A stretch of DNA of 33,392 nucleotides from Deltaproteobacteria bacterium (GTDB lineage Bacteria; Myxococcota; B64-G9): positions 1 through 33,392 of the forward strand of contig JAFGRB010000104.1 in the NCBI GenBank assembly GCA_016935365.1. The letters are read 5' to 3'. The notes under the pieces were generated by a model. That model ran no database searches. It was not told the origin of the DNA and saw nothing but the letters and a program-made list of their open reading frames with translations. The number at the start of each line of letters is the position of its first letter. The first letter of the stretch is position 1. Below are positions 1 to 33,392 of the stretch, one piece after another. The position numbers and the translations under genes were made by a program.

Positions 1-32
1 ACAAGCGCGGCTTTCCAAGCCGCGTTTGTTTT
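1..32 (+). terminator. Hairpin with T-rich tail, terminator-like
   Basis: An 8-bp GC-rich stem (bases 6-13 with 17-24, loop TCC) can be extended by five more pairs, one of them G-T, to the window edge. It is followed by TTTGTTTT. The shape fits an intrinsic terminator for a plus-strand gene lying left of the window, but its gene is not visible. Confidence 0.45.
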
Positions 33-41
33 CAGGGCTAG

Positions 42-63
42 CCGCCCGAAGGGCGGTCGTTTT
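42..63 (+). terminator. Second terminator-like hairpin
   Basis: CCGCCC, loop GAA, GGGCGG (42-56) is followed by TCGTTTT. It could be a tandem terminator with the hairpin at 1-32, or one of the repeated GAA-loop hairpins scattered in this genome. Confidence 0.35.
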
Positions 64-71
64 GGGGTGAA

Positions 72-119
72 GCTGCTGGAATTGTATCCCAGCAGCGAGG
101 GGGCTTTGCGAAAGCCCCC
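72..119. repeat. Two further hairpins in the left-edge cluster
   Basis: The first pairs 72-79 with 89-96 (8 bp, 9-base loop). The second pairs 99-107 with 111-119 (9 bp, loop GCG). Neither is followed by a T-run in the plus direction. With the hairpins on either side they fill a gene-free stretch of about 165 bases. Confidence 0.5.
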
Positions 120-134
120 TGAGAGTGACTAAGA

Positions 135-165
135 CCCAAAACAAGTGCAGCGCACTTGTTTTGGG
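135..165 (-). terminator. Perfect 14-bp inverted repeat after the minus-strand operon
   Basis: Bases 135-148 pair perfectly with 152-165 around a 3-base loop. It begins one base past the TAG stop of the Gly/Cys-tail protein. The arms include AAAAC and GTTTT, so the U-rich part lies inside the stem rather than after it. It may work as a terminator for the two-gene minus-strand unit, and its symmetry could allow action in both directions. Confidence 0.55.
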
Positions 166-166
166 G

Positions 167-1129
167 CTAGCGGCGCCGCCTGCGCATCCAGGCGATGAAG
201 ACCAGCGCGCTGAGCTCGGGAAAGAGGCGCGACAGGGCCCGCATGGGCAGCGAGCCCACCCGGCCCGCGGTGGCGCAGTCGCCGCCTCCGCCGCCTCCGC
301 AGCCGCCGCCCACGTCGCCGCCGCCCTCGCAGCCGCCTCCGCCCCCGCCGTCGCAGCCGCCGCTGCCGCCGGCGTCGCCCTCGCAGCCGCCGCCCTCGCC
401 ACCGTCACCCTCGCAGCCGCCGCCGCTGTCGCCCTCGCAGCCGCCGCCTTCCGTGTCCTCGCCGCCGCAGTCGCAGCCCGATCCCGGGTCGTCGGCCACG
501 TACACGTCGCCGCTGCAGCCGGTCTCCACGTAGAGGTGATCCTCGTCGACCGGATCGGAGATGCCCATGTCCTTGCGCGTCCGGCTCGGCGAGGGCTCGC
601 TGATGAAGTGGCCCTGGATGAAGACCCGGCTGCCGCCGGCCCGGCCTTCGAAGATCAGCACGAACTCGCCCTCGAGCGCGCCTTCGTCGTCCGAGTGGTA
701 CAGCGCGTCCACGATCCAGATCTCGCCGTCCAGCGCCACGCCCTCGAAGGCGAGCCCGTCGCTGTCGCCCTCGGAATAGGACGCCCGGATCGCATTGCGG
801 GGCACGGGCGTCTCGCCGTCGACCGGCGCACGGCGGAGATCGATGTCGAAGAGCAGGGTGCCGGCCCGCTGCCGATCGCTGTCCTCGAAGCCGATCCACA
901 CGAGCGCCCCGTCCTCGCCGAACTCCGAGGCGTCCGAGCTGAAGAAGGCCTCCGCGAAGCCCTCGACGAACTGCTCCTCGGGCGGCAGGGTGTCGAAGTC
1001 GCGGTAGACGCGCCCGTCGTCGGCCAGCAGCAGAAACGACGCCGAGCCCGGGCTGTCCATGCCCCCGCGGGCTGCCGCGGCCGAGGCCAGGAGCGCGAGC
1101 GCCGCGCTGATCGCTTGCAGGGCTTTCAT
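167..1129 (-). CDS. Exported protein with Gly/Cys-rich tail and C-terminal hydrophobic-plus-Arg signal
   Basis: I do not recognise the globular part. The 320-residue protein starts with a Sec signal peptide (1-20, AAAA before the mature N-terminus). Residues 21-215 form an acidic domain. From 219 to 285 there is a low-complexity tail of Gly, Glu and Asp carrying nine cysteines, most spaced alternately 8 or 10 residues apart. It ends with a short hydrophobic stretch (about 302-315) and five arginines. That ending resembles C-terminal sorting signals such as MYXO-CTERM or GlyGly-CTERM (signature Cys or Gly, hydrophobic helix, Arg cluster), though the helix is short, so this is inference. It lies 15 bases downstream of the barrel gene, with GGAG before the ATG, so the two are probably co-transcribed. 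A cell-surface role is likely; no enzyme motif is visible. Confidence 0.8.
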   Translation of the reverse strand: MKALQAISAALALLASAAAARGGMDSPGSASFLLLADDGRVYRDFDTLPPEEQFVEGFAEAFFSSDASEFGEDGALVWIGFEDSDRQRAGTLLFDIDLRRAPVDGETPVPRNAIRASYSEGDSDGLAFEGVALDGEIWIVDALYHSDDEGALEGEFVLIFEGRAGGSRVFIQGHFISEPSPSRTRKDMGISDPVDEDHLYVETGCSGDVYVADDPGSGCDCGGEDTEGGGCEGDSGGGCEGDGGEGGGCEGDAGGSGGCDGGGGGGCEGGGDVGGGCGGGGGGDCATAGRVGSLPMRALSRLFPELSALVFIAWMRRRRR

Positions 1130-1144
1130 GCCGGGCTCCGGTGG

Positions 1145-1780
1145 TCAGAAGTGGATCCCCAGCGTGGCGCTCAGGTGCGACCAGCCGAGCGCCGAGCCGT
1201 GATCCGCCTCACCCAGGATGGTGGCGATCATGTCGCCGCGCTCCTGCTCGGCCACGAAGGTGTAGTCGTACATCAGCCCGACCGACAGCCAGCGCAGCAG
1301 CCGCACGTTGATGCCGGCGCCGAGCTCGACCACGATCAGGGTCTCGTCGTAGTCCAGCAAGGGCCGGCCGTCCTGGCTGTATGCGTTTTGCGAGAACATG
1401 CTGCCCGCGCCCGCCTCCAGGTTGAGCCGCACGTTGCCGCCCCAGAACAGCGGGATGACGGTCCTCAGGCCCCCGACGAGCTTGGTGTAGGAGCGCTGGA
1501 CACAGGCTCGGCGGTATTCCTCCACGATCTCGTCCGAGCCGAACTTGGACCACGAGGCCTTCATGTAGAGGTAGAAGCGGGGCGGGAAGCCCTTGAGCTT
1601 GCCGCCGATGGCCAGCAGGCCGCCGGACTCCAGCCCCAGCAGCGACTCGCGGTCGAGGCCCTGGTTGAAGATCACCCCGCTGTAGGGCTCGATCAGGAAA
1701 TGGGTCCCGGCCCGGGCCCGGTCCGGCCCCAGGCAGGCGAGAAAGGCTGCGGCGACGAGCGAGATCTTGACCGGCTTCAT
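1145..1780 (-). CDS. Small outer-membrane beta-barrel protein
   Basis: A 211-residue exported protein of unknown function. The ATG at 1780 is chosen because GGAGGG lies 6 bases upstream; an in-frame ATG five codons earlier has no such site. A signal peptide ends near ARA. The mature part alternates polar and hydrophobic residues in strands (for example FYLYMKASW, VRLNLEAGAG, LSVGLMYDYTF) and ends HLSATLGIHF, with the terminal Phe typical of outer-membrane barrels. The size suits an 8-strand barrel of the OmpA or OmpW kind, but no specific family is recognised. It is the first gene of a two-gene minus-strand unit with the Gly/Cys-tail protein, which it may help anchor or export (inference). 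Confidence 0.75.
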   Translation of the reverse strand: MKPVKISLVAAAFLACLGPDRARAGTHFLIEPYSGVIFNQGLDRESLLGLESGGLLAIGGKLKGFPPRFYLYMKASWSKFGSDEIVEEYRRACVQRSYTKLVGGLRTVIPLFWGGNVRLNLEAGAGSMFSQNAYSQDGRPLLDYDETLIVVELGAGINVRLLRWLSVGLMYDYTFVAEQERGDMIATILGEADHGSALGWSHLSATLGIHF

Positions 1781-2050
1781 CGTACCCTCCGGCAAGGACC
1801 GCCCGCAGGGGCGTTCCTCGAAGGACGCTTACCCGTGATGCCGAAGTCCGTTCGCAAGAGCTGCACCAGGGGCGATGCATGGCTGTAGTCTACCGTAACA
1901 ACGGACGGAATCGGCTCGCCGCCCCCCTGCGCCCGGCAGCCATTTGGGAATCTCTGCCAAAATGGAATCCCGCCCATGTGACCCGATGACCACACTGAGA
2001 TCCTTAGAACAGGCAGATAAGCCGAGCTATGCACCTCCTTGTGAAGGCGG

Positions 2051-3580
2051 TCACTCGCAGGCGGTGGTCAGCGGCTGGGCTGCGCGCGGGGTCCACCAGG
2101 CGTCGAGGCTGCAGTCGTTGTCGAGGTCCCGGGGGCGCTCCCGGGCGTCGGGAATGCCGTCCGCGTTGGCGTCGGTGTCCCAGGTCACGGTCCCGGTTCC
2201 GCCCATGGCCGGCGGCAGGGTGTTCTTCTTGTCCTTGTTGGTGGCCTCGTCGCCGAAGTGGTCGTGGCGCGCGACGAGGTGATCGCCGTTGACGTCGACG
2301 ATCTCGAGGATGCGCCGGTTGCCGGGCCACTCCTCGGTGCCGCCCCACTGCTCGCCCTGGCGCCCCCAGGTGTACTTGTAGCCCATCTTCAGGCCCACCG
2401 GCAGGACGAACGAGATCGTCCAGATCCCGTCGCCGGCCGCGTCGTCGCCGTGGGTGCCGTCGTCGTACATGGGCAGGGTGTTGGGCGTCCAGGCGCCGAG
2501 CGCCGTGTTGATGGCGTCGTCCCAGATGGGGCTATCGTTCTCGACGATGCCGCCGACGAAGAACATGCTGGCGCCGGCCTTGTCGTCGGCCCAGCGGAAG
2601 CGGTCGATGGTCAGGCAGGAGCCGTCCTTGAGCCCGGCGTTGAAGTCGACGGCGAAGACGCAGCGGATCACGGGCCGGCTCTCGGCGCCGCAGGCCCGCT
2701 GCAGCTCGGCGGGCTCGGCGCCCGAGACGCCGTCCGGTGCGCTGCAGCACGCGCCGTAGTACTCGGCCTCGTCGCAGTAGCAGGCCCGGAACTCGAAGCC
2801 CTCCAGGGCCGCGGCCATGGCCGCGTCGAAGTCCTCGGTCGTGTCCTCGCGCTCGGCGTCGGCGTCGTAGTCTATCGGGTTGGCGAAGATGAAGTCCGGA
2901 TGCAGGCCGCTCGAGATGGCCAGGTAGCTCGCGGTCACGACCGGGGCGCGAAAGCGCACCGCGGTGCCCCGGTTGCAGTCCGTGCAGGCCGAGATGGCCC
3001 CGACCATGTCGTAGAAGGTCCGCACCGCGCCGCTGGCGGAAGCGGCTGTCAGGTCGTCCAGGGCGGCCTGCAGGGTGGCCGCCGGCAGGCTGGCCAGGGC
3101 GCGGCTCTGAGAAGAGGCCTTGGCCTCGATCAGCAGGCAGGCGGCCGTCTCGCGGTTGTCGATGCCGTCGAAGTCGCCTGCCTGGCGGGTCTCGCCCGGT
3201 GCAGCCTCGGGCACCAGGGCGCGCAGGGCCGTCGTGCCGCGCTGGATCTCGACGACGACGCCGACGGCGCGTTCTCCGGCTGGAAAGCGGGCCGTGAACT
3301 GCTCGCCGGCGATGGTGACCGCCGGCTCGAGCGCGATCCCGTCGCCGCCGATGAAGCGCAGATCGCGCAGATCGAGGCCGGGCACGGAGCTCGACGGCAC
3401 GCTGCCCTCGATGACGGCCTGCTCGAGCACGGGACCCGGCCCCGCGTCGGGCGCCGGATGGTCCTCACCGGTCAGCGGCCCCAGGAAGCTCTCGAAGCCG
3501 CAGGCCGCGCACGCCGCCCAGGCGAGCACGAGGGCCGCCGTGGGCAGATGTTGAGATCGCCCAGCGCATCTCCGTGGCAT
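2051..3580 (-). CDS. Probable lipoprotein with choice-of-anchor-X-like and Ca-binding segments
   Basis: A 509-residue exported protein. The ATG at 3580 is chosen because the longer upstream reading runs into the repeat TTCCCGG and a REP-like element and is not protein-like. The hydrophobic N-terminus (about 13-24) is followed by cysteines at 24 and 27; the lipobox is imperfect (WAAC or CAAC), so lipidation is likely but not certain. Residues 371-388 carry YDDGTHGD followed by GDGIWT, a signature I associate with choice-of-anchor X domains. The next 70 residues (KYTWG, EEWPGNRRI) resemble a starch-binding CBM20/48-type beta-sandwich. Residues near 473-490 (DTDANADGIPDARE) look like a thrombospondin type 3 Ca-binding repeat. 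A Cys-rich block lies mid-protein (CYC, CC). Probably a surface carbohydrate- or Ca-binding protein, last gene of its operon. Confidence 0.7.
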   Translation of the reverse strand: MPRRCAGRSQHLPTAALVLAWAACAACGFESFLGPLTGEDHPAPDAGPGPVLEQAVIEGSVPSSSVPGLDLRDLRFIGGDGIALEPAVTIAGEQFTARFPAGERAVGVVVEIQRGTTALRALVPEAAPGETRQAGDFDGIDNRETAACLLIEAKASSQSRALASLPAATLQAALDDLTAASASGAVRTFYDMVGAISACTDCNRGTAVRFRAPVVTASYLAISSGLHPDFIFANPIDYDADAEREDTTEDFDAAMAAALEGFEFRACYCDEAEYYGACCSAPDGVSGAEPAELQRACGAESRPVIRCVFAVDFNAGLKDGSCLTIDRFRWADDKAGASMFFVGGIVENDSPIWDDAINTALGAWTPNTLPMYDDGTHGDDAAGDGIWTISFVLPVGLKMGYKYTWGRQGEQWGGTEEWPGNRRILEIVDVNGDHLVARHDHFGDEATNKDKKNTLPPAMGGTGTVTWDTDANADGIPDARERPRDLDNDCSLDAWWTPRAAQPLTTACE

Positions 3581-3600
3581 CGCGCCCCGACTGGACCTCG

Positions 3601-3635
3601 TTCCCGGTTCCCGGTTCCCGGTTCCCGGTTCCCGC
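3601..3635. repeat. Heptanucleotide tandem repeat (TTCCCGG)
   Basis: Four exact copies of TTCCCGG (3601-3628) are followed by a fifth with one change (TTCCCGC). The array lies 21 bases upstream of the minus-strand lipoprotein start at 3580. Such 7-bp arrays can vary in copy number; since it lies in the leader it would alter spacing, not reading frame. Confidence 0.85.
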
Positions 3636-3662
3636 GTGCTCGGCGACGGGGCATCCGGGAAA

Positions 3663-3679
3663 GGGACGAGACTCGTCCC
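3663..3679. repeat. Hairpin GGGACGA / TCGTCCC
   Basis: A perfect 7-bp stem with 3-base loop between the barrel gene and the next minus-strand gene. It adjoins the REP-like element. It has no T-run, so a terminator role is not supported. Confidence 0.45.
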
Positions 3680-3695
3680 GCCTTGCGTGTCCGAC

Positions 3696-3782
3696 GAAAG
3701 CCCCGAAGGGGCGAGACAGGATAGCCCAGGGCGAAGCCCTGGGTCACCTGGAGGCGAGGATCTCGAAGCCCTGAAGGGGCGA
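3696..3782. repeat. REP-like intergenic repeat with three GAA-loop hairpins
   Basis: About 85 bases hold three palindromes: GCCCC-GAA-GGGGC at 3700-3712, an 8-bp stem at 3725-3732 with 3736-3743 (loop GAA), and GCCC/GGGC at 3768-3771 with 3777-3780. From memory, the wording CCCCGAAGGGGCGA followed by a CCCAGGGCGAAGCCCTGGG palindrome matches a dispersed intergenic repeat seen in many copies in Planctomycetes and related genomes, where it is often mis-called as a short gene. It lies between two genes of one operon and may act on mRNA stability or attenuate the last gene (inference). Confidence 0.65.
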
Positions 3783-3809
3783 AATGCTCTCCGCGTCATC
3801 GCACTCTCC

Positions 3810-5771
3810 TCACCAGCTGACTTCCAGCGTCGCCTTGGAGCGGAACACGCCCCAGAGCTGCTCGGGATAGCGATCGCCGCGCCACTGGTCCTTCCAGACG
3901 TACTCGAGGTAGTAGCGCAGCGCCGCCCCGCCGTAGTTGAAGGTCAGCAGCAGGAAGGGCTTGATCTTCGTGGTCTGGTAGTAGGCGTAGCCGGCCGCCG
4001 GGTTGCCCTCGCGGTGATCCTCGTCCCACCAGTCGAACTGGCCGCCCAGCCGGAGCTTGATCGTGTCGGTGATCGGATAGGCGAAGCTCAGCCGGCCGAT
4101 GGAGATGTGGCCCGCGTAGTCGTCGTCCGACCGGCCCGTGTCGCGGGCGTCGTGATCGACGATCTGCTTGAACTTGGCCGAGATCTCCAGCCCCTCGCCC
4201 ACGTCGACGACGTAGCTCGCCCAGAACACGCCGATGAAGGTCCAGCGGTCCTGGTCCTCGCGGAAGACGCTCCGCGGATCGCGGCCCCGATCGATACTGC
4301 GCGGGTTCTCGTAGTCGTACAGATCCACGTCGGTGTAGCCCTCGGAGTAGAGGAAGTTGGGGTAGATGGGATTCTCGCAGCTGCTGCAGCCGAAGACCGG
4401 CCGGTCCTGGCCGTTGGTGTTGTAGCCGATGAAGGTCGACTCGAGCTTGAGCGTCAGCGCCTCCCAGGTGTACTCGAGCAGCAGCGTCCCGCCTTGCCAG
4501 CCGATGCACGACTCGTAGAAGTCCTCGTCGAAGTCGATGAACTCGTTGGCCAGGTTCAGCGTGGGCAGCTGGCCGCCCTCGATGAAGCCGTCGGTCAGCA
4601 GCACGTCGGCCTCGCGGCGGGCGCCGAAGGTCGAGGTCCAGTGCTCGCCGATGTAGAAGCCCTCGGCCTTGACGTTCAGCTCCTCGACGCCGAAGGCGTC
4701 CAGCATCGAGACGCGCAGCACGGTCGCGAAGTCGTTCACGTCGTCGTAGACCATAGGGAAGTATCCCTGGTTCGACGCCACGCCGTTGGCGGTGAAGTCC
4801 CTGTTGATGCGGCTGGCGCTCCAGCCGCCGATGAAGTTGACGAGGTAGTCCTCGAAGGGCTCGATGTCGGCGGCCAGGGTGATGACCGCGTTGGTGTAGC
4901 GGCTCTGGAAGTCGACGGCATGATCGGTGCAGCGGCTGTTGTCGTCGGGGTGGGCCCGGCAGTACTCCGCGTCGGCCGGGTTGAGCGAGCCGGGCGCGTC
5001 GGGATCGTAGATATCGGCCTCGTAGTCGAGGCTGATCATGCCGACCATCTCGAGGCTCATCCAGTCTGCGAGCTGCGAGCGGAGCTTGAGGGCATAGGCC
5101 CAGTCCTGGGTCCAGAACGGAGAGACCACGACCGAGCCCGGCTGGGTCTCCTCGCCCAGGCCGGTCGACCATCCAGGGCCCACCCAGAGCTTGGGCAGGG
5201 CGATGATCCCGAGGTCGTATGCGAAGAAATCGGCCACCGGCCGGCCGTGGACGAAGATGCCCTTGGCGTTGTCCCGGTCGATGTAGCGGATCTTGCCCAC
5301 CGTCCAGGGGTTGAACATGCCCAGGTCGGACGAGCCCACGTGGATGTGGCTCACGCCCGGGAAGGGCTTGTTGAGCTTGACCCAGTAGCCGCGCAGCTTC
5401 AAGTACTCGGCGTGATCCATGCCCATGCTCTCGCCCGAGGTGTTCGTCTCCGTGTAACGGATGTTGCCGTTCTCCCAGAAGTCGTGCCAGGTGGAGCCGA
5501 AGCGGCTCTTGAGCCGGGCGCCCGCCTCGACGACGTCCGAGACGCGGCCCTTGATGTTGATCTCGAGCTCGCTGCCGATGCCGTTGTCGCCGGACTGGTT
5601 CTCGTCGTAGTTGGTGAAGGGGTTGCCGTAGCTCAGCACGCCCTGGGAAGTGTTGTTGCGATACAGCCACTTGGTGTAGATCTTGCCGCCCAGCTCGAAA
5701 TTGGAAGTCTCCGCCCGCACGCTGCTGCTCACGGCGACCACGGCGGCGGAGAAGAGCAGGATGCGTCTCAT
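3810..5771 (-). CDS. Large outer-membrane porin-like beta-barrel
   Basis: A 653-residue protein with signal peptide (residues 1-20, VRA before ETSNF). The mature chain is rich in aromatic residues and acidic loops with repeated amphipathic strands (ELEINIKGRV, AGARLKSRFG, LRLGGQFDWW, LLLTFNYGGA) and ends KATLEVSW with an aromatic C-terminal residue, as usual for barrels inserted by BamA. The long acidic, Asn/Tyr-rich loops fit a large 16-to-26-strand porin or carbohydrate-selective channel. No TonB box or plug is seen, so a TonB-dependent receptor is unlikely. The ATG at 5771 is preferred over one eight codons upstream because the signal peptide then starts MRRILLF. It follows the glucodextranase-C-like gene by 36 bases and shares its promoter. 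Confidence 0.8.
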   Translation of the reverse strand: MRRILLFSAAVVAVSSSVRAETSNFELGGKIYTKWLYRNNTSQGVLSYGNPFTNYDENQSGDNGIGSELEINIKGRVSDVVEAGARLKSRFGSTWHDFWENGNIRYTETNTSGESMGMDHAEYLKLRGYWVKLNKPFPGVSHIHVGSSDLGMFNPWTVGKIRYIDRDNAKGIFVHGRPVADFFAYDLGIIALPKLWVGPGWSTGLGEETQPGSVVVSPFWTQDWAYALKLRSQLADWMSLEMVGMISLDYEADIYDPDAPGSLNPADAEYCRAHPDDNSRCTDHAVDFQSRYTNAVITLAADIEPFEDYLVNFIGGWSASRINRDFTANGVASNQGYFPMVYDDVNDFATVLRVSMLDAFGVEELNVKAEGFYIGEHWTSTFGARREADVLLTDGFIEGGQLPTLNLANEFIDFDEDFYESCIGWQGGTLLLEYTWEALTLKLESTFIGYNTNGQDRPVFGCSSCENPIYPNFLYSEGYTDVDLYDYENPRSIDRGRDPRSVFREDQDRWTFIGVFWASYVVDVGEGLEISAKFKQIVDHDARDTGRSDDDYAGHISIGRLSFAYPITDTIKLRLGGQFDWWDEDHREGNPAAGYAYYQTTKIKPFLLLTFNYGGAALRYYLEYVWKDQWRGDRYPEQLWGVFRSKATLEVSW

Positions 5772-5807
5772 GTGTCGTTCCCGGTCAGGCCGCATCGCGG
5801 GAGCGGA

Positions 5808-6611
5808 TCAAGGGTAGACCATGGGAAGCCGGGCGGGCTGGCCGCACTTGTAGCTCTTCAGCGCGGCGTGCTGGGCCTCGATCTCGGCCGCGCCGCCCTT
5901 GGCGGGCGGGGCCAGCATGTCGATCACGTGCGGGTCGCAGTCGTCGTCGCGGCCGCCGCCGAAACGGTGCTCGCCGCCGCTCTCGTTGACCTTGCGGGTC
6001 AGCAGATCGCTCTTGTCCGGGTAGCCTTCGTTCGATTGCAGCACGAGCTGGTAACCCCAGCCCGCAGCCGGGGCGCCCAGGTCGGCCTTGGAGACCGTGG
6101 CGATGATCTTCTTGCCCGAGACCTTGACCCTGCTCGGCAGGACGATGTCCGCCTTGAGCGACTTGGCCTTCTGGTTGATCTCGCTCTTGAGGCGGGTGTT
6201 GGCCTGAGGGCTGATGATGACCACCTTCTCCCAGGCCGCATCGTCCGCAAAGGCGATGTTGAGCCCCGGCAGGCCCTCGGTGTGGCCTGAGCCGGCCTTG
6301 TGATCCTTGTCCACGAACAGGAATCCCATCTGCAGCGAGAAGCCGTTGCCGCGCACCGGCCAGTCTCGGCTCTTCCACGGGTCGGTCACCTTGACCTTCA
6401 TGCGCAGCTTGATCTGGATCTTGTCGCCCTTGTCCTCGATCTCGACAGCGGTGAAGTCGAACGAGCCGGGCTTGTACTCGGCGGCGGTCGGGTAGGTGTA
6501 GGTGCCGGGCCCGTCGTCGTCGCCGGTCGGATCGGTGAGCGTGACGCCGGCTGCGGCCGGGGCAGCCAGGCAGACCGCGAACACGGCAGCCAGGTGTGCT
6601 CGGAATCTCAT
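5808..6611 (-). CDS. Secreted glucodextranase-C-like (DOMON-type) binding protein
   Basis: A 267-residue exported protein. The signal peptide is cut after about residue 21 (APAAA before GVTL). The mature N-terminus reads DPTGDDDGPGTYTYPT, followed by EYKPGSFDFTAVEI. This is the hallmark of the C-terminal module of glucodextranase and archaeal amylopullulanases (Glucodextran_C family, DOMON-like fold), which binds carbohydrate or the cell surface. Here the module makes up nearly the whole protein and no catalytic domain is attached. The ATG at 6611 follows AAGGAGG by 8 bases. An in-frame start 11 codons earlier would lie on the -10 box of the promoter and is excluded. First gene of the operon with the porin and the Ca-binding lipoprotein. 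A role in alpha-glucan capture is suggested but not proven. Confidence 0.8.
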   Translation of the reverse strand: MRFRAHLAAVFAVCLAAPAAAGVTLTDPTGDDDGPGTYTYPTAAEYKPGSFDFTAVEIEDKGDKIQIKLRMKVKVTDPWKSRDWPVRGNGFSLQMGFLFVDKDHKAGSGHTEGLPGLNIAFADDAAWEKVVIISPQANTRLKSEINQKAKSLKADIVLPSRVKVSGKKIIATVSKADLGAPAAGWGYQLVLQSNEGYPDKSDLLTRKVNESGGEHRFGGGRDDDCDPHVIDMLAPPAKGGAAEIEAQHAALKSYKCGQPARLPMVYP

Positions 6612-6642
6612 CGGAAGCCTCCTTGTGTGGCTTGGCCGGGTC

Positions 6643-6672
6643 ATTGTAGGGACGCCGGCTCGCAGCTGTCAA
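6643..6672 (-). promoter_or_regulatory. Near-consensus sigma-70 promoter for the glucan-module operon
   Basis: On the minus strand, TTGACA (6672-6667) and TACAAT (6648-6643) are separated by 18 bases. Transcription would start near 6636, giving a leader of about 25 bases containing AAGGAGG before the ATG at 6611. This is the best promoter match in the window and implies strong constitutive expression. Confidence 0.8.
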
Positions 6673-6707
6673 CCGGCAGATCGGCCCCCGGCGCTCTCCT
6701 CGCCTGC

Positions 6708-6736
6708 TTGCCACCGGCAGGCAGCTGGTCGATAAT
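6708..6736 (+). promoter_or_regulatory. Sigma-70 promoter for the C45 hydrolase gene
   Basis: TTGCCA (6708-6713) and GATAAT (6731-6736) are separated by 17 bases. Transcription would begin near 6743, just ahead of AGGAGG (6748-6753) and the ATG at 6761. It is divergent from the promoter at 6643-6672 and shares the same 149-base gap. Confidence 0.65.
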
Positions 6737-6760
6737 CGGCCTCCGAGAGGAGGCGAAGGG

Positions 6761-8035
6761 ATGCGCGTGCGATCGGGATTCGCAGGCGGCCTGCTGCTGC
6801 TGCTCACCGCCTGTTCGGATGGCTCCCAGGAGATCCAGTTCGAGCCGGGCAGGGAGGAGCGCGGTGCGATACACGTGCTCAGGCTGGCCGGCACGCCGTA
6901 CGAGATGGGCCTGCAGCACGGGCGGCTCATGGCGTCGGAGCTCGCCGAGGGGGTCGAGTTCGTCAACACCGACGTGGACTTCATCACGCTGTTCTCGCTG
7001 GCCCGCCACCACGGCTTCATCGACGACGCCGCGGCGCAGTCCTACCCCGACATCCTCGACGAGTGCCGGGGCATGGCCGAGGCCTGCGACGAGCAGGGCG
7101 TGGAGTGGACCGAGGAGATGTGCCTGGCGCTCGGCTGGGGGGACGTGATGCTCGAGCACCTGCAGCGCATCATCGCCGGCTGCACCCAGTTCGTGGTCAG
7201 CGGCCCGGCCGTGCCCGGCGGCGGCTTCTACCACGCGCGCTCTCTCGACTGGGACGATATCGGCTACCTGCTCGCGCACCCCACCATCATCGCCCGGCGG
7301 CCCGAGGGAAAGCTCGGCTACGCCGTGATCGGCTTTCCGGGCAACGTCGCGCCTTACTCCGGCATGAACGAGGCCGGGCTGGTCGTGGCCTCGAACGAGA
7401 ACAACGCCATCGACGACATCGACCGCCAGGGCCGCTCCCACGTGCAGATGATCCGCCAGATCCTGCAGGACTGCAGCAGCCTGGAAGACGCCGAGGGCTT
7501 CCTGCGCGCCCAGGACCACACCACGGCCGAGAGCCTGCTGGTCAGCGAAGCGGCGAGCGGCCGGGCGGCCGTGTTCGAGATGAGCGCCAGCCACATGGGC
7601 GTGCGGGAGCTTGGCGAGGCGGGCTTGCTGTACATGACCAACCACTTCATCCACCCGGACATGGCCGCGCTGCACGAGCCCTATGGGCCCGATGCCTCCT
7701 CGCGCACCCGCCTGGCCCGGCTCGAGCAGCTGCTCGAGCCGGACGGCGCAGACAGCCTCTACGGGCATCTCGACCTGGAAGGCGCCGTGCGCGTGCTGCG
7801 CGACACGACCAATCCGTATACCGGCGTGACCCACCCGCCCGATCTCTTCGACGGCGGGGGCACGATCGCGAACAACGCCAACGTCTACGCGATGGTCTTC
7901 GATCCGAATCAGCCTGCGATCTACCTCGCCACGGGCGAGCCGCCGATCCCCCAGCAGCGATTCGTCGGCCTCCACCTGGGCGAGCTGCTGGGCACCGAGC
8001 CCGAGGCCGCGACAGCCCCGATCGAGATCCCGTAG
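6761..8035 (+). CDS. C45-family Ntn-hydrolase lipoprotein (acyltransferase/amidohydrolase-like)
   Basis: A 424-residue lipoprotein: the signal sequence ends LLTAC with the acylated cysteine at 18. The domain begins with GTPYEMGLQHGRLM (about 44-57), typical of C45 peptidases, the acyl-CoA:6-aminopenicillanate acyltransferase and choloylglycine-hydrolase-like group. In these enzymes autoproteolysis exposes an N-terminal nucleophilic cysteine. The matching residue is Cys141 in AGCTQFVV, followed by FYHARSLDWD and later by GMNEAGL and ASNENN, as in the family. The substrate cannot be read from sequence; amide bonds of acylated amino acids or phospholipid-type esters are the known range. Strong AGGAGG lies 7 bases before the ATG. 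The lipid anchor implies action in the periplasm or at the outer membrane. It has its own promoter and is followed 61 bases later by the parvulin gene. Confidence 0.85.
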   Translation: MRVRSGFAGGLLLLLTACSDGSQEIQFEPGREERGAIHVLRLAGTPYEMGLQHGRLMASELAEGVEFVNTDVDFITLFSLARHHGFIDDAAAQSYPDILDECRGMAEACDEQGVEWTEEMCLALGWGDVMLEHLQRIIAGCTQFVVSGPAVPGGGFYHARSLDWDDIGYLLAHPTIIARRPEGKLGYAVIGFPGNVAPYSGMNEAGLVVASNENNAIDDIDRQGRSHVQMIRQILQDCSSLEDAEGFLRAQDHTTAESLLVSEAASGRAAVFEMSASHMGVRELGEAGLLYMTNHFIHPDMAALHEPYGPDASSRTRLARLEQLLEPDGADSLYGHLDLEGAVRVLRDTTNPYTGVTHPPDLFDGGGTIANNANVYAMVFDPNQPAIYLATGEPPIPQQRFVGLHLGELLGTEPEAATAPIEIP

Positions 8036-8096
8036 CAGGCGCTGCAAGCGGGAACGGACTTTTCCGAGCCACTCGGATGTGGTATGCACTCCTCTG

Positions 8097-9221
8097 ATGA
8101 GCCGCGCGATTCTCTACTGCTCGCTGGCGCTCTCGCTGGCGGTCGCGTGCGGCAAGCCGCCGCCGGATCCCCTCGAGGGCCTGCCGAGTGCGGACGGGCT
8201 GGAGCCCGACCCGGCTCGCCTGCCGCAGGCGGATCAGGAGCCGGACAGCGGCGAGATCGCCGCGGACTGGATCCTGGTCGGCTACCTGGGCGCCTACCGG
8301 CCGGGCCGCCGGACCGAGCTCACGCGCGAGCATGCGCGTCTGCGGGCCGAGCGCCTCTGCGAGCTCGCCCGCTGCCGCGCCCAGGACTTCACCGAGCTGG
8401 CCCGCAAGTTCTCGGACGACTCCGATACCAGCTCGGAAGGCGGCCGGCTGGGGGTGATCCAGCCCGGCGAGCGGCATTCGGATCTCGAGCGCGCCGTGCG
8501 GCGCCTGGAGGTGGGCCAGGTCTCGGCGCCGGTCGAGACGCCCCGGGGCTATGCCGTGCTGATGCGCGCCGAGCCCGACGAGGCCCAGGTGTCCGAGATC
8601 GTCGTGACCCACGACGCTGCGAAGCGCTACACTCCCCGCACGCCCCGCAGCCGGACCGAGGCGGCCGAGCTGGCGGGTGCCATCCGGGCACGCCTGGCCG
8701 AGGATCTGTCCGCGTTCGCCCGTGAGGCCGAGGCGCACTCGGATCTCGAGAGCCACGCCCGCGGCGGCTTCATGCCCATCTTTCGCAAGGGCAGCGCCCA
8801 CGCCAAGCTGGAGGCGATCGTCTGGCGCCTGCCCGCGCCCGGGCTGTCCGAGGTGATCGAGACCTCCACCGGCTTCCACATCGTGGCCCGCTGGCCGGTG
8901 CGCCGGATCGAGGTGCGGGAGATCGAGATCCGCTACGCGGGCAAGGGCGCCGAGGAGGCCCCCCGAAGCCGCGAGCAGGCCCAGGCGCTCATCGAGTCGA
9001 TCCGCGCCCGGGCGAAGGCCGGGGAGAGCTTCGCCGCGCTGGCCATGCGGTACTCGGACAGCACCAGCTGGGAGTCGGAAGGCGGCGGGATGCGCAGGCC
9101 CTTCGGTCGCGGAACCGAGCTGTTCCAGATCGAGAAGACCGCCTTCGCCCTGGAGCCCGGCGAGCTGTCCGCCGTCGTCGACACCGGCTTCTCCTTCTTC
9201 CTGTTCAAGCGGCCGCGCTGA
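8097..9221 (+). CDS. Lipoprotein with three tandem parvulin-type PPIase domains
   Basis: A 374-residue protein. The signal sequence ends LAVAC (Cys18), suggesting a lipoprotein although Ala replaces the usual Leu before the site. Three parvulin-like (rotamase) units follow, at about 55-155, 157-265 and 267-374. Each has the family pattern: a long helix, FxxLAxxxSDD or similar (DFTELARKFSDDSDTSSEGG; SFAALAMRYSDSTSWESEGG), a gatekeeping GG loop, then a closing strand (TPRGYAVLM; TSTGFHIVARWP; TGFSFFLFK). The second unit is most degenerate. Relatives such as SurA and PrsA fold exported proteins in the periplasm. The ATG at 8097 lacks a visible Shine-Dalgarno. The stop codon overlaps the ATG of the next gene (TGATG), so the two are probably translated together and the chaperone may serve the macroglobulin-like protein. 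Confidence 0.85.
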   Translation: MSRAILYCSLALSLAVACGKPPPDPLEGLPSADGLEPDPARLPQADQEPDSGEIAADWILVGYLGAYRPGRRTELTREHARLRAERLCELARCRAQDFTELARKFSDDSDTSSEGGRLGVIQPGERHSDLERAVRRLEVGQVSAPVETPRGYAVLMRAEPDEAQVSEIVVTHDAAKRYTPRTPRSRTEAAELAGAIRARLAEDLSAFAREAEAHSDLESHARGGFMPIFRKGSAHAKLEAIVWRLPAPGLSEVIETSTGFHIVARWPVRRIEVREIEIRYAGKGAEEAPRSREQAQALIESIRARAKAGESFAALAMRYSDSTSWESEGGGMRRPFGRGTELFQIEKTAFALEPGELSAVVDTGFSFFLFKRPR

Positions 9222-12112
9222 TGCGCGATCCCGGCTTGCGCGGGGCACGCTGGAGGTGGCGCCTGACAGGCCGCAGATGGACTATCCGATTCGGCCCCGG
9301 CGCGAGGCTTCTCGGACTGGGCGCGTGGGCTGTCGCGTGCCTGCTCGCTCCGTGCGCGGGCGCCCAGGAGCGGGATGAGCTCCGGGCCGTGGACCTGCAC
9401 GTGATCGGCGGGCTGGAGTACCCGCCCGCAGGACGCGCCTCCCTGCGGGTGGTCACCCAGGCGGTCTTCGGCCTCTTCGACCGCCGCCCCTTGCCGCTGG
9501 CCCGCGTGCGCATCGAGCTCCTCGGTCCGCAGGGAAGGCGCGCCGGCCTCTTCGATGGGCGCACGGATCTGTGCGGCACGCTCTCGCCCGAGCTCGTCTT
9601 GCCCGACTGGCCGACGGGCCCTTACCGCATGCGGGTCGAGGCGCGCTCGCCATTCGCCTCCCGGGAAATGGAGGCCTCTGTGGAGCGCGAGGTCTGGCTA
9701 CGGCGCAGGGCTCACCTGGTCCTGCGCACCGATCGCCGAGCCTACCTTGCCGGTCAGCCCGTCCGGGTTCGCGGGCTGGCTTTCTACCAGGACGACGGCC
9801 GTCCGGCGAGCGGGCTCGGGCTGCGACTGCGCGCGGTCGATCTCGAGGGGCGCGAGATCGCGGCTGCCGGCCTGCACACGGATTCTCTGGGCGCCGGGGC
9901 AGCCGAGCTCCGGCTCGACGCCGCCGGGGCGAGCTGCGTGCGCCTGGTGCTGGACTGCGAGGCGGCGACTTGCGCGGCGGTGCCGGTGCAGCAGAGCGCC
10001 TGCTTCGTTCCCGCCGCACGGGGCGAGGCCGGGTCGGCGCCAGGTGAGCAGCGCACAGTCTCGGACGAGGCGGGCTTGCGCCTCGAGGTGGCCTGCGGGG
10101 GAAGGCGCTTGCTTCTGGGCGTGCCCAACCGATTGCTGGTGCGCTCCACGCGGCCGGACGGCACGCCGGCCGCCGCGCGCGTGGAGCTGTTCGCCGCCGG
10201 CCGGGCTGCCGGCGCAGGGCGAACCGGCCCCGACGGCCTCGGCGAGCTCTTCTGCACGCCCGAGCCGGGCTGGGACGATGGCGGCAGCGGCAGGGTGGCG
10301 CTGCGCCTGGTCGCCCGCGACGAGGGTGGTGCGATCGCCGAGCGGCGGCTCGGCGTCCGCCTGGATGCGCGGGGCGTGCTGCTCGATACCGATCGGTCGA
10401 TCTACGCGGCGGGTGAGCTCGTGCAGGTGCTCGTGCGGACCGCGCCGTCTGCCCCGTTCGTCTTTTTGGATCTCGCGCGCGCGGGCCGGATGCTGCGCAC
10501 CGAGGTCGTGCCCGTGAGCGGCGGTGTGGGCCGGAGCCGCTTTCCCATCCCTCCGGAACTGGCCGGGGCGCGGATCGAGCTGCACGCCTACCGGATCGAG
10601 GCCGACGGGACGATCCCGGCAGACGCCCGGGCCTTGCAGGTCCTGAGGGCGGATCCCCTCGAGATCGAGATCGTCCGCGACCAGCCGGTATTCCGGCCCG
10701 GGCAGCGGGCCGAGATCCGGCTGCGCGTCTCGGGCCCGACCGGGTCTGCGAGGCCGGCCCTGCTCGGCCTCTGGGCGCGGGAGACGAAGCCGGGCGCCCC
10801 GCACGCTGGCTGCGATCCGCTGCCGCCGACGAGGAGCCAGCTCGGGCGGCGAGGCGCCGCCCTGTCGCTCGAGCTCGCCCGCGAGCGGCCCGCCGGCCTG
10901 CAGCCATGGTCGCGGCCCGTCCGGGAGCGGATGGCGGCCGCCGAGCCTGATCGGCGGCCCTTGGCCGAGGCGCTGAAGCGCTGGGCTCGCACGCAGGACG
11001 TCGGCTGGCAGGACGCCCAGGGCCGCTGGCACTACCGGCAGGGGCTCGTCAGGGCCATGGTCGAGTCGGGTGCGCTGGGCGCCGATGCGGCCACCGACCC
11101 GCTGGGATCGACCTACTCCGCCGAGGCCATCGAGCGCATCTGGCCCGTGCTGGGCGCCGAACGCATCCTGGGCCGGCTGGAGCTCGAGGAGCTGTGGGCG
11201 CTGCGCAATGCGCTGCACGCGAAGCTCTTCGAGCGCAGCGGGGGCTGGAGCCGGCTGGAGCCGGACAGCGTGGAGCAGCAGCTTCAGGCGTTGCTGCCCG
11301 AAGTGCTCGAGGCCCATCCCGTGCTGGCGGCCGACGCCTCGGGCCGGCAGAGGAAATGGGAGAGCCTGCGAGGCTTGCCCGGATTCCGGCCGCGCGACTT
11401 TCTTCTCCAGGCGCATGAAAGGCGGGTGCAGCAGGCCTTCTTCGCGCTCAGCCGCTACGGTCGGGAGAACGAGCGCTGGTGGCGAGTGAGCGTCCTGGAC
11501 GCCGAGCGCGATGCGTACCGGCTGCCGCCCGATGCGCTGGAGCGGGCGGTGCGCCGCGGGCTGCTCGCGCCGGACCTCAGCCGCGATCTCTGGGGCCGGC
11601 CGCTCGTGCTGCGCGAGAGGGACACGCCTCGCGAGAAGATCCTCTACAGCCCGCGATTGCGGTTCTGGGAGCTGGTCTCCGCCGGCCAGGACGGCGTGCC
11701 GGGCAGCGAGGACGACCTGGTCTTCACCGGGACTTGCGACGGGGGGCGGGCCGAGCTGAAGAGGAAGCTCACCGCGGACGAGGGGCCCATCGACTTCGGC
11801 CGGCTGCAGATCGACGCGGTCGAGCCGGGGGTGTCCGCGAAAGGAGAGCCGGTCGACGGCGAAGGAGCCTGCGGCCCGCTCGCCTGCGAGCATGCCCGGC
11901 CCGACGAGCTCGTGCTGTTCGAGCCGGCTCTGGCGACCGACGACGAGGGCCGGGCCCGGATCGAGCTCGTCTTGCCGGAGAGAGAGGCCGTCTGGCGCCT
12001 GGACATCGCGGCCCACGATCGGCTCGGTGCCCGGGGCTGCTGGCAGCACACGATCCGCGTCGAGCAGCCGTCTAGCGATCGGTCCGGACCCGCTCGGTCA
12101 CGTGATCGCTGA
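9221..12112 (+). CDS. Alpha-2-macroglobulin-like protein lacking the thioester half, with pseudopilin-like insert
   Basis: A 963-residue exported protein with a long, Arg-rich n-region and hydrophobic core ending near CAGA (about 46). It holds several macroglobulin-type beta domains, each with the signature of a strand after a dry turn: YLAGQPVRVRGLAF (about 175-188), IYAAGELVQVLVRT (about 392-405) and FRPGQRAEIRLRV (about 491-503). Residues 907-936 (GRARIELVLPEREAVWRLDIAAHD) match the start of the A2M domain. The chain stops about 27 residues later, so the thioester (CxEQ) and the complement-like domain are absent. Residues 788-834 (DLWGRP, then SAGQDGVPGSEDDL) resemble the C-terminal Ca-binding loop of GspG pseudopilins. 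Full-length A2M relatives trap proteases; this one cannot do so by thioester. Its last 41 bases overlap the convergent prenyl synthase gene. Confidence 0.75.
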   Translation: MRDPGLRGARWRWRLTGRRWTIRFGPGARLLGLGAWAVACLLAPCAGAQERDELRAVDLHVIGGLEYPPAGRASLRVVTQAVFGLFDRRPLPLARVRIELLGPQGRRAGLFDGRTDLCGTLSPELVLPDWPTGPYRMRVEARSPFASREMEASVEREVWLRRRAHLVLRTDRRAYLAGQPVRVRGLAFYQDDGRPASGLGLRLRAVDLEGREIAAAGLHTDSLGAGAAELRLDAAGASCVRLVLDCEAATCAAVPVQQSACFVPAARGEAGSAPGEQRTVSDEAGLRLEVACGGRRLLLGVPNRLLVRSTRPDGTPAAARVELFAAGRAAGAGRTGPDGLGELFCTPEPGWDDGGSGRVALRLVARDEGGAIAERRLGVRLDARGVLLDTDRSIYAAGELVQVLVRTAPSAPFVFLDLARAGRMLRTEVVPVSGGVGRSRFPIPPELAGARIELHAYRIEADGTIPADARALQVLRADPLEIEIVRDQPVFRPGQRAEIRLRVSGPTGSARPALLGLWARETKPGAPHAGCDPLPPTRSQLGRRGAALSLELARERPAGLQPWSRPVRERMAAAEPDRRPLAEALKRWARTQDVGWQDAQGRWHYRQGLVRAMVESGALGADAATDPLGSTYSAEAIERIWPVLGAERILGRLELEELWALRNALHAKLFERSGGWSRLEPDSVEQQLQALLPEVLEAHPVLAADASGRQRKWESLRGLPGFRPRDFLLQAHERRVQQAFFALSRYGRENERWWRVSVLDAERDAYRLPPDALERAVRRGLLAPDLSRDLWGRPLVLRERDTPREKILYSPRLRFWELVSAGQDGVPGSEDDLVFTGTCDGGRAELKRKLTADEGPIDFGRLQIDAVEPGVSAKGEPVDGEGACGPLACEHARPDELVLFEPALATDDEGRARIELVLPEREAVWRLDIAAHDRLGARGCWQHTIRVEQPSSDRSGPARSRDR

Positions 12113-13076
12113 GCGCGGCGAGCGCGCTGCTGGCAGCTCCGCTCGCGAAGCGCGGCAGACAGCTGCGCGCCCGATCGGCGTGCTGGCGGGCGATGTCGAT
12201 CGCCCGGTCGATGGCCTGGCCCTCTTGCACCTGGCCCGCGATGGCCGAGCAGGTCTCCAGATCCGGCGAGCGGACCGCGCGCTCGACCCGCGCCAGGAGC
12301 GCGGTGTCCTCCTCGCAGGCCAGCAGCAGCGGCAGCGTCGCCTTGCCCTGCAGCAGGTCGTTGGCCAGGTCCTTGCCGCTCAGCTCGGGCGGGGCGACGA
12401 AGTCGAGCACGTCGTCGATGATCTGGAAGGCCATGCCGAAAGCGCGGCCGAAGGAGGCCGCGGCCTCGCTGCGCGCGGCGTCTCTGGACAGCGAGGCCCC
12501 CGCCCGGCAGCACCAGCAGAACAGCCCGGCGGTCTTGCCGGAGATGATCTCGGCATAGTCGGGCATCGAGAGCGCGAGGCTGCCGGAGCGGACGAGCTGC
12601 AGCAACTCGCCCTCGGCCATGGCTGCGAGCACCCGGCTCAGGTGCCGGAGCAGGTCCAGGTCGCCGTGCCCGACCACCCGGGCCAAGGCCTGGGCCAGCA
12701 GGAAGTCTCCGACCAGGACGCTTGCGGAGTTGCCGAAGAGGCGGGGCGCTGCCGGCACCCCGCGTCGGAGCTCGCTGCGGTCGACCACGTCGTCGTGCAG
12801 GAGCGTCGCGCTGTGCAGCAGCTCGCAAGCCACCGCCAGGTCGAGGCCCGTGTCGGGGTCGCCCCCGCTGGCCCGGGCGCAGAGCAGCAGCAGCAACGGA
12901 CGGATCCGCTTGCCCCCGGCCTCGATCAAGTGGCTCGAGATCTCGGGGATGATCTCGACCGAGGACCGATACGTGGTGCCGAGCTCCCGCTCGACAGCCT
13001 GCATGGCCGGGCCGACGACATCGTTCGCCGGCGCGAGCGGGTCGGAAGCCTCGAACGTGGCGGGTGATTCCAGCAC
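12072..13076 (-). CDS. ispB: Long-chain (E)-polyprenyl diphosphate synthase
   Basis: A 334-residue trans-prenyltransferase that adds isopentenyl diphosphate units to an allylic primer, supplying the side chain of ubiquinone or menaquinone. Visible family motifs are GGKRIRP (54-60), the first Asp-rich motif LLHDDVVD (D95, D96, D99), GDFLLAQA (123-130), GKTAGLF (180-186) and the second Asp-rich motif QIIDDVLD (D221, D222, D225), then KDLANDLLQGKATLPLL. The length fits octaprenyl or heptaprenyl synthases rather than short-chain FPP synthase: the first motif is DDxxD with small residues ahead (SATLLH), which usually lets long chains grow. Exact chain length is not predictable by eye. The GTG start at 13076 coincides with the expected transcription start, so the mRNA may be leaderless. 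It is divergent from manA. Confidence 0.9.
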   Translation of the reverse strand: MLESPATFEASDPLAPANDVVGPAMQAVERELGTTYRSSVEIIPEISSHLIEAGGKRIRPLLLLLCARASGGDPDTGLDLAVACELLHSATLLHDDVVDRSELRRGVPAAPRLFGNSASVLVGDFLLAQALARVVGHGDLDLLRHLSRVLAAMAEGELLQLVRSGSLALSMPDYAEIISGKTAGLFCWCCRAGASLSRDAARSEAAASFGRAFGMAFQIIDDVLDFVAPPELSGKDLANDLLQGKATLPLLLACEEDTALLARVERAVRSPDLETCSAIAGQVQEGQAIDRAIDIARQHADRARSCLPRFASGAASSALAALSDHVTERVRTDR

Positions 13077-13082
13077 TCCCTG

Positions 13083-13111
13083 TGACTATCCCATGGGCTG
13101 CCGGCTGTCAA
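13083..13111 (-). promoter_or_regulatory. Promoter for the prenyl synthase gene
   Basis: On the minus strand, TTGACA (13111-13106) and TAGTCA (13088-13083) are separated by 17 bases. A start 7 bases past the -10 box falls on the GTG initiation codon itself (13076), suggesting a leaderless transcript. The -10 match is modest. Confidence 0.5.
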
Positions 13112-13141
13112 CGAGACTCGAGCGCTTCACGCCCGCTCGGA

Positions 13142-13171
13142 TTGACGAAAGCGTCTCGCCGATGGTAGGAC
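13142..13171 (+). promoter_or_regulatory. Candidate promoter for manA
   Basis: TTGACG (13142-13147) and TAGGAC (13166-13171) are separated by 18 bases. The predicted transcription start is at or one base before the ATG at 13179, and no Shine-Dalgarno is seen, again consistent with a leaderless message. The -10 match is weak. Confidence 0.4.
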
Positions 13172-13178
13172 AAGCGCC

Positions 13179-14138
13179 ATGGGCACGCTGCGATCCGCGC
13201 TGCGATTCGCACCGATCATCAAGACCTTGCCCTGGGGCGGGCGCAGGCTGGCCAGCCTGCTGGGCAAGCGGCTGCCCGACGGTCCCTGCGGGGAGTCCTG
13301 GGAGGTCGTGGACCTGCCTGGCGAGCAGAGCCGGGTGGTCGACGGCGAGCACGCGGGCCGTGCGCTCGCAGAGCTCGTGCGCGACGAGCGGCGGGCGCTG
13401 CTGGGAGAGGCGGATCTGCTCGAGGGGCGCTTTCCGCTGCTGTTCAAGTTCATCGATGCGGCCCGGGTCCTGTCGGTCCAGGTTCACCCGGACGCGCACG
13501 CCTGCGCGCGGCTCGGCGGCGGGGCGCGGCCCAAGACCGAGGCCTGGTACGTGCTCCACGCCGAGCCGGGCGCGCGGCTCTACCTCGGGCTGCGGCCGGG
13601 GGTCGAGCCGGAGGCGCTGCGGCGCGCCTTGCAGACGGGTGAGCTGGAGCCGCTGCTCCAGCCGGTCGAGGTGGCGGCCGGCGACTTCTTCTTCATCCCG
13701 GCCGGCCTGCTGCACGCGATCGGGGCCGGAATCGTGCTGGCGGAGATCCAGCAGTCCTCGGACACGACCTACCGGGTCTTCGACTGGAATCGAGCCGGAC
13801 TGGACGGCAAGCCGCGCCCGCTGCATACTGCCGAGGCGCTCGAGTCGATCCGCTTCGAGCTGCACGGCCGGATCGAAAGCCCCGCGCTCGATTCAGGGCG
13901 GCCCGGTGTGCGGAGCGATTTCTTCTCCTTCGAGCGGCTGGACATCGCGCCCGGACACGGCGAAGCGATCGAGCCGGGGCGGCCCGTGATCCTGGCCTGC
14001 ATCGCGGGCGCGGGTCGGCTGGAGGCGGGTGCGGGTGCGATCGAGCTCGAGCGCGGCGCGAGCTGCCTGCTGCCGGCCTGTCTGGCGGGCGAGCTGCGCT
14101 CTCGGGCGGGCGGCCGCTTCCTGGCCGCCCGGGCTTGA
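13179..14138 (+). CDS. manA: Mannose-6-phosphate isomerase, class I
   Basis: A 319-residue cytosolic zinc enzyme interconverting fructose 6-phosphate and mannose 6-phosphate, the entry to GDP-mannose for surface glycans. The zinc ligands of class I isomerases are all recognisable: Gln101 and His103 in SVQVHPD, Glu121 in PKTEAWY, and His179 in AGLLHAIG. The N-terminal KTLPWGG and GESWEV, and the downstream QQSSDTTYRVFDWNR, are also family hallmarks. The length fits the short bacterial form (about 315 residues), as in Bacillus, rather than the 390-residue enterobacterial one. It is followed 11 bases later by an NCS2 permease with a clear Shine-Dalgarno, so they are probably one transcript, though the functional link is not obvious. 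Confidence 0.92.
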   Translation: MGTLRSALRFAPIIKTLPWGGRRLASLLGKRLPDGPCGESWEVVDLPGEQSRVVDGEHAGRALAELVRDERRALLGEADLLEGRFPLLFKFIDAARVLSVQVHPDAHACARLGGGARPKTEAWYVLHAEPGARLYLGLRPGVEPEALRRALQTGELEPLLQPVEVAAGDFFFIPAGLLHAIGAGIVLAEIQQSSDTTYRVFDWNRAGLDGKPRPLHTAEALESIRFELHGRIESPALDSGRPGVRSDFFSFERLDIAPGHGEAIEPGRPVILACIAGAGRLEAGAGAIELERGASCLLPACLAGELRSRAGGRFLAARA

Positions 14139-14149
14139 CGGAGGCGAGG

Positions 14150-15715
14150 ATGAGCGACGCGAAGGCCCCGACACGCTATCCCTGGTTCAGCTCGGGCGAC
14201 CTCAACGCCTTCTTCGGGCTGATGCTCGACAACGTCACCAACCTGGTCATCCTGACCGGCATCCTGGTCGGCGTGTTCAAGTACCCGGTCGAGTTCATCT
14301 TCACCCACATGATCCCGGGCACGGCCCTGGGCGTGCTGTTCGGGGATGTCGTCTACACCTGGATGGCCTTCAGGCTGGCCAGGCGCACCGGCCGCAGCGA
14401 CGTGACCGCCATGCCGCTCGGGCTCGACACGCCCTCGACGATCGGGATCGCGGTCGCCGTGCTCGGACCGGTCTACCTCGAGACGCACGACCCCATGGTG
14501 ACCTGGCAGGTCGGCATGGCCACCATGATCTTCATCGGCCTGGTCAAGCTCGCCTTCTCCTTCGCCGGAAGCTGGATCCAGCGGGTGGTCCCCCAGGCGG
14601 GGCTGCTGGGCTCTCTGGCCGGGATCGGCGTGGCCCTGCTCGGCTTTCTGCCCCTGGTCAAGCTCTTCGCGATGCCGGTCGTGGGCCTGGTGGCGCTCGG
14701 CGTGGTGCTCTACGCCCTGGTGGCCCGGCTGGACCTGCCGCTGCGCCTGCCCGGCGCGGCCGTGGCCGTGCTGGTGGGTACCGGGCTGTACTACGCCATG
14801 GGAGCCGGTGGGCTGCTGGGCACGGCCTTCCACCTGCCCGAGCTCAGCTTTCGCTTCACCCCGCCGCTCCCGACGCTGGGCTTCGTCGACGGGCTCGGCC
14901 GCGCCCTCGCCTACCTGCCGATCGCAGTGCCCTTCGGCCTGCTGACCATCGTGGGCGGCATCAACGTCACGGAGAGCGCGCGCGTGGCGGGCGACGACTA
15001 CTCGACGCGCGACATCCTGCTGACCGAGGCGCTGGCCACGCTGCTGGCAGGCGTGACCGGCGGGGTGGCCCAGTCGACGCCCTACATCGGCCATCCGGCT
15101 TACAAGGCCATGGGGGGCCGTGCAGGCTACACGCTGGCCACCGGGCTGTTCATCGGCCTGGGGGGGATCTTCGGCTTCGTGTCGGTCATCGTCGACGCCT
15201 TGCCCGAGGCGGCGGTCGTGCCGATCCTGATCTTCGTGGGCCTGGAGATCATCTCCCAGACCTTCGCATCCTGCCCGGCGCATCACTACCCGGCCATCGG
15301 CCTGGCGATCCTGCCCTCGGTGGCCGACCTGGTCATGATCCAGTGGAGCACCATCCTGGGCGGCCTGGGCTTGAGCGCGGCCGCCCTGCCCGCGGAGCTC
15401 GCCTCGCAGCACGAGATCGTCATCGTGATGGGCAACGGCTTCATCCTGACCGCCATGCTCTGGGGCGCCTTCGGGGCCCACCTGGCAGACCGCCGCCTGC
15501 TGCGCGCAGCGGCGTTTCTCGGCATCTGCGCCGTCTTCAGCCTCTTCGGGGTGATCCACTCGCCGGATCCGTCCGGCAGCCTGTGCCTGCCGTGGCAGGT
15601 GTCGACGAGCTGGCCGGTGCGGATCGCGGTCGGCTACGCGGCTTTCGGGCTGCTGCTGCTCGGCATGCGGCTTGTCAAACGGCCTGCCGCTCCAGGCGCG
15701 ACGGGAGGGCCGTGA
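14150..15715 (+). CDS. NCS2-family nucleobase permease (AzgA-like)
   Basis: A 521-residue inner-membrane protein with about 12-14 hydrophobic segments. It belongs to the NCS2 xanthine/uracil/adenine permease family. Recognisable parts are an N-terminal GDLNAFFGLMLDNVTNLVIL, then GVLFGDVVYTWMAFRLARRTGRSDVTAMPLGLDTPS, and the transport-core stretch GGINVTESARVAGDDYSTRD, GVTGGVAQSTPYIGHPAYKAMGGR. The last resembles the AzgA branch that carries hypoxanthine, guanine or adenine by proton symport, but two ligand-setting positions cannot be judged by eye. ATG 14150 is chosen because GGAGG lies 5 bases upstream; an earlier in-frame start overlaps the manA stop. The next gene starts one base after the stop. 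Confidence 0.85.
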   Translation: MSDAKAPTRYPWFSSGDLNAFFGLMLDNVTNLVILTGILVGVFKYPVEFIFTHMIPGTALGVLFGDVVYTWMAFRLARRTGRSDVTAMPLGLDTPSTIGIAVAVLGPVYLETHDPMVTWQVGMATMIFIGLVKLAFSFAGSWIQRVVPQAGLLGSLAGIGVALLGFLPLVKLFAMPVVGLVALGVVLYALVARLDLPLRLPGAAVAVLVGTGLYYAMGAGGLLGTAFHLPELSFRFTPPLPTLGFVDGLGRALAYLPIAVPFGLLTIVGGINVTESARVAGDDYSTRDILLTEALATLLAGVTGGVAQSTPYIGHPAYKAMGGRAGYTLATGLFIGLGGIFGFVSVIVDALPEAAVVPILIFVGLEIISQTFASCPAHHYPAIGLAILPSVADLVMIQWSTILGGLGLSAAALPAELASQHEIVIVMGNGFILTAMLWGAFGAHLADRRLLRAAAFLGICAVFSLFGVIHSPDPSGSLCLPWQVSTSWPVRIAVGYAAFGLLLLGMRLVKRPAAPGATGGP

Positions 15716-15716
15716 C

Positions 15717-16220
15717 GTGCGCCGCGCGTTCCGGATCGCCTGGCTGTGCGTGCTGCTGCCCTGCCCGGCGCAGGCGGAGTTCGAGATCGATCTGTCCGCC
15801 CACGGGCTGCTCGTCGATCTGGCCGAGTGGTGGGGCGGGGGCGTGGACTTCGAGCTGGCCGCCGCCTGGCTGCCGCGGCCCGAGTTCAGCCTGGGCCTCG
15901 AGCTGGGCTGCATGGTGCCCCTGCGAACCGGTGCATCGGACAGGCAGACCGAAGCCGCGTTCCGGGCCATTCCCGAGCTGGGGCTCTACTTCGGCAACCC
16001 GGAGAGCTGGGGTTTTGTCCGCCTGGGAGCGGGCATCGACGGCCATCTGCGAGCCGGCAGCCTGTCCGCGGCCTGCATTTTGACCTGCACGGCCGGCTTC
16101 TGCGTGGCACCGAGCAGCCTGCCGTTCCACTTCGGGTTCGAGCTGTGCGGAGATCTGGGCGTGGCCGGCGAGACCGTGCGCTGCCTGGGACTGGGCGGAT
16201 TCCTGGGCTGGCGTCTGTGA
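15717..16220 (+). CDS. Small exported beta-barrel-like protein
   Basis: A 167-residue protein of unknown family. The start is taken as the GTG at 15717, one base after the permease stop, with GGGAGG 8 bases upstream. The N-terminus (RRAFRIAWLCVLLPCPAQA) is a clear Sec signal peptide. The mature part is made of alternating strands (FELAAAWL, FSLGLELGCMVPL, GFVRLGAGIDGHL, FHFGFELCGDLGV, LGLGGFLGWRL), suggesting a small 8-strand outer-membrane barrel. Six cysteines in the second half could form disulfides in the periplasm. Tight spacing suggests it is the last gene of the manA transcript, although it could also belong with the winged-helix gene that follows 36 bases later. Confidence 0.65.
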   Translation: MRRAFRIAWLCVLLPCPAQAEFEIDLSAHGLLVDLAEWWGGGVDFELAAAWLPRPEFSLGLELGCMVPLRTGASDRQTEAAFRAIPELGLYFGNPESWGFVRLGAGIDGHLRAGSLSAACILTCTAGFCVAPSSLPFHFGFELCGDLGVAGETVRCLGLGGFLGWRL

Positions 16221-16256
16221 GCAGGGCCAGGCCCCAACGCTGACAAAGGAGGCATC

Positions 16257-16913
16257 ATGTCCACCGAACCATTGCTTTCCAACCGCAAGGCCTCGCGAAT
16301 CTTCTTCCACCTGCTCGGCAAGCGCGCGCGTCTGGCCGGCATCGCCTCGAGCTGTGCCCTCGCGAAGAACGAGGCCGGCAAGCTGCTCGAGCGGATGGAG
16401 CGCACGGGCCTGATCGCACAGCAGCGGGGTGCCTACGAGGTGGACTGGGAGCGTTTCGTGCCCATGTTCGTCGGCAACGCCATGGGCATCTACTCTGCCG
16501 CCATGCCCTGGAAGTACATCCCGTATTACATGGAGCGCGACCCGGAGAGCTTCGTGGAGGCGTCCTGCGCGCGGGCCGAGCGAGAGCTGGCGCGGATCAA
16601 GGTCAAGCTGGCCGGCAACGATCTCTTCTTCCGGCTGGTGCAGGGCTACTTCCACATCCTGGCGACCGAGCTGTCCGATCCGGACGACTACCTGGAGGAC
16701 CTGCGCATCATGGACGCCATCGAGGAGTTCGAGTACGGGCTGCTCAAGCTGCTGCCGCTAGTCAAGCGACGCGGGCGCAAGGATCCATCGTCCAAGGAGC
16801 TCATCCGCCTGCTCGCGGACTGGTACAGGCGGATCCAGTCCTACGACTCGCCGAGCGGTGCGGCGCTTCGGGCGGCATTCGGGCAGGTCGGTCTTCTGGA
16901 CGATCTCGGTTGA
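16257..16913 (+). CDS. Winged-helix DNA-binding-like protein, possible regulator
   Basis: A 218-residue cytosolic protein without signal sequence. Residues 10-66 (SRIFFHLLGKRARLAGIASSC, KNEAGKLLERMERTGLIAQQRGAYEVDW) have the shape of an ArsR/MarR-type winged helix: a short helix, a recognition helix, then a beta wing. The rest is helical and rich in charged residues and matches nothing I recognise. AAAGGAGG lies 5 bases before the ATG. It is the gene just upstream of the BamE-like lipoprotein and the CHSA-tail membrane protein. A promoter motif covers its stop codon, so the two may be transcribed separately and it may regulate the downstream unit (inference). Confidence 0.65.
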   Translation: MSTEPLLSNRKASRIFFHLLGKRARLAGIASSCALAKNEAGKLLERMERTGLIAQQRGAYEVDWERFVPMFVGNAMGIYSAAMPWKYIPYYMERDPESFVEASCARAERELARIKVKLAGNDLFFRLVQGYFHILATELSDPDDYLEDLRIMDAIEEFEYGLLKLLPLVKRRGRKDPSSKELIRLLADWYRRIQSYDSPSGAALRAAFGQVGLLDDLG

Positions 16914-16938
16914 CTCGGGGCTGCTCGCTGGGTACGGT
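16910..16938 (+). promoter_or_regulatory. Candidate promoter for the CHSA-tail gene cluster
   Basis: TTGACT (16910-16915) overlaps the TGA stop of the winged-helix gene. TACGGT (16933-16938) follows after 17 bases. Transcription would start near 16945, about 40 bases before the lipoprotein ATG at 16987, which has GAGGAGG upstream. Confidence 0.5.
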
Positions 16939-16986
16939 GGACCCGATGTCCTTTGGACCACAGGTTCCCGTGCGAGGAGGGGTCCG

Positions 16987-17379
16987 ATGAGATCGTGGCG
17001 CAGCATGGCACTTCGATCCGCCGCCTTGATGGTCCTGTGTGCTCTGGCCGCGAGCCACCCCTGGCTCGCGGGCTGCTCGGTCGACGACCCGGAGATCACC
17101 TCGGGCCGGGATTTTCCTTTCGAGCGGGCCGTGGCGCTCAAGAAGGGCAATTCCACCAAGAAGGACGCCGAAGACCTGCTCGGCCCGCCTTTCCGCAAGA
17201 GCAAGCTGAGCGAGCGCGTGGAGGCCTACCGGTATTTCTCGAAGCAAGTGGTCGTGCACCGGATCTTCTACTTCATCCCCTACCGCTCGGACATCACGGA
17301 AAAGGAGCTCGTCCTGACCTTCCACGGGGCCTTCCTGGAGAAGATCGAGAAGAACGTCTACCAGTACGAGGCGAGCTGA
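16987..17379 (+). CDS. BamE/SmpA-like lipoprotein
   Basis: A 130-residue lipoprotein whose signal sequence ends LAGC (Cys30). The mature domain reads FERAVALKKGNSTKKDAEDLLGPPFRKSKLSERVEAYRYFS and ends with two strands. This is the pattern of the SmpA/OmlA (BamE) fold: a helix, a turn with KG-x-T/S, then a helix leading to LGxP and a beta sheet. BamE proper assists outer-membrane barrel assembly; many stand-alone relatives exist with other roles, so the symbol is not assigned. ATG 16987 is chosen for GAGGAGG spaced 6-9 bases upstream; a longer upstream reading overlaps the previous gene and lacks the signal-peptide position. It ends 9 bases before the CHSA-tail membrane protein and is likely co-transcribed with it. 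Confidence 0.7.
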   Translation: MRSWRSMALRSAALMVLCALAASHPWLAGCSVDDPEITSGRDFPFERAVALKKGNSTKKDAEDLLGPPFRKSKLSERVEAYRYFSKQVVVHRIFYFIPYRSDITEKELVLTFHGAFLEKIEKNVYQYEAS

Positions 17380-17388
17380 GCATCGACC

Positions 17389-20163
17389 ATGTCGCTCCTC
17401 GAACGCCTGGTCATCCTGCTGGGTGTGCTGATCCCGTGCGCCGCACCGGCCGCGTCGGTCGATCTCGTCGAGACGGACGCCCAGGTGTTCATGCGCCCGA
17501 CCGGGGGCGCGGACGTGATCTACACCCTCACATTCATAGACAACGAAGGGCGGGACTTCATCCGGGAGGTGGGCCCCTTCTATCAGCCCATGCACGTCAC
17601 CCGGGCCTGGCTCCAGGATGGCGAGCACAAGCGCGGGGTGAAGTGCATCCAGCAGTCCAGATCCTACCGGGTGGAGTTCGAGGGCTTCCGCACACGCCCC
17701 GGGGGCCGCTACGAGCTGCACATGCACTACCGGGCCAACTACCGCTTCGCCGATCCCACCCAGGGTCCGAAGCGCGAGGAGCTGGCGGCGGTCTGGTTCA
17801 ACCCGCCCCGCTGGGGCATGCAGGTGGGCCGGTCGGTCATCAAGCTGGTGCTGCCGTTCGAGCTGGCGGCCGAGGTGGCCCGGCACGAGGACATCTCGCC
17901 GCAGATGGTGGACGGCTTCGGCGTGGTGCCCGACGGGCAAAACCAGCGCCAGCACGCCAAGTGGGCCTACGTCTATGCCGACGTGGGCGGCAAGCGACGC
18001 CTGGCCGTCTATGTGGAGAAGGCGCCCATCGAGGCGCGCGGCTACCACGAGGTCAAGTGTTACGTGCCCCGGGGCGCCTTCCCGCTGCTCTCGGCCAAGA
18101 AAGACCTGGAGGAGTCGGGCGCGGCCGAGGAGGAGCGCAAGCACGCCGAGGGTCGGGTCGACTTCGTGGCCGAGTCCTACACGCTGCGCTTTCTGGGCAC
18201 CGATCTGCAGACTTTCTCCACCCCGGCAGAGCTCGTGAGCTGGCTCAGCTTCGAGGAGCACGGGCATCGCAACTGCCTGCCGCTGCCCGACAGCACGCTG
18301 TTCTACACCACCGAGAGAGAGCAACGCTGCGAGGTCCGCCTGGACGGCGAGCTGACCCGCAGCTGCGAGATCGGGCGGCAGGCCGTCTTCTTCGAGCCGC
18401 ACAGCCAGCCGGGCCAGCGGATCGAGCTCAGCCTGTTCCAGCTCCACGGGATCGTGAGCTGCTGCGCGGGAGACTACGACGGGCGGGCGGGCATCGAGCT
18501 GTCCATACGCAGCGTGGAGTCGGGCTTCCAGCGCGACAAGCTGCGACAGGCCGTGTTCGAGATCCAGACCGGCCAGCCCGTCACCGGCCGAGACGTGCCG
18601 CTCGACGCCCCGATCCGCGACAGCTCCGGCCTGCCGGTCAGCTTCGAGGTCGGCAGCGGCCAGAGCCTGGAGCTCCGCGCCCAGGCGGTGGACTGGAGCA
18701 AGATCCCATTCGCGCACGCCCGTGACTACGAGGGCTTCTCGGCCGACTCGCCGCAGCTCGTCGCCCGCTACGTCCAGCGCGAGCATCTCGAGGAGCGCGC
18801 CATGGTGTTCTTCGTCATGCCGGCCGATCCCTTGGGCGTGGAGAAGAGATGGCTCCTGGCGACGGAGCTCTTCTTCCGCCACCTCTTTACAGGCGAGCTC
18901 AGCCCCCGCGAGAAAGACGCGGCGCTGGAGAAGGTGACCGTCGTGTTCGAGTGGGTGCTGTGCGCCTTCCTCCTCAACGGCCCGCTGCTGCTGGTCTGGC
19001 TCGTGGCGGTGGGCTGGCTGCTCGCCCTGATCGACAAGATCGCCGGCACCTCGACGCTCAAAGACACCCTGCTTCCGGCAGGCAAGTTCAAGTGGCTTCA
19101 CCCGATCCGGGGCACGCTGTTCGGCTGGACGGCCGTGCTGGTCCCCTTCCGCCTCTTCTGGCTGCTGCTCGCCGGGCTGTTCTGGCTGCTGATCGCTCCG
19201 GTGCTGCGCATCCACCCGGCGCTCGCGCTGCGCCTGTCGCGCCGCAAGGCGCCCGAGTACATCGCGCCCGAGATCACCGTGGCCACCTTCAGGAAAGAGG
19301 GCCACGTGCCCGAGCTGGAGGCCGACGAGGCGGCCGTGATGCTGGATCGGCCGGTCAAGGCGATCAACCTGCTCGTGCTCGGCCTGCAGGAAAAGGGCGC
19401 GATCCGGATCCTGGGCCGCAACCCGCTCAGGCTCGAGCTGCTCGATGCACAGAGAGCCGAGCGCCCGGCAGAGAAGGCGCTGCTGGAGGCCCTGAGCGAG
19501 CAGGGAACCCTGTCGCGCGAGGGTGTCGGGGCCGTGATGACCGCGCTGAGCGAGGAGATGCAGGCCAAGCTCTGGCGCGCGGACCGGGACGCGACGCTGC
19601 GGGCCCAGCGCGAGCGCGCCGAGGGGGTCTGGAATCGGCTCGAGCGCCTGGGCGCTTCCCGGCGGACCGCGTACTTCGATGAGCACTACCGCGATCTCTA
19701 CCTGCACGATCGCTTCTTCCAGCGCCTGTCGAGCTCCTTCGAGCCCATCGGCGTTGAGGCGCCTCTGGACTCGCCCCTGCAGGTCCTGGGCGCATCGAGA
19801 GAGATCCGCACCGCCTCCGGGCGGGTGGAGCAGGTCGAGGAGATGGCCGAGGGGCTGGTCGAGGCCATCGAGCCCGGCCAGCGGGCGACGGTGGAGAAGC
19901 TCGACCGGCTGTTCAACTTCGACAACGACTCGCTGGCCGCCCTGAAGGCCGAGGCGGCCGCCGCCGGGGGCAGCGCGCTCTCGCCGGCCATCGCCGCGAT
20001 CGCGGTCGGCTATGACGCCTGCCACTCGGCCTGCCATTCGGCCTGCCACTCGGCCTGCCATTCGGCCTGCCACTCGGCCTGCCACTCGGCCTGTCACTCG
20101 GCCTGCGCCTGCCACTCGGCCTGCCACTCGGCCTGCGTCTCGTCGTGTGCGGGGGGCTTCTAG
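17389..20163 (+). CDS. DUF2207-like membrane protein with Cys-His-Ser-Ala repeat tail
   Basis: A 924-residue membrane protein. A signal peptide (about 1-22, PCAAPAAS) leads to a large extracytoplasmic beta-rich region to about 515. A hydrophobic segment lies at about 523-547, a second at about 575-608 (interrupted by Arg588, so possibly partly interfacial). The next part ([11 protein letters not shown], then a winged-helix-like stretch to about 690) resembles the cytosolic half of DUF2207 proteins. A helical region follows to about 875. The chain ends in residues 878-924: seven CHSA units, a CA break, two more CHSA units and CVSSCAGGF, giving 12 Cys and 9 His in 47 residues. The tail can bind metal or be enzymatically modified. 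The radical SAM gene starts 2 bases after the stop codon, so modification is the favoured reading. Whether the tail faces the cytosol depends on the second segment and is unresolved. Confidence 0.8.
20020..20160 (+). repeat. 12-bp coding repeat array (TGC CAC TCG GCC)
   Basis: Seven near-identical 12-base units (20020-20103), a TGC GCC break, and two further units (20110-20133) encode Cys-His-Ser-Ala. The only differences between units are synonymous (CAT for CAC twice, TGT for TGC once). Near-identity at DNA level indicates recent expansion by slippage, while purely silent changes suggest that the peptide is kept under selection. Confidence 0.95.
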
Positions 20164-20165
20164 TC

Positions 20166-21716
20166 ATGCGTTTCAATGGCGCTGTCCCTGCAGCCAGCAA
20201 CCGCGAGCCGCAGGCGATCGAGTCTGACGGGGGACGATCGCCGGCGGGGAGTGCCGTCTGCGGCTCGATCGACCCGGCGCCTGACGCCCGATTGTCGGGG
20301 CCGACGGGCTCCGAGACAGCCGCCTGCGCGCGCATCGACGCCTTCGTCGCGCGCACCCGCACCGCGCTCTTCGTGCGGCGGGCCGACGGCTTGCTGATGA
20401 TCCGGCCCGACAAGACTTTGGCCATCAACGCCAGCGCGGCCGAGATCCTCTCCGGGCTCTATGGCCGACCGGGCCGCAAGGCGGCCGCGCTGCTGGACGA
20501 GCTGACGGTCCGCTGGGCGGTGGCGCGCGACCGCCTGCTGGCCGACTGCATGCAGCTCGTCGATACGCTCGGGGCCCTGCTCTCGGAGGACTACAGCCTC
20601 CGGCCCAACCTGCGCTTCGGCGTCTTCGACCGCGCCAGCGTGGCCTTCCCGACCCTGTCCGAGATCGCGCTCACCTACGCCTGCCAGAACCGCTGTGCAT
20701 TCTGCTACGCCTCGAGCCCACACCGCGCCGGTGAGCACCAGCTCATGCGCACCGACGAGGTCGAGCGGGTCATGGAGAAGATCTTTTTCCAGGCCCACGT
20801 GCCGTCGCTGTCGTTCACCGGCGGCGAGGCCACGCTGCGGCCCGACCTGTGCGAGCTGGTGCGGCGCGGCGAACGGATCGGCTTTCGGGTCAACCTGATC
20901 ACCAACGGCCTGCGGGCCGCTGACGCCGACTACGCGGCGAAGCTGGTCGACGCGGGTCTGGCCTCGGCCCAGGTCTCGCTGGAGGCGGCCGACCCGGCGC
21001 TGCACGACGCCATCGTCGGCAGGCCCGGGGCCCACGCGCGCACCGTGGCCGGCGTGGGCCACTTCCAGCGCCTGGGCATCCATGTCCACATCAACTCCAC
21101 CCTGTGTGCGCAGAACCTGCACCGGGCCGAGGAGACGATCCGCTTCGCGGCCCGCGAGATGGGCCTCAAGACCCTGTCGATGAACATGGTCATCCGCACC
21201 GGCGAGGCCCTGAGCGAAGCCGGCCGCGCGATCGGGGTGCGCTACCGGCAGGTGGCTGCCCGCTTGCCCGCGCTGCTCACGACGGCCCGGGAAGAGGGCG
21301 TGCGCTTCGTGTGGTACTCGCCGATCCCCTACTGCATCTTCAACCCGGTCCTGCACGGGCTCGGCGCGAAGTCCTGTGCCTGCATCGACGGCATCCTGTC
21401 GGTGGATCCGGCCGGCGAGGTCCTTCCCTGCTCGTCCTTTGCCAGGGGCATCGGCTCGTTGCTGCGCGAGGACTTCGACACGATCTATCGCAGCCGGGCG
21501 GCGATGTACTGGCGCAGGAAGGCCTTCACGCCGCCGGTCTGCCGGGACTGCGACGACGTGGACGTCTGCGGCGGGGCCTGCCCGCTCTACTGGGACGCGG
21601 CCGGCTCCTTTGACGAGATTCCGCAGCCGGGCGCGGGCGAGCCGCGGGCGAGGCAGCGCTGGGAGAGGCGGCGCAAGCGCGGTCGCAGCTTCGGTGTCCG
21701 CCCGGCCGGTGCATAG
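20166..21716 (+). CDS. Radical SAM/SPASM peptide-modifying enzyme with PqqD-like domain
   Basis: A 516-residue cytosolic iron-sulfur enzyme. Residues 56-142 (FVARTRTALFVRRADGLLMIRPDKTLAINASAAEIL and following helices) look like a PqqD/RRE domain, which in related maturases binds the peptide substrate. The radical SAM core has CQNRCAFC (Cys173, 177, 180) for the 4Fe-4S cluster and FTGGEAT (219-221) for SAM binding. A SPASM region follows with Cys404/406, Cys422 after GEVLP, and the CX2CX5CX3C set Cys459, 462, 468, 472. The usual final SPASM cysteine is not seen. Such enzymes make thioether, C-C or epimer bonds in peptides (PqqE, AlbA, QhpD, HxsB types). ATG 20166 is chosen for its position 2 bases after the CHSA-tail stop; GGGGGG upstream could serve as the ribosome site. 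The adjacent repeat tail is the likely substrate (inference). Confidence 0.88.
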   Translation: MRFNGAVPAASNREPQAIESDGGRSPAGSAVCGSIDPAPDARLSGPTGSETAACARIDAFVARTRTALFVRRADGLLMIRPDKTLAINASAAEILSGLYGRPGRKAAALLDELTVRWAVARDRLLADCMQLVDTLGALLSEDYSLRPNLRFGVFDRASVAFPTLSEIALTYACQNRCAFCYASSPHRAGEHQLMRTDEVERVMEKIFFQAHVPSLSFTGGEATLRPDLCELVRRGERIGFRVNLITNGLRAADADYAAKLVDAGLASAQVSLEAADPALHDAIVGRPGAHARTVAGVGHFQRLGIHVHINSTLCAQNLHRAEETIRFAAREMGLKTLSMNMVIRTGEALSEAGRAIGVRYRQVAARLPALLTTAREEGVRFVWYSPIPYCIFNPVLHGLGAKSCACIDGILSVDPAGEVLPCSSFARGIGSLLREDFDTIYRSRAAMYWRRKAFTPPVCRDCDDVDVCGGACPLYWDAAGSFDEIPQPGAGEPRARQRWERRRKRGRSFGVRPAGA

Positions 21717-21741
21717 CCTGCGCGCTGCGGGAGAGACGCTC

Positions 21742-22995
21742 ATGGGCTGCCTGAAGAACTTCCGCGCCTACCTCGACGAACGGCTGGCACGGCTTGCCGA
21801 GGCGGAGTCGAGGCTCTGCGAGCTGCAGGAGAAGCTCGAGACGTACTACCAGGAGATCGAGCGGGTGCGCGAGCAGGAGTTCGGGCAGCTCGCCGCGCTG
21901 CTCGGCGCGGATCGAGGCGGCCTGCCCGTGGATCTCACCGCGGAGCTGGACCGTCACCTGGACGCCGAGCGTCAGGCCTTCGACGCCAAGGTCGCCGAGC
22001 TGCGCTCCGAGCACGACGCGCGCGTGCGTGACGCCGAAGAGGAGCGCGCGAAGTCGCTGGCCGCCGAGCGCGAGATCCGGCGGAAGAACCGCGATCAGGA
22101 CGCGGCCGAGGAGGAGCTCAAGGCGCGCGTGGAGGATCTGCTCGGCGAGATCGACGCGTACAACGTCCGGATCCGACAGATGAGCTCGGGCTTCGGGTTC
22201 CTGGCCAACTTCTTCAAGGTGCGCCGGCTTTACAAGGTGAAGAAGCGGCTGGACCAGCAGCACCGCGATCTGGCCGCGCGGATAGAGGACCTGCGCGTGA
22301 AGTGGAAGCTGGCCGAGGAGGAGTTCGAGCACGACGAGCAGCAGCGCAAGAGCCACTGGCGAGAGTCGATGGCCGAGGCGGCGGCCCGGCAGACCAAGAT
22401 CGACTATTTGTCCTCGGCCCGTTCGCGTATCGTCCAGCGCGGGGCGCTGGAGCGGTTGCTCTACGTGCGGCGGCCGGAGCTGGCCGAGCCCGCGAGTTCC
22501 GATCCGGCCTGCCCGCGCTGCGGCCAACCCAACCCGGCCGCCAGCCACTTCTGCCGCATCTGCGCCGAGCGGCTGGGAGAAGACCGGCCGGACCTCGATG
22601 GCAGCCTGGCCGAGATGGCCGAGCTGAACCTGCACTTCGAGCGCTTCGGACAGGGTATGCGGGCCTGCCAGGAGATCATCGGTCTGGTCCGCGGCCTCAA
22701 GACCGGCCTCGAGTCCTTCGGCAAGAGCGTCGACGACATGCTCCACAACCAGAGCCGCTACAACCTGGGGCCGCTGGACGTGCATGTGCCCGATAGCTCT
22801 GCGAGCTACGGTGCGCATTTCGACGAGCTGGCCGACATGGTCGTCGACTCGGCCGGCCTCTCCCTGCATCCGGTCCACTTCGCCGAGCGCATCCAGGCGC
22901 TCGTCGGGGAGGTCTACACCGAGGATTCGATCAAGGCCTACTTCGAGGCCATGGGCGAGGAGCTGAGCGCCAAGGCCGAGGCCAGCTGGGGTTAG
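21742..22995 (+). CDS. Coiled-coil protein with zinc ribbon
   Basis: A 417-residue soluble protein without signal sequence. Residues 1-240 are heptad-rich and charged (ARLAEAESRLCELQEKLETYYQ, and similar), indicating a long coiled coil. Residues 257-274 form a zinc ribbon: CPRCGQPNPAASHFCRIC (Cys257, 260, 271, 274). The C-terminal 140 residues are helical with no recognised domain. GGGAGAG lies about 7 bases before the ATG, and the gene begins 25 bases after the radical SAM stop. I do not recognise the family. By position it should act with the CHSA-tail protein or its maturase, for example as a scaffold or delivery factor, but this is guesswork from neighbourhood. Confidence 0.75.
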   Translation: MGCLKNFRAYLDERLARLAEAESRLCELQEKLETYYQEIERVREQEFGQLAALLGADRGGLPVDLTAELDRHLDAERQAFDAKVAELRSEHDARVRDAEEERAKSLAAEREIRRKNRDQDAAEEELKARVEDLLGEIDAYNVRIRQMSSGFGFLANFFKVRRLYKVKKRLDQQHRDLAARIEDLRVKWKLAEEEFEHDEQQRKSHWRESMAEAAARQTKIDYLSSARSRIVQRGALERLLYVRRPELAEPASSDPACPRCGQPNPAASHFCRICAERLGEDRPDLDGSLAEMAELNLHFERFGQGMRACQEIIGLVRGLKTGLESFGKSVDDMLHNQSRYNLGPLDVHVPDSSASYGAHFDELADMVVDSAGLSLHPVHFAERIQALVGEVYTEDSIKAYFEAMGEELSAKAEASWG

Positions 22996-23019
22996 ACGGC
23001 GGCTGCCGTATCAGCGGGA

Positions 23020-23048
23020 TTGACCCTCGGCGTGGGGCCGGGTATTCG
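23020..23048 (+). promoter_or_regulatory. Candidate promoter for the aminotransferase operon
   Basis: TTGACC (23020-23025) and TATTCG (23043-23048) are separated by 17 bases. A start near 23055 would give a 30-base leader with GAGGAGG before the ATG at 23085. It separates this operon from the coiled-coil gene. Confidence 0.4.
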
Positions 23049-23084
23049 TGGGGGCGAGAGCCCATGCGCTCGAGAGGAGGTCCG

Positions 23085-24329
23085 ATGGCCGAGCTGGCGT
23101 TGCGAGGTGGGAAGAAGACCTTCAGCGGCTTCTGGCCCGCATGGCCCGTATACGGTGAGGAGGACGAGCAGGCGCTCGTCGATGTGCTGCGCTCGCGGAA
23201 CTGGGGCGGCTACCCCGCGCCCAACCAGCGCGCTCGCGAGTTCGCCGCCGCCTTCGCCGCGGCCCACGACGCGCGCTATGGCATCTGCGCGGCCAACGGC
23301 ACGGTCACGCTGGAGGTGGCGCTTCGGGCCTGCGGCGTGAAGGCCGGCGACGAGGTGATCGTCACACCCTACACCTGGATCGCCACGGCCGGGGCGCCGG
23401 TCACGGTCAATGCCGTGCCGGTCTTCGCCGACGTGGATCCCGACACCTACTGCCTGGATCCGGCCGCGGTCGAGGCGGCCGTGTGTGAGCGCAGCCGGGC
23501 GATCATCGCGGTGCACCTCGGGGGCTCGCTGGCGGATCTGGACGCGCTGGTCGAGATCGCCGACAAGCACGATCTCGTGCTGATCGAGGACTGCGCCCAC
23601 ATGCACGGCGCCAAGTGGCGTGGCAAGGGCGTCGGCTCGCACGGGCAGCTCGGATCGTTCAGCTTCCAGAGCTCCAAGCTGATGACCGCTGGCGAGGGCG
23701 GGATCATCCTGACCAGCGATGAAGAGCTGGAGCAGCGCTGCCAGTCCCATGTCAACTGCGGCCGCAAGGAGCCGGGCTACGATCGCTTCGAAGGCCTTGT
23801 CTTTTCCGGCAACTACCGCATGACCGAGTTCCAGGCCGCCTTGCTGCAGGTCCGCCTGGGTCACCTCGAGCGAGAGCGCGTCTTGCGGCAGGCCCACGCG
23901 GAGTACCTGGACGGCTTGCTGGCGGAGGTGGACGGCGTGCGGCCGATGGCCCGCGACGAGCGCACGACCCACCCGGCCTGCTACCAGTATATCTTCCGCT
24001 ACGATCCGGAAGCCTTCGGCGGCGCGAGCCGGGATCGCTTCGTCGAGGCGCTGTGCGCCGAGGGCGTGCCGGCTGACGGCGACTTCTACGTGCCGATCTA
24101 CCGCAGCCCGCTCTTTCCGATCACAGCCGATCGATTTCCGGCTATCCGGGAGCGCTACGGCGAGCGGATCGATCCCGAGCGCATCGATTGTCCGGTGGCC
24201 GAGAAAGCCGCATACCGAGAAGCCGTATGGCTGCATCACCCGTTGCTGATGGCCGACAAGGCCGAGATCGACGCGATCGCCGAGGCGATCCGGAAGATCG
24301 CCGAGCACGCGGACGAGCTTCGCGAATGA
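23085..24329 (+). CDS. DegT/DnrJ/EryC1-family PLP aminotransferase
   Basis: A 414-residue cytosolic enzyme of the sugar/cyclitol aminotransferase family. The PLP lysine is Lys198 in SFQSSKLMTAGEGGI; the family signature HLGGSLADLDALVEIADKHDLVLIEDCAHMHGA precedes it (the Asp of EDCAH stacks on the cofactor). N-terminal WPVYGEEDEQAL and NWGGYPAPNQRAREFAAAFAAAHDARYGICAANGTVTLEVALRACG resemble the branch with scyllo-inosose aminotransferase (StsC-like) and related keto-sugar enzymes. So it likely transfers an amino group from glutamate or glutamine to a keto sugar or keto cyclitol. ATG 23085 has GAGGAGG 5 bases upstream. The next gene, an oxidoreductase of the kind that makes such keto substrates, starts 10 bases after the stop. 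Confidence 0.88.
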   Translation: MAELALRGGKKTFSGFWPAWPVYGEEDEQALVDVLRSRNWGGYPAPNQRAREFAAAFAAAHDARYGICAANGTVTLEVALRACGVKAGDEVIVTPYTWIATAGAPVTVNAVPVFADVDPDTYCLDPAAVEAAVCERSRAIIAVHLGGSLADLDALVEIADKHDLVLIEDCAHMHGAKWRGKGVGSHGQLGSFSFQSSKLMTAGEGGIILTSDEELEQRCQSHVNCGRKEPGYDRFEGLVFSGNYRMTEFQAALLQVRLGHLERERVLRQAHAEYLDGLLAEVDGVRPMARDERTTHPACYQYIFRYDPEAFGGASRDRFVEALCAEGVPADGDFYVPIYRSPLFPITADRFPAIRERYGERIDPERIDCPVAEKAAYREAVWLHHPLLMADKAEIDAIAEAIRKIAEHADELRE

Positions 24330-24339
24330 GAGGTGAGGC

Positions 24340-25431
24340 ATGAAGGAGATCAAGATCGGTATCGTCGGCTCCGGCTTCATCGCCGACGTCCACGCCAGAT
24401 CGTTCCTCGAGGTGCCGGGGGCGCGGGTGGCGGCTCATTGCGACGTCGATACGCAGCGGGGGCGGGACTTCGCGGCCAGGCAGCGCATCGAGCGCAGCTT
24501 CGCGGATTACAGCTCCATGCTGGCGGATGGCGGGGTGGACGCGGTCGTGCTCGGCGTGCCCAACTGCCTGCACGCCGAGATGGCCTTGGAGGCGGCCCGC
24601 GCCGGCAAGCACGTCATCGTCGAGAAGCCGCTGTGCCTGAGGCTGGAAGAGGCCGACCAGATGATCGCGACCTGTCGCGAGGCGGGCGTGCTGCTGTGCT
24701 ATGCCGAGGAGCTGTGCTTCTGCCCCAAGTACGTGCGAGCCAAGGAGATCGCCGACGAGGGTGCCATCGGCAAGGTCTACCGGGTCAAGCAGGAGGAGAA
24801 GCACGCCGGGCCGTACTCGCAGTGGTTCTTCGAGCCCGAGGCCGCCGGCGGCGGGATCCTCATGGACATGGGCTGCCACTCGATCGAGTTCGCCCGCTGG
24901 GCGCTCGGCAAGCCGGCCGTGAAGGCGGTGACCTGCTTCATGGACACCGTGTTGCACGGCGAGAGAGGTCCTCTGGAGGACGACGTGGTGATGCTGCTGG
25001 AGTTCGACGGCGGACAGACCGCGCTGCTGGAGTCGAGCTGGGCGCTGCTCGGCGGGATGGAGTCGGTGACGAGCCTGCTCGGCACCGCGGGCGTCATCCA
25101 TGCAGACCTGCTCCGGGGCCAGGGGCTGAAGGTCTTCTCGGCGCAGGGCTACGGCGACTACAAGCCGGCTGCGCAGGGCTGGACCTTTCCCGACTACGAG
25201 TGGCTGTTCAACAACGGCTACCCGCAGGAGGACCGGCACTTCGTCGAGTGCATGCGCGATGGAAGCCAGCCGTCGGAGAGCGGCGAGGACGGCAAGGCGG
25301 TGCTCGAGATCATGCTGGCCTGCTACGCGTCGGCGGCCGAGGGGAGGCGGATCGAGCTGCCCTATGTCCCGCCTGACGACATCGGGGTGCCGGTCGAGAT
25401 CTGGCTGCGGGCCCGGGGACGCGCTGGCTGA
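24340..25431 (+). CDS. Gfo/Idh/MocA-family NAD(P)-dependent sugar or cyclitol dehydrogenase
   Basis: A 363-residue cytosolic oxidoreductase. The N-terminal Rossmann fold carries GIVGSGFIADVHA (7-19) and the nicotinamide-side motif EKPLCL (Glu95, Lys96, Pro97). The C-terminal substrate domain has MDMGCHSIEFARWALG with His181, matching the catalytic GxHxxD/E-type position in this family. Members oxidise a hydroxyl of sugars or inositols to the ketone (Idh, MocA, Gfo), giving the substrate an aminotransferase could aminate. The reading frame starts at an ATG with GAGG upstream and the gene overlaps nothing. It is followed 11 bases after its stop by a sugar kinase, consistent with an amino-sugar or cyclitol pathway; the exact substrate is not determinable here. 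Confidence 0.88.
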   Translation: MKEIKIGIVGSGFIADVHARSFLEVPGARVAAHCDVDTQRGRDFAARQRIERSFADYSSMLADGGVDAVVLGVPNCLHAEMALEAARAGKHVIVEKPLCLRLEEADQMIATCREAGVLLCYAEELCFCPKYVRAKEIADEGAIGKVYRVKQEEKHAGPYSQWFFEPEAAGGGILMDMGCHSIEFARWALGKPAVKAVTCFMDTVLHGERGPLEDDVVMLLEFDGGQTALLESSWALLGGMESVTSLLGTAGVIHADLLRGQGLKVFSAQGYGDYKPAAQGWTFPDYEWLFNNGYPQEDRHFVECMRDGSQPSESGEDGKAVLEIMLACYASAAEGRRIELPYVPPDDIGVPVEIWLRARGRAG

Positions 25432-25442
25432 AGGAGGCGCGG

Positions 25443-26447
25443 GTGGCATTCGTGCTGGGCGTGGACGCAGGCGGCACCAAGACCGTGGCGGTGATCGCCG
25501 ACGAGCGGGGCGAGGTGCACGCAGTGGGCCGCGCCGGCAGCGCCAACTTCCAGGACTGCGGCACGGCCGGGGCCGCTTCCCAGATCCGTCTGGCCGTGCA
25601 GCGCGCCGCACAGGCGGGCGTGGACCTGGACGGTCTGGAGGCGGCCTGCTACGGGGTGTCCGGAGCCGATCGGCCCAAGGACTTCGAGACCGTCCGCGCC
25701 TTCGTCGAGCCCATCGCGCGGTGCCCTCGCCTGCGGCTCGAGAACGACACCCTGATCGCGCTTCGGGCCGGCACGCCGGACGGGGTGGGCCTGGCGCTCG
25801 TGGCCGGCACCGGCTCGAACGCCATCGGGCGCAATGCCGAGGGCGTCACGCTCCAGGTGGGGGGGCTCGGCAGCCTGAGCGGGGACTTCGGCTCGGCCTC
25901 GCAGCTCGGCAAGGCGGCGGTGGTGGCGGCCATCCAGGCCGAGGACGGCCGAGGAGAGCCGAGCTCCCTCGGACAGCGCATTTGCGAGCGGCTCGATCTG
26001 GAGCGCGTCGAGGACATCATCGAGCTGGCCTTCTACGATCATCGCGGCCCCCGGCTGCCTCTGGGCGCGCTGGCGCCGCTGGTCTTCGAGGCGGCGGCCG
26101 AGGGCGACCGGGCTGCACTCGGCATCCTGACGCAGGCGGGGCGAGAGGTGGCGCGCGCGGCCCGGGTCATCCTGGACAAGCTCTTCGCAGATGCGGATCG
26201 GGTGGTCGTGGTTTTCGGCGGCTCGGTCTTCCAGCGGGGCGCTTGCGCGCATCTCGTCGAGACGATCCAACGCGAGCTCCTCGCCCATCGGCCCGAGACG
26301 CGCTTCGTGATCCTCGGAGACGAGCCGGTGCTGGGGGCGGTGCAGTTCGCCCTGGACGATCTGCTCGGCAAGGAGCGAGCGGCGGGGCTGTTCCCCGTGC
26401 TGCGGTCGAGCTATTTGCGCCTCGGCGCGGAAGGAGACGGTCGATAA
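25443..26447 (+). CDS. BadF/BadG-type ATPase, N-acetylglucosamine kinase-like
   Basis: A 334-residue cytosolic protein of the ASKHA fold. The phosphate-1 motif DAGGTKT (8-14), a second-phosphate motif VAGTGSNAIG (about 120-129), and GGSVFQRG near the adenosine loop match the BadF/BadG/BcrA/BcrD family, which includes eukaryotic-type N-acetylglucosamine kinase. Sugar phosphorylation suits the neighbours better than the dehydratase-activator role, because no CxnC cluster cysteines for a 4Fe-4S site are seen and no dehydratase is nearby. The start is GTG 25443 with AAGGAGG 5 bases upstream. It is third in the DegT-Gfo/Idh/MocA operon. A GATAAT motif overlaps its stop but lacks a -35 partner. Confidence 0.82.
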   Translation: MAFVLGVDAGGTKTVAVIADERGEVHAVGRAGSANFQDCGTAGAASQIRLAVQRAAQAGVDLDGLEAACYGVSGADRPKDFETVRAFVEPIARCPRLRLENDTLIALRAGTPDGVGLALVAGTGSNAIGRNAEGVTLQVGGLGSLSGDFGSASQLGKAAVVAAIQAEDGRGEPSSLGQRICERLDLERVEDIIELAFYDHRGPRLPLGALAPLVFEAAAEGDRAALGILTQAGREVARAARVILDKLFADADRVVVVFGGSVFQRGACAHLVETIQRELLAHRPETRFVILGDEPVLGAVQFALDDLLGKERAAGLFPVLRSSYLRLGAEGDGR

Positions 26448-26554
26448 TCGCACGGCGTATCGAGAGGGGATCCTGCAACGCGATGGATCCTCGAGATATG
26501 CGAGTCGAATCGCTCCGTCTTCGGGCCGTCTCGAAGGGAGGGAGGCTTTGCGAG

Positions 26555-27940
26555 ATGCGGACGAGAAGCGCTGAACGGCTCTTTGGAAGCTGGCTGGCCG
26601 GCACGCTGGCCGTATGGCTGCTGGCCGTTTCGGGCTGCACGGGCCCGATCCGCACGGATCGCAGCCTGCCGCTCGCACCGCGTCCGGCGTCCGGCTACTG
26701 GTTCGACGATTATCGACGGGCCCGCGCCGGACTCGACCGGCCCGAGTTGCTGGCCGGTGCAGCGCGGGTGAAGCTCACCCCGCGGGCCGGAACCCCGATC
26801 GCAGGCCACGGCTTCAACAAACGCTCGCGCGGCGTGCTGGACGACATCTGGGCTCGCGTCCTGTACCTGGATGCGGGCGCGGAGGCCGTGGTCCTGGTCT
26901 CGGTGGACTTCATCGGGCTCGGGCTGCCGCGCGTCGAGCGGATCCGCTCGCGGATCAGCCGGGAGAACGCCTCGCGGATCCTGGTGCTGGCCACCCACAA
27001 CCACGCCGGTCCGGACACGCTCGGCTTCTGGGGGCCGGCTGCGCTGGGCTTGCTCCCGGTGCGCTCGGGCATCGATCCGCCGTACATGGAGCGCGTGGAA
27101 CGGGGCATCGCCGCCGCGATCGAGCGGGCGGTGGGCAACGCCCGTCCGGCCCGTCTCTACGCGGGCCGCTTCGAAGTTCCCGAAGGCCTCGCGCACAACA
27201 TGCGCGAGCCAGGCGATGTGGATCGCACGGTCCACGTGCTCCGGGCGGCGGGCCGGGACGGATCGACGATCGCCACCCTGGTCCACTACGCCAACCACGC
27301 CGAGAGCCTTCAGGACAATAACCGCTGGCTCAGCGCCGATTTCCCGGGCGTGCTCTACCGGGAGGTGGACAGGGTGCTCGGGGGCGTGACGCTGTTTGCG
27401 ACCGGGCCGGCCGGCGGGATGATCGAGCCGGCCAACCAAGCCGAGGATCCGGATCCCCTGCGCCGGGCCTTCCGTGAGAAGCTGGGCGGCGCCCTGGCAG
27501 AGGGGGTCATCCGCGCGACCATCGGCGGGATGCACGAGATCGCACCCGCGCACCTGCGGGTCGTCTCGATGCGTCTCGCGCTGCCGTTGCAGCCCGGCTC
27601 CTTGCTGGAGCTGGCCATCCGGCTGGAGCTGGTCGATCCGCGGCCGGTGCGCACGGACATGCTCGAGACCCAGATGGCGCTGGTGGACCTGGGCGAGCTG
27701 CAGATCCTGACCGTGCCGGGCGAGCCCACGCCCGAGCTGGGGCGCGCCATCGCGCGACAGATGCCGGCCGAGTTCCGCTTGGTGGCCTGTGTGGCGCTGG
27801 ACGAGCTGGGCTACATGCTCACGGCGCGCCAGTGGGCGGACGAGCGTTTCGACTACGAGCGCTCCATGTCCATGGGGCCGCAAACGGGCGCGCGGGTGCT
27901 GCAGGCGGCACGCGAGCTCGTGCAGAGCTTGCGCCGCTGA
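26555..27940 (+). CDS. Lipoprotein related to neutral/alkaline ceramidase (N-terminal domain)
   Basis: A 461-residue lipoprotein; the signal sequence ends AVSGC with acylated Cys28. Residues 60-75 (GAARVKLTPRAGTPIAGHG) and the zinc-site motif THNHAGPDTLGFWG (148-161, His148 and His150) match the ceramidase N-terminal domain family. Known ceramidases hydrolyse N-acyl sphingosine; numerous bacterial relatives with this domain alone, especially in Planctomycetes, are of unknown substrate. Residues ANHAESL and ADFPGVLYREVD follow the family. The C-terminal Ig-like domain of true ceramidases is missing. ATG 26555 is chosen for GGGAGGGAGG 9 bases upstream; an earlier in-frame ATG at 26483 would add residues before the signal peptide. 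It lies 107 bases after the kinase and may end the same operon. Confidence 0.8.
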   Translation: MRTRSAERLFGSWLAGTLAVWLLAVSGCTGPIRTDRSLPLAPRPASGYWFDDYRRARAGLDRPELLAGAARVKLTPRAGTPIAGHGFNKRSRGVLDDIWARVLYLDAGAEAVVLVSVDFIGLGLPRVERIRSRISRENASRILVLATHNHAGPDTLGFWGPAALGLLPVRSGIDPPYMERVERGIAAAIERAVGNARPARLYAGRFEVPEGLAHNMREPGDVDRTVHVLRAAGRDGSTIATLVHYANHAESLQDNNRWLSADFPGVLYREVDRVLGGVTLFATGPAGGMIEPANQAEDPDPLRRAFREKLGGALAEGVIRATIGGMHEIAPAHLRVVSMRLALPLQPGSLLELAIRLELVDPRPVRTDMLETQMALVDLGELQILTVPGEPTPELGRAIARQMPAEFRLVACVALDELGYMLTARQWADERFDYERSMSMGPQTGARVLQAARELVQSLRR

Positions 27941-27982
27941 GGATATTCTGGGGCAAAATCCGCAGCTGGATAGATTTCGTCC

Positions 27983-28011
27983 TTGACCGGTCGCGATCGA
28001 TCTGCTAGCTG
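27983..28011 (+). promoter_or_regulatory. Weak candidate promoter for the zinc/Fis-like gene
   Basis: TTGACC (27983-27988) and TAGCTG (28006-28011) are 17 bases apart. The -10 match is poor. A small hairpin GAGCG-TAT-CGCTC follows at 28021-28033, and the leader would be about 140 bases. The stretch 27941-28160 holds no gene. Confidence 0.25.
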
Positions 28012-28160
28012 TCAGGGTTAGAGCGTATCGCTCCACCGCCGGGACGACCGAGGCCGAGCATTCGCTGCAGCGTAGGCGAGCGAGGTGGGTCAGGACGACG
28101 GATACCTGCCAATGTGGTCGGTGGTCGCAAAGCCTGGGGGCAGACAGGAGAATGGGTCTG

Positions 28161-29375
28161 ATGGACACGGGAGAGCTGGAGTCTTTGCTTCGGGAGCTGA
28201 GTGACAGGATCGTCGCGGGTTTGACCCGAGGTGTCACCCAGTCGGGGATCGTGGATCGCTTTTCGGAGATTCTGCACTCGTTGAGCGAGCGCGTGGCAGA
28301 GCTCGAGAAGGAGGTCGCGACATTGCGCCGAACACAGCCGGGCACTGCGGACGAGGCCGCTGCTCCGGAGCGGCGCCAGCCCCTCGGCTTGCCGATGGGA
28401 TTCAAGGAAGAGCTGGCCAATCGGGCCAACCGGCCGATGGCGCCGCGTCCGGCTCCCGTGATCCGGCGCAACCGGAACCCGATCCGTCCTACCGTGGTCT
28501 ATCGCACCGATCCGCGCGCGGTCAGCAAACCTCCGACCGCGGACACCGATGAGCAGAGCAAGACCTGCACCGAGCCCGGCTGCGACCGCCCAGTCCGAGC
28601 CCGTGGTCTGTGCGCCTTGCACTACCAGCGCGTGCGCTACCGGGAGCGGAAGATAGAGCACAAGGCAGAGAGCACGGGCCCGCTGCCTCCGCCGCCCCCC
28701 AGCCGCCAGTCGACGAAGCGCAAACACGACAGCGGCGGCACACGCGGTATCTTCGCATTGCTGTACGAGGAGAAGGGACGCCGAATCCTGGCCGGTCTCA
28801 TCAACCAGATCAAGTTTGACCGCGGCGATCTGGTCAAGCGCCTGAACGAAACCCATGCCGGCATGCCCGGTGTGCCGCTGGAGGAGGAGGACGCGCTGCG
28901 GGCAGTCCACTACCACAAGCTCGGGGACACGTTGCGCAAGCGCGAAGGCGAGATCCTCTGCCGGCATCTCGACAAGCAGAAGGGTTCCCTGGCCAAGACG
29001 GCCCAGAAGATGCGGCTCGACATCGATCAGCTCAAGGCGCGCATCGGCGAGCTGGACCTCGATGATGAAGTGGCCCGGATTCGCAACCAGTTTCGTGAGG
29101 AGATCATGGAGCAGGGCTCCTTCCGCACCCGACTCGATCTGGCTCTGACCAAGGAGAAGTACTTGGCCGATCTGAACATCCTGGACGAAGTGGACAACTC
29201 GCTACAGCGTGAGCTGCGGGCGGAGCTCGGCAAGCTGGGCGATTGCGACGAGGCGCACGCAGAGCAGCAGATCCGCGACACGCTCGACCTGGACGAGCAG
29301 CGCTATCGCCGCTTGATCAGGCGCTACTGTCCAGAGGGTTCGGTGCTCGGATTGGTCGCCGAGCAGCGCGCCTAG
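28161..29375 (+). CDS. Zinc-binding HYxR protein with Fis-like C-terminal helix-turn-helix
   Basis: A 404-residue cytosolic protein. It has an N-terminal coiled coil (about 1-60), a basic, Pro-rich linker and a short zinc motif CTEPGCDRPVRARGLCALHYQRVR (Cys136, Cys141, Cys151, His154), a pattern found in many bacterial and phage proteins. A helical C-terminal half follows. Residues about 273-300 (GSLAKTAQKMRLDIDQLKARIGELDL) match the end of Fis/NtrC-type HTH domains, and further coiled helices follow to about 400. Relatives in myxobacteria are annotated as vegetative protein without known function. ATG 28161 is preferred over the ATG at 28152 because AGGAG (28146-28150) then sits 10 bases away instead of 1. 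DNA or RNA binding is likely. Confidence 0.7.
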   Translation: MDTGELESLLRELSDRIVAGLTRGVTQSGIVDRFSEILHSLSERVAELEKEVATLRRTQPGTADEAAAPERRQPLGLPMGFKEELANRANRPMAPRPAPVIRRNRNPIRPTVVYRTDPRAVSKPPTADTDEQSKTCTEPGCDRPVRARGLCALHYQRVRYRERKIEHKAESTGPLPPPPPSRQSTKRKHDSGGTRGIFALLYEEKGRRILAGLINQIKFDRGDLVKRLNETHAGMPGVPLEEEDALRAVHYHKLGDTLRKREGEILCRHLDKQKGSLAKTAQKMRLDIDQLKARIGELDLDDEVARIRNQFREEIMEQGSFRTRLDLALTKEKYLADLNILDEVDNSLQRELRAELGKLGDCDEAHAEQQIRDTLDLDEQRYRRLIRRYCPEGSVLGLVAEQRA

Positions 29376-29405
29376 CCGTAGATCAGACGAGGAGGGCTGC
29401 CCACC

Positions 29406-31712
29406 GTGACCGGCGCCTGTGGCCGATGGAGATCGATATTCCCGCTGCTGGGCTGCGCGGTGCTGCTGATTGGCGTGGCGGCCCGCGCGGGTGAGAGCCC
29501 GGACCCAGCCATCGCGATCGACGAGCCCTTTCCGATCGAGCTCCCCGCAGAGCCCCCGAACGCAGCCCATCGATCCGCATCGCGGATCGGTCCTCCTGGC
29601 AAGGAGGCGACGAGGACCGAGGCGGAGCGACCTGCCGGTCGTGAGCATCGCTCCGAGGAAGCCGAGGCAGACCAGAAGGACCGAGGCGCGATGCCCCCGA
29701 AACGCCCCCGCGGCATCGTCTTCGTGGCGGTGGGCGACATCAACATGGGCACCGCCTTCCCCTCGAAGGACTTTCTGCCGCCGGACGGTGGTCGCGATCT
29801 CTTCAAGCCGGTGGCCGGGCTGCTGGCCGGCGACGTGCTCTTCGGCAACCTGGAGGGGCCGCTGGCCGATGGCGGCGAGACCCGCAAGTGCCGCCGCAGC
29901 CGCAACTGCTATGCCTTTCGCACGCCGACCGCCTACGTGCAGAATCTCAAGACGGCTGGCTTCGACGTGCTGAGCCTGGCCAACAACCACGCCATGGACT
30001 TCGGCGAGGCCGGCCGGCAGAGCACGATCGAGGCGCTCGAAAAGGCGGGCATCGCTTACTCGGGCCCGGTCGGCAAGCTGGCGTCGCTCGAGGTGCGCGG
30101 GCGGAAGATCGCCCTGGTGGCCTTCACTTCTTCGGAGCACTCGTACAACCTGCTGGACATCGAGGCCGCGGTCCGCACGGTGGGCGAGCAGGCCGCATCT
30201 CACGACCTGGTCGTGGTGTCCTTCCACGGCGGCAGCGAGGGCCGCAAGGCCGCACACGTGCCGGATGCGATGGAGCACCTGGGCAGCGAGCCGCGCGGGC
30301 ACCTGATCCGCTTCGCCCATGCGGTCGTCGACGCCGGCGCGGATCTCGTGCTGGGTCACGGCCCGCACCTGCTGCGGGGCGCGGAGATCTACCGGGGTCG
30401 GCTGGTCGCTTACAGCCTGGGCAACTTCTGCACGTACGGGCGCTTCAACCTGACTGGCCCCATGGGCCGGGCGGTGGTGATCGAGGCCGAGCTCGACGCG
30501 ACCAGCGGCGCCTTCGTGCGCGGGCGGCTTCACGCGACCATCCAGCGCAGGCCGGGCGGGCCGCGGCCGGATCCGTCCGGAGGCGGCATCGCGGACGTGC
30601 GCGCTTTGAGCCGGGCGGACTTCCCGTACACGGCCCCGGAGATCGACGAAAAGGGGCGCATCTCGCCGGGACCCGGGCCGCGAGCCGGGCTGTTCACCCT
30701 GGACACAACCCGCGACCGGGCCGCGCTTCGCAAGCTGCTCGACAGCCTGGCTGCGAACAAGGGGATATCGAAAGACGCCCTGGTGCGGGCCTTCGGCGAC
30801 GAGCGGGCGAGGCTCGAGCCCGAGGTGCTCGGGCGCTTTGCGCGGCCGGCGGAGAAGGCTCTGAGCTATGAGCGCTACCGGGCCATCTTCTTGAAAGACG
30901 ACGTGCTCGCAGCCGGCAAGAAGTTCCTCAGCCAGCGGGCCGCGCTGCTGGCCGAGGTGGAGAAGGCTTTCGGCGTGGAGCGCCAAGTGCTGGCCGGGCT
31001 GATCGCCACCGAGACTCGATTCGGTGTCCACCGCGGAAAGATGAGGGTGTTCAACTCGCTCGCCACCCAGGCACTGCGCATGCGGCGCAGGGCGCGCTGG
31101 GCGCGGGCGGAGCTGCGCGCCCTGATGAAGGTCTTCGCCGCAGACCCCCTGGCGGTCAAGGGCTCCTACGCTGGCGCGGTAGGACTGGTGCAGTTCATGC
31201 CGACGAGCATCCGGGCCTACGGCATGGACTGGGACAAGGACGGGCGGATCGACCTGGATGCCTGGCCCGACGCGCTCGCTTCGGCCGCCAACTACCTCAA
31301 GGCCAAGGGCTGGCGCGCGGGAGAGCCCATCCGGCGCGGCCGGGCCAACTACAAGGCGCTGTGGGGTTACAACCCGGCCCATCACTACGTGCGCGTCGTG
31401 GCCGAGCTGGCCGCTGCCTTTGGCTACGAGGCCCATAAGAAGAAGGGAAGCAAGATCGACAAGCCCAAGCCCGACAAGCCCAAGCCCGACATGCCTGGCA
31501 CCGGCAAGTCAGGCAATACCGGCAAGCCAGGCACCGACGAGCCCGGTGCCGGCAAGGCTGGCACTGGCAAGCCGGGCACCGGCACTGGCAAGCCGGGCAC
31601 CGGCACTGGCAAGCCGGGCACCGGCACTGGCGGAGCTGGATCTGTCGACAAGACAGTCAAGGCGGCTGACGAAGAGGCCGACAAGGCCGGGAAATCCAGC
31701 AATACCGAGTAG
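29406..31712 (+). CDS. CapA-like metallophosphatase fused to MltB-type lytic transglycosylase
   Basis: A 768-residue exported protein. Signal peptide 1-28, then a charged linker to about 100. Residues about 103-380 form a PGA_cap/CapA domain (VAVGDINMG, GNLEGPLAD, LSLANNHAMDFG, SFHGGSEG, GHGPHLLRGAEIYRGRLVAYSLGNF), the family named for poly-gamma-glutamate capsule synthesis and having a metallophosphatase fold. Residues about 440-680 are an MltB-type GH103 transglycosylase: GLIATETRFGVHRGKMRVFNSLATQAL with catalytic Glu536, then GAVGLVQFMPTSIRAYGMDWDKDGRIDL. The final 90 residues are a Lys/Pro/Gly/Thr tail with three exact KPGTGTG units. MltB enzymes cleave murein with formation of 1,6-anhydro-muramic acid. 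The fusion suggests linked capsule or polymer handling and local wall opening. Start is GTG 29406 with GAGGAGGG about 9 bases upstream. I am unsure of catalysis by the CapA part. Confidence 0.87.
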   Translation: MTGACGRWRSIFPLLGCAVLLIGVAARAGESPDPAIAIDEPFPIELPAEPPNAAHRSASRIGPPGKEATRTEAERPAGREHRSEEAEADQKDRGAMPPKRPRGIVFVAVGDINMGTAFPSKDFLPPDGGRDLFKPVAGLLAGDVLFGNLEGPLADGGETRKCRRSRNCYAFRTPTAYVQNLKTAGFDVLSLANNHAMDFGEAGRQSTIEALEKAGIAYSGPVGKLASLEVRGRKIALVAFTSSEHSYNLLDIEAAVRTVGEQAASHDLVVVSFHGGSEGRKAAHVPDAMEHLGSEPRGHLIRFAHAVVDAGADLVLGHGPHLLRGAEIYRGRLVAYSLGNFCTYGRFNLTGPMGRAVVIEAELDATSGAFVRGRLHATIQRRPGGPRPDPSGGGIADVRALSRADFPYTAPEIDEKGRISPGPGPRAGLFTLDTTRDRAALRKLLDSLAANKGISKDALVRAFGDERARLEPEVLGRFARPAEKALSYERYRAIFLKDDVLAAGKKFLSQRAALLAEVEKAFGVERQVLAGLIATETRFGVHRGKMRVFNSLATQALRMRRRARWARAELRALMKVFAADPLAVKGSYAGAVGLVQFMPTSIRAYGMDWDKDGRIDLDAWPDALASAANYLKAKGWRAGEPIRRGRANYKALWGYNPAHHYVRVVAELAAAFGYEAHKKKGSKIDKPKPDKPKPDMPGTGKSGNTGKPGTDEPGAGKAGTGKPGTGTGKPGTGTGKPGTGTGGAGSVDKTVKAADEEADKAGKSSNTE
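31569..31631 (+). repeat. Three 21-bp coding repeats in the fusion protein tail
   Basis: Three exact consecutive 21-base units (31569-31589, 31590-31610, 31611-31631) encode KPGTGTG. Looser KPK and GTGK units precede them. Exact identity implies recent duplication; the tail is flexible, basic and could bind wall polymers. Confidence 0.9.
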
Positions 31713-31723
31713 ATAGGCCACCC

Positions 31724-32710
31724 ATGCCCGCCAATCTCAGCCCGGAGTTCAAGGCAGCCGAGGATGAGTACCGCCAAGCTCGGGATCCACAGGCCAGGCT
31801 CGCTTGCCTGGAAAAGATGCTATCGGCCATCCCCAAGCACAAGGGCACCGAGAAGATGCAGGCCGACATCAAGCGGCGCATCTCGAAGCTGAAGGACGGG
31901 CTGGAGCGCAAGTCTGGCAAGAAGGGCTTCAGCTACATGGTCGACCGGGAAGGTGCCGCCCAAATCGCAATCGTGGGCGGACCCAACGTGGGCAAGAGCT
32001 CGCTGGTCGAGGCCACGACCAACGCCCGGGTGGAGATAGGCGATTACCCTTTCACCACGCGGAGCCCACAGCCGGCCATGCTGGCATACGAGAACCTCCA
32101 GTTCCAGCTCGTCGACATGCCAGCTGTGAGCCGCGAGCACATGGAGTTCTGGGTGACGGATATCATCCGGGTTGCAGATCTTGCGCTGTGGGTGATCGAC
32201 TCGGCTGCAGCCGATCTGGAGCGAGACGTGGCCGAGGTCTGCGATGTGCTGGCCGATCGCAAGGTGGAGATGGTGGGCCATGACGCGCTCGATGATGGCA
32301 TGAATGCAGCGGTCCGAAAGCTGCGCTCGCTGATCGTGGCAGCCAAGATGGACGCGCCTGGCGCCGCAAGAGGCCTGCCTTGGTTGAAGGCGCGCTTCGA
32401 GCCGGAGTTTTTCGTCCTGCCGCTCAGCGCTTTTAGCGACGATGCCCGTGGAGACCTGGGGAGGGCCGTGTTCCAGTTGGCGCGGATCATCCGGGTCTAC
32501 TCCAAAACCCCCAGCAAGGAGCCCGATCTGCAGAAACCCTACATCATGCACCAGGGAGACACCCTGATGGATTTCGCCCGCAAGGTGCACAAGGACTTCG
32601 CAGACGGCCTGCGCTTCGCCCGTGTCTGGGGCGAGGGCAAGTTCGACGGCCAGCGCATCCAGCGCGACCAGCAGCTTGCAGATGGCGATGTGATCGAGCT
32701 GCACATCTGA
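31724..32710 (+). CDS. Obg/DRG-type GTPase with C-terminal TGS domain
   Basis: A 328-residue cytosolic protein. Helical N-terminus (KHKGTEKMQADIKRRISKLKDGLER) as in DRG/Rbg proteins, then G1 GGPNVGKS (85-92), G2 at YPFTT (108-112), G3 DMPA (131-134) in place of DxPG, and a G4 of AKMD (207-210) in place of NKxD. The C-terminal part (about 258-328, YIMHQGDTLMDFARKVHKDFADGLRFARVWG) is a TGS domain ending in GDVIELH. DRG proteins work with ribosomes and RNA in eukaryotes and archaea; bacterial relatives are less known. Loss of the Gly in G3 and the Asn in G4 may weaken nucleotide selectivity or turnover. It begins 11 bases after the fusion protein stop and lacks a clear Shine-Dalgarno. Confidence 0.85.
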   Translation: MPANLSPEFKAAEDEYRQARDPQARLACLEKMLSAIPKHKGTEKMQADIKRRISKLKDGLERKSGKKGFSYMVDREGAAQIAIVGGPNVGKSSLVEATTNARVEIGDYPFTTRSPQPAMLAYENLQFQLVDMPAVSREHMEFWVTDIIRVADLALWVIDSAAADLERDVAEVCDVLADRKVEMVGHDALDDGMNAAVRKLRSLIVAAKMDAPGAARGLPWLKARFEPEFFVLPLSAFSDDARGDLGRAVFQLARIIRVYSKTPSKEPDLQKPYIMHQGDTLMDFARKVHKDFADGLRFARVWGEGKFDGQRIQRDQQLADGDVIELHI

Positions 32711-32757
32711 CGATCCCGAGTGCCAGGATCTGCTCCACGGCCAGACCGCTTGATGCC

Positions 32758-33195
32758 TCACGGAATGGCGCGCATCTCCACGGCCAGGCACTGACCGACA
32801 GCGGCCAGGGCTTGCTCGATCCTGTCGACCTTCGATGCGTGCAAGGGGTCGAGCAGGCGGCGGACCTCCCGCACGTCGCAGCCGATGCGCCGCGCCAGCT
32901 CGGACTTGCTGATACCAGCCTCTTGGATGGCGAGATACAGCGCTGCCTTGGCCGCCATTTTCGCCGGCGTGGCGATCAGGTGCTGTCCTCTCTTTGCGCG
33001 AGATGGTTTCGGGATCTCCTCTTCGAGTGCGATCAGGTTTGCGATCGCCTCTTCCAGGCAGTCTGCTGCCTCGATCAGCGCTTCTTCGATGGATTTCCCA
33101 TCGGTGGCGGCCCCGGGCAGATCCGGAAAGGTCACCAGGAACCGGCCGCTCTGGTCACGCTCGACAACGGCTGGATAGGTGAACTGACGTCGCAT
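32758..33195 (-). CDS. hicB: HicB-family antitoxin with C-terminal helix-turn-helix
   Basis: A 145-residue protein. Residues 4-62 (YPAVVERDQSGRFLVTFPDLPGAATDGKSIEEALIEAADCLEEAIANLI) are a typical HicB partial-RNase-H fold that blocks the HicA mRNA interferase. Residues about 83-125 (AALYLAIQEAGISKSELARRIGCDVREVRRLLDP) form an XRE-like HTH that binds the operon promoter for autoregulation. The ATG at 33195 is the natural family start (MRRQFTYPA). Its partner hicA, which should lie just upstream, is present only as a truncated fragment overlapping this start. The antitoxin looks intact, so it may survive as a regulator or as protection against HicA from elsewhere. It is convergent with the GTPase gene, 47 bases away. 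Confidence 0.88.
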   Translation of the reverse strand: MRRQFTYPAVVERDQSGRFLVTFPDLPGAATDGKSIEEALIEAADCLEEAIANLIALEEEIPKPSRAKRGQHLIATPAKMAAKAALYLAIQEAGISKSELARRIGCDVREVRRLLDPLHASKVDRIEQALAAVGQCLAVEMRAIP

Positions 33196-33289
33196 GGGAG
33201 CCCTTGCCGCGGCGCTCTACCAACTCGACAGGGACGCCGCGCGTTCGGCCGAGCTTCTTGACGAGCTTCAAGAACTCCGAACCTTTCAC
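33155..33289 (-). pseudogene. hicA: Truncated hicA toxin remnant
   Basis: On the minus strand, a GTG at 33289 opens a 44-codon frame ending TGA at 33155. Its first 32 residues (VKGSEFLKLVKKLGRTRGV, then VELVERRGKGSH) are the N-terminal two-thirds of a HicA mRNA interferase, including the GSH with its catalytic His. The expected C-terminal strand and helix (about 25-35 residues) are missing. The frame instead runs into the hicB start (ATG of hicB lies inside the His-Ala codons) and continues for a few unrelated residues. A deletion joining hicA codon GSH directly to hicB is the simplest explanation. It is probably inactive. Confidence 0.7.
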
Positions 33290-33324
33290 AAGAGTCAGAG
33301 TAGGACATTATTGCGAGCGAATAC

Positions 33325-33341
33325 CACGGCCTTTGGCCGTG
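33325..33341. repeat. Hairpin upstream of the hicA remnant
   Basis: A perfect 7-bp stem CACGGCC / GGCCGTG with a TTT loop. It lies about 36 bases before the hicA remnant on its upstream side and could be the operator palindrome bound by the HicB HTH, though this is a guess from position. Confidence 0.4.
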
Positions 33342-33392
33342 TGACCCAAAGAGGTTCGACCGATCCGTGGTGAAGACAGTGGGTGGGACCAA

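Follow-up and report, generated by a model that had tools for sequence, protein, structure and literature searches.

We describe a pair of neighbouring genes from distant bacterial phyla which encode a radical SAM/SPASM enzyme and a large membrane protein with a repetitive Cys-His-Ser-Ala (CHSA) C-terminus. The two are very probably an enzyme and its protein substrate, and the cross-phylum gene pair is apparently an undescribed kind of protein maturation. The tail is the likely substrate, given the gene pairing, the correspondence between enzyme clades and tail types, and a PqqD-like region in the enzyme.

Gene organisation of the locus

The window, which is the whole stretch of 33,392 nucleotides analysed here, carries both genes on the forward strand, as it does the other features described below. 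The membrane protein (924 amino acids; 17389..20163) combines a signal peptide, an ectodomain, hydrophobic segments, a C-terminal domain and a Cys-rich tail, a layout read from the protein and its homologues. Its stop codon (20161-20163) is followed after two bases by the ATG of the enzyme gene at 20166 (516 amino acids; 20166..21716), whose product was assigned by Pfam, alignment, structural model and Foldseek and presumably modifies the tail. The third gene encodes a coiled-coil protein of 417 amino acids with a weak zinc-ribbon match (21742..22995), and a third gene of this type is present in all 7 close loci, that is those of the window's clade. The first-pass annotation had given these genes with their order and spacing, and all of it agreed with the open reading frames when we read them again; they place a single radical SAM gene in the operon. 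In 12 out of 23 loci the enzyme starts no more than 4 nucleotides from the stop codon, under a start rule set in this analysis.

Upstream of the pair lies a gene for a small protein of 130 amino acids with a lipoprotein-like N-terminus (16987..17379). It had been called BamE-like, a label we drop, with PF04355 scoring 13 bits against a cut-off of 23.2. As the gene is kept in 3 of the 7 close loci, we rejected it as a member of the system and regard it as accessory at most.

Most loci of the window's clade have a fourth gene, whose product of about 177 residues contains hydrophobic segments together with a CxxC pair resembling that of a zinc ribbon (L021:3544-4074, L022:14347-14877 and L127:251-784). 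We did not see it at the corresponding position of the window; the gene that comes next there begins at 23064. The third gene in other phyla, again after the enzyme, belongs to a different membrane-protein family, for which no Pfam match over the cut-off was found in the five members scanned. This family of about 300 residues, aligned from 10 third-gene proteins (alignment A3), is found at L133:2472-3485, L095:6087-7085, L132:5236-6114 and further loci. Two tandem repeats of the window (31457-31631 and 274-478) lie inside long open reading frames (29406-31712 and 125-1888, respectively), and the window's genome has at least seven radical SAM matches clustered between 1587 and 26963 of G000:C127.

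Co-occurrence of the tail and the enzyme

Within the window's phylum, an enzyme match (E <= 1e-32) was found in 9 out of 195 genomes, with ten matches in total, and the CHSA DNA pattern in 6. Exactly these six genomes also have an enzyme homologue with 60-100% identity, and tail and enzyme are adjacent at every one of the six loci, in the order membrane protein, enzyme, coiled-coil protein. As a control, the CHSA pattern read backwards was found in none of the 195 genomes and in 1 of 343 Planctomycetota genomes. The four further enzyme matches share 35-37% identity. In G023 and G178 the matching gene shares an operon with a membrane-protein homologue that ends in CACAGCACACACAGGGR, G179 has such tails solely on other contigs, and no Cys-rich tail was found within 18 kb of the G024 match. 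In total, a Cys-rich tail adjoins 8 of the 10 enzyme matches in this phylum.

The same association holds in Planctomycetota, where 13 of the 343 genomes have the tail pattern, 13 have the enzyme (E <= 1e-36) and 12 have both (Fisher p 3.7e-20). The pattern of the one tail-only genome reads CHWA and the one enzyme-only genome, G495, has a CACA tail right after the enzyme; every one of the 13 genomes in which the enzyme was matched has a Cys-rich tail beside it. The repeat of G402 runs into a contig end, and tail and enzyme are together on C656. Among 296 genomes of the phylum of G198, which we infer to be Spirochaetota, there are 14 enzyme matches in 13 genomes, 11 of them with a CHSA tail beside them; the three tail-less matches, at 33-34% identity, are not members of the clade. 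The phylum of G196 (inferred to be the Kiritimatiellae group; 288 genomes) has a tail beside 3 out of 3 enzyme matches.

We also searched from the tail, with a DNA pattern that encodes four CHXX units and was run on 84,980 species genomes; this gave at least 117 stretches. Among the matches listed, 119 frames are open over the motif and 20 of these hold CHSACHSAC near the C-terminus, all belonging to proteins of the same kind as the window's membrane protein (6 of the 20 are incomplete at the start of the DNA compared). These at least 20 loci, a biased sample, come from at least 19 genomes and, by record title, from nine phylum-level groups among the matches listed: Myxococcales, Acidobacteria, Kiritimatiellae, Chloroflexi, Planctomycetota, Abditibacteriota, Proteobacteria, Spirochaetes and Aminicenantes. 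The group names are those of the record titles, and several contigs are short pieces of MAGs (e.g. L096, 3,157 bases) that may be mis-binned. The enzyme directly follows the tail gene in 19 of the 20 loci among the matches listed: 17 directly, L177 with the enzyme just past the first stretch, and L121, whose contig ends inside the first part of the enzyme gene. Three of the 19 enzyme genes are incomplete, those of L121 and L156 being cut by the contig end and that of L131 being broken. L091 is the sole listed tail locus without an adjacent enzyme, and the enzyme of the same genome is at L106.

The first-pass annotation had named two outcomes that would speak against a partnership, enzyme homologues never lying next to Cys-rich tails and tail homologues occurring mostly without the enzyme. 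Neither occurred, be it in the four phyla or in the search from the tail. We also considered carriage on plasmids or phages and rejected it, as the membrane protein of L121 had no match in either. The search from the tail additionally returned frames of uncertain gene status with CHAECHTE-like repeats from Thioploca and Parabeggiatoa (L094 and L167).

The tail repeat

The C-terminal tail of the window's protein, the presumed substrate, spans 47 residues (20020..20160) and reads (CHSA)7-CA-(CHSA)2-CVSSCAGGF. Direct reading thus confirmed the nine CHSA units and additional cysteines that had been described for the end of the 924-residue protein. Counting units in 30 loci gave 207 CHSA, 25 CHDA, 4 CHNA and 1 CHQA, 237 in total; the constancy of C, H and A in these counts is partly by construction because only CHxA units before a C were taken, in loci chosen for CHSA-like repeats. 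In an alignment of 21 sequences (A1), the C, H and A columns are invariant in most units and most Ser columns are not. The third position can be Ser, Asp, Asn, Gln, Gly or Ala, and departures from the unit such as CYSA, CYNHTA, CFSHDA, CVHSA, CHGA and CHAA exist. In the variant tails of L241-L246, the CHSA units are grouped in threes, with CV between one group and the next.

All synonymous codons of Cys, His, Ser and Ala are in use across the units, with Ser encoded by TCN as well as AGY. The tail is kept at the protein level while its codons vary. The C-terminal endings go by clade: CVSSCAGGF or CVSSCAGSF is found in the 7 loci of the window's clade, and outside it the endings are mostly CVSGG or CHSGG plus about two residues.

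Repeats of this kind could arise as low-complexity coding by chance, or by DNA-repeat slippage, next to an unrelated enzyme, and the remaining 99 of the 119 listed CHXX frames are indeed other sequences, many of them simple repeats. For the CHSA tails we consider this explanation negligible. The co-occurrence counts already refute it, and the many synonymous codons, including both kinds of Ser codon, the recurring endings and the adjacency to one enzyme clade across phyla all point the other way.

The membrane protein

The window's protein has a signal peptide, a predicted beta-rich ectodomain (residues ~22-230), two hydrophobic segments (~511-554 and ~576-612) and, ahead of the Cys-rich tail, a conserved C-terminal domain with the motif KxWDxDxxAT (~640-755). 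No Pfam or NCBIfam family matches it at E <= 0.01, and its only match at E <= 5 in the two collections is TIGR04117 (E = 0.71). The earlier designation as DUF2207-like was not borne out: no Pfam model matches at E <= 5, PF20990 has no match in the window's genome (G000) and hhalign gives a probability of 2% against one true DUF2207 protein, leaving only the layout alike.

Out of 11 shorter homologues scanned, 10 have a hydrophobic segment after the ectodomain, and several have a further, weaker one. The charge evidence is mixed, with positive charge greater after the segment than before it in 6 of the 10. This bias is a weak hint that the tail may be located in the cytoplasm, like the enzyme. 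The structure model of the membrane protein is of low confidence (pTM 0.38). In a Foldseek search with it, the N-domain resembles the N-domain of M1 aminopeptidase and oligosaccharyltransferase subunits, a likeness too general, so we rejected it as a guide to function.

The radical SAM/SPASM enzyme

The enzyme matches Radical_SAM (Pfam: PF04055; 3e-23, 83.3 bits against a cut-off of 29.5) and SPASM (Pfam: PF13186; 3.8e-6, 27.5 bits against 21.5). By Pfam and alignment, the radical SAM core with the motifs CxxxCxFCY and SFTGGE is encoded at 20670..21149 and the SPASM domain at 21375..21554. CxxxCxFCY and the cysteines 390, 404, 422, 459, 462, 468 and 472 are invariant in 16 out of 16 sequences of alignment A2, which consists of the window's enzyme and 15 of the 17 enzymes found from the tail (L131 and L156, broken or cut, were left out). 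Cys 404, 422, 459 and 462 lie inside the SPASM domain, Cys 390 before it and Cys 468 and 472 after it.

N-terminal to the core, residues 66-139 (20361..20582) form a PqqD/RRE-like region, presumably for substrate recognition. Its PqqD match is just below the cut-off in the window's enzyme (2.2e-4, 21.9 bits against 23.4). PqqD is found at E <= 1 in 17 of 22 N-terminal regions of the family (alignment A5, 22 of 23 sequences), at best with 1.1e-5. Searching the PDB with this region returned TfuB1 (E = 0.091) and PqqD (0.14), both behind two designed proteins. The AlphaFold2 model of the enzyme (pLDDT 79, pTM 0.80) has strands and then helices in this region, as expected. About 45 residues at the N-terminus of the enzyme are modelled poorly and lack a clear equivalent in alignment A2, so the true start may lie further downstream than annotated.

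The closest structures to the enzyme model by Foldseek are SkfB, SuiB, BlsE, PqqE, 5why, which we take to be CteB, and anSME. The sequence profile likewise has SkfB, a sactisynthase, and PqqE as the nearest solved structures. Of the 66 NCBIfam models matched, 25 were listed, and the enzyme reaches the cut-off of none of these; its best score is 104.6 bits against 395. Judged by these scores, only the general radical SAM/SPASM models of Pfam and NCBIfam fit the enzyme.

Enzyme phylogeny and a sister system

In a tree of 66 rows, from which short fragments were excluded, all 42 CHSA-paired enzymes fall into one clade (support 92/95, just under the starred level of the tree tool; 94% of 200 bootstrap trees). 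The 4 enzymes of a sister system all fall into another clade (100/97), one of them (L040) labelled by its genome and not by its own contig. None of the other rows is inside either clade; their own placement is unsure because of long branches among them. Row L184 is a spurious hit.

The sister system consists of a related enzyme and a homologous membrane protein ending CACAGCACACACAGGGR. The CACA-tailed and CHSA-tailed membrane proteins are homologous (hhalign 99.5%) and their tails differ; the CACACA tail has no His. The system is found at L025:4712-9310, L041:7905-12552, L184:3650-5500 and L226:5743-8922. The related enzyme accompanies the membrane gene in L025, L041 and L226. It does not in L184, where the membrane protein ends CAGCACACACAGGGR instead of CACAGCACACACAGGGR. 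L025 and L041 have a second radical SAM-like gene without CxxxCxxC between the enzyme and membrane genes. Genome G178 carries both tail systems (L039 and L041).

The sister tail also bears on another explanation, in which the unmodified tail binds a metal or cluster through Cys and His while the enzyme acts elsewhere or builds a tail-bound cofactor. Cys and His at every fourth residue would suit a ladder of ligands, and the better sub-threshold NCBIfam matches include heme-pathway radical SAM enzymes. These matches are far below their cut-offs (best 161.6 against 500), however, the His-less CACACA tail is still paired with a related enzyme, and a PqqD-like region suggests that the substrate is a peptide or protein. 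We regard this explanation as unlikely.

Possible modification of the tail

If the tail is the substrate, the PqqD/RRE-like region would bind the membrane protein, perhaps via its conserved C-terminal domain, with the tail in the cytoplasm. The enzyme would then act repeatedly along the tail, and could link each Cys through a thioether to a residue close by, which may be Ala, as happens in sactipeptides. No peptide would be released; the outcome would instead be a membrane protein whose rigid C-terminus is cross-linked or binds metal. Cys-Ala thioethers are described for thuricin CD and ruminococcin C1 in an excerpt of PMC8172795. Cys and Ala are common to both tails, the third position is tolerant and the sister tail lacks His, so the simplest chemistry would be a thioether from Cys, and by this analogy we infer that the modification may consist of Cys thioether cross-links.

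The tail could also be modified by non-thioether chemistry such as C-C cross-links, epimerisation or oxidation of Cys or Ser, which is also compatible with a partnership of the two proteins. The structural matches of the enzyme include anSME, whose targets are whole sulfatase proteins, and SPASM enzymes perform varied chemistry. An excerpt of PMC9062424 offers a precedent in TvgB, a repeat-acting SPASM enzyme that makes cyclopropylglycine. Against this, both tail types have Cys as their densest constant residue and Ser can be exchanged, which favours chemistry at Cys. As far as the chemistry is concerned, we take a non-thioether modification to be a real possibility, if the less probable one.

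Comparison with known systems

SPASM enzymes have been sorted into more than 250 clusters (PMC9062424, in part). In the His-Xaa-Ser (Hxs) system, where HxsA occurs with HxsB and HxsC, radical SAM enzymes likewise adjoin a target gene that carries a repeat (PMC9062424, in part). The repeat here is Cys-His-Ser-Ala and not His-Xaa-Ser, one radical SAM enzyme replaces a pair, and the target is a large membrane protein. The HxsC model scores 78.1 bits on the window's enzyme against a cut-off of 267.9, and being below every listed NCBIfam cut-off the enzyme differs from HxsB and HxsC. The first-pass annotation had already noted that repeat, order and partner look different from those of the His-Xaa-Ser system. 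The Cys-Xaa-Xaa-Xaa target of TIGR04117 shares a Cys at every fourth residue, the C-terminal position of the repeat and, by the name of the model, a radical SAM partner. However, this model of only 98 positions scores 10 bits on the window's protein and 21.2 bits on that of L121, against a cut-off of 50.

The maturases SkfB, CteB and PapB also combine a radical SAM core, SPASM and an RRE-like N-terminus with an adjacent Cys-rich substrate. In contrast to sactipeptide and ranthipeptide systems, the substrate here would be the C-terminal part of one large membrane protein, among the loci compared no cleavage or export genes turned out to be shared, and the enzyme does not reach the curated cut-offs listed. 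Instead of a small precursor peptide with a leader, the candidate substrate has 924 amino acids, a signal peptide and membrane segments. Unlike in ordinary RiPP clusters, we found no peptidase or exporter common to the loci compared. Full-size proteins in place of small precursors are also the targets of anSME, which modifies one residue, and of QhpD, which installs a small number of thioethers in the subunit of an enzyme (see PMC8172795, in part); the long regular repeat on a membrane protein sets the present system apart from both.

In the full-text open-licence literature, where absence is no proof, we found nothing linking DUF2207 with radical SAM, nothing relevant on the CHSA repeat or on the tail with RRE, and nothing on TIGR04117/TIGR04115 or Cys-Xaa-Xaa-Xaa/CXXX with radical SAM.

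Implications

Most of what is known of radical SAM peptide chemistry comes from small peptides that are secreted. An RRE-SPASM maturation acting on the C-terminal end of a large membrane protein would be a new variant within a known class of chemistry. For the full reading we lean slightly in favour: a cross-phylum maturation that has not yet been described, in which a dedicated RRE-SPASM enzyme makes a C-terminal repeat poly-cross-linked while it stays attached to its protein, with two co-evolved codes, (CHSA)n and CACAGCACACACAGGGR. The regular repeat, varying mainly at its third position, together with two tail types and two enzyme clades provides a directly testable substrate rule. The conserved pair in distant phyla points to such chemistry on a resident membrane protein and, if this is true, RiPP chemistry builds part of a membrane machine, not a released peptide.
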